A stretch of 38,865 nucleotides of DNA from contig JAFYRW010000018.1 in the NCBI GenBank assembly GCA_017546785.1, positions 1 to 38,865 of the forward strand. The letters run 5' to 3'. Positions 1 to 38,865 of this stretch are shown in pieces (positions within the stretch are counted from its first letter, which is position 1; each line of letters opens with the position of its first letter). The notes under the pieces were generated by a model. It was not told the origin of the DNA, did not search any database, and saw only the letters and a list, made by a program, of their open reading frames with translations. The position numbers were made by a program, and so were the translations under genes. The stretch comes from Bacteroidaceae bacterium. Lineage in GTDB: Bacteria > Bacteroidota > Bacteroidia > Bacteroidales > Bacteroidaceae.

Positions 1-236
1 TAGTGCTTGATGATTTGAGCCTTGATGTTATCCAAAGCCAAATTGATGTCTCTCGATTCTTTGCTCTTGCCTTTGGCACGATTGCCTTTGGCATCCCACA
101 TTGTTTTTGCAATGGTCAGTTTGCAACTGAATTGAGCCACAGAACCATTGATCGTCACTCGTCCCATAATCGGGACAACACCGTTTTTCTCCTTGCTTCC
201 GTTCACGTAGAGCAGCACCTTAAATGTACTTCGCAT
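1..236 (-). CDS. Tyrosine recombinase/integrase, N-terminal fragment cut by the window edge
   Basis: Reading the minus strand from the ATG at 236-234 gives 78 uninterrupted codons to the window edge, beginning MRSTFKVLLYVNGSKEKNG and containing VPIMGRVTINGSVAQFSCK and TMWDAKGNRAKGKS. This is the typical start of Bacteroides tyrosine recombinases: an arm-type DNA-binding domain ahead of a SAM-like core-binding domain. The catalytic domain with its R-H-R-Y residues would lie to the left and is not visible. The family includes integrases of mobile elements and invertases that flip surface-gene or hsdS promoters and segments; 78 residues cannot tell which. A possible minus-strand -7 box (TAATTTTG) lies at 264-257. 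It is the only gene here transcribed off the left edge, and it suggests a mobile or invertible locus there. I am confident of the family, not of the role. Confidence 0.85.
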   Translation of the reverse strand, partial: MRSTFKVLLYVNGSKEKNGVVPIMGRVTINGSVAQFSCKLTIAKTMWDAKGNRAKGKSKESRDINLALDNIKAQIIKH

Positions 237-560
237 AATCCAATTCTTTTTGGTTACAAAATTAGTTATCAGCGAGTTGTACATTGTTATGCAGAATATG
301 GCAGAGAGTAGAAATAAACTCCAACGACCTATAAACCAACCTCTCTATCGGGTAATGATTTGAAAACCGTCCGCCCTCATTACCTTTCATTTCTTTGCAC
401 TTTTGCTTCGGCGAGGTTGTCATCCAAAGTCCTCATAAGTCATTGAATACCAGTGCCACCATCATTATTTCCCCTCATTCGTTAGATTTTTCCAGATATA
501 TATTTTATATTTGCGGAGATAAACAGGGTTGGTCTAAATATCAATAAAATAATAAAATAA
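237..560. other. Intergenic region between divergent recombinase and beta-galactosidase genes
   Basis: This stretch of 324 bases has no convincing coding frame. It separates two divergent genes and must hold both promoters. A perfect plus-strand -7 box lies at 506-513 and a possible minus-strand one at 264-257. I see no terminator, repeat or RNA gene in it. Confidence 0.6.
506..513 (+). promoter_or_regulatory. Bacteroidetes -7 box for the beta-galactosidase gene
   Basis: TATATTTG matches the Bacteroidetes consensus TAnnTTTG and lies 47 bases before the first ATG. No clear TTG -33 box stands at the usual distance, so strength and regulation cannot be judged. No operator repeat was recognised. 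Confidence 0.6.
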
Positions 561-3500
561 ATGATTATGAAATTGCAGAATTTATCTCGAATTAAGGTTC
601 TGATGGCGGCTCTTATGCTGTTGTTGCCCGCCTTGTCGGTATTTGCTTCTGAACTAGTTCAGAATGGAAAAACTTTCCGTCTCGTCAGCGAGAAATACGG
701 AAAGGCGGTAACCAATAACGACAATGCCGACGATGGCGTCTATTTGTCGCTTGCTACAGTGAATAGTCAGTCGCAAGGTCAGGAGTGGACATTCTTCTCT
801 TTGTCCGAGAAAGAGCCCGTCTATTTGATTAACAACTGTAATCACAACGAGGCTATGGATATGGCGCTCAATTCCGATGACCCTGGAAGAGTTTTGCAGT
901 GGTATTCAACTTCTTCGGCCAACCAGAGTTTCTATGTAAAAACTATCAACGAGAATACAAATATAGTGCAATTGTATTGCAATAGCGACAGGACACAGGC
1001 TGTTGCAGCACAGTCTAACGGTTCTATCAGACTATCTTCTGATTTGTCGAGCGATGCAACATATTTCCGTCTTGAAGCAGTTAATAAGAACTACGATGTG
1101 TATTATCCTGGAATGTCCTGCTACTATGTAGTTATACACAAATCTTCGGGTAATTCAATTACTGACTTAGGCGTAAATGCAAATAATGCGCTCCTTTATC
1201 TTGATAAATGTCCCGAGACAAATTACGATGATTTTGTATGGCAGTTCCGTCGCTCGGCGGCTACCAATAATCATTTCCAGCTTTACAATCCTTTCGATGG
1301 AAAGGCTGTGGATATTGCCCTTGAGTCTGCGGCGAAACGTCCTTTGTTGTGGGACCCCGACTTTACCAATTTGAATCAGCAAATATATTTCTATCCTGTA
1401 GCTGGTGCACCCGGAACATTCCAATTGGCGGGAGTAAATAAATCTGGTGAGCGTTATTATGTTGTGCTCAGCGGTAATAATGCCCTTGCAATGTCTAAAA
1501 ATGCGACTGCCGAGAATTCATACTTTACTATCCGCAGAGTACACCCCGACAATCTTCCCCAGCCAACCTATTGGGAGGATGAGACTATCTTTGAGGAGAA
1601 TAAAGAGCCTGGACACGCTACATATATGCCCTATGCTTCTACAGCAAAGATGCAGGCTGATGAGCGTTACAAATTTCCTTGGATAGAGCCCGAGCTGGCA
1701 GAATATCTCAGCCTTAATGGAGTGTGGAACCTTAAATATACCGAGGATGTGAACGACCGCCCCGGAAAGGATGACTTCTGGGGTGACAATGTAGATGTTG
1801 CTGCGTGGGATACAATCTCTGTTCCATCGTGTCTCGAAATGAAGGGTTACGGTGACCCTTACTATATAAACGTGAATTATGCATTCTCGAACAACCCTCC
1901 CTTTATAAATATGAACAATGGCTTGCCTAAGCCTGCGGCATCTTATCGCCGTAACTTTACATTGCCCGAGGGTTGGAGCAACAAACGCGTCTATCTGCAC
2001 TTTGACGGTATATACAGCGCGGCTCTTGTTTGGGTAAACGGCGAATATGTTGGCTACACTCAGGGAGCTAACAACGATGCGGAATTTGACCTTACAAATG
2101 TTGTCCGCAGTGGCGAGAATAATATCTCGGTACAGGTATTCCGTTGGAGCGACGGCTCTTACCTCGAGGGACAGGATATGTGGCATATGAGCGGTATCCA
2201 TCGCGACGTTTATCTGTTCGCTACTCCTTCTACACACGTTCGTGACCATTATATCACAAGCACTCTCAATGCGTCGGACAACTACAAGAGCGGTTCGATG
2301 GATGTTGAGGTTACAATGAGCAATAAGGATAAGGCGGCTGTCTCTAAGAGCGTCGAGGTTCGCCTCCTCTCTCCCGATGGCAAGGAGCTTGGCAAAGAGA
2401 TTGCGTTGTTCGACTTTAACAGTGGTGAAACAGAAAAAAAATGCACTCTTAATTTTGCTAACCTCTCGAACCTTCTTCTGTGGACTGCCGAGACTCCTAA
2501 TCTCTATACTGTGATTGTGGCTCAAAAGGACGATAAGGGGGCCGAGGAGAGTGTGTTCTCTACAAAATATGGATTCAGACACATTGAGATAAAGAATACT
2601 AAGGTTTATGTGAACGGTCAGAGAGTGTTCTTCAAGGGTGTGAACACACAGGATACCCATCCTATGTATGGTCGCAGCATCGATCTTCCCACAATGCTCA
2701 AGGATGTTATGATGATGAAGCAGGCTAATATGAACATTGTCCGTTGCAGCCACTACCCTCGTCAGCCAAAAATGTACTCAATGTTCGACTACTATGGTCT
2801 TTACTGTATGGATGAGGCCGACGTTGAGTGTCACCGTAACTGGGAAGTAGGCGGCGAAAAGGGTGGAATAACAAACAACGAAAGCTGGAAAGCTCAATAT
2901 GTGGACCGTACCGTGCGTATGGTATATCGTGGAAGAAACAACCCTTCAATCTTCTTCTGGAGCTTGGGTAACGAGAGTGGCGGTGGCTCTAACTTTACAC
3001 ACACATACGAGGCTGTGCGTAAATTGGATAGCCGTATCATCCACTACGAGGGTGCTACACGCGGAGGAACATCGCCTACCGACCTGTTCTCGGTAATGTA
3101 TCCCAGCGTTGATGAGTGCTACAAAGATGCTAACTTCAACAATAGAACGCAGCCTTACTTTATGTGCGAGTATGCTCACGCTATGGGTAATGGTGTAGGT
3201 AACCTGCGCGAATATTGGGACGAGGTAGAGGAGAGCAATTATGGTATCGGTGGCTGTATCTGGGACTGGGTCGATCAGTCAATTTACGATGCTGAGGATA
3301 TCAAGAATGGCAATCTTAAGGTCAATGGCTTGAATAAGTATCGTACCGGTTACGATTATCCCGGCCCTCATCAGGAGAACTTTGTGAACAATGGTATTCT
3401 TACCGCCGACCGCGCTTGGACTCCCGAGCTTACAGTCGTAAAGGCTGTTTATCAGTATGTTAAGTTCAACTCTTACAGCCCATCTTCAAAGGTGTTGAAT

Positions 3501-4898
3501 ATAAAGAATGCATATAATTTCATCTCTCTCGATAAATTCTATTTGAAATGGGGTGTTCTTGTTAATGGCGTAGAGGTTGAGAATGGTACAGTAGAGCTTC
3601 CAGCTACTTCTCCTGGCGCTTCGGCTTCTTTGGCTATTCCCTATAAGACAGATGTCAATGCTGCCGATGGAGAGGTTCTTCTCAACGTAAATGTATGTCT
3701 TAAGAATAAAGAGGAGTGGGCTGCTGCCGGTTACTCTATGGCATCGGCTCAGTATGAGTTGAAGAAACGCGATGCGCTTGCCACTGTAGATACTGTCGAC
3801 AAGGATGTCAAGGTTACAAGCGGTTCAAAATATGTTATCAGCAACGCTGACTTTAAGGTTGAGTTCTCTAACAATGGTGATATGCTCGCTTGGGAGGTTG
3901 GTGGAAAATCTCTTATCACCGATGGTCCTGAGTATTACAACTACCGTTGGGTTGAGAATGATAAGCCTACAGAGACTCTTAGTCAATATTCTGATGATAC
4001 GGGAATAACCTCTAAGAGTATCACCGTAACACCCTCTACCGACAATAAGAGCGTAGCTGTAAAGGTGCAGGGCGATGGTTATAATGTATCTTATACATTT
4101 ACTTACATAATATATAATAATGGTGTAATAGACCTTAATACCTCTTATAAGACAAAGACATCGGGATTACGCCGTGTAGGATTGGATATGTCTTTCCCCG
4201 AGAATTTCGAGGGTGTTGAGTATTATGCTCGTGGTCCGTGGGAGAATTACATCGACCGCAAAGAGGGCTCGCTTCTTGGACGATACTATACAACAGTAAC
4301 CGATATGTTCGAGCCTTATCCGAAGCCTCAGAGTATGGGTAACCGCGAGGATATGCGCGAGGTTGTACTCTTTGATATCTCGACAGGCGAGGGTGTTAAG
4401 ATTGAGAGCAAGGGTACTGTCGGATTCTCGTTCCAGCATTATACCGACCGTCAGTTGAAACAGGCTAAGCATACTTGGGAATTGGAGCCCGGAGACGTTC
4501 ACGCTCACTTTGACTGCGTGCAGAAGGGACTCGGCAACGGTAGCTGTGGCGCAAATACAGGAACCATCAATGAGTATGTAATTCCTACAGGAACAAAGTA
4601 TGAGGCTACTCTCCGTTTCTCTCCCGTTATAAAGGATTTGACATCTGTCGATGGTGTAGAGGATGCGGCTTATATGCGCTTCGACTATGACGGTGCAAAC
4701 GTTGTGTGCAAGGGTGATGTCAAGGCCGGAAACAGCTATTCGCTCTATAATATGGGTGGCGTGCTGTTGGGTAGCGTTACTGCCGACAGCGACGCTGCAA
4801 CGATTGCAATTCCTGTGGGTAGTCTGCCGCAAGCATCTTATGTTGTAGTTGTAGATACTCACGCTGGCAAACGAGCCAATGTCGTGCTGTTGTATTAA
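561..4898 (+). CDS. Secreted GH2 beta-galactosidase with N-terminal beta-trefoil-like region
   Basis: A LacZ-type glycoside hydrolase family 2 enzyme of 1445 residues, expected to cleave terminal beta-galactosides. Residues 1-30 form a signal peptide (hydrophobic run to SVFA). Residues 31-345 look like two ricin-type beta-trefoil or carbohydrate-binding repeats (QEWTFFSL, FVWQFRRS, AMDMAL, AVDIAL). The GH2 sugar-binding domain begins near residue 383 (LSLNGVWNL) and the TIM barrel near 670. E805 in SLGNESGG is the expected acid/base, and E870 in MCEYAHAMGN the expected nucleophile. A beta-gal small-chain domain spans about 1083-1362 and ends with LEPGDVHAHF-like LacZ signatures. The last 70 residues resemble a type IX secretion sorting tail. 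E. coli LacZ has 1023 residues, and the excess is the N-terminal region and the tail. A second ATG two codons later is an equally possible start. The gene stands alone between its promoter and a terminator at 5070. Natural substrate (lactose, mucin or plant galactan) is not shown by the sequence. Confidence 0.93.
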   Translation: MIMKLQNLSRIKVLMAALMLLLPALSVFASELVQNGKTFRLVSEKYGKAVTNNDNADDGVYLSLATVNSQSQGQEWTFFSLSEKEPVYLINNCNHNEAMDMALNSDDPGRVLQWYSTSSANQSFYVKTINENTNIVQLYCNSDRTQAVAAQSNGSIRLSSDLSSDATYFRLEAVNKNYDVYYPGMSCYYVVIHKSSGNSITDLGVNANNALLYLDKCPETNYDDFVWQFRRSAATNNHFQLYNPFDGKAVDIALESAAKRPLLWDPDFTNLNQQIYFYPVAGAPGTFQLAGVNKSGERYYVVLSGNNALAMSKNATAENSYFTIRRVHPDNLPQPTYWEDETIFEENKEPGHATYMPYASTAKMQADERYKFPWIEPELAEYLSLNGVWNLKYTEDVNDRPGKDDFWGDNVDVAAWDTISVPSCLEMKGYGDPYYINVNYAFSNNPPFINMNNGLPKPAASYRRNFTLPEGWSNKRVYLHFDGIYSAALVWVNGEYVGYTQGANNDAEFDLTNVVRSGENNISVQVFRWSDGSYLEGQDMWHMSGIHRDVYLFATPSTHVRDHYITSTLNASDNYKSGSMDVEVTMSNKDKAAVSKSVEVRLLSPDGKELGKEIALFDFNSGETEKKCTLNFANLSNLLLWTAETPNLYTVIVAQKDDKGAEESVFSTKYGFRHIEIKNTKVYVNGQRVFFKGVNTQDTHPMYGRSIDLPTMLKDVMMMKQANMNIVRCSHYPRQPKMYSMFDYYGLYCMDEADVECHRNWEVGGEKGGITNNESWKAQYVDRTVRMVYRGRNNPSIFFWSLGNESGGGSNFTHTYEAVRKLDSRIIHYEGATRGGTSPTDLFSVMYPSVDECYKDANFNNRTQPYFMCEYAHAMGNGVGNLREYWDEVEESNYGIGGCIWDWVDQSIYDAEDIKNGNLKVNGLNKYRTGYDYPGPHQENFVNNGILTADRAWTPELTVVKAVYQYVKFNSYSPSSKVLNIKNAYNFISLDKFYLKWGVLVNGVEVENGTVELPATSPGASASLAIPYKTDVNAADGEVLLNVNVCLKNKEEWAAAGYSMASAQYELKKRDALATVDTVDKDVKVTSGSKYVISNADFKVEFSNNGDMLAWEVGGKSLITDGPEYYNYRWVENDKPTETLSQYSDDTGITSKSITVTPSTDNKSVAVKVQGDGYNVSYTFTYIIYNNGVIDLNTSYKTKTSGLRRVGLDMSFPENFEGVEYYARGPWENYIDRKEGSLLGRYYTTVTDMFEPYPKPQSMGNREDMREVVLFDISTGEGVKIESKGTVGFSFQHYTDRQLKQAKHTWELEPGDVHAHFDCVQKGLGNGSCGANTGTINEYVIPTGTKYEATLRFSPVIKDLTSVDGVEDAAYMRFDYDGANVVCKGDVKAGNSYSLYNMGGVLLGSVTADSDAATIAIPVGSLPQASYVVVVDTHAGKRANVVLLY

Positions 4899-5069
4899 AT
4901 TATATAAGGTTATTTTATGATAGCTGTTTTATAAGAAACTATTGTGCTTTTAAGGGGCGGACGGCGGTGTTTATTTGGAGAATTTTTCTCGGTTGCCGTC
5001 TCTCTTCAACAATATTGAAAAGGTTGAATGAGTGCTCTTTAAAGTCGTAGATAGGCTCTAAAAAATTAA

Positions 5070-5106
5070 AATGCGTTTCAATTTTTTGTTGAAACGCATT
5101 TTTTTT
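5070..5106 (+). terminator. Rho-independent terminator
   Basis: Perfect 12-bp stem (AATGCGTTTCAA at 5070-5081 with its complement at 5089-5100), a 7-base loop and a run of T after it. It would end the beta-galactosidase transcript and insulate the small lipoprotein gene. Confidence 0.85.
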
Positions 5107-5170
5107 GCGAAAAAATTATTTTGAGGCGAAAAAAAAGTCGAAAAAAAGTTAAAATTAAAGGATTATGATA

Positions 5171-5178
5171 TATCTTTG
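5171..5178 (+). promoter_or_regulatory. Bacteroidetes -7 box for small lipoprotein
   Basis: TATCTTTG matches TAnnTTTG exactly and is followed by GC as in many strong Bacteroidetes promoters. It lies about 73 bases before the ATG at 5252, so the transcript would have a leader of roughly 65 bases. The sequence upstream is very A-rich. Confidence 0.65.
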
Positions 5179-5251
5179 CAAAAAATTTCAAGTAAAGAGG
5201 TTGCCGAAACGCTAAAAAGGGAGTAGGAAGAATTTAAATATTTGTATTGTT

Positions 5252-5434
5252 ATGAAGAATTTTATCTATGTAGCAGTATTGGCACTTGTTATGACAGCTT
5301 GCGCTGCTAATGGTTCTAAGAAAGAGTTCGTTGCTACTGACATCGTACCTGCAGCTGCAACTGAGGTATTGCCCGCAGCATCTCCCGTTCCCGGACTTGG
5401 TACTGTAGCTACAGACGTAGTTCCCGCAGAATAA
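5252..5434 (+). CDS. Small putative lipoprotein with internal VATDxVPA repeat
   Basis: A 60-residue protein I do not recognise. Residues 1-16 are a signal sequence ending MTA, followed by C17, so a lipid-anchored envelope peptide of 44 residues is likely. The mature part is rich in A, V, P and T and contains VATDIVPA, TEVLPA and VATDVVPA, a degenerate repeat. The gene is monocistronic: a consensus -7 box lies upstream at 5171, a strong terminator lies before it at 5070, and a hairpin and terminator follow. That isolation, the lipobox and clean codon use argue that it is real despite its size. An antisense frame over it looks like a shadow. Function cannot be inferred; it may be a cell-surface or periplasmic spacer peptide. 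Confidence 0.7.
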   Translation: MKNFIYVAVLALVMTACAANGSKKEFVATDIVPAAATEVLPAASPVPGLGTVATDVVPAE

Positions 5435-5452
5435 TTATCAAGCTGCTTAAAG

Positions 5453-5519
5453 GTAAAATAGAGAGACGACAATTATTGAGCACGGTAACGTGCTTGGTGA
5501 TTGTACCTCTTTATTTACT
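5453..5519 (+). other. Long imperfect hairpin in the 3' leader of the small lipoprotein transcript
   Basis: The segment folds on itself: GTAAAATAGAGAGACGACAAT (first 18 or so bases at 5453-5472) pairs with the arm ATTGTACCTCTTTATTTAC (5500-5518), broken by small bulges. Inside is a perfect 6-bp hairpin AGCACG-GTAA-CGTGCT (5479-5494). It lies between the stop codon at 5434 and the terminator at 5558, so it would be part of the mRNA 3' end or a separate small RNA. Confidence 0.45.
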
Positions 5520-5557
5520 ATTAAAAGAAAATCACATTAGGTTATAATATACCTATA

Positions 5558-5589
5558 AAAAGAGATGAATTTTTTCATCTCTTTTTTTT
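5558..5589 (+). terminator. Rho-independent terminator
   Basis: Stem AAAAGAGATGAA (5558-5569) pairs with TTCATCTCTTTT, followed by more T to 5589. It ends the small lipoprotein transcript before the mtaB operon. Confidence 0.8.
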
Positions 5590-5641
5590 GTTTATCCTCT
5601 TCTTTCTGTCGCGCTCTTTTCGTAGTTTGGAAAAAAGATAC

Positions 5642-5672
5642 TATTTTCGCGCTTAATTATGCTCTGCATAAT
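5642..5672 (+). promoter_or_regulatory. Possible mtaB promoter and inverted repeat
   Basis: TATTTTCG at 5642-5649 is a one-base variant of the TAnnTTTG -7 box. Directly after it ATTATGC-TCT-GCATAAT (5656-5672) is a perfect 7-bp inverted repeat, 16 bases before the mtaB ATG, near the expected transcription start. It could be an operator or a 5' leader hairpin; neither is proven. Confidence 0.35.
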
Positions 5673-5688
5673 ATAAAATACTACCTAA

Positions 5689-7017
5689 ATGATAGATAAG
5701 ACTGTTTTTCAGGATAAAAAGGCCGTTTATTATACGCTTGGCTGTAAACTGAATTTTTCGGAGACTGCTACTATTGAGCGCATAATGCAAGAGGCCGGTA
5801 TACGCACTGCCCGACGTGGTGAGCAGGCCGATATTTGTGTAATAAACAGTTGTGCGGTTACACAGGAGGCCGAAAAGAAGTGCCGTCAGGCGATACATAA
5901 ATTGGTGCGTCAGCATCCTGGAGCCTTTGTGGTTGTTACTGGATGCTATGCTCAGCTGTCGCCCGAAAAGCTGGCAAAGGTGCTTGGCGTTGATGTTGTG
6001 CTTGGTATTGATAAAAAGTCGGATATTCTGGATTATTTGGGTACTCTCACCAAACGTCAGGAGGGAGAGTGGTTCGCGCAACCTACAAAAGATGTTCGCC
6101 GATTCGTGCCCTCTTGTTCGCGTGGCGATAGGACACGTTATTTCCTTAAGGTGCAGGATGGATGCGACTATTTCTGTACCTATTGTACAATACCTTTTGC
6201 ACGTGGACGCAGTCGTAATCCCCAAATTGAGGAACTTGTGGCTCAGGCGAATCAGGCGGCAGCAGAGGGCGGTCGCGAGATTGTAATCACCGGTGTAAAT
6301 ATTGGTGATTTTGGAAAGTCTACGGGCGAGTCGTTCGTGTCGCTTGTTAAGGCGCTCGACACTGTCGATGGCATTGCGCGTTACAGAATATCATCCATTG
6401 AGCCTAACCTTATAACAGACGAGATAATTGATTATATGAAGGGCTCACGAAGCTTTATGCCTCATTTGCATATTCCTTTGCAGGCCGGCAGCGACGAGGT
6501 CCTCAAGCTTATGCACCGTCGTTACGATACTGCCTTCTTTGCACAAAAGATAGCAAAGGTGCGCGAGGTAATGCCCGATGCGTTTATTGGCGTAGACGTT
6601 ATTGTGGGTACTCGCGGCGAGACGGATGAGCTGTTTGAACAGGCTCTTGAGTTTATTCGCGGGCTCGATATTTCGCAGCTGCACGTATTCAGCTACTCCG
6701 AGCGTCCCGGCACACGCGCACTAAAAATAGATGGCGCAGTATCTCCTGCTGAGAAGCATCGTCGCAGTCAGTTGCTTATTGCTCTGTCCGAGGAGAAGCG
6801 TATTGCATTCTATGAGCGTCATTGCGGAAAAGAGGCTGTCGTTCTTTTCGAGAAGCCTCGTACGGGAATGCCTATTGGTGGCTTTACCGAAAATTATATC
6901 CGTGTAGAGACAAAGAACGACGATGCGCTGGTGAATAATCTTGTGCGTGTGCGATTGGGTGGTTTCAACGAGGATAAATCGGCTCTTTTGGTCGATGAAA
7001 TTTTAGGAATAGAGTAA
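5689..7017 (+). CDS. mtaB: tRNA t6A37 methylthiotransferase MtaB
   Basis: A radical-SAM methylthiotransferase of 442 residues that converts t6A to ms2t6A at tRNA position 37. The N-terminal UPF0004 domain supplies cysteines for one 4Fe-4S cluster: C19 (LGCKLN), C55 (NSCAVT) and C86 (TGCYAQ). The radical-SAM domain has C159, C163 and C166 in GCDYFCTYC. The start TLGCKLNFSET and the motif TIPFARGRSR fit the MtaB subfamily rather than MiaB (which has a different cysteine context) or RimO. A short C-terminal TRAM-like region (about residues 375-440) follows. It is the first gene of an operon with the GT2 gene 8 bases after its stop. The ATG has no clear Shine-Dalgarno sequence, as is common in this group. 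Confidence 0.93.
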   Translation: MIDKTVFQDKKAVYYTLGCKLNFSETATIERIMQEAGIRTARRGEQADICVINSCAVTQEAEKKCRQAIHKLVRQHPGAFVVVTGCYAQLSPEKLAKVLGVDVVLGIDKKSDILDYLGTLTKRQEGEWFAQPTKDVRRFVPSCSRGDRTRYFLKVQDGCDYFCTYCTIPFARGRSRNPQIEELVAQANQAAAEGGREIVITGVNIGDFGKSTGESFVSLVKALDTVDGIARYRISSIEPNLITDEIIDYMKGSRSFMPHLHIPLQAGSDEVLKLMHRRYDTAFFAQKIAKVREVMPDAFIGVDVIVGTRGETDELFEQALEFIRGLDISQLHVFSYSERPGTRALKIDGAVSPAEKHRRSQLLIALSEEKRIAFYERHCGKEAVVLFEKPRTGMPIGGFTENYIRVETKNDDALVNNLVRVRLGGFNEDKSALLVDEILGIE

Positions 7018-7025
7018 TAGTGGCA

Positions 7026-8054
7026 ATGAACAGCAGGGTTGCAGTCGTAATTTTGAACTATAATGGTGCGTCGATGCTGCGACGTTTCCTGCCGTCGGTC
7101 GTTGCATATTCATCGGGGGCCGATATTATTGTTGCCGACAATGCTTCTACCGATGATTCACTATCTGTTATGGGCAGTGAGTTCCCAGATATAAGGGTTA
7201 TTGCTCTCGAACGTAACTATGGCTTTGCCGAAGGATACAACAAGGCTCTCCAAAATATTGATAGTGAATATTATATACTGCTTAATTCCGACGTTGAGGT
7301 TACCGAAGGGTGGATAGAGCCTCTGCTGGAATGTATGGATGCCAATGGCAATGTTGCAGCCTGTCAGCCTAAAATAAGAAGCTATAATAATAGGGACTAT
7401 TTTGAGTATGCGGGTGCCGCAGGAGGCTTTATCGATTGTTACGGTTACCCCTATTGTCGCGGCCGTATCTTTGATACTTTGGAGCGCGACAATGGACAGT
7501 ATGACACTCTCTCCGAGATTTTTTGGGCTACGGGTGCTGCGCTGATGATAAGACGCGATGACTTTTGGAATAGTGGCGCTCTTGACGGCCGTTTCTTTGC
7601 CCATATGGAGGAGATTGACCTTTGCTGGCGACTGAAGGCAATGGGACGCTCCATTGTGTGTGTGCCGTCGAGTGTGGTATATCACGTGGGAGGCGCTACT
7701 CTTTCGCAGAAGAATCCTCGTAAGACATTCCTCAATTTTAGAAATAATCTTTTGATGCTACATAAGAATCTGCCGCAGAAAGAGTATAAAAAGGTGATGC
7801 GTATGCGCTTCTTGCTCGACTGTGTTGCAGCAATTAAATATCTGCTTGCAGGCTCGTTCGCTGAATTTAAGGCTGTGGCCGATGCCCGCAGGGAGTACAG
7901 TAGAATAAAAAAAGAATTTGATGGGCAGCGTAGACATAATATTGAATCTGTCACAATGGATAAGATAGCGTGTCGTGCCTCTTTTTCGATTCTTGTGCAA
8001 TATTATATTAAGCGCCGCAGACTCTTCAGTGAGCTGCCCGATGCGCGTAAATGA
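7026..8054 (+). CDS. Glycosyltransferase family 2 protein
   Basis: A GT-A fold glycosyltransferase of about 342 residues. Visible family features are VVILNYNG near the start, VADNASTDDS, the NYGFAEGYN segment, LLNSDVEV (the metal-binding acid region), and WATGAALMIRR with the HMEEIDLCWRLK acceptor-side motif typical of rhamnosyl- or wbbL-like GT2 enzymes. The last 90 residues are basic and amphipathic and may touch the membrane. The ATG at 7026 is preferred; a GTG at 7020 is two codons upstream in the same frame. It sits between mtaB and a methylase gene with short gaps, so it is co-transcribed. It probably adds a sugar to an envelope glycan, but donor and acceptor cannot be read from the sequence. 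Confidence 0.85.
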   Translation: MNSRVAVVILNYNGASMLRRFLPSVVAYSSGADIIVADNASTDDSLSVMGSEFPDIRVIALERNYGFAEGYNKALQNIDSEYYILLNSDVEVTEGWIEPLLECMDANGNVAACQPKIRSYNNRDYFEYAGAAGGFIDCYGYPYCRGRIFDTLERDNGQYDTLSEIFWATGAALMIRRDDFWNSGALDGRFFAHMEEIDLCWRLKAMGRSIVCVPSSVVYHVGGATLSQKNPRKTFLNFRNNLLMLHKNLPQKEYKKVMRMRFLLDCVAAIKYLLAGSFAEFKAVADARREYSRIKKEFDGQRRHNIESVTMDKIACRASFSILVQYYIKRRRLFSELPDARK

Positions 8055-8066
8055 AAATGAAAGACT

Positions 8067-8771
8067 ATGGAAACAGCCCTCTATCTTATTCCTGTTACAT
8101 TGGGCGATACTGCGCTCGATAAGGTGCTACCTTCGTACAATAGTGAGATAATAGGCGGCATACGCCATTTTATAGTGGAGAATGTGAGAAGCGCCCGACG
8201 TTTCCTGCGTCAGGTAGATTCGCAATTCGATATTGACGGTTCGTGTTTCTACGAACTGAACAAGCATACTACTCCCGAGGAGGTAGGGGGCTTTTTGCGC
8301 CCCTTATACGAGGGTAAACCTATCGGTGTAATATCCGAGGCGGGCTGTCCCGCTGTTGCCGACCCGGGTGCCGACGTTGTTGCCATCGCCCAGCGTAAAG
8401 GGTTGAAGGTCGTTCCTTTGGTGGGTCCTTCGAGCATAATATTGTCTGTGATGGCATCGGGATTCAACGGTCAGAGCTTCGCTTTTCACGGCTATCTGCC
8501 TATAAAGGCCGATGAGCGTGCAAAGAAACTGCACCAGCTTGAGCAGCGTGTATACAGCGAACAACAGACACAACTGTTTATAGAGACTCCCTATCGCAAT
8601 GGCAAAATGATAGAGGATATTATAAAGAATTGTCGTCCGCAGACAAAATTGTGTATTGCGGCCAATCTTACTTGTGAGAATGAGTTTGTGCAGACAAAGA
8701 GTGTTAAGGAGTGGAAAGGAAAAGCTCCCGACCTCTCCAAAATTCCCTGCATCTTTTTATTATATAAATAG
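8067..8771 (+). CDS. RsmI-like SAM-dependent methyltransferase (tetrapyrrole methylase fold)
   Basis: A 234-residue protein of the tetrapyrrole methylase superfamily. YLIPVTLGD at the start, IGVISEAGCPAVADPG (about residues 88-103) and LVGPSSIILSVMASG (about 117-131) match the RsmI group, which 2'-O-methylates C1402 of 16S rRNA. It lacks the C-terminal extension of E. coli RsmI (286 residues) and begins differently, as in a shorter paralogue common in Bacteroidetes. The target could therefore be another RNA position or another substrate. ETPYRNGKM is another family-typical segment. The gene lies 12 bases after the GT2 gene and 20 before the antiporter. Confidence 0.8.
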   Translation: METALYLIPVTLGDTALDKVLPSYNSEIIGGIRHFIVENVRSARRFLRQVDSQFDIDGSCFYELNKHTTPEEVGGFLRPLYEGKPIGVISEAGCPAVADPGADVVAIAQRKGLKVVPLVGPSSIILSVMASGFNGQSFAFHGYLPIKADERAKKLHQLEQRVYSEQQTQLFIETPYRNGKMIEDIIKNCRPQTKLCIAANLTCENEFVQTKSVKEWKGKAPDLSKIPCIFLLYK

Positions 8772-8791
8772 GAACCGAAAATTATTGTATA

Positions 8792-10081
8792 ATGTCTGGT
8801 AAGAGTGTTTTTAAAGGGTTATTGGCCCTCTCTCCGATAGCAGTGCTACTTACAGTGTATCTTGGGGGCTCTTTGCTTGTGGGCGATTTTTATCGTATCC
8901 CTATTACTGTGGCCTTCTTGATTGCATCGTTCTATGCTGTTGCTGTGTCTCGAGGAGAGTCGCTCGCAAAAAAGATAGACTCCTTTTCCGAGGGGGCGGC
9001 AAACTCCCGCGTGATGCTTATGGTGTGGATTTTCGTTCTTGCCGGAGTCTTTGCCTCTGTTGCAAAGAGTATGGGTGCAGTTGAGGCTACCGTAAATTTC
9101 ACCCTGCATCTTGTTCCGCCCGAATTTCTGCCTGCGGGAATATTCATTGCTACCTGTTTTATTTCAATGTCCATTGGAACCTCTGTAGGCTCTATCGTTG
9201 CTCTTACTCCTGTGGTGACGGCGCTTGCGGCACAGACGGGCAGCAGTGTTGCCTGGTTCGTCGGAATTGTAGTGGGTGGCGCATTCTTTGGCGATAATCT
9301 CTCTTTTATTTCGGATACGACTATTGCTGCTACTCAGACTCAGGGCTGCTCTATGCGCTCAAAGTTCAGAGCTAATTTCAGACTTGTTCTTCCTGCAGCC
9401 TTGGCGGCATTGCTGCTCTATCTGTTCAATGGAGTGGATATTCAGACTTCTGCACCAGCAATGGCTGCCGATGATTTTGTGAAGATAATTCCATACGTTC
9501 TTGTTATTGTTGCAGCTCTCTATGGAATGAATGTGCTGCTTGTTCTTGTGATAGGAGTGTTTGCGGCTGCTGTGATAGGGCTTGCTTACGGTAGCTTTAA
9601 TGTTCTTGGTCTCTTTGAGTCGTGCGGCTCGGGAATTGCAGGAATGAGCGACCTTGTAATGGTTACAATGCTTGCCGGCGGACTTTTGGAAATTATACGC
9701 ATAAATGGTGGTATCGACTTTATGATATGTCTTATAACTACCCGTATAAATTCGGCTAGGGTTGCTGAGGCTGCTATTGTGCTGCTTACGGTGCTTGCTA
9801 ATGTATGTACGGCAAATAATACTATCGCTATACTTACCGTTGGTGGAATATCGCGTGATATTGCCAGAAAATTCAATATATCTTCGCGCAGAAGCGCGAG
9901 CCTTCTCGATACGTCGTCGTGCTTTGTGCAGGGCCTTTTGCCTTATGGCGCACAGCTGCTTATGGCATCGGGATTGGCGAAAATATCTCCTCTTCAGATA
10001 ATTCCGCACCTTTACTATCCAATGTGTGTGGGTGTAATATTGGTAATTTCAATCCTCTTTAGAAAGAGAAATAAAAAGTAA
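8792..10081 (+). CDS. nhaC: NhaC-family Na+/H+ antiporter
   Basis: An inner-membrane protein of 429 residues with about eleven hydrophobic segments across its length. The central block SIGTSVGSIVALTPV, followed by GAFFGDNLSFISDTTIAATQTQGC, is the signature of the NhaC family, which exchanges Na+ for H+ or, in relatives, malate/lactate ions. The conserved D in FGDNLS and D in SDTT are present. It is last in the mtaB operon. Only 6 bases separate its stop from the stop of convergent uvrB. A weak stem (GAAAGAGAA near 10063 with TTCTCTTTC at 10094-10102) spans both stops and may serve as a shared terminator. Ion specificity is not shown. Confidence 0.85.
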   Translation: MSGKSVFKGLLALSPIAVLLTVYLGGSLLVGDFYRIPITVAFLIASFYAVAVSRGESLAKKIDSFSEGAANSRVMLMVWIFVLAGVFASVAKSMGAVEATVNFTLHLVPPEFLPAGIFIATCFISMSIGTSVGSIVALTPVVTALAAQTGSSVAWFVGIVVGGAFFGDNLSFISDTTIAATQTQGCSMRSKFRANFRLVLPAALAALLLYLFNGVDIQTSAPAMAADDFVKIIPYVLVIVAALYGMNVLLVLVIGVFAAAVIGLAYGSFNVLGLFESCGSGIAGMSDLVMVTMLAGGLLEIIRINGGIDFMICLITTRINSARVAEAAIVLLTVLANVCTANNTIAILTVGGISRDIARKFNISSRRSASLLDTSSCFVQGLLPYGAQLLMASGLAKISPLQIIPHLYYPMCVGVILVISILFRKRNKK

Positions 10082-10087
10082 AGCAAT

Positions 10088-12106
10088 TTATTCTTTCTCT
10101 TTCAAAAGTTCCTGTAGTTTGAACATTTCGTCGCGGTATTGTGCTGCTTCGATGAAATTCATCTTTTCGGCAGCCTCTTCCATAAGGCGGCGGCTGCGTG
10201 CAATGCTCTTCTCGAGCTGTTCGCGGCTCATATACTCCACAATGGGGTCGCAGGCTATTGCCGGCTTTGTGTGCTCCTCGTTGTATCGGCCAATGGTTGT
10301 GCTCTCTCTGCGCTCCGATGCAAGGGCATTGCCTATCTGCTTCTTTATCTGTGTGGGTGTGATGCCGTTCTTCTCGTTGTATTCCATCTGTTTCTTGCGG
10401 CGACGGTTGGTCTCGTCGATAGTGCGCTGCATACTCGTCGTAATCTTTTCGGCATAGAAGATTACAAGGCCGTTTACGTTACGGGCGGCGCGTCCGGCAG
10501 TCTGTGTGAGCGAACGGTGGCTGCGCAGGAATCCCTCTTTGTCGGCGTCGAGAATGGCTACTAACGATACCTCGGGAAGGTCTAATCCCTCGCGCAGAAG
10601 GTTTACGCCAATGAGAACATCGTAGAGTCCCTCGCGTAGGTCGGTCATAATCTGTATGCGCTCGAGAGTATCAACGTCGCTGTGTATGTAGTTGCATCTT
10701 ATGCCGTTCTTCTGCAGATATTCGGTGAGCTCCTCGGCCATACGTTTGGTGAGGGTGGTTACAAGCACGCGCTCTTCGCGTTCGCAGCGTATCTGTATCT
10801 CCTCCATAAGGTCGTCTACCTGATTCTTTGATGAACGAACCTCTATTATCGGGTCCAAAAGTCCTGTGGGGCGTATGAGCTGTTCGACAACAACACCCTC
10901 GCTCTGTTCTAATTCATAGTCGTCGGGCGTTGCGCTTACATATATTACCTGATGCGTCAGCTGTTGGAACTCCTCGAATTTTAGCGGGCGGTTGTCGAAT
11001 GCTGCGGGCAGGCGGAATCCGAATTCTACAAGATTGTTCTTGCGCGCACGGTCGCCGCCGTACATTGCGTGTATCTGTGGCACGCTGACGTGACTCTCGT
11101 CTATTATCAGCAGAAAATCGTCGGGGAAAAAGTCTAAAAGGCAGTAGGGGCGTGTGCCCGGTTCGCGCCCGTCGAAATAGCGTGAGTAATTTTCTATTCC
11201 CGAACAGTGTCCAAGCTCGCGCAACATTTCGGTATCGTATGTGACGCGTTCGTGCAGGCGCTTGGCCTCTAGCGGCCTTCCAATCTCCTTAAAGTAATCC
11301 ACACGCTCGACAAGGTCTTTCTCAATCTCTATTATGGCACGCTGTGTGCTCTCTTTTGTGGTCATAAAGAGATTGGCGGGGTATATCTTGTACTCGTCGT
11401 AGTCTGTTATGCGTACGCCGGTCGTTGCGTCAATCTCCTCAATGCCGTCAATCTCGTCGTCCCAGAATGTTATTCGTAGCACATGGTCACTGTAGGCGAG
11501 GCTTACCTCTACTGTGTCGCCCTTGACGCGGAAGGCTCCGCGGTTGAGATCAATGTCGTTGCGGACATAAAGGCTGCTTACCAAATGTCGGAGAAAGACA
11601 TTGCGGTCGAGTATCATTCCCTTTTTTACATCTATTACGTTGTTGTAAAAGTCCGATGGGTTGCCCATACCATAGATGCACGACACCGATGAAATTACAA
11701 CAACATCCTTGCGTCCCGAAAGTAACGCAGAGGTTGCCGACAGACGCAATTTGTCAATCTCGTCGTTTATGGCAAGGTCCTTTTCAATATATGTGTCGGT
11801 AGATGGGATATATGCCTCGGGTTGGTAGTAGTCGTAGTACGATACGTAGTACTCTACGGCATTCTCGGGGAAGAATCCTTTAAACTCGTTGTATAGCTGT
11901 GCCGCGAGGGTCTTATTGTGGCTCAATATAAGGGTGGGGCGGTTAATCTCCTTTACGACATTTGCCATAGTAAAGGTTTTTCCCGAGCCTGTCACTCCCA
12001 AGAGAGTCTGGGCGCGTGCGCCGTTGTTTATTCCTTCGACCAATTGGGCAATTGCTTCGGGTTGGTCGCCCATAGGCTTATAATCCGATACGAGTTTAAA
12101 TTTCAT
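10088..12106 (-). CDS. uvrB: UvrABC excision nuclease subunit B
   Basis: Full-length UvrB (672 residues, the usual size), the damage-verifying helicase-like subunit of nucleotide excision repair. Walker A is GVTGSGKT at residues 37-44. The beta-hairpin that clamps DNA is in EYYVSYYDYYQPEAYIP. IIDESH is the DEAD-type motif, and QTAGRAARN motif VI. The C-terminal UVR motif for UvrA/UvrC contact is EKMNFIEAAQYRDEMFKLQ. No key residue is missing. It is a single minus-strand gene, divergent from GH16 and convergent with nhaC. Confidence 0.97.
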   Translation of the reverse strand: MKFKLVSDYKPMGDQPEAIAQLVEGINNGARAQTLLGVTGSGKTFTMANVVKEINRPTLILSHNKTLAAQLYNEFKGFFPENAVEYYVSYYDYYQPEAYIPSTDTYIEKDLAINDEIDKLRLSATSALLSGRKDVVVISSVSCIYGMGNPSDFYNNVIDVKKGMILDRNVFLRHLVSSLYVRNDIDLNRGAFRVKGDTVEVSLAYSDHVLRITFWDDEIDGIEEIDATTGVRITDYDEYKIYPANLFMTTKESTQRAIIEIEKDLVERVDYFKEIGRPLEAKRLHERVTYDTEMLRELGHCSGIENYSRYFDGREPGTRPYCLLDFFPDDFLLIIDESHVSVPQIHAMYGGDRARKNNLVEFGFRLPAAFDNRPLKFEEFQQLTHQVIYVSATPDDYELEQSEGVVVEQLIRPTGLLDPIIEVRSSKNQVDDLMEEIQIRCEREERVLVTTLTKRMAEELTEYLQKNGIRCNYIHSDVDTLERIQIMTDLREGLYDVLIGVNLLREGLDLPEVSLVAILDADKEGFLRSHRSLTQTAGRAARNVNGLVIFYAEKITTSMQRTIDETNRRRKKQMEYNEKNGITPTQIKKQIGNALASERRESTTIGRYNEEHTKPAIACDPIVEYMSREQLEKSIARSRRLMEEAAEKMNFIEAAQYRDEMFKLQELLKEKE

Positions 12107-12413
12107 AAATGAGTGCGGAATTTAATCCCGCTAATGTACGGCTTTTTTATAAACGAAAAAAGTATATGCTACACAGAATAGGAATATTTTGGGATTTTTA
12201 AAAGTAAATATAATCTTTGTGCTATTGTGGTCTTTGTGAATTTATTGTACGCTGTCGGGCAGTTGTTGTTGTAAATTGTTGAGGGATAATATCCTTTTGC
12301 TCCTTTTTTAACCGATTTTAATTTCTTTGTTATATATTTGTGACCTATAATGTGTCAGTTAAAACAAGTTCGCTCATTGCGACTCTTTCGGAAGAATATA
12401 AATAATTGATAAT
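12107..12413. other. Intergenic region between divergent uvrB and GH16 genes
   Basis: These 307 bases are AT-rich and non-coding. They hold the GH16 -7 box at 12333-12340 and presumably the uvrB promoter near 12145-12165 on the minus strand, where I see only a poor match. No operator, such as a LexA-like site, was recognised. Confidence 0.55.
12333..12340 (+). promoter_or_regulatory. Bacteroidetes -7 box for the GH16 gene
   Basis: TATATTTG, an exact consensus match followed by TG, lies about 74 bases before the ATG at 12414. A T-rich stretch stands about 20 bases upstream, but there is no strict TTG. Confidence 0.55.
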
Positions 12414-15149
12414 ATGAAACATAATCTTTTGACTTTTTCAGTCGCCCTTTCGTTCTTTATGGCGTGTGTTATCGGTGCTAATGCGGATAATTCCGATTAT
12501 CCTATCGTGGTTGGCGAGAATCAGAATTATACACACAATTCTCGTCGCCTGAATTCCGTGTCGTTGAATAGCCCTGCCGACGGCGCTCAGACAATCTCTT
12601 TGCCCACACCTTTGAAGGTCTATTCAAAGGTCGATACACCGGCATTCTCGGTGTGTGCGGGAGAGACTGTTACTGCTACATTCGGCTTTTCGGGTACGTG
12701 GATGAATGGCTTTGTTTATATTGACAGAGGACAGGATGGCGCTTTTGAGGCAACATTGAATTCCAACGGTACAATTCCCGCAGGAAGCGATATTATGGCA
12801 TTCTCTTATGCTGAGCCTACGCTCGGTGGTACCGGCTATAACAGCACCGGAGCAACAGTGTCTAATGCCGACGTACTTAATCCTCCTTCGTTTAAGATTC
12901 CTGCCGACCTTGCAAATGGTTTCTACCGTATGCGATTCAAGGTTGATTGGGCCTCTATCGACCCCGCCGGACGTCCCGAGGATGGTAACGGAATTCTTAA
13001 GAACGGAGGCGCTATATGCGATGTTCGTCTTAATGTTCACGGCGAAAATGTTACAGTGAATGCCAATGGTGATAATGGTTCTTTGACTACTTCCGACGGT
13101 GCAGCTCTTAAAAATTATAAGCATTCTTTTGGAAGATCGTTGAAAGTGAAGATTGTTCCTTCATCGGGATATATGTGCGACGCTATTGCTTTGCGCCACG
13201 GACATAATCTCAACGGTGCAGCCTCAGTCCACGGGGTAGCGCAGTACGAGAATGTTACTATTCCCGGCGTTCTTATCAGCGGCGATACTTACGAAATTCC
13301 TGCCGAATATATGGACGGTGATGTTGAGATTACAGCTACATTCGTTAAGATGGCCGATGGCGTTACAGATGGAAAGGATTATGCTCTCTCTTTTGACAAG
13401 AATGCAGAATCGACAGCAGCGCAAAAGTCAATCTCAAAGGTTGGCTTTACTGTCAGCAAAGGGCAGAATGGTGCTTTGACAATTGCCGATGATGTAAAGA
13501 GTGTCTATAGTAATGCCGATGATTTTGAGCTTGCTGTAACTCCCGGCGCAACAGTGAACGCAAAAGTCAATTCACCCTCTCAGGCGCTGAATTATTATCT
13601 GTACGTTGATATGAACAACGACGGAATGTTCGCTCCTCTGTTCAATGCTGACGGCACTCTAGCGCAGTCGAGTGAACTGCTCTCTTATACCTCTCTCAAC
13701 GGTAAGAATAGCGACGGCGGTGCTGCCGTAACCAACGGAGAATTGCCATCTTTTAAAGTCTCAGAGCTATTGCCATATGGTATCTATCGTGCGAGAATAA
13801 AGGCAGATATTGAGAATGCCGACCCTGCCGGTTCTTCGGAAATTACAGCGAAGGGTGGTATGATTGTCGATTTTCTTTTGAATGTATATAACGAAGAGTG
13901 CCGTTTGAAACTCGATTCATACAATGGCGCCATCTATTCTGTAGGAAACAGTGCCTTGCCTATGACAGTCAATGCTTTTGAGGCATTCAGAATCTGCGCT
14001 GTCCCTGTAGCCGAGGGCTATAATCTCGAGGAGCTCCGCGTGCGTCACGGATACAATCTCGACGGTCCCCAGTATGTTCAGGGTAACCGTCAGTGGAGCG
14101 AAGAGGTCTACAGCGACGAGATTGTCTTCTTGCCCAATGAATCGGTGTGCGGAGATATGATAATTTATGCGAATTTTGTTGCCGGCCCCGATGCTGAATA
14201 TCATCTAGTCTTTAGCGACGAGTTTAATACAGAGGATGGCTCACAGCCCAATTCAAAATGGTGGAGCAGATGTCAGCGACAGGGTGCTACGTGGAACCGT
14301 TGGCTCTCTGATAGAGAAGAGGTTATATATATAGAGGACGGCAACCTTGTGGCGCGCGCTGTTCCTAATCCCGATACAACGACCGACAATGTACCTATGA
14401 TTACCGGTGGTATATGGAGCAGAGATAAGTTTGGCTTTACATACGGCCTTGTCGAGGGACGCATAAAGGCTAATCCGTGGACAGGAAACTTTCCTGCATT
14501 CTGGATGATGCCCGAGGATCAGTCGGGTGGTTGGCCTAACGATGGCGAGATTGATATTTGGGAGACAATCGATTCACAGGAGCGCTCTTGGCACACAGTG
14601 CACACCAATTGGACATATAATATGAAGCAGACAAGTTCACCGCAGTCAAGCTTTAATGTGGCAACCTCTCTCGACAGATACCACATATTCTCTATTGAGT
14701 GGGACGAGACATCAATCGCTTGGTTCGTCGATGGCAATCTTGTAGGAACATACTATAAATCATCCGATTCGTATGCTCTCAATAATGGACAGTGGCCTTT
14801 TGACGATAATTTCCATCTTATTCTTAATCAGAGTGTAGGTAATAACAGCTGGGCTGCAAATGCCGATGTTACACATACCTATGAGACTCTCTTTGACTGG
14901 GTACGCGTTTATCAGAAAAAGGGAATGCAGAATACATCGGTAGCCGATGCTGTGGAGACTAGTAAAGAGAATGTTACTGTTGCCCCTATTGAGGGTGGAG
15001 TGTCGGTGACAACCGAGAATGAGCAGGATATTGCAATTTACGACGCAGTGGGACGAAAGGTAGCCAATGTTCTTGTGAACGGCACAAAGAATGTTGCGTT
15101 GGATAGCGGTTTTTATGTGGTTTGTGGAAACAAACTCTTTGTCGAGTGA
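12414..15149 (+). CDS. Secreted GH16 beta-glucanase with duplicated N-terminal modules
   Basis: A 911-residue secreted enzyme. Signal peptide 1-25 ends GANA. Residues about 30-590 are two copies of the same pair of modules. Each has a GEVED-like part (YIDRGQDGAF, LYVDMNNDGMF) and a beta-rich part carrying RHG[HY]NL[ND]G (H262 and H545). The GH16 catalytic domain spans about 597-836. GEIDIWE holds the catalytic E712, D714 and E717, in the form typical of laminarinase-like GH16 enzymes acting on beta-1,3 or mixed-linkage glucans. FAFWMMP-type substrate-cleft sequence and a C-terminal WVRVYQK strand fit. Residues 845-911 (IAIYDAVGRKV, GFYVVCGN) look like a type IX sorting tail. It is monocistronic and followed by a terminator at 15172. 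No SusC/SusD pair is nearby, so it is not in a classical polysaccharide utilisation locus here. Confidence 0.9.
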   Translation: MKHNLLTFSVALSFFMACVIGANADNSDYPIVVGENQNYTHNSRRLNSVSLNSPADGAQTISLPTPLKVYSKVDTPAFSVCAGETVTATFGFSGTWMNGFVYIDRGQDGAFEATLNSNGTIPAGSDIMAFSYAEPTLGGTGYNSTGATVSNADVLNPPSFKIPADLANGFYRMRFKVDWASIDPAGRPEDGNGILKNGGAICDVRLNVHGENVTVNANGDNGSLTTSDGAALKNYKHSFGRSLKVKIVPSSGYMCDAIALRHGHNLNGAASVHGVAQYENVTIPGVLISGDTYEIPAEYMDGDVEITATFVKMADGVTDGKDYALSFDKNAESTAAQKSISKVGFTVSKGQNGALTIADDVKSVYSNADDFELAVTPGATVNAKVNSPSQALNYYLYVDMNNDGMFAPLFNADGTLAQSSELLSYTSLNGKNSDGGAAVTNGELPSFKVSELLPYGIYRARIKADIENADPAGSSEITAKGGMIVDFLLNVYNEECRLKLDSYNGAIYSVGNSALPMTVNAFEAFRICAVPVAEGYNLEELRVRHGYNLDGPQYVQGNRQWSEEVYSDEIVFLPNESVCGDMIIYANFVAGPDAEYHLVFSDEFNTEDGSQPNSKWWSRCQRQGATWNRWLSDREEVIYIEDGNLVARAVPNPDTTTDNVPMITGGIWSRDKFGFTYGLVEGRIKANPWTGNFPAFWMMPEDQSGGWPNDGEIDIWETIDSQERSWHTVHTNWTYNMKQTSSPQSSFNVATSLDRYHIFSIEWDETSIAWFVDGNLVGTYYKSSDSYALNNGQWPFDDNFHLILNQSVGNNSWAANADVTHTYETLFDWVRVYQKKGMQNTSVADAVETSKENVTVAPIEGGVSVTTENEQDIAIYDAVGRKVANVLVNGTKNVALDSGFYVVCGNKLFVE

Positions 15150-15171
15150 TTTTTGACTATTGTGATAATGG

Positions 15172-15206
15172 AAAAGGCCGGGCTTTGTAAGTCCTGCCTT
15201 TTTGTT
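15172..15206 (+). terminator. Rho-independent terminator after GH16
   Basis: AAAAGGCCGGGCTT pairs imperfectly with AAGTCCTGCCTTTTT around a TGT loop, followed by T-rich sequence. It has one mismatch and one G-U pair, so it is weaker than others in the window. Confidence 0.6.
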
Positions 15207-15245
15207 TTATTCACATTGTAAGCGTAAATAATAACATAAAAATCA

Positions 15246-15276
15246 TTGTATTTTAGAGCGAAAAGAACTATCTTTG
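15246..15276 (+). promoter_or_regulatory. Promoter of the bamD operon
   Basis: TTG at 15246-15248 and TATCTTTG at 15269-15276 with a 20-base spacer match the Bacteroidetes -33/-7 pattern. The leader to the ATG at 15349 is about 65 bases. Confidence 0.7.
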
Positions 15277-15348
15277 CACGAATTTTATGTCTACGTACGA
15301 AACGTGTGCCCTGTCGGTACGGTTCGGCGTATTCAGGAGAATTGTAAT

Positions 15349-16161
15349 ATGAAGAATGTTTTTTATATATCGCTCACCCTGCTGATTCTGCTTACATCGT
15401 GCTCTTCGTTCAATAAAGTTCTGAAGAGTCGCGATATTGAGTATAGATACGAGGCTGCAAAATCATATTATCTCGAGGGCTCTTATTCGAATGCTTCGGT
15501 AATTCTCGAAGGAGCTATTGCTATGATGAAGGGTAGCGACAAGGCCGAAGAGTCGTTGTTTATGTTGGCAATGTGCTACTATAAATCGCGCGATTTTTCT
15601 ACAGCATCGCAATATTTTAAAACATTCTACACCAATTATCAGAGAAGTGAATTGACTGAGCTTGCACGCTACTATTCGGGAAAGTCGCTCTTTGAGGCTG
15701 TCGGTGAACCTGAATTGGACCAGACTGATACATATACCGCTATTCAGGAGCTGCAGCTCTTTATGGAGTATCATCCGACGAGCAGATTCTGCGACGAGGC
15801 TCAGCAGATGATTTTTGATATGCACGATGTTCTTGTGAAGAAAGAGTATTTGTCGGCAAAATTGTATTACGATCTTGGCGACCACAATGCTTATCTTGGC
15901 AACAACTATCAGGCGTGTATCATTACCGCACAGAATGTGCTTAAGGATTACCCTTACACTAGGCTGCGTGAGGACCTGTCGATACTTATATTGCGAGCAA
16001 AGTATCATATGGCACGCAATAGCGTAGAGGAGAAGAAATTTGAACGCTATCGTATGGCTATCGACGAGTATTACTCGTTCAAAAATGAGTTTCCCGCAAG
16101 CAAATATCTTAAAGAGGCCGAGGGGTACTTCTCAAAGTCAATGAAGATAGTTAATGGATAA
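15349..16161 (+). CDS. bamD: Outer membrane assembly lipoprotein BamD
   Basis: A lipoprotein of 270 residues that works with BamA to insert beta-barrel proteins in the outer membrane. The start at 15349 is chosen because it gives a proper signal peptide (LLILLTSC, lipid-attached C18) and has AGGAG 10 bases upstream; an in-frame ATG at 15274 lies inside the promoter box and is unlikely. The mature part holds about five tetratricopeptide-like helix pairs (YYLEGSYSNASVIL, YKSRDFSTASQYF, LGNNYQACIITAQN). The segment ELARYYSGKSLFEA is typical of Bacteroidetes BamD. The gene leads an operon with the omega subunit and DUF4293, an arrangement known in Bacteroidales. Confidence 0.92.
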   Translation: MKNVFYISLTLLILLTSCSSFNKVLKSRDIEYRYEAAKSYYLEGSYSNASVILEGAIAMMKGSDKAEESLFMLAMCYYKSRDFSTASQYFKTFYTNYQRSELTELARYYSGKSLFEAVGEPELDQTDTYTAIQELQLFMEYHPTSRFCDEAQQMIFDMHDVLVKKEYLSAKLYYDLGDHNAYLGNNYQACIITAQNVLKDYPYTRLREDLSILILRAKYHMARNSVEEKKFERYRMAIDEYYSFKNEFPASKYLKEAEGYFSKSMKIVNG

Positions 16162-16196
16162 ACAGGCAAATAATAACAATTCAATATATAAAAGCA

Positions 16197-16535
16197 ATGG
16201 ATTACAAAAAGACAAATGCTCCCTCAACTACCGTAACACGTAATATGGCGGATTTTGTGACAGAAACAGGTAACGTATATGAGTCGGTTGCTATCATTGG
16301 CAAACGTTCGAACCAAATTGCTGCCGAGATGAAAGAGGAGCTGCTTAAGAAACTCAATGAGTTCTCTTCGACAACAGATAACCTCGAAGAGCAGTTTGAA
16401 AATCACGAACAGATAGAGATTTCTCGTTTCTACGAGAGACTCCCTAAACCTACACTCATCGCAGCACAGGAGTTTATGGAGGATAAAATCTATTTCCGCG
16501 ATCCTTCTAAGGAGAATGTAGAGGATGAGGATTGA
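16197..16535 (+). CDS. rpoZ: RNA polymerase omega subunit (Rpb6-type)
   Basis: A 112-residue protein with the RNA polymerase Rpb6/omega motif: NVYESVAIIGKRSNQIAAEMKEEL at residues 26-49 is the conserved helix pair that wraps the beta' C-terminus. The acidic C-terminus (ENVEDED) and the length fit the Bacteroidetes form, which differs from E. coli RpoZ. It lies 35 bases after bamD and 13 before DUF4293. No separate promoter was seen, so it probably depends on the bamD promoter. Confidence 0.85.
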   Translation: MDYKKTNAPSTTVTRNMADFVTETGNVYESVAIIGKRSNQIAAEMKEELLKKLNEFSSTTDNLEEQFENHEQIEISRFYERLPKPTLIAAQEFMEDKIYFRDPSKENVEDED

Positions 16536-16548
16536 AAATTAAAGTAAT

Positions 16549-17019
16549 ATGAAATTCCGTTCATATCAGCTTTTCAACATAATAGCGATTGCTGTTCTTG
16601 TAGCATCGCTATTTATGGGTCCCGTTTTTAATATATACGACAATAATACATCGTTGAGCGCTCTCGAGAATTTTCGTCTGGTGCAATTGGATGGAGAGGC
16701 TTCTTATGTGGTTTGTGCTCTTGGTGTTATACTTATTTTCGATATATTGCTTAATGTATTCGCCCTCTTTATATCTCTCTTTCAGAACTTTGAGCTGCAG
16801 AAGAGAGTGGCAATACTTTCGATGCTTGTAGTGGCAGGATATTACATTGTGCTGTTGGCCTATGTGCTGATACTGCTGTATGGTGCCTCTTTTACCCCTG
16901 CAGTGTCGTTGCTCTTTCCCTTTGTTGCTCTGGTGATGAATATGCTTGCGTTCCTCGCAACGCGTCGCACAGAGGCTGCAATATTGGCAAAGGCTTCGGG
17001 ATTCCGTTTAAGAGACTAA
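16549..17019 (+). CDS. DUF4293 membrane protein
   Basis: A 156-residue inner-membrane protein with four hydrophobic segments (about residues 8-26, 55-78, 87-112 and 116-136) and a basic C-terminus (RTEAAILAKASGFRLRD). The pattern of a short N-terminal anchor, a soluble loop around SALENFRLVQLDG and three further helices matches Bacteroidetes DUF4293 proteins, usually found after the omega gene as here. Function is unknown. It is last in the bamD operon, before a strong bidirectional terminator. Confidence 0.75.
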   Translation: MKFRSYQLFNIIAIAVLVASLFMGPVFNIYDNNTSLSALENFRLVQLDGEASYVVCALGVILIFDILLNVFALFISLFQNFELQKRVAILSMLVVAGYYIVLLAYVLILLYGASFTPAVSLLFPFVALVMNMLAFLATRRTEAAILAKASGFRLRD

Positions 17020-17037
17020 GTTCCTTTATAGGCAAAT

Positions 17038-17071
17038 AAAAATAGCTCCACAATGTTGTGGAGCTATTTTT
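17038..17071. terminator. Bidirectional terminator
   Basis: A perfect 15-bp stem (AAAAATAGCTCCACA at 17038-17052 with its complement at 17057-17071) around a 4-base loop, with A run on one side and T run on the other. It ends both the DUF4293 transcript and the convergent MscS transcript. Confidence 0.9.
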
Positions 17072-17090
17072 ATGTTTGTCTGTTTCCCGT

Positions 17091-18011
17091 TTATTTGGTA
17101 ACATTAACCGTGAGTGTCTGGAACGGGAATTCAAGGCCGTGTTTGGGGAGTGTCTCGTATATCTCTTTGTTCATATCAAAGTAGACGTTCCAATAATCCT
17201 CCTGTTTTACCCATACGCGCACGGTAATATCTATCGAACTGCTGTTAAGGGTGCTTAGCGCAATGAATGGCTCAGGCTCCTTTAGTATGCGGTTGTCTGC
17301 GGCAATGATGCTGTTAAGAACCTCCTTAGCCTTCTCAAAATCGTCGCCATAGGATATTGATACTGTAAAATCGACGCGACGTAAAGCCTCGCGAGAGTAG
17401 TTCTTTACTATTCCTGTTGAGATAGGGCCGTTGGGGACTAGGATAATCTTGTTGTCCGATGTCTTTAACAGAGTATTGAATATCTGAATCTCTTTTACTG
17501 TTCCCGCTTGTCCCTGCGCCTCAATATAGTCGCCTACCTTATAGGGGCGGAAGAGCAGTATGATGACACCGCCGGCAAAATTCTGCAATGTTCCGCTGAG
17601 TGCCATACCGACAGCTACTCCGGCCGATGCGAAGAGAGCAATGAATGACGACGTATCGATGCCTAATACTCCGATAATCATTGTAATAAGAATAATCATT
17701 GTTACAACGTCCACAAGGCTCGATAGGAATGTCTGTACCGATGGGGTGGTGTTGTGACGCTCCATTACAATCTTGATGATTTTCTTCAATCTCTTGGCCA
17801 ACCAGCGTCCGATGAACCAAATGAGGATTACCTTGAATATCTTGATTCCGAATGCTATTATTTGCGATGCAATAATCTCTATAACCTCGTTAATGGTCAT
17901 TCCCGAGATTGATGTAATTGTTTTCTGATATATGTCGGTTGTGCTTTGTATCGAGTCGCTGACAGCCTCTATGCCTGCAGCGGCAGTCATTAGTAGAAAA
18001 TCTGTTATCAT
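17091..18011 (-). CDS. MscS-type mechanosensitive channel
   Basis: A small-conductance mechanosensitive channel homologue of 306 residues that releases solutes on osmotic downshift. Three membrane segments are visible (about 48-68, 100-120 and 125-150). The third carries the pore motif ASAGVAVGMALSGTLQNFAGG, rich in Gly and Ala as in E. coli MscS TM3. LFRPYKVGDYIE opens the beta-domain. The cytosolic cage continues to the end. An extra N-terminal helix region (residues 1-40) is present. It is the last gene of a minus-strand operon, 5 bases after the bcp gene. Confidence 0.9.
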   Translation of the reverse strand: MITDFLLMTAAAGIEAVSDSIQSTTDIYQKTITSISGMTINEVIEIIASQIIAFGIKIFKVILIWFIGRWLAKRLKKIIKIVMERHNTTPSVQTFLSSLVDVVTMIILITMIIGVLGIDTSSFIALFASAGVAVGMALSGTLQNFAGGVIILLFRPYKVGDYIEAQGQAGTVKEIQIFNTLLKTSDNKIILVPNGPISTGIVKNYSREALRRVDFTVSISYGDDFEKAKEVLNSIIAADNRILKEPEPFIALSTLNSSSIDITVRVWVKQEDYWNVYFDMNKEIYETLPKHGLEFPFQTLTVNVTK

Positions 18012-18016
18012 AGTAT

Positions 18017-18472
18017 TTATTTAAAAAGTTCCAATATCTGTTTTGCAGCCTCTTTGGTGTTTACCTTTGTTATTATATGCTCTACGCAACCATTCTCGTC
18101 GGTTACTATTGTGGTGCGTAGGATACCCATATATTTGCGCCCGGCCATCTTCTTTTCGCCCCACGCTCCAATTGCTTGTATAAGAGTCTTTTCGCTGTCG
18201 GCAATGAGTGGAAAGTTTAATTGCTGCTTCTCAATGAAGCGTTGATGAGATGAGGCGCTGTCGGCGCTTACTCCAACGACGGAGAATCCAGCATCGGACA
18301 GTATGCTCATTCCGTCGCGCAAGGAACAGGCCTCGGCGGTGCATCCGGGAGTATTGTCTTTGGGATAAAAGTAGAGTATCAGTCTGCGTCCTGCAAATTG
18401 TGATGTGCGAATCTCGTTGCCATTCTGGTCGCTGCCCAATAGCTCGGGCAGTCTCTCTCCTATGCTTATCAT
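18017..18472 (-). CDS. bcp: Thioredoxin-dependent peroxiredoxin (Bcp/PrxQ type)
   Basis: A 151-residue peroxiredoxin that reduces hydroperoxides using thioredoxin. PKDNTPGCTAEACSLRD holds the peroxidatic C44 and the resolving C49 in the CxxxxC arrangement of BCP enzymes. FPLIADSEKTLIQAIGAWGEKK and the later R of GILRTTIVTDENG are also family residues. Length is normal. It lies between the cyclophilin and MscS genes with 5-base gaps, so all three are one transcript, perhaps an envelope or stress set. Confidence 0.93.
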   Translation of the reverse strand: MISIGERLPELLGSDQNGNEIRTSQFAGRRLILYFYPKDNTPGCTAEACSLRDGMSILSDAGFSVVGVSADSASSHQRFIEKQQLNFPLIADSEKTLIQAIGAWGEKKMAGRKYMGILRTTIVTDENGCVEHIITKVNTKEAAKQILELFK

Positions 18473-18477
18473 AATTG

Positions 18478-19170
18478 TTACTGTTTTATTATTTCCATTT
18501 TTAGGATACGTACATCTTCTATTGGGCGATTGTAGCGGTCGCGCTCAACATTCTGTATGGCGTCTATTACATCGAGTCCTTTTGTTACCTCACCAAAGAC
18601 TGTGTATTCGCCATCGAGATAAGGAACGCCGCCAATAGAGGTATATGCTGTTACCTGTTCGTCGGACAGCTGAGGCTTATGGCCTGTGTTGTACTCAATC
18701 TTGTTCAATAGTTTCTGTAGACGGAACGGAGTATAAACCTCTCCCCACACAATGTAGAATTGGCTGGCCGATGACATTTTTGCGGGGTTTACGTCGTCGC
18801 CTTCGCGTGCGGCAGCAAGCGCTCCGCGTTTGTGGAACAGCTGCGGGATGCGAATCTCTGCATTCAGACGATAGTCGGGGCCTCCCTCTCCTAAGAGCAC
18901 TCCGGCGAGAGCATTCTTCGAGTCGGGGTCTCCTGCCTGTACCATAAAGCCAGGGATTACTCTGTGGAAGAGCAGCGAGTCGTAGTAGCACTCCTCGATG
19001 AGTGATATAAAATTGTCGCGGTGCTTGGGTGTCTCGTCGTAGAGTATAAATTCAACCTCTCCAGCTGTTGTCTGCATACGTACCTTTACGTTGCTTGTTG
19101 TGGTACCACTACCACAAGCTGTGCATACGATAGACAAAAGCAGCAATATGCGTAATGCTCTCTTTTTCAT
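18478..19170 (-). CDS. Cyclophilin-type peptidyl-prolyl isomerase, lipoprotein or periplasmic
   Basis: A 230-residue cyclophilin. FHRVIPGFMVQAGD (with the catalytic R) and the later GEYTVFGEVTKGLDVIDAI are standard family motifs. The N-terminus MKKRALRILLLLSIVCTAC is a signal sequence, probably with lipid-attached C19. It would therefore help fold envelope proteins. An insertion of about 45 residues (GEVYTPFRLQKLLNKIEY and on) between the ASQFYIV motif and the C-terminal strand is longer than in E. coli PpiB, and is common in Bacteroidetes homologues. It leads the minus-strand operon; a -7 box lies at 19219-19212. Confidence 0.9.
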   Translation of the reverse strand: MKKRALRILLLLSIVCTACGSGTTTSNVKVRMQTTAGEVEFILYDETPKHRDNFISLIEECYYDSLLFHRVIPGFMVQAGDPDSKNALAGVLLGEGGPDYRLNAEIRIPQLFHKRGALAAAREGDDVNPAKMSSASQFYIVWGEVYTPFRLQKLLNKIEYNTGHKPQLSDEQVTAYTSIGGVPYLDGEYTVFGEVTKGLDVIDAIQNVERDRYNRPIEDVRILKMEIIKQ

Positions 19171-19211
19171 ATTCTGTTATTTATAAATAATGTGATGTCT
19201 GTTTATCATTG

Positions 19212-19219
19212 CAAAAATA
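19212..19219 (-). promoter_or_regulatory. Bacteroidetes -7 box for the cyclophilin/bcp/mscS operon
   Basis: On the minus strand TATTTTTG, followed by C, matches TAnnTTTG about 41 bases before the cyclophilin ATG. Confidence 0.5.
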
Positions 19220-19234
19220 GTAATAATATTTTAA

Positions 19235-19267
19235 AAATAATAACGACAGCTTTTGGCTGTCGTTATT
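19235..19267 (-). terminator. Terminator of the DsbA-like gene
   Basis: A perfect 12-bp stem (AATAACGACAGC at 19239-19250 with its complement at 19256-19267). Read on the minus strand it is followed by a T-rich run, so it ends the DsbA-like transcript just before the cyclophilin promoter. Confidence 0.75.
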
Positions 19268-19288
19268 GCTGAGAAAATGGGTATTATG

Positions 19289-20272
19289 TTAGAAAGTCTC
19301 GGCAAACTCTCGTTCGCGCTTTTGGGTGCTGCTCTCTTTTGCCTTTGTGGCGAATATCTTGAAGCTGTTGGCTGCTGGAGTAATGTGTATCTCACGCTCC
19401 TTTATCAGCTCCTCAATAATGTCGGGCAAATTGTGGAACGACTCGATGTTAAGAGCGCTCTTGCCGCTGATGCGTTCCATTTTGAATGCAGTGGCAATCT
19501 CTACAGGGAATAGGCTACTGTACCTATTTATATAATCTCTTATATTCTCCTTGTTGCACTCCAGACGCTTGCTGCCCTCGGCTTTTGGCTCTACTCTGCC
19601 GTATGTCAGCTGGGTGATATTGCGCTCTATCGTCTCGTACGAGGTGAATCCCTGCAATAGAACCTCTTGCTTCTTGTACTCTATAAGATAGGATGGGGTG
19701 CCCTGAATATTGTAGCGGTTATACATTGCTTTGTCCTCTTCGTAGGCTCTTTGTACCTCGCGGCTATGCAGCATCTGACGGAAGCTTACTGGGTCGTATC
19801 CCTCGACGGCCGAAAGGTCGGAAAGAATTTTTGAGTCGTTCGTGTGCATAGCCTCGAGTGCTGTAGCCTCTTGTATACGACGCAGGAATCTTGCCGCTCT
19901 CTGCATCTCCTTGTCGCTATCCTTGCTTTTAGTTGCGTAGAGGCGAGCTGCTATATAGGCGAGATTCTGCGGAATTGTTGAGCGTCTCTCCTTGCTGAAA
20001 AGATGGAACTTATGCTCCTGTACCGGCATTCCGTGTGTAGTCGATGCTTCGAGCCACGCTTTCATAATGTTGCGATTCGATAGTTCAATGTCTCCTCCAA
20101 TGTCTAAGCGTCGGTTGCTGTAGGTGAGAATATCCTCAATTATTCCTGACATTATGAAATTTATTGATACTTGCCCGTTGTAACGATACTCAAGGGCTCT
20201 GAAAATTGGTGAACTGCCCCAGCACCAGGTACATACGGGGTCGGCAAATACTGTGATTTTAACTGTACTCAT
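19289..20272 (-). CDS. DsbA-family (FrnE-like) thioredoxin-fold protein
   Basis: A 327-residue cytosolic thioredoxin-fold protein. The start at 20272 places VFADPVCTWCWG at residues 8-19 with the CxxC pair C14 and C17; this sits at the N-terminus as in FrnE and YjbH-like proteins. An in-frame start 18 codons upstream exists but adds an unconserved stretch. NIQGTPSYLI carries the cis-proline opposite the active site. A helical insertion lies between them. About 110 residues after the thioredoxin fold have no recognised domain. There is no signal peptide, so a role in cytosolic redox or as an adaptor is more likely than disulfide formation in the periplasm. It is divergent from the SulP gene. 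Confidence 0.75.
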   Translation of the reverse strand: MSTVKITVFADPVCTWCWGSSPIFRALEYRYNGQVSINFIMSGIIEDILTYSNRRLDIGGDIELSNRNIMKAWLEASTTHGMPVQEHKFHLFSKERRSTIPQNLAYIAARLYATKSKDSDKEMQRAARFLRRIQEATALEAMHTNDSKILSDLSAVEGYDPVSFRQMLHSREVQRAYEEDKAMYNRYNIQGTPSYLIEYKKQEVLLQGFTSYETIERNITQLTYGRVEPKAEGSKRLECNKENIRDYINRYSSLFPVEIATAFKMERISGKSALNIESFHNLPDIIEELIKEREIHITPAANSFKIFATKAKESSTQKREREFAETF

Positions 20273-20363
20273 ATTTCTGTTTTTTAGAGTAAACGCATTT
20301 GACGCTCTTTTTGTTGAATGATACATTATAACAATCTTTCTGCTTTTATTTTGTTAGTATTTA

Positions 20364-20393
20364 TTGTTGTAAAGGTACTTTTTTGTAACTTTG
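20364..20393 (+). promoter_or_regulatory. Promoter of the SulP gene
   Basis: TTG at 20364-20366 and TAACTTTG at 20386-20393 with a 19-base spacer fit the Bacteroidetes consensus. The leader to the ATG is about 20 bases. Confidence 0.7.
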
Positions 20394-20415
20394 CGGCACT
20401 TTTTTTAAAAATACT

Positions 20416-22119
20416 ATGAAGGCAAAACATCTTGTGGATTTTCATCCTAAGTTCTTCGAAACAATGAAGAACTATACAAAAGAAAAATTTAGTGCTGACG
20501 TTATGGCCGGCATAATCGTTGGTGTCGTTGCTATTCCTTTGGCTATTGCATTCGGTATTGCCAGCGGAGTAGGACCTACAGAGGGATTGGTGACTGCTAT
20601 TATCGCCGGATTGCTTATTTCGGTGCTTGGTGGCTCAAAGGTGCAGATTGGTGGCCCCACCGGAGCATTTATCGTAATTATCTATGGCGTAATACAGGAG
20701 TTTGGACTTAATGGATTGCTTATTGCAACCATAATGGCGGGTATATTCCTTGTTATAATGGGATTGTGCCATATGGGCAGTATCATTAAATTTATGCCCT
20801 ATCCTATCATCGTGGGATTTACCGCGGGTATTGCTGTTACAATATTCTCTACTCAGATTAACGACCTTCTTGGATTGGGAATAGATAAGGTTCCTGCCAA
20901 CTTTGTCGATAAATGGGTGTGCTATTTCAATAATATAGGTAATATAGACTGGTGGAGTACCGTAATGGGTATTTTGAGCGTTGCGATAATTGCCCTTACT
21001 CCTAAACTCTCTAAGAAAATCCCAGGCTCATTGCTCGCTATTATAATTATGACAGTAATTGCCTGGTTGCTGAGAGAGTTTGCCGGTGTAACCTCTATAA
21101 AGACTATCAGCGACCTTTATGAGCTTCCTTCGGGACTACCTTCATTCAGACTCCCTGCGATAGATTTTGATGGAGAGAGCTTCTTTGCTACCATTCAGAA
21201 GCTTGCTCCTGTTGCGTTTACTATTGCAATGCTTGGCGCGATAGAGTCGTTGCTGTCGGCTATGGTTGCCGATGGTGTCATTGGCGATAAGCACAATTCA
21301 AATACCGAGCTTATCGGTCAGGGTATTGCCAATATCGTTGTTCCCTTCTTTGGCGGAATTCCTGCTACCGGTGCTATTGCCCGTACAATGGCTAATATAA
21401 ACAATGGTGGAAAGACTCCTGTTGCTGGAATAGTGCATACTCTTGTGCTGCTGCTGGTGCTTCTTATGCTCGGTGGTCTTGTAGGTCAAATTCCTATGCC
21501 TTGTCTCGCCGGAGTGCTTGTAATGGTTGCTTATAATATGAGTGGCTGGCGTACAATCGTTTCGATGTACCGTAGCTCTATGGCGGGAACAAGCGTGCTG
21601 TTCGTTACAATGTTGCTGACAGTATTCTTCGATCTTACTTTGGCTATTGAGGTAGGTCTTGTGTTTGCTATTGTCATTATTATGAAGCGAATGATGTCGA
21701 GCGCTTCTGTTACTTTGGCACGCGATGCTGTTGATGTACACCACGACGGAGAGAATGATGAGACTCTTGCTATTCCTGCCGGAACAGAGGTGTTCGAGAT
21801 TGAGGGACCCTTCTTCTTTGGTGTAGCCAATAAGTTCGACGAGCTTGTCCGTGAGCACTCTGCGCGCCACATTCGTATCGTGCGTATGAGAAAAGTGTCG
21901 TTCGTTGATACTACCGGAATACACAATCTCGAGATTTTTATAAACTCGTCGCTCAGCGAGGGTCGCGTGATTATTCTCTCGGGAGTACACGAGAATGTGG
22001 AGACTGCTTTGCGTAAGGCTGGTATTGTGGCTCTTGTCGGTGAGGAGAATGTCTGTCATAATATTCATTCGGCACTCGAGAGAGCAAAAGAGCTTTCCGA
22101 AAAGATGGTATTGAAATAA
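20416..22119 (+). CDS. SulP-family anion transporter with STAS domain
   Basis: A 567-residue SulP/SLC26 permease for sulfate, bicarbonate or a related anion. The membrane part covers about residues 27-425 with 10 to 14 segments. GGSKVQIGGPTGAFIVIIYG is the family signature around TM3. GGIPATGAIARTMANINNGGKTPVAGIVH is the conserved TM8 to TM10 region. Residues about 440-560 are a cytosolic STAS domain, with VSFVDTTGIHNLE around the usual phosphorylation-type site. It is a single gene ended by a strong terminator. The substrate is not certain; bicarbonate (BicA-like) is as possible as sulfate. Confidence 0.92.
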   Translation: MKAKHLVDFHPKFFETMKNYTKEKFSADVMAGIIVGVVAIPLAIAFGIASGVGPTEGLVTAIIAGLLISVLGGSKVQIGGPTGAFIVIIYGVIQEFGLNGLLIATIMAGIFLVIMGLCHMGSIIKFMPYPIIVGFTAGIAVTIFSTQINDLLGLGIDKVPANFVDKWVCYFNNIGNIDWWSTVMGILSVAIIALTPKLSKKIPGSLLAIIIMTVIAWLLREFAGVTSIKTISDLYELPSGLPSFRLPAIDFDGESFFATIQKLAPVAFTIAMLGAIESLLSAMVADGVIGDKHNSNTELIGQGIANIVVPFFGGIPATGAIARTMANINNGGKTPVAGIVHTLVLLLVLLMLGGLVGQIPMPCLAGVLVMVAYNMSGWRTIVSMYRSSMAGTSVLFVTMLLTVFFDLTLAIEVGLVFAIVIIMKRMMSSASVTLARDAVDVHHDGENDETLAIPAGTEVFEIEGPFFFGVANKFDELVREHSARHIRIVRMRKVSFVDTTGIHNLEIFINSSLSEGRVIILSGVHENVETALRKAGIVALVGEENVCHNIHSALERAKELSEKMVLK

Positions 22120-22137
22120 AAAGATTGAGTATAATGC

Positions 22138-22173
22138 AAAAACAAGCACGACTTTACGGTCGTGCTTGTTTTT
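22138..22173. terminator. Bidirectional terminator between SulP and HAD genes
   Basis: A perfect 15-bp stem (AAAAACAAGCACGAC with its complement at 22159-22173) around a 6-base loop, A-rich on one side and T-rich on the other. It lies 19 bases past the SulP stop and 15 bases from the end of the convergent HAD gene. Confidence 0.9.
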
Positions 22174-22188
22174 TATATGGTAATGTTG

Positions 22189-22818
22189 TTATCTGTTGTG
22201 TGAATCAAGATAGGCCAAGAGCTTGGGGCGCCAATCTTCGCCATTCTCCACTTTGAGGACATTTATTCCTGCGCGCTGTGCAGCCTCTATGTTTTTTGCT
22301 CCATCGTCGATGAAAAGAACCTCGTCGGGATTCATATTGCCTATGGCGAGCATCTTCATATATATATCGTCGTTTGGCTTTGAGCAGTTCATCTTGTAGC
22401 TTAGGTACAATGAATCGAAATAGTCGTCGAGGGATTTTCCTGTAGGGGTGAATCTGCTGCTGCGTGCCCATCCTTGCAAGAATGGGTTGGTATTGCTGAG
22501 AATAGATAGGCGATACTGCGGACGCAACTGCTGTATAGACTCGAGAAACTCTGTCTGCACTTTTATTACAAAGCCCATCCACGCCCACTCGGCCTCTTCG
22601 TGGCTTATTTTGCGGTTGCACAATTGCGAAAGGTCATCGACAAAAGTGTCGGCGGTAATATCGCCATTCTCGAGCGAGAAGAATGTGCCGCTCTGCTTGT
22701 AGCTGTTCAGATACTCTTCGGCATTTGTGAGTCCTAACTCCTTGAAACGTCCGATGGCTCTCTGTGTGTCAATCTCAATCAATACACCGCCAAAATCAAA
22801 AATAATCTCTTTTATCAT
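22189..22818 (-). CDS. HAD-superfamily hydrolase (YihX-like)
   Basis: A 209-residue haloacid dehalogenase-type phosphatase. Motif I is IIFDFGGVLIEID with nucleophile D8. Its second usual Asp is replaced by Gly, as in YihX and epoxide-hydrolase-like HADs. Motif II is LSILSNTN, motif III K in CSKPNDDIY and motif IV VLFIDDGAKNIEAA. The helical cap lies between residues 17 and 90. It is probably a sugar-phosphate or nucleotide phosphatase; substrate unknown. It is a single gene with a -7 box at 22849-22842. Confidence 0.88.
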   Translation of the reverse strand: MIKEIIFDFGGVLIEIDTQRAIGRFKELGLTNAEEYLNSYKQSGTFFSLENGDITADTFVDDLSQLCNRKISHEEAEWAWMGFVIKVQTEFLESIQQLRPQYRLSILSNTNPFLQGWARSSRFTPTGKSLDDYFDSLYLSYKMNCSKPNDDIYMKMLAIGNMNPDEVLFIDDGAKNIEAAQRAGINVLKVENGEDWRPKLLAYLDSHNR

Positions 22819-22841
22819 TTCTCTGTTTCTGTTTTATGCAG

Positions 22842-22849
22842 CAAATGTA
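22842..22849 (-). promoter_or_regulatory. Bacteroidetes -7 box for the HAD gene
   Basis: Minus-strand TACATTTG, followed by C, matches TAnnTTTG about 24 bases before the ATG. Confidence 0.55.
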
Positions 22850-22911
22850 CTTATTTTTTATTTAATAATGGATTATCGGCCTGCTGGGCTTTACAATATT
22901 TTCTTTTTTTG

Positions 22912-22943
22912 TTTGATTGGAATATTTAAATGACTTATCTTCG
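22912..22943 (+). promoter_or_regulatory. Promoter of the 5'-nucleotidase operon
   Basis: TTTG at 22912-22915 and TATCTTCG at 22936-22943 with a 20-base spacer. The -7 box has C for the third T, a variant also seen before 25989 and 5689. Confidence 0.55.
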
Positions 22944-22967
22944 CATTTGAATAATAAATAAAAGATT

Positions 22968-23918
22968 ATGGAGGACTTAACCGGTCGATTGGTTATAGGC
23001 GTGTCGTCGCGTGCGCTGTTTGACTTAGAAAAAGAGAATGAGATTTTTGTACGCGACGGAATAAAGAAATATCGTAAGTATCAGGAAGAGCACGAGGATG
23101 TGCCTCTGGAGCGCGGTACGGCTTTTTATCTTGTCAAGAGCCTGCTGGAGCTTAATAAACAGGCTAACCGTCCTATAGTAGAGGTTGTTGTAATGTCACG
23201 CAACAGCCCCGAGACAGGAATGCGTATGCTTAAGTCTCTCGACCAATATGGACTCGATATAACCCGTGTGGCGCTCTCGGGCGGAGAGTCACTCTATAAA
23301 TATCTGAAGGCATTCTCTATCGACCTTTTTCTCTCAAAGGACGAGACTGATGTTCAGCGTGTGATAGATTCGGGAATATGTGCCGCTGCGCTCATTTATG
23401 CTCCCCCTACGGAATTTGACCCCGAGGATAGCCGTGTAAAGATTGCCTTTGATGCCGATGCGGTCATTTTCTCCGATGAGTCGGAGTGTCGATACAAGGA
23501 GGAGGGTATCGATGCCTTCTACAAATATGAGAAAGAGCACGCTGATGAACCTTTGAAAGAGGGTCCTTTTGCCAATCTTCTCATAAAATTGTCGCAGATT
23601 CAGGAGTCGCTGCCTACGTCAATAGAATTGTCGCCTTTGCGCCTTGCCATTGTAACGTCGCGTAGCCTTCCATCGCATTTTAGAGTGATAAAGACTCTGC
23701 GTAAATGGGGTGTTTATGTCGATGAGGCCTATTTTCTTGGAGGATTGCGTAAGGATGAGGTTCTAAAGGCTTTTGGCGCGCATATCTTCTTTGACGATCA
23801 GGATACTCACCTTTCATCGTCGAGCAAATATGTCCCGTCGGGAAAGGTGCCTTATCACTCTAATTCACAGATAAACGAGGTTATAAACAATAAAAAAACA
23901 GAGAAGGAGAATGGCTGA
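22968..23918 (+). CDS. 5'-nucleotidase (PF06189, cytosolic NT5C1 type)
   Basis: A 316-residue cytosolic 5'-nucleotidase that dephosphorylates nucleoside monophosphates. The family signatures are LVIGVSSRALFDLEKENEIF at the start, VEVVVMSRNSPETGMRMLKSL (about 71-91), the segment FDADAVIFSDESE (about 163-175) with catalytic-type Asp residues, and FLGGLRKDEVLKAFGAHIFFDDQDTHL near the end. Homologues are best known from vertebrate NT5C1A/B, with bacterial members of this length. Its stop overlaps the start of the DUF456 gene by 8 bases, so the two are translationally linked. Confidence 0.88.
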   Translation: MEDLTGRLVIGVSSRALFDLEKENEIFVRDGIKKYRKYQEEHEDVPLERGTAFYLVKSLLELNKQANRPIVEVVVMSRNSPETGMRMLKSLDQYGLDITRVALSGGESLYKYLKAFSIDLFLSKDETDVQRVIDSGICAAALIYAPPTEFDPEDSRVKIAFDADAVIFSDESECRYKEEGIDAFYKYEKEHADEPLKEGPFANLLIKLSQIQESLPTSIELSPLRLAIVTSRSLPSHFRVIKTLRKWGVYVDEAYFLGGLRKDEVLKAFGAHIFFDDQDTHLSSSSKYVPSGKVPYHSNSQINEVINNKKTEKENG

Positions 23919-24414
23919 TATTTTGGGATGGGACCTGTTGCTCATTGTGCTGTCGCTGATAAGCGCTGTCGTTGGATTGCTTGGTGCGGTACTTCCTGCG
24001 CTTCCCGGCCCTCCTTTGTCGTTCGTCGGACTGCTGTTGCTCTTCTTCTGCTCCAATTCAAATGTTGGTTGGGTGTCGTTGTGTGTCACCGCTGTCTTTG
24101 CTGTGATAATTACTATACTCGACTATTTACTGCCAATATTGATGGCTAAAATAAAAGGTGGCAGCAAAAAGGGAATGGTGGGCGCCGGAATAGGAATGTT
24201 CGTGGGGCTCTTTTTCTCTCCTATAGGACTTATTGCCGGACCTTTCTTGGGCGCATTTGTCGGTGAACTTATGGCAAAGACACCCACAGGATCGGCTCTT
24301 AAGGTCTCTTTGATGACTTTTGCCGCTTTTATGCTTACAACAGGGATAAAGCTCATCTATTCATTGGTACTCTTCGTTTATATTGTTTACGAGGTGATAC
24401 GCCTCTTCGTATAG
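23911..24414 (+). CDS. DUF456 membrane protein
   Basis: A 167-residue membrane protein with Gly- and Pro-rich hydrophobic segments. GLLGAVLPALPGPPLSFVGLLL near the N-terminus and KGGSKKGMVGAGIGMFVGLFFSPIGLIAGPFLGAFVGEL in the middle are hallmarks of DUF456. Function is unknown; the glycine-zipper-like motifs suggest close helix packing. It overlaps the nucleotidase gene and is followed by TspO after 52 bases. Confidence 0.85.
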   Translation: MADILGWDLLLIVLSLISAVVGLLGAVLPALPGPPLSFVGLLLLFFCSNSNVGWVSLCVTAVFAVIITILDYLLPILMAKIKGGSKKGMVGAGIGMFVGLFFSPIGLIAGPFLGAFVGELMAKTPTGSALKVSLMTFAAFMLTTGIKLIYSLVLFVYIVYEVIRLFV

Positions 24415-24466
24415 CCGTTGAAACAAAAATCCCGGAATGTTTGTTGCTTTGAAAAAGTATACAAAT

Positions 24467-24931
24467 ATGAAGAGATTTTATTCTGTTCTCATTTGGGTTG
24501 TTGTCTGTTTCGCAATGGGGGCTTTTGCCTCGTTCCTGCAGAATGATGCGATAATAGAATGGTACCCCTATTTGCAAAAATCGTCGCTTACACCGCCTTC
24601 TTGGGTATTTCCTTTAGCTTGGAGCATCCTTTATCTGCTTATGGGTATAAGCATAGGACTGCTCTATGGTGTACGCAGTATATATTCCTCTATCCTGTAC
24701 CTTATTTTTGTTATGCAGTTGGTGCTTAACTTCTTGTGGAGCATATTCTTCTTTGTGTTCCGTAGTCCTCTTTTGGGATTGTTGGATATTGTTATGCTGC
24801 TTATATTCACGTTTCTCTATATTGTGGGGGCTTTTGTGGTTAAACGTCTCTCGGCATTGCTTTTTATCCCATACTTTTTATGGCTTCTTTTTGCTACCTA
24901 TCTGAACTTTTACATATTCCTTTATAATTAA
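24467..24931 (+). CDS. tspO: TspO/MBR-family protein
   Basis: A five-helix membrane protein of 154 residues related to the tryptophan-rich sensory protein and the mitochondrial benzodiazepine receptor, which bind porphyrins. WYPYLQKSSLTPPSWVFPLAWSILYLLMGIS (in part) is the classic loop and second-helix motif. QLVLNFLWSIFFF is the third-helix motif with the conserved N and W. The start at 24467 is chosen because the protein then begins MKRFYSVLIWV, a normal first helix; an ATG 10 codons upstream gives a charged, unconserved start. It ends the nucleotidase operon. Confidence 0.88.
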   Translation: MKRFYSVLIWVVVCFAMGAFASFLQNDAIIEWYPYLQKSSLTPPSWVFPLAWSILYLLMGISIGLLYGVRSIYSSILYLIFVMQLVLNFLWSIFFFVFRSPLLGLLDIVMLLIFTFLYIVGAFVVKRLSALLFIPYFLWLLFATYLNFYIFLYN

Positions 24932-24962
24932 GAATGGAGGCTAATTAAAAGCCGCCATTCTT
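24930..24962. terminator. Convergent hairpin between tspO and the DnaJ-like gene
   Basis: AAGAATGGAGGCT (24930-24942) pairs with AGCCGCCATTCTT (24950-24962) with one mismatch and a 7-base loop. It overlaps the stop codon of the minus-strand gene. T runs are poor on both sides, so efficiency is uncertain. Confidence 0.55.
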
Positions 24963-25848
24963 AATTTGCTGCTTGAAGCTCTTTGAGCAACTCTTCCTGT
25001 CGGGCATTGAGCTTGGGTAATTTTACCCGCAGGGTTATTATAAGGTCTCCGCATTCTCCCTCCTTTTTGTATATGGGGAATCCTTTGCCGCGCAGACGCA
25101 TTCTTGTACCATTGTCGCTCCCTTTATTTATGCGTATTTTGACGTTTCCATCTAGTGTAGGGACTATTATCTCTCCGCCCAAAAGCATTGTGAAAAGCTC
25201 TACGCTCGTTGTTGTGTAAAGGTCGTTGCCCTGCCTGCTGAATTCAGCGTCGGGGGTGATGTGAAATGTTATATAAAGGTCGCCACGCGCCCCTCCGGCG
25301 CGCGATGCTGCCCCACGGCTTTTTACCTTTATCTGCTGCCCATCGGATATTCCGGCGGGGATTGTCAGTCTTATGGATTCTCCGTTAATCTCAATTATCC
25401 TTTTGTGACTCTTTGCCGCCTCGCGCAGAGTGAGTGTGATGTTTGTCTTAAGGTCGCTTCCTCTGTTTGCTCTGTTTGAGGCGAATCCACCGAATAATTC
25501 CTCGAAAAAATCGCTGAATCCGCTGCTGTTGCCGCTGTTGCGGTTAAAATTGGCGTACTCCCCGAAATTGAATCCACCGCCCGATTCTTTGTATCTGTGC
25601 TGTTGCGCATCAAACTCGGCGGCGTGTTGCCAATTTTCGCCGTATTCATCGTATTTTTTTCTTTTTTCGGTGTCGCCGAGCACCTCGTTTGCCTCGTTTA
25701 TAGCTTGGAAACGCTCCTTTGCATCGGGGGAATCCTTGTTGATGTCAGGGTGATATTTCTTTGCCAATTTGCGGAAGGCTTTTCTTATTTCGGCCTGTGA
25801 TGCTTTGCGGTCTACTCCCAATACTTTGTAATAGTCAATGAATGCCAT
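24961..25848 (-). CDS. cbpA: CbpA-type DnaJ co-chaperone
   Basis: A 295-residue class II J-domain protein that stimulates DnaK. The J domain is residues 5-70 with HPD at 33-35. A Gly/Phe-rich linker ([21 protein letters not shown]) spans about 88-122. Two beta-barrel client-binding domains follow ([32 protein letters not shown]). The CxxCxGxG zinc fingers of DnaJ are absent, which separates it from DnaJ proper. It is a single minus-strand gene convergent with tspO. No clear heat-shock-type control element was seen. Confidence 0.92.
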
Positions 25849-25937
25849 AAGTTTACAATTTTATTATATAAAACAAATTATATATCTTTTTTGTCGTGGA
25901 GGCGGAGAATAATTGCCAAATAAATAAAAGTGAAAAT

Positions 25938-25969
25938 TTTGTAAGAATAGTGCAAAAGGCGTATATTCG
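25938..25969 (+). promoter_or_regulatory. Promoter of the unknown lipoprotein gene
   Basis: TTTG at 25938-25941 and TATATTCG at 25962-25969 with a 20-base spacer. The leader to the ATG would be about 15 bases. Confidence 0.5.
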
Positions 25970-25988
25970 CACCGGTATTTAAAGAGAA

Positions 25989-26843
25989 TTGATGATGAGA
26001 AAGTTTTTGTATATGCTTGTCCTGCCATTGGTGGCAGCAATTGTGGTGTCGTGTACACAAGATGATGACGATAATTATAATGCCGATGCGGCGGTTACAT
26101 CCTATGCTCCGGTCGAGGGCTTTGTGGTAGCATCGGTAAAGACAACAAAAGAGAATAACGGCCGTCTTTTTTCGTGGGAGCATAAGTTTACCTACGATGC
26201 AAAGAAGCGCATAAAAAGGATTGATTCCGATATTGTGCACCATCAGAAGGCCTCTTCGGGAAAATGGTATATATGTAATATATCTTCTCAGGCTAACTAC
26301 TACTTTAAGGAGGATAATCTTATGAAAGTGCGCTATAATATCAGCCGCTCTTTCCCCGATTATGAAAAATGGAATAATACTCTCAGTGGCGTCTACAGCG
26401 GTACTTTCGATGCGGAGGGCCGTTTGATGAATTTCGGTCCTTATGATTGCGAATATTCAGGCGGAACATTGTATAAGGCATATTTCGACAATAGCCGTAT
26501 CTATACATTGCAGCACGACAGCTATTCCAATATAAAGGGATATGTCTGCGACTCTATGGATGTTCGTATAGCCTCTCAGCAGGATATTTACAACTATGAG
26601 CCTACAGCAAGGAACAATACCAATTTCGACTTTTCGGCCTATATTGGCAATTGGGTGGTGGAGCGCGAAATTCCCGACTGCGTCAGTTGGCCCTATGCGC
26701 CTTTTCAATTGGCAGCATTCGGAATGTTGGGATACGGAGGCGTGAATCTTCCCTCGGGCGATTGGGAGTTTGATGCGTTGGGAGCTCCTGTTCTCTTTAC
26801 CGATGATAGAGGCTATAGGACCGAAATAAAATATGTACAATGA
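25989..26843 (+). CDS. Lipoprotein of unknown function
   Basis: A protein of 284 residues with a lipoprotein signal (LVAAIVVSC, lipid-attached C22) followed at once by an acidic stretch TQDDDDN, which is typical of surface-exposed Bacteroidetes lipoproteins. The body is rich in aromatic residues and beta-strand-like repeats: FTYDAKKRIKRIDSD, YFKEDNLMKVRYN, FDAEGRLMNFG and YSGGTLYKAYF. This pattern of short [DA]-x-G/K-[RK]-[IL] hairpins recalls DUF4595-type lipoproteins, but I cannot assign it firmly. The last residues (GDWEFDALGAPVLFTDDRG) fit the same pattern. Either of the first two ATGs could be the start. It is monocistronic. Confidence 0.75.
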   Translation: MMMRKFLYMLVLPLVAAIVVSCTQDDDDNYNADAAVTSYAPVEGFVVASVKTTKENNGRLFSWEHKFTYDAKKRIKRIDSDIVHHQKASSGKWYICNISSQANYYFKEDNLMKVRYNISRSFPDYEKWNNTLSGVYSGTFDAEGRLMNFGPYDCEYSGGTLYKAYFDNSRIYTLQHDSYSNIKGYVCDSMDVRIASQQDIYNYEPTARNNTNFDFSAYIGNWVVEREIPDCVSWPYAPFQLAAFGMLGYGGVNLPSGDWEFDALGAPVLFTDDRGYRTEIKYVQ

Positions 26844-26863
26844 TTATATTGGATAATAAAGTG

Positions 26864-26897
26864 ACAGCGGGCGCAATTGCGTCCGCTGTTTAGTTTT
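26864..26897. terminator. Convergent terminator between the lipoprotein and M64 peptidase genes
   Basis: A 26-bp near-perfect palindrome: ACAGCGGGCGCAA (26864-26876) against TTGCGTCCGCTGT (26877-26889), with one G-U pair and T-rich sequence after it. It nearly touches the peptidase stop codon at 26896. Confidence 0.75.
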
Positions 26898-28221
26898 ATT
26901 TGCAAATATAGTCGAGATATCTTTTGATGGCCTCCTGACACACAGGGCAAAAGTCGCGCAGCTGGTTCATCATACATTGTGGAGTGGGGCGGTAGATTCC
27001 TTTTTCCAGATAACCGCCACCCTCGTATGCGCCTACCGTAAGCTCCTCTTGTGGTTGCTTTAACATCTTTTCGTCAAATGGTGTGGGGATTGCGGTCTTT
27101 TTATCAATCATATTCTCCCATTTGCCGTTAAAATTGACAAATGTTGTGAGATTGGCCTCCCACGGCTCCTTATCGGTTGGGTAGAATGCGCTGACGGTGT
27201 TTCCTTTCTCTACATACTCGTCGCCGAGTCCCATAAGGGAGTGCCCGAATTCGTGTATATAAACCTCTCCAGTGTAGCCAGTCTCTCCTGCCGAGCCTAA
27301 ACCATAGAAATTGTATATTCCTCCGCCACCGTATTTGTCGGTGTTTGTTAGAATGAAAATGCTCTCGTATGGTGCTGCAGCGGCAATATCGCGCACCTTC
27401 TGAAACTCCTCGGTCATCTGGTAGCGCTCGCTTCCGAATGTGTAGAAACGGGTGTCGAGAATGGTCTCTACCCATTTCCCTTTGCCCGGTTCGCTGATGC
27501 CCGACTCTTTGGAGGGGGCCCACACCGCGCGTATGTTTATACGGTTTTTGCTGTCGTTGAACGGCGAATATTTGAATAGTGCATCGCACCACATTCTGCA
27601 CGAAGAAATGAACTTTTCTTTTTCGTCGGCGGTGAATCCGTCACTCAATAACACAATATCGAGGCTGTTGGTAATGTTGCCGCCTATGTGAATGTTGGTG
27701 CATTCGTGACAGGGGCGGTTGGTGCGTATGTTGTAGTCGCTTACAGAAATAGTTTGAGAGAATCTTTTCTCAATCTCTCGGCTCTTTTTGTTGCGAGCGT
27801 AAATTTCTATTATAAAATCTTTTTTAGGTTCGGGGAACAGCAGGCTCTCGGGCATTGAACGCTGTGTGCGTGTGGCCTCTTCTGTTGTCTGCCATTCGTT
27901 GAAGAGGGTACAGTAGTTGTTCTTGTATATAACCTTTTTGCTCTCGGTGTCTATTATGCGGAACTGCTGCTCGCCAAAATCGAACGGATTGATGAGTGAT
28001 ATTCTAGAACCGGCCCATTCTCCCTCGCGCATTACGCGGTCGAAATAATAATTCTCGCTGTTGCAGTCGCCTGCGTGGTGAAAGTCGAAGCGCATTGTCG
28101 TTCCAGTGAAATATTCATCGAAAAGAGGGTTGCTGTCTACGGCTGTTTGCTTGGCTGTTTTTACCGTTGAACACGATGAAAATAGCAGAAAAAGAGGCGC
28201 TAAAAAGATATATTTTTTCAT
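26896..28221 (-). CDS. Peptidase family M64 (IgA peptidase M64) lipoprotein
   Basis: A zinc metallopeptidase of 441 residues related to the IgA peptidase of Clostridium ramosum. HEFGHSLMGLGDEY places zinc ligands H323 and H327 and catalytic E324, with the GLGDEY extension typical of M64. A signal peptide with lipobox LLFSSC precedes it, so the enzyme is probably anchored to the envelope. Residues about 30-165 form the M64 N-terminal beta-rich domain. IVLLSDGFTADEKEKF starts the catalytic domain near residue 190. The CMMNQLRDFCPVCQEAIKRYL end carries a CxxC pair. Substrate in this organism is unknown; many Bacteroidetes homologues occur without proven IgA activity. It is a single minus-strand gene with a -7 box at 28260-28253. 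Confidence 0.9.
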   Translation of the reverse strand: MKKYIFLAPLFLLFSSCSTVKTAKQTAVDSNPLFDEYFTGTTMRFDFHHAGDCNSENYYFDRVMREGEWAGSRISLINPFDFGEQQFRIIDTESKKVIYKNNYCTLFNEWQTTEEATRTQRSMPESLLFPEPKKDFIIEIYARNKKSREIEKRFSQTISVSDYNIRTNRPCHECTNIHIGGNITNSLDIVLLSDGFTADEKEKFISSCRMWCDALFKYSPFNDSKNRINIRAVWAPSKESGISEPGKGKWVETILDTRFYTFGSERYQMTEEFQKVRDIAAAAPYESIFILTNTDKYGGGGIYNFYGLGSAGETGYTGEVYIHEFGHSLMGLGDEYVEKGNTVSAFYPTDKEPWEANLTTFVNFNGKWENMIDKKTAIPTPFDEKMLKQPQEELTVGAYEGGGYLEKGIYRPTPQCMMNQLRDFCPVCQEAIKRYLDYICK

Positions 28222-28252
28222 AGGTGGCGGTTGGTTGTTCTTAATAATAGTA

Positions 28253-28260
28253 CAAAGTTA
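28253..28260 (-). promoter_or_regulatory. Bacteroidetes -7 box for the M64 peptidase gene
   Basis: Minus-strand TAACTTTG matches TAnnTTTG exactly, 32 bases before the ATG. Confidence 0.6.
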
Positions 28261-28346
28261 AAAAACTGTTTCATAAAATTAAAGTTTTTTATGTTTTAAA
28301 GAGTAAAAAAATGCTCTCGGTTGCTATGGATTATAATGTTTATTTC

Positions 28347-28354
28347 TACCTTTG
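28347..28354 (+). promoter_or_regulatory. Bacteroidetes -7 box for the SPOR lipoprotein gene
   Basis: TACCTTTG followed by CC matches the consensus exactly and lies 52 bases before the chosen ATG at 28406. It overlaps an in-frame upstream ATG, which argues against that earlier start. Confidence 0.6.
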
Positions 28355-28405
28355 CCATTGGTAATAATATTCGATAAAACCGTTAATTTTAAACAGAATA
28401 GATTT

Positions 28406-28903
28406 ATGAAGAAATTTTTCGTATTAGGATTGGGTGTTCTCCTTTTGGTGGCAACATCTTGTAAATCTTCAAAAGAGAGTGCATACAAGGCTGCATATGA
28501 CAAGGCTAAGCAGCAGGAGTTGGTTCAGGGACAGGCGCAGGCGTCAGAGCCCATTGAGATTGCTCCTGTTACTTCTAACACAAAGGTTGAGGCTCCCGCT
28601 GTCGATACATCTTATCGCGAGGAGAAGGTGGTTCTTGCATCGGGTTCTGAGGGCTCTTTGAAGGCTTTCAGCGTTGTTTGCGGTAGCTTTGCTTCAAAGA
28701 CAAATGCCGAGGCTCTGCAGAGTGACCTTATCAGCGAGGGATACAATGCCATTGTGGTTCAGAATGCTTCTACCGGTATGTATCGTGTAGTATGTGCTTC
28801 GTACGACGACAAGCAGAAGGCTGCAGAGGCAAGAGCGCAGTTCAAGGCTGAGCATCCCGGAAATGCCGATTTTCAGAAGGCTTGGTTGCTTTACAACAAG
28901 TAA
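28406..28903 (+). CDS. SPOR-domain lipoprotein
   Basis: A lipoprotein of 165 residues. The start at 28406 gives a typical signal peptide (MKKFFVLGLGVLLLVATSC, lipid-attached C19). A linker rich in Ala, Gln and Pro spans about 30-90. Residues about 92-162 are a SPOR domain (FSVVCGSFASKTNAEALQSDLISEGY, YRVVCASYDDKQKAAEAR), which binds septal peptidoglycan stripped of stem peptides. It probably acts at division or in linking outer membrane and wall. It is monocistronic with its own promoter and a very strong terminator, which suggests substantial expression. Confidence 0.88.
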   Translation: MKKFFVLGLGVLLLVATSCKSSKESAYKAAYDKAKQQELVQGQAQASEPIEIAPVTSNTKVEAPAVDTSYREEKVVLASGSEGSLKAFSVVCGSFASKTNAEALQSDLISEGYNAIVVQNASTGMYRVVCASYDDKQKAAEARAQFKAEHPGNADFQKAWLLYNK

Positions 28904-28916
28904 TTGAATATAGAGC

Positions 28917-28958
28917 AAAAGCGGATACGCCTGCTTGACAGGCGTATCCGCTTTTTTT
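28917..28958 (+). terminator. Rho-independent terminator after the SPOR gene
   Basis: A perfect 17-bp stem (arms 28917-28933 and 28939-28955, core GCGGATACGCCTG) with a 5-base loop and a T run to 28959. Confidence 0.9.
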
Positions 28959-28992
28959 TGTTTATTTTTCTTAAAAGAATCGCTCTTGCTTA

Positions 28993-29022
28993 TTGGGGGT
29001 ATCTAAAAAAACACTATATTGC
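28993..29022 (+). promoter_or_regulatory. Possible fucI operon promoter
   Basis: TTG at 28993-28995 and TATATTGC at 29015-29022 with a 19-base spacer. The -7 box differs from consensus at the last two bases (GC rather than TG), which is compatible with a weak or activated promoter. No regulator gene lies in the window. Confidence 0.4.
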
Positions 29023-29065
29023 GCCAAAATTGTTAAAAACAGTCCAACTAAAAAAATAAATAACT

Positions 29066-30838
29066 ATGAGTAAACATCCTAAAATTGGTATTCGCCCCAC
29101 TATCGACGGACGTCAGGGTGGTGTGCGCGAGAGTCTCGAAGAGAAGACAATGAATCTTGCTAAAGCCGTTGCGGAACTTATTTCTGCAAATGTAAGATAT
29201 TCCGATGGTGCACCAGTTGAATGTGTCATTGCCGATGGTACTATCGGTCGTGTAGCCGAGAGTGCTGCTTGTGCTGCTAAATTTGAGCGCGAGGGCGTTG
29301 GTGCTACAATCTCTGTAACATCTTGCTGGTGCTACGGTTCAGAGACTATGGATATGCATCCTCATTGGCCTAAGGCTGTGTGGGGTTTCAACGGAACAGA
29401 GCGTCCCGGTGCCGTTTATCTTGCTGCAGTGCTTGCAGGACACGCTCAGAAGGGATTGCCCGCATTCGGTATCTATGGACACGATGTTCAGGACCTTGAC
29501 GACAATACTATTCCCGCTGACGTTGCCGAGAAGATTCTCCGTTGGGCGCGTGCCGCTGTTGCTGTTGCTCAGATGCGTGGCGAGAGCTATCTTTCGGTAG
29601 GTAGCCAGTGTATGGGTATTGCCGGTAGTATCGTAGACCAGAATTTCTTCCAGGAGTATCTTGGTATGCGTAACGAAAGTGTCGATGAAACCGAGATTTT
29701 GCGTCGTATGGAGGAGGGTATCTACGACCCCGAGGAGTATGCAAAGGCTATGGCGTGGACCGAGAAATATTGCAAATGCAACGAGGGTTGGGATAAGAAC
29801 CGCCCCGAGAAACAGAAAGACCGTGCAGGCAAGGATGCCGATTGGGAATTTGTTGTAAAGATGACAATCATCATCCGAGACCTTATGCTCGGTAACCCCC
29901 GCCTCAAAGAGCTTGGCTTCAAAGAGGAGGCTATTGGACACAATGCAATCGCAGCCGGATTCCAAGGACAGCGTCAGTGGACCGACTGGAAGCCTAATGG
30001 CGACTTTACCGAGGCTCTCCTTTGCAGTACATTCGACTGGAACGGCATTCGTGAGTCTTATGTGCTTGCTACCGAGAATGATGCTTGCAATGGCGTTGCA
30101 ATGCTCTTTGGCAAATTGCTCACAGGTTGCGGACAGATGTTCTCTGACGTTCGTACATACTGGAGCCCCGAGGCTGTTAAGCGTGTGACAGGAAAAGAAC
30201 TTACAGGTCTTGCTGCTGGTGGTATGATTCACCTCATAAACTCAGGAGCAACAACACTCGACGCTACCGGTGCAAGTACAAACGCTGCTGGCGAGCCTTG
30301 TATGAAGCCCGCGTGGGAGATGACAGAGGCTGACGTTGAGGCTTGTTTGAAGAATACCAATTGGTTGCCCGCCGACCGTGACTATTTCCGTGGCGGTGGT
30401 TACTCTTCGAACTTCCTTTCTAAGGGTGGTATGCCTGTTACAATGAGCCGTTTGAATCTTGTGAAAGGCTTGGGCCCCGTCCTTCAGATTGCAGAGGGTT
30501 GGACAGCTGATGTAGATGCTGATATATTCGAGAAATTGAATATGCGCACCGACCCCACTTGGCCTACTACCTGGTTCGTTCCCCGTTTGTGCGACAAGGC
30601 ACCTTTCAAAGATGTTTATTCTGTAATGAACAATTGGGGTGCTAATCACGGTGCTATAAGCTACGGTCATATTGGTGCCGATCTTATCACTCTTGCTTCA
30701 ATGTTGCGTATTCCTGTTTGTATGCACAATGTTGAGGAGGATAAGATTTTCCGTCCCGCATCTTGGAATGCGTTCGGTATGGATAAGGAGGGTTCTGATT
30801 ATCGTGCTTGTGCTACATACGGTCCCGTTTATAAATAA
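29066..30838 (+). CDS. fucI: L-fucose isomerase
   Basis: FucI converts L-fucose to L-fuculose, the first cytosolic step of fucose use; it can also take D-arabinose. Length (590 against 591 in E. coli) and spacing are nearly identical. The metal ligands known from E. coli fall at the same numbers: E337 in ATENDAC, D361 in MFSDVRTYW and H528 in [20 protein letters not shown] and [14 protein letters not shown] are further family motifs. It leads an operon with a mutarotase and the fucose permease. Fuculokinase and fuculose-phosphate aldolase are not in the window, so the pathway must be completed elsewhere. Confidence 0.97.
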
Positions 30839-30846
30839 ATTCAATA

Positions 30847-30875
30847 GTCTGCTCCATCTTTTTGGTGGAGCAGAC
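30847..30875 (+). other. Intercistronic hairpin between fucI and the mutarotase gene
   Basis: A perfect 10-bp stem (GTCTGCTCCA at 30847-30856 with TGGAGCAGAC at 30866-30875) lies between the fucI stop and the next ATG, with a 9-base loop. It is not followed by a T run, so it may protect the fucI transcript 3' end or set relative expression rather than terminate. Confidence 0.5.
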
Positions 30876-30886
30876 GTTTAACCATT

Positions 30887-31288
30887 ATGACAAAAAAAAC
30901 AACAGAGGGGTATAGGGTACAAGAGTATCACGGCCCGGTAAAAAGATTCTGTCAGACACTCGATCTTAAGGATAATCCTGCGCTTATAGCAGAATATCGC
31001 AAGCGTCACAGCGATGGCGAGGCTTGGAGTGAAATAATCGATGGCATTCGTGAGGTAGGGATACTCGAAATGGAAATTTACATTGTTGGTACACGCCTCT
31101 TTATGATTGTTGAGACGCCTCTCGATTTTAATTGGGACGAGGCTATGGCTCGCCTTTCGACACTTCCTCGTCAGCAGGAGTGGGAGGACTATATGTCTGA
31201 ATTCCAGGCAGCTGCAGCCGGTGCATCGTCCAACGAAAAGTGGGTGATGATGGAGAGGATGTTCTATCTGTATAAAAATAACCAATAA
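30887..31288 (+). CDS. PF05336-family mutarotase (L-rhamnose/L-fucose mutarotase)
   Basis: A 133-residue protein of the PF05336 family, which interconverts alpha and beta anomers of 6-deoxy sugars. FCQTLDLKDNPALIAEYRKRHS and VGILEMEIYIVGTRLFMIVET are the family core; E. coli RhaM, of the same family, is about 104 residues. The extra length is at the N-terminus and a C-terminal helix. Its place between fucI and fucP indicates that it supplies the alpha-L-fucose anomer used by FucI, replacing the unrelated FucU of E. coli. Its stop overlaps the fucP start by one base. Confidence 0.85.
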   Translation: MTKKTTEGYRVQEYHGPVKRFCQTLDLKDNPALIAEYRKRHSDGEAWSEIIDGIREVGILEMEIYIVGTRLFMIVETPLDFNWDEAMARLSTLPRQQEWEDYMSEFQAAAAGASSNEKWVMMERMFYLYKNNQ

Positions 31289-32583
31289 TGGAAAATAAAC
31301 CAAAATTGTTGGAGAAGAAATATATTCTCCCTTTCATACTTATTACATCGTTGTTTGCACTGTGGGGCTTTGCCAATGATATTACTAATCCAATGGTGGC
31401 AGCCTTTCAGACTTTGATGGAGCTTCCTGCTTCCGAGGCTGCATTGGTGCAATTTGCCTTTTATGGCGGATACGCTACAATGGCTGTGCCTGCTGCTCTT
31501 TTTATTCGAAAATATAGCTACAAGAGCGGTGTGCTGCTGGGCCTTGCGCTCTATGCTGTAGGAGCATTTCTGTTTATTCCTGCGGCTAAATATCAGCAGT
31601 TCTCTTTCTTTTGTATGTCGCTATATATATTGACTTTTGGACTCGCTTTCCTTGAGACAACAGCCAATCCAATGATAATGTCGTTCGGTGCAAAGGAGAC
31701 TGCTACCCGCCGATTGAACTTTGCTCAGGCTTTTAACCCGGTAGGCTCTTTGGTCGGAATGTCTGTTGCATCGCTTGTTGTGCTTCCTTCGCTTATTTCG
31801 GACAAGCGCAATGCTGCTGGAGAGATTCTTTATCACGGACTCTCTGCTGCCGAAAAGGCGGATATTCGCTTGCACGACCTTGCCGTTATTCGTAATCCTT
31901 ATGTGGCAATTGGTTTGCTTGTGCTTGTGGTTCTTGTTGTCATTGCTTTGACAAAGATTCCTAAAGAAAATAAGGATGGTAGCGTGAATGTAAGAGCATC
32001 GCTCTGCAATCTGTTGCATAATAAAATATATTGCGCCGGAGTGGTTGCGCAGATGTTCTATGTTGCAGCACAGATTATGGTATGGACCTTCATTATTCAG
32101 TATGCCGATAATCTAGGTATAAACAAGGCTACAGCTCAGAACTTTAATATATTTGCAATGGGAATGTTCCTGTGCTGTAGGTTCGTATGTACCTATCTTA
32201 TGAGATATTTCAATTCTCGACTGCTGCTTATGATCTTTGGATTAGGAGCTGTTGTTGCGACGCTTGGAACAATTTTTATTGTAGGAAAAACCGGACTATA
32301 CTGCCTTGTGGCTATAAGCGCCTTTATGTCTCTTATGTTCCCCACAATATATGGTATTGCTCTCGAGAATGTGAATAGCGAGGATGCAACCTTAGGTGCG
32401 GCATTCCTTGTGATGGCTATTGTGGGTGGAGCGCTTATGCCTCCCTTGCAGGGAATGATTATTGATCAGCAGGTGCTGTTCGGAATGCCGGCAGTGAATG
32501 TTTCGTTCGTATTGCCGCTTTTCTGTTTTGTGGCAGTGGCTACATATGGCTATATAACCAACAGAATGAAAGGCGGAGCCTGA
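31288..32583 (+). CDS. fucP: L-fucose:H+ symporter
   Basis: A major facilitator superfamily permease of 431 residues with twelve membrane segments, belonging to the FucP group that imports L-fucose with a proton. LFALWGFANDITNPMVAAFQ at residues 22-41 holds the FucP-type Asn and Asp of TM1, and FLETTANPMIMSFG is the second group signature. Translation is coupled to the mutarotase gene (TAATG overlap). With FucI and the mutarotase it forms an uptake and first-step unit for fucose released from mucin or plant glycans. A terminator follows. Confidence 0.93.
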   Translation: MENKPKLLEKKYILPFILITSLFALWGFANDITNPMVAAFQTLMELPASEAALVQFAFYGGYATMAVPAALFIRKYSYKSGVLLGLALYAVGAFLFIPAAKYQQFSFFCMSLYILTFGLAFLETTANPMIMSFGAKETATRRLNFAQAFNPVGSLVGMSVASLVVLPSLISDKRNAAGEILYHGLSAAEKADIRLHDLAVIRNPYVAIGLLVLVVLVVIALTKIPKENKDGSVNVRASLCNLLHNKIYCAGVVAQMFYVAAQIMVWTFIIQYADNLGINKATAQNFNIFAMGMFLCCRFVCTYLMRYFNSRLLLMIFGLGAVVATLGTIFIVGKTGLYCLVAISAFMSLMFPTIYGIALENVNSEDATLGAAFLVMAIVGGALMPPLQGMIIDQQVLFGMPAVNVSFVLPLFCFVAVATYGYITNRMKGGA

Positions 32584-32602
32584 CAGGGCTTTGTCGATAC
32601 AT

Positions 32603-32640
32603 AAAAAGAGGTTGTTGGCATACGCTTGCAGCCTCTTTTT
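32603..32640 (+). terminator. Rho-independent terminator of the fucose operon
   Basis: AAAAAGAGGTTG (32603-32614) pairs with CAGCCTCTTTTT (32629-32640) with one G-U pair, ending in a T run. Confidence 0.8.
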
Positions 32641-32693
32641 GTTATTACAACATTTTTTTACTTCTATTTTCTGAACCTTTCGGGTTATTTGGC

Positions 32694-32701
32694 TAACTTT
32701 G
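32694..32701 (+). promoter_or_regulatory. Bacteroidetes -7 box for the ruvX/def/TPR operon
   Basis: TAACTTTG matches the consensus exactly and lies 25 bases before the ruvX ATG. No TTG is seen at the standard distance upstream. Confidence 0.6.
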
Positions 32702-32725
32702 TCGCTTAATTAAAATATTCTTTTA

Positions 32726-33151
32726 ATGGCGCGTATTTTAGCTATTGATTATGGGAAACGTCGTACAGGGTTGGCGGTAACCGATGAACTGCAGATTATT
32801 GCAGGAGGACTGACTACTGTGGATACAAAGAATCTGCTGGATTATATTCTTTCTTACATAGGAAAGGAACCGGTGGAGAGAATTGTCGTGGGGCTTCCCA
32901 AACAGATGAACAACGAGCCGTCGGAGAATATGTGCCGCATAGAGCCTTTTGTGAATCGTTTGCGTAAATTGGTCAAGATTCCTGTTGAATATTACGATGA
33001 ACGCTTTACATCGGTGCTTGCACATCAGGCGATGCTACAGTCGGGCATTGGCAAAATGGCGCGACGCAACAAAGAGCTTGTCGATGAGATTAGCGCGACA
33101 ATAATTTTGCAATCCTATATGGAGAGTCGTAGAATGAGATTCGAAAAATAA
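32726..33151 (+). CDS. ruvX: Holliday-junction-resolvase-like protein RuvX (YqgF)
   Basis: A 141-residue RNase H-fold protein. ILAIDYGKRRTGLAVTD at residues 4-20 carries the first catalytic Asp. VVGLPKQMNNEPSE is the second conserved segment, and YYDERFTS with a later D in LVDEISATIILQSYM completes the set. The family acts in 16S rRNA 5'-end maturation and is proposed to resolve Holliday junctions. Length is normal. It heads an operon with def, 12 bases ahead. Confidence 0.93.
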   Translation: MARILAIDYGKRRTGLAVTDELQIIAGGLTTVDTKNLLDYILSYIGKEPVERIVVGLPKQMNNEPSENMCRIEPFVNRLRKLVKIPVEYYDERFTSVLAHQAMLQSGIGKMARRNKELVDEISATIILQSYMESRRMRFEK

Positions 33152-33163
33152 AATTTTGATATT

Positions 33164-33721
33164 ATGATATTACCTATTTATTTGTACGGACAGAGCGTAC
33201 TGAGAAAAGTTACCGAGGATATTACTCCCGATTATCCCGAGCTTAAGAAACTTATTCAGGATATGTTTGAGACTGTAGAACAGGCCGAGGGCATTGGTCT
33301 TGCCGCGCCTCAGATAGGTCTTCCTATCCGTTTGGTGATAATCGACCTTACTCCCCTTGCCGATGAGTCGCCCGAATATGCCGATTTTAAGAAGGTGTAT
33401 ATAAACGCACACATTATAGAGACATCGGAGGAGACCGACTCAATGGACGAGGGTTGCTTGAGCCTTCCCGGTATTCACGAAAAGGTTACACGTCCTTCGC
33501 GTATACACGTTCAGTATATGGACGAGAATTTTGTTGAACACGATGAGTGGGTTGATGGCTTCCTTGCGCGTGTTATGCAACACGAGTTTGACCACCTCGA
33601 GGGTAAGGTCTTTGTAGATAGAATATCTCCTTTGCGTCGTCAGATGAACAAGAACCGTCTCTCTAATCTGCTCAACGGTAAGGCTCATTGCACATATAAG
33701 ACCAAGCGTGTGATACGATGA
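33164..33721 (+). CDS. def: Peptide deformylase
   Basis: Removes the formyl group from the N-terminal Met of new proteins. The three family motifs are present: GIGLAAPQ at 43-50, EGCLSLPG with metal ligand C98, and QHEFDHLEG with H140, catalytic E141 and H144. At 185 residues it is a normal type 1 enzyme. The last four bases overlap the start of the TPR gene (ATGA), indicating coupled translation. Confidence 0.97.
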   Translation: MILPIYLYGQSVLRKVTEDITPDYPELKKLIQDMFETVEQAEGIGLAAPQIGLPIRLVIIDLTPLADESPEYADFKKVYINAHIIETSEETDSMDEGCLSLPGIHEKVTRPSRIHVQYMDENFVEHDEWVDGFLARVMQHEFDHLEGKVFVDRISPLRRQMNKNRLSNLLNGKAHCTYKTKRVIR

Positions 33722-35727
33722 GGCGTTTGTGGGTGCTTATCCTCTTCTTCTCGCTGCTGACAACCTCTCTGAAAGCTCAGATAAATGTCGAGCAGGTGAT
33801 GATAATAGGGCGCAATGCGCTCTATTTTGAGGATTATGTGCTCTCGATACAATATTTCAACAAGGTAATAAACGCAAAGCCCTATCTGCACGAGCCATAC
33901 TTCTTTAGGGGGCTCGCAAAATTTTATCTCGAGGATTTTACCGGTGCCGAGAGTGACCTTACTGCGGCTATAGAGAAGAATCCATATGTGTCGCGTGTCT
34001 ATCAGTTGCGCGGTCTTTCGCGTGCCAATCTCGAAAAATACGAGGCTGCCGAGAGTGATTTTCGTATGGCTATAAAATACGACCCGCAAAATCCTCTTTT
34101 GTGGCAGAATCTTGCGATAACAGCTGTAAAGCGTGAAGAGTGGGATAAGGCGGCAAGCATCATAGATTCTATGCTTGTATTCTCGCCTCGTAATACCGAT
34201 GCTTATATTATGCGTACACAGGTTGCTGTCAAGCAAAATGATAGCCTTGTTGCGCACAGGATGATAGACGAGGCGGTAAAGAACGACTCTTACTCGGCCG
34301 ATGTATATTCGGCGCGTGCAATGCTTTACGTCGATGAGGAGCGCTATCAAGAGGCGGAGAGTGATATTGACCGTGCCATAGAACTTATGCCGAGCAATAG
34401 CAACAGTTATCTCAGCAGGGCGCTCATACGCTATTATAGGAATAATTTCCGCGGTGCAATGGAGGATTTTGATATGGCCCTTTACGTCGAGCCGACAAAT
34501 TTTATTGCTACCTACAACCGTGGTCTGTTGCGTATGCAGGTAGGCGACGATAATCGCGCCATAGAGGATTTTGACAAGATTCTCGATATTGATCCCGATA
34601 ATACTATGGCGCGCTTTAATCGTGCAATATTGCGCGATAATACCGGAGATTATGTTGGTGCGGTAGATGACTATTCGCGTGTCATCGATGATTTTCCCAA
34701 TTTCGATTATGGCTATCAGCGTCGCTCTGTGTCGCGACGTAAGATTGGCGATATAAAGGGCGCTGCTGCCGATGAGGCGTGGTTGCTCAAGCGTCAATAT
34801 GCGAGTTTAAATAATGTTGAAACAGATACTCTGCAGGAGAAGGAGAGTATCGACAAGGTGCGTAAACGCTCCGATCGCAATATTCGCAACTACAATAAGA
34901 TGGTTGCCTTCGATGATGGATTGGGACGCCAATATGCAACGGTGTACAGAGGACGTGTGCAGGACCGCAACGTATATGTGGAGCTTGAGCCTATGTTCGC
35001 GCTCACATACTACGAAAAGCCGCGTGAGATAAACGATGCTCCAGACTTTTATAAGCTTGTGGCCGATATTAACGAGGCTAATCTATTGCCTTATCGTCTG
35101 CTGCTGACTAACGATGAGAGAGCGCTCAGTCAAATTGAGGTAGAGAGACATTTTGCCGATATTGACACGCAGTCCAAAAATATAATAAGCGACGAGGAGT
35201 TTGTCTATCCGCGTCTGGCCCGTGCGTTGGATTATTATCTTGTGCAGGATTTTGAGTCGGCTATCGACGACCTTAACAATGCTCTTGTGCTCGACGGCGA
35301 TGTATGGCACGTCTATTTTGTTAGGGCAACCGTTCGATTCAAGCAATTGGAGTCTATGTATGCCGGCGAAATAAACGACAACAACTCTTTGGCAATAAAA
35401 AAGAGTCATTCGCTGCCCGATTTTGACTATCGCTTGGTAAAGAGCGACCTTGATAAAGTAATAGACCTTGTCCCCGATTTTGCACAGGCATACTACAATC
35501 GCGGTAATGTGTCGGCTAAATTAAGCGATTTTAAATCGGCAGTGCTCGACTATACTGCAGCGCTTGAACTGAACAGTAATTTAGCCGAAGCTTATTACAA
35601 CAGAGGACTATCCAAAATATATCTCGGCGATACAGCCGCGGGCGTTGCTGATCTTAGTCGCGCAGGAGAGCTCGGGCTCTATCAGGCGTATAATGTGATA
35701 AAGAAATTCGCAAATAACGAACAATAA
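33718..35727 (+). CDS. Secreted or periplasmic tetratricopeptide-repeat protein
   Basis: A 669-residue protein with a signal peptide (LLTTSLKA, cleavage before Q21). Residues about 25-365 are nine or ten TPR units (ALYFEDYVLSIQYF, AKFYLEDFTGAESDL, NRGLLRMQVGDDNRAIEDF, LRDNTGDYVGAVDDYS). Residues about 366-490 carry a basic linker (KVRKRSDRNIRNYNK) and no clear repeat. TPR units resume, and the last two are AYYNRGNVSAKLSDFKSAVLDY and AYYNRGLSKIYLGDTAAGVADL. TPR scaffolds bind other proteins; the partner here is unknown. Translation is coupled to def (ATGA). The gene's last codons lie inside a perfect 60-bp palindrome. Confidence 0.85.
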   Translation: MRRLWVLILFFSLLTTSLKAQINVEQVMIIGRNALYFEDYVLSIQYFNKVINAKPYLHEPYFFRGLAKFYLEDFTGAESDLTAAIEKNPYVSRVYQLRGLSRANLEKYEAAESDFRMAIKYDPQNPLLWQNLAITAVKREEWDKAASIIDSMLVFSPRNTDAYIMRTQVAVKQNDSLVAHRMIDEAVKNDSYSADVYSARAMLYVDEERYQEAESDIDRAIELMPSNSNSYLSRALIRYYRNNFRGAMEDFDMALYVEPTNFIATYNRGLLRMQVGDDNRAIEDFDKILDIDPDNTMARFNRAILRDNTGDYVGAVDDYSRVIDDFPNFDYGYQRRSVSRRKIGDIKGAAADEAWLLKRQYASLNNVETDTLQEKESIDKVRKRSDRNIRNYNKMVAFDDGLGRQYATVYRGRVQDRNVYVELEPMFALTYYEKPREINDAPDFYKLVADINEANLLPYRLLLTNDERALSQIEVERHFADIDTQSKNIISDEEFVYPRLARALDYYLVQDFESAIDDLNNALVLDGDVWHVYFVRATVRFKQLESMYAGEINDNNSLAIKKSHSLPDFDYRLVKSDLDKVIDLVPDFAQAYYNRGNVSAKLSDFKSAVLDYTAALELNSNLAEAYYNRGLSKIYLGDTAAGVADLSRAGELGLYQAYNVIKKFANNEQ

Positions 35728-35773
35728 AAGAATAGAGAGGCAATTGCCTCTCTATTCTTTTATTGTTCGTTAT
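35714..35773. repeat. Perfect 60-bp palindrome, doubling as terminator
   Basis: The left arm 35714-35743 (begins ATAACGAACAATAAAAGAAT) is the exact reverse complement of the right arm 35744-35773, with no loop. The centre is GAGAGGCAATTGCCTCTC. The left arm includes the last four codons and stop of the TPR gene. The inner AAAAGAATAGAGAGG...CCTCTCTATTCTTTT part has the form of a bidirectional terminator. Its full length is unusual for one. Confidence 0.85.
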
Positions 35774-35784
35774 CTACTTTAATC

Positions 35785-35815
35785 TTGCAAATTAAAAAAA
35801 GTTGTTGTATCTTTG
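35785..35815 (+). promoter_or_regulatory. Promoter of the transposase gene
   Basis: TTG at 35785-35787 and TATCTTTG at 35808-35815 with a 20-base spacer match the consensus fully. The leader to the ATG at 35835 is about 12 bases. As no terminator follows the transposase, the same promoter could drive the restriction-modification gene. Confidence 0.65.
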
Positions 35816-35834
35816 TGGTATAAACAATAGAGAT

Positions 35835-36770
35835 ATGACATACTTTGAATTTACAAAAAGGTTTCCTGACGAGAATAGTGCAATAGACTTTATCGTAGCC
35901 ACAAAGTACAAAGACGGTTATGTATGCCCCAAATGTGGTTGTGTTCACAAGGGCATATATCACCAAAAGTACAATAGGCGTTTCTTGTATTGTAATAATT
36001 GCAAGTCGGAGTTTTCAGCATTGAAAGGAACTATTTTTGAGAACACGCATTTGGACTTGCGTATGTGGTTGTATGCAATGAATTTGGTTATTGTATCTCG
36101 AAAAGGTATATCGGCATTGCAATTAAAGCGTGAGTTAGGTATGGGTTCTTATCAGTCTGCTTGGCGTATGCTACACCAAATTCGTAAAGCAATGGAGAAA
36201 GAGGAGTATAAGGACACATTTGAGGCTGTTGTTGAGATTGACGAAACTTATGTTGGTGGTAAGCCACGCAAGAAAAACAATCACAAGGACAACGAAGAAG
36301 ATAATAACGACGAAAACAAACCTAAACGCGGTCGCGGTACATCCAAAACACCTGTAATCGGAGTTAAGGAACGCAATACAGGTAAAGTCCACGCTGTTGT
36401 CGCTAATTACAACGAGGAGGGCAAACAATTAAGCGGAAAACAACTTTTCAATGTACTTAAAAAGGTGTGCAAGGATAACACTATTGTAATGACCGACCAA
36501 TTTTCGGGTTATAATATTCTTGATAAAGAAAATGATTGTAAATTTGTGCGGTTGAAAATAGACCATAGTGTTACATACTCACTCGGAAATGGAATACACA
36601 CCAACGGAATAGAGAGTTTTTGGGCTATACTAAAAAGAGGTGTGTATGGCGTATTCCATAATGTTTCTGTTAAGTATATGCAGAAATATGTAAACGAGTT
36701 CTGCTATCGTCTTAACCACAGAGATAATAATGAGGCGTTTAATGCGTTAGTTAATTTAGCAATAGTATAA
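35835..36770 (+). CDS. IS1595-family transposase
   Basis: A 311-residue DDE transposase. The start at 35835 is preferred over a TTG 11 codons upstream because it gives MTYFEFTKRFPDE, a normal family start. The N-terminal zinc ribbon has C31, C34, C53 and C56 (CPKCGC, YCNNC). A helix-turn-helix-like region (KGISALQLKRELGMGSYQSAW) follows. Catalytic residues are D136 in VEIDETYVGG, D221 in MTDQFSGY and E260 in HTNGIESFWAILKRG, with N257 beside it as in this family. A highly charged, Asn/Lys-rich insert (about residues 143-168) lies after the first Asp. The gene appears intact. It starts a segment that is visibly more AT-rich in codon choice than the preceding genes. Confidence 0.93.
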   Translation: MTYFEFTKRFPDENSAIDFIVATKYKDGYVCPKCGCVHKGIYHQKYNRRFLYCNNCKSEFSALKGTIFENTHLDLRMWLYAMNLVIVSRKGISALQLKRELGMGSYQSAWRMLHQIRKAMEKEEYKDTFEAVVEIDETYVGGKPRKKNNHKDNEEDNNDENKPKRGRGTSKTPVIGVKERNTGKVHAVVANYNEEGKQLSGKQLFNVLKKVCKDNTIVMTDQFSGYNILDKENDCKFVRLKIDHSVTYSLGNGIHTNGIESFWAILKRGVYGVFHNVSVKYMQKYVNEFCYRLNHRDNNEAFNALVNLAIV

Positions 36771-36788
36771 TAGCAAAGTTATAAATAT

Positions 36789-38801
36789 ATGATTATCAAT
36801 AATTTACAAAACGGGGGGGGTAAAAGCGAAACTATAACCGAAGGAATTTTTAGAAAGTTTTATGGTTTAGGTGCTTTTATTGAGAAATCCGCAATACCAA
36901 ATCATTATGGGTTTAAGTCTAAAAAGGGTACAGGGTATAAAGGTTATCCCGACTTTTTTAGAGATAATAAAGATGAGGATTTTGTAATTATTGTTGAAGC
37001 AAAAGCTGATGACTTAAAGGCTGCGTGTGAAGAAGTTGTTTACTACACAAACAATAATACTATTGATAAAGATATTGTTGCTATTGCCATTTCTGGTGTA
37101 AATAAATCTTATAAAGCTGCTTTGTTCTTCAAGATTAACGATGCAGAAATAAAAGAAATTCCAACCGATGCAAAGTTGCAAACACTTAAAGACATCAAGA
37201 AATTATATCAAAAGGAGAAATATGGTGAATGTATTTCATCTGACGCTCTAAAAAATACAATCAAAGAATTAAACGAGAATTTTCACAAACACGGAATAAA
37301 GGACACTGAACGGAGTTTGTTTTTTGCAGGTTTGATGATTGCTTTGAAAGATAGAACATTTAGACAGACTTATAAAAGCGTTCAACCCCCAACCGATGAG
37401 GAACGAGAAAATGCAACATATCGTTTGATTGATTCCTACAACTTGAATATATTTATTCTTGACGCTATTGTTAGACAAATATCAAACAAAATAAACAATT
37501 TATCCAAAGTCTATAATTGGAAAGACAAATTCTCGTTTATCAAAAATATAGACTATCCATTAGTCGAGTATAAAAAACTTATTGTTCTTATAGAGAAGAA
37601 TATATTTTATCCTTTTCGTATGGACGAGAAACAAGACATTTTAGGTCGTGCCTACAAGATATTCCTATCAAGAGCTGGAAAAGCAGAAAATAAGAATATC
37701 ATATTAACACCCGACCATATTAAGCGTTTAATGGTTGATTTGGCGAGGTTGAGCGTTGATGATGTCGTTTTAGATACCTGTACGGGTAGCGGTGGTTTTC
37801 TTATGGAGGCAATGGAGCAACTTATCGAATTGGCGAAAAACAATGGGGAAACTATAGAGGATATAAAGAATAAACAGTTAATAGGTTTTGAGAATGATGA
37901 TACATTATTTGCATTAGCCTGTTCAAATATGTTTTTACACGGAGATGGCAGAACTAACCTTATATTTGGAAGTAGTCTTGTGGATGAAGACTCCGAGGTG
38001 TTCAAAGCAATTAGAAATCTCAAACCTAATAAATGTATTATCAATCCACCATACGAAAGAAATCTACCTATACAATTTACAAAAAAAGCATTAGAATTTA
38101 TAGAAAAGGATGGCAAGTTGGTGATTATTATGCCAACGCCAACCCTTAATCGTAATATAGGTGGTTTGACGGATGACATACTCTCTATGGCAAGATTAGA
38201 CTTTGTAATAAAAATGCCAAATAATCTTTTTTCTGAACAAGGAAGAACTGTAAATACATCTATTTTTGGATTTACTAAAACTCCACACGAGAAATCAGAT
38301 AGAGTTATCTTCTACAATATGGAAGATGATGGATTAGCGAGTGTTCAACACAAAGGAAGAATCGACAAATATGGTAAATGGCAAAAAATACGAGATAATG
38401 TAATAAATTGCATAAGACATAACAATAATGTTGAAGCAGAATATAACAGGCGGTTGATTTACGATGGTAACATTTTGAATTGTTATGGCATTAAAAACAC
38501 AAAGGAGAGTGGAAATTTAGTAAAGTTGGGGCTTTTATTTGATTATGAAAAAGGGAGTCTGCAAAGTGAAAATAACATTGATGGGGAATATGATTTTATA
38601 ACAGCATCAGAGGAGTGGAAAACTCATTATACTTACGACAACGATTGCGAAGCGTTGATTTATGCAGTGTCTGCCGGTGGTTCTTTGGGTCGCAGCCATT
38701 ATGTAAATGGCAAATTTATTTATGTAACTTTTGCAAGAAAAGATAACTCGCTTAGAATAAATCGGTTGGTCGGACTGCTTGAAAATTGGGTAACGAGATA
38801 G
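36789..38801 (+). CDS. Restriction-modification fusion (nuclease motif, N6-adenine methyltransferase, partial specificity domain)
   Basis: A 670-residue protein. Residues 47-74 carry GYPDF and VIIVEAKAD, a PD-(D/E)xK nuclease motif (D55, E70, K72). Residues about 290-500 are a type I M/type IIG methyltransferase: SAM-binding DTCTGSGGF at 329-337 and catalytic NPPY at 419-422. From about residue 577, KLGLLFDYEKGSLQSENN and FITASEEWKTH with AVSAGGSLGRSHYVNGKFI match the start of a type I specificity (target recognition) domain. The layout recalls single-chain type IIB/IIG enzymes such as BcgI-A or the AloI group, but the specificity part is far too short and turns unlike the family after residue 645, so it is truncated or rearranged. 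Codons 9-11 contain a run of eight G (36813-36820). AT-rich codon use differs from the core genes. It lies 18 bases after the transposase without its own promoter. Confidence 0.82.
   Translation: MIINNLQNGGGKSETITEGIFRKFYGLGAFIEKSAIPNHYGFKSKKGTGYKGYPDFFRDNKDEDFVIIVEAKADDLKAACEEVVYYTNNNTIDKDIVAIAISGVNKSYKAALFFKINDAEIKEIPTDAKLQTLKDIKKLYQKEKYGECISSDALKNTIKELNENFHKHGIKDTERSLFFAGLMIALKDRTFRQTYKSVQPPTDEERENATYRLIDSYNLNIFILDAIVRQISNKINNLSKVYNWKDKFSFIKNIDYPLVEYKKLIVLIEKNIFYPFRMDEKQDILGRAYKIFLSRAGKAENKNIILTPDHIKRLMVDLARLSVDDVVLDTCTGSGGFLMEAMEQLIELAKNNGETIEDIKNKQLIGFENDDTLFALACSNMFLHGDGRTNLIFGSSLVDEDSEVFKAIRNLKPNKCIINPPYERNLPIQFTKKALEFIEKDGKLVIIMPTPTLNRNIGGLTDDILSMARLDFVIKMPNNLFSEQGRTVNTSIFGFTKTPHEKSDRVIFYNMEDDGLASVQHKGRIDKYGKWQKIRDNVINCIRHNNNVEAEYNRRLIYDGNILNCYGIKNTKESGNLVKLGLLFDYEKGSLQSENNIDGEYDFITASEEWKTHYTYDNDCEALIYAVSAGGSLGRSHYVNGKFIYVTFARKDNSLRINRLVGLLENWVTR
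36813..36820 (+). repeat. G8 homopolymer tract, candidate phase-variation switch
   Basis: Eight consecutive G within codons 9-11 of an AT-rich restriction-modification gene. Removing one G leads to a TAA after five further codons; adding one gives a TAA immediately after the tract. Such tracts near start codons are the classic substrate of slipped-strand phase variation in type I and III methyltransferase genes of other bacteria. Confidence 0.65.
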
Positions 38802-38865
38802 CAACCGTTCGTATTTCTGAGTTCTTCATTGCTTTGCCACAATGTGGTAACTCTTGATGCTACAA
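38802..38865. other. Right edge without an assignable gene
   Basis: These 64 bases follow the stop of the fusion gene. One plus frame reads KLGNEIATVRISEFF then stops, starting at about 38771; KLG(D/E)xA is how many specificity-subunit repeats begin, so this may be debris of a second recognition domain. CCACAATGTGG (38837-38847) is a small inverted repeat. Too little remains to judge. Confidence 0.25.

Follow-up and report, generated by a model that had tools for sequence, protein, structure and literature searches.

A candidate poly-G slippage switch in a type IIG-like restriction-modification gene carried by an IS1595-family transposon

We found that a run of eight Gs in the opening codons of a restriction-modification (R-M) gene lies directly behind the transposase of an IS1595-family transposon, and we favour, with moderate confidence, the reading that this tract is a slippage switch of the type IIG-like enzyme which the transposon carries. 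The window analysed is one whole contig (G000:C25; 38,865 nucleotides) of a 52-contig, 1.99-Mb assembly. In the proposed mechanism, the transposon would carry a single-polypeptide type IIG-like enzyme behind its transposase, and the G tract would act as a switch from within a short, variable N-terminal leader. One tract-length class in three would keep the enzyme in frame, and the other two would stop within about 70 codons, so that nuclease and methyltransferase would be lost together; the upstream transposase would be unaffected by slippage. We further infer that the tract length changes and reverts within populations and that selection favours this. At the level of sequence, the support for phase variation is real but thin.

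Features of the window:
35765..35787, + strand: left inverted repeat of the transposon; against the G026, L042, L091 and L104 copies, the inner 18 of 23 positions match and the outer five differ
35808..35815, + strand: TATCTTTG, a TAnnTTTG motif in the sequence just inside the left end, which we take to be a Bacteroidetes-type -7 promoter motif
35835..36770, + strand: IS1595-family transposase (PF12762, NF033547), codirectional with the R-M gene and ending 18 nt before its ATG
36789..38801, + strand: type IIG-like restriction-methyltransferase ORF of 670 codons (PF02384, PADLOC, identity to G026)
36813..36820, + strand: G8 tract, codons 9-11 (GGG GGG GGT), the proposed slippage switch
36948..37004, + strand: putative nuclease motif, P54-D55 ... 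E70-A-K72, picked out by eye in the translation, of the PD-(D/E)XK type
37773..37796, + strand: methyltransferase motif DTCTGSGG (residues 329-336 of the translation, inside the PF02384 match), the SAM-binding motif I
38043..38054, + strand: methyltransferase motif NPPY (residues 419-422 of the translation), the catalytic motif IV
38724..38865, - strand: genus-wide repeat of about 140 bp, found by congener search, which cuts the recognition domain and ends the contig

The tract and the enzyme behind it

The R-M ORF begins ATG ATT ATC AAT AAT TTA CAA AAC GGG GGG GGT AAA, and the eight Gs lie exactly at the positions and codons given by the initial annotation. Its frame arithmetic was also right: with one base fewer (seven Gs) the frame closes after 15 residues, five codons beyond the tract, and with one base more (nine Gs) it closes after 11 residues. 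In the window, the frame of the R-M gene depends on the length of a slippable coding tract. The gene is AT-rich, as had been stated (about 33-36% GC), its second-longest G run is 4, and every other G or C run in the window is at most 5. An order-1 model from whose training the tract was excluded produced a G8 anywhere in the gene 129 times in 20,000 simulations; for a 60-nt stretch, the figure was 34 in 200,000 (about 2e-4). When the tract was included in training, 19 of 2,000 simulated genes contained a G8, as did 62 of 300 simulated windows on one strand or the other; on this last count, it is not unusual to meet a G8 within 39 kb of sequence, but one in the first codons of the gene is rare. 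Judging from glycine codon use, three glycines would be written GGG GGG GGT about 1% of the time. Runs of at least eight Gs occur at four further sites in the 1.99-Mb assembly, three in the middle of mechanically called ORFs and one more than 60 bp from any ORF of at least 80 codons. Eight Gs is near the short end of the tracts known for frequent switching.

Judged by its domains and motifs, the ORF product is a probable DNA-cutting and DNA-marking enzyme, with predicted restriction and methylation activities. Its only Pfam match is N6_Mtase (PF02384, E 1.3e-24, residues 281-519), which places an N6-adenine methyltransferase core that also matches type I M-subunit structures by sequence; Pfam gave no match to a nuclease domain in the ORF. 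The best PADLOC model is REase_MTase_IIG (E 1.4e-38, residues 43-533). The putative nuclease motif has invariant P, D, E and K residues in an alignment of seven relatives, in which NPPY is wholly invariant and DTCTGSGG is so at six of its eight positions. The structure model of the homologous G026 protein is poor overall (mean pLDDT 54.6), with residues 61-140 at 76-85 and the first 15 residues, glycine stretch included, below 50.

As the initial annotation had noted, the next in-frame ATG is at residue 183; in-frame TTG codons precede it at 112, 130, 177 and 182. Its suggestion that an internal start there would yield a methyltransferase-only product is not supported. All seven aligned relatives retain Met183, and the segment around it is conserved, which gives that Met a structural reason, and on these grounds we rejected it as a designed second start. 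Two other roles for the tract were likewise rejected, that of a transposon end, as the inverted repeats are located elsewhere, and that of a conserved structural glycine loop, as homologues have unrelated leaders that lack a glycine run.

The transposon and the state of the window copy

A point absent from the initial annotation is that the R-M gene, judged from the DNA around it, is a passenger of an IS1595-family transposon. The window transposase matches PF12762 (E 4.8e-31) and NF033547 (E 2.1e-54) and is 89% identical to the transposase of G026 (contig OMUV01000010.1 of a Prevotellaceae MAG, also an IMG/VR contig), which also lies directly upstream of an R-M gene. The G026 element is complete at 3,326 bp. 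Its transposase and R-M gene are enclosed by 23-bp inverted repeats, CGGAATTATCTACTTTAATCTTG and an inverted copy that differs from it at one position. On either side the element is bordered by TAAATATT, a perfect target duplication of 8 bp; duplications of this length are a trait of IS1595. The right end is missing from the window because the contig ends. A third copy, L042 (JAQUBZ010000040.1, a Bacteroidales MAG), has the left transposon end only and sits in the 5' part of a SusC-like gene, with an ORF that now leads from the transposon end out into this gene (L042:4921-5080). The TAnnTTTG motif is present in L042, L086, L087 and L104 as well, and L041 has CACCTTTG.

At 35714-35773 the window contains a perfect 60-bp palindrome, its only one with arms of at least 10. 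This palindrome spans the last codons of an upstream TPR gene to the left end of the transposon, replacing the outer bases, and two congeners match 35 bp of it at 86%, elsewhere. A terminator, an aberrant insertion and an assembly fold-back are alternative explanations for it.

The identity of the window R-M protein to that of G026 ends after residue 644-645, the recognition domain being cut after position 38723, and the last 26 residues of the ORF do not align to G026 and are read from the repeat. The complete fused target-recognition domain is absent from the window copy; the G026 protein (747 aa) is about 100 residues longer, and we did not find the missing C-terminus elsewhere in the 1.99-Mb assembly. 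The repeat occurs in 22 of 43 congeners, in some of them in multiple copies and in some at contig ends. Its inner boundary, CTTGCAAAAGTTA, is found in 7 of 11 other aligned copies, and TAnnTTTG stands at one end in six of the nine aligned copies that extend to it. When one copy was folded as RNA, a hairpin was predicted (z -1.66, with 9 of 200 shuffles equally good), and Rfam gave no match at gathering score for the window and two loci with the repeat. It is possibly a mobile or non-coding RNA repeat of the genus. If the repeat did not interrupt the gene itself, the assembly jumped at this point.

Since the recognition domain is truncated, the window enzyme may be inactive at any tract length and, with the left tip altered as well, the window copy may be decaying. 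The case for a switch rests on the lineage and not on this copy, whose product may not be functional.

It is a tentative possibility, on the doubtful side, that the contig is partly an assembly chimera in which the palindrome tip and the repeat from 38724 onwards are false joins and the real gene is complete, a scenario that would be compatible with the other readings. Such joins would fit both the palindrome, unique in the window, and a contig that ends within a repeat that is multi-copy in congeners, with the missing C-terminus nowhere in the assembly. They fit less well with an inner repeat boundary common to 7 of 11 other copies, and the transposase-R-M segment is found in two other genomes too. 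As the tract lies in this segment, the main observation stands even if the contig is chimeric.

The tract in relatives and competing readings

The nearest relative of the R-M protein among 301 family genomes is that of G026 (72% identical), and the L042 protein is 95% identical to that of G026. The tract junction is comparable in these three transposon copies; the G tract is pure in two of them, the window and L042, and interrupted in G026. L042 has G8, as in the window, recorded out of frame: in its R-M frame a stop lies upstream of the tract with no start codon between the two, and the 714 codons after the tract are open up to the contig end. Between L042 and G026, dN/dS (own counting script) is 0.084 for the R-M gene and 0.027 for the transposase, and given the former value, L042 is not an old pseudogene. 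The off state of L042 may be leaky, since an in-frame ATG about 20 codons past the tract could give a shortened product. In-frame and out-of-frame alleles are thus represented by one copy each (window and L042), in different genomes and with the rest of the gene open.

These comparisons bear out the phase variation proposed by the initial annotation only in part. The tract is placed to switch the gene, and L042 is out of frame with the rest open. On the other hand, the initial annotation had set beforehand that the same stretch encoded by mixed codons in homologues would count against it, and the 72%-identical G026 encodes it as GGT AGA GGG GGC, in frame, which weakens the reading. We read G026 as an interrupted, probably locked-on allele, because L042, 95% identical to it, has a pure tract. 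A complete R-M gene was seen in G026 only, and that copy has no pure tract; L042 runs off its contig. Overall, we judge the mechanism of the initial annotation to be on balance the probable one, while its suggestion of a phasevarion is not supported.

Outside the transposon, no glycine run was found in six homologues, namely five at 57-67% identity (L043-L046, L048) and one at 45% on a Dietzia plasmid. Their leaders are short and unrelated (e.g. METKD, MSIAV, MANKIYKGVK, MAE) and precede a conserved SETITE-like motif. No close IS1595 transposase was found in the DNA flanking the first five, which for L045 comprises only 208 bp upstream. Across these homologues, the R-M leader is short, variable and unconstrained rather than absent. 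In-frame and out-of-frame G8 tracts occur only in the transposon-borne branch, with one copy seemingly on, one off and one locked on, which is the pattern of a putative slippage switch.

We scanned the gene starts of 47 homologous loci, the window left out, of which 46 include the start and represent 44 distinct places. No G or C run of at least six was found at the gene start in 42 of the 44; the two places with such a run are L042 and G153 (L016), the latter a 31-36% homologue with a G7 run at the R-M start (around L016:2927-2960). In the ATG frame of G153 a stop codon directly precedes the G7. Each of the other two frames is closed upstream and offers no start; hence no tract length accounts for this break. 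The G153 gene (L016/L144, G153:C122) is preceded by a RhuM-family gene and by an IS1595 transposase that is split and 34% identical. The combination of an IS1595 transposase and a downstream R-M gene that starts with a G run therefore recurs, but here the break is not a slip, and the case speaks partly for and partly against a switch. Among viral contigs, the DNA pattern of the tract junction was found in one contig, the same record as G026, the R-M protein at two loci and the transposase at one. None of the 131 matching plasmid records and none of the 54 matching phage records reaches 60% identity.

An accidental hotspot, in which a chance G run arose in a free leader, L042 reflects an assembly error or simply a frameshift of recent date, and there is no reversible switching maintained by selection, is in our view unlikely. 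It would account for the fact that L042 is the sole out-of-frame allele found, on a contig with coverage 6.78 according to the record title, for the lack of a pure tract in G026, and for the unconstrained leader. Likewise, G153 shows that R-M starts in this family are broken by other means, and the genome has runs of at least eight Gs at four other sites. This account is hard to reconcile, however, with two pure G8 tracts at about 72% protein identity, where synonymous differences are saturated, unless the tract was kept, and the order-1 model gives a G8 a chance of only about 2e-4 per 60 nt. We consider it very improbable that the tract is instead a programmed ribosomal or transcriptional slippage site that yields some enzyme from either length and tunes expression. 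Its position immediately after the transposase of an insertion sequence, a context with frequent programmed slippage, and the purifying selection between out-of-frame L042 and in-frame G026 would suit such a site, but G026 is in frame with an interrupted tract and needs no slippage, and programmed sites are usually runs of A or T.

Known systems and a transposase lineage with R-M passengers

If the tract is a slippage switch as we favour, the gene would add to the known phase-variable type IIG systems, and what is new would be its location on a transposon. PMC4889913 describes cj0031 of Campylobacter jejuni NCTC11168 as a phase-variable type IIG R-M gene, on with G9 and off with G10, with its tract at position 2573 of a 3732-bp gene, and reports measurements of switching, methylation and phage restriction. 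According to the same paper, strain 81-176 has an interrupted 4G-A-4G, many homologues are without the tract, and horizontal spread is presumed (PMC4889913). The two systems share a single-chain enzyme, here with predicted restriction and methylation activities, a poly-G tract, an interrupted allele (here G026), tractless homologues and presumed horizontal spread. They differ in that the window tract occupies codons 9-11, belongs to an uncultured Bacteroidales-type genome, is carried on a transposon and is known from sequence alone.

BcgI-like type IIB/IIG enzymes combine a nuclease-like N-terminus with an N6-adenine methyltransferase, an arrangement that the present R-M protein resembles. Over 65% of its length, the G026 protein shares 28.9% identity with a bcgIA-annotated protein of Staphylococcus phage phiSabovST1. 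Unlike in BcgI-like systems, the recognition domain is fused at the C-terminus here, as seen in the G026 copy; next to the Dietzia plasmid homologue, the S subunit has a gene of its own.

IS1595-family elements with passenger genes are termed tIS in PMC5704250, e.g. tISCpe8 and MTnSag1, tISCpe8 being named as a lincomycin resistance element by a title in its reference list. Our element resembles those described there in its IS1595-family transposase, its ends of the DDE kind and its possession of passenger genes, and differs in what it carries, namely R-M genes, with four kinds found across related transposases. That R-M genes move with transposable elements is described in PMC4176335 and PMC3031569, the latter with a plasmid-borne R-M system in E. 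coli that moved through linkage to IS1 and IS5; the portions available of these two papers describe no IS1595 lineage and no phase-variable passenger. The titles and abstract openings found by our search, outside which most subscription literature lies, name no IS1595-borne R-M system and no phase-variable R-M passenger.

A search with the G026 transposase at strict E-values gave matches in four of 399 family genomes and two of 393 order genomes, own genome included in both. Together with L042, six loci have a transposase at least 73% identical, and in all six it is followed by R-M genes, which fall into four kinds. Since the window, G026 and L042 were found via the R-M protein, an unbiased count comprises the other three loci, all of them with such genes. 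The window, G026 and L042 carry the type IIG gene. In G077 (L090), a Tsp45I-type nuclease domain joined to a helix-turn-helix is accompanied by a DNA methylase and an Eco57I-like enzyme; G715 (L091) has a DNA methylase and a NotI-like nuclease, and G378 (L104) a DNA methylase with no nuclease recognised. Both inverted repeats are present in G715, with flanks that match at five of eight bases, and the right ends of L090 and L104 were not found. Taken at sequence level, the L090, L091 and L104 cassettes are suggestive of an R-M-carrying transposon lineage. Each of the six genomes has one close transposase copy, and that of G378 is frameshifted: at L104:1468-2322 it consists of two overlapping pieces (query residues 8-259 and 257-314). 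With its own transposase split, the G378 copy probably needs another one.

That this IS1595 lineage in Bacteroidales is devoted to moving R-M genes, with one phase-variable branch that lands off in a naive host and slips on later, strikes us as distinctly unlikely as a whole. A switch that serves the transposon by letting it arrive off in an unmethylated host is nonetheless an attractive idea, since under that reading the establishment problem of a restriction enzyme would be solved. If true, a poly-G-switched R-M enzyme would be joined with the small transposon carrying it, two things each known separately, and the question of how a mobile restriction enzyme can enter a host and leave it alive would have an answer open to testing. 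Phase variation in Bacteroidales is mostly described as DNA inversion, and simple-repeat phase variation of R-M genes would in that case extend to uncultured members. It would also name a transposase lineage that could be used to find further mobile R-M systems.

For contrast, a looser transposase search gave matches in 36 of 201 family genomes, and loci were taken from the best 30 of these 36. Outside the close clade this yielded 27 loci at 24-39% identity, of which nine without a suitable ORF or with only a 70-residue ORF were left out. The remaining 18 neighbouring ORFs were scanned with Pfam; two were transposase pieces and one lay on the opposite strand. No methyltransferase was found next to these distant transposases in 16 cases (flanks of about 1.5 kb, best 30 of 36 genomes), although the contrast is weaker than this count, as the G153 R-M gene lies just past the flanks, one gene further. 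One of the scanned ORFs, at L112:2755-3642, encodes a PvuRts1I-like modification-dependent nuclease about 400 bp behind a distant IS1595 transposase.
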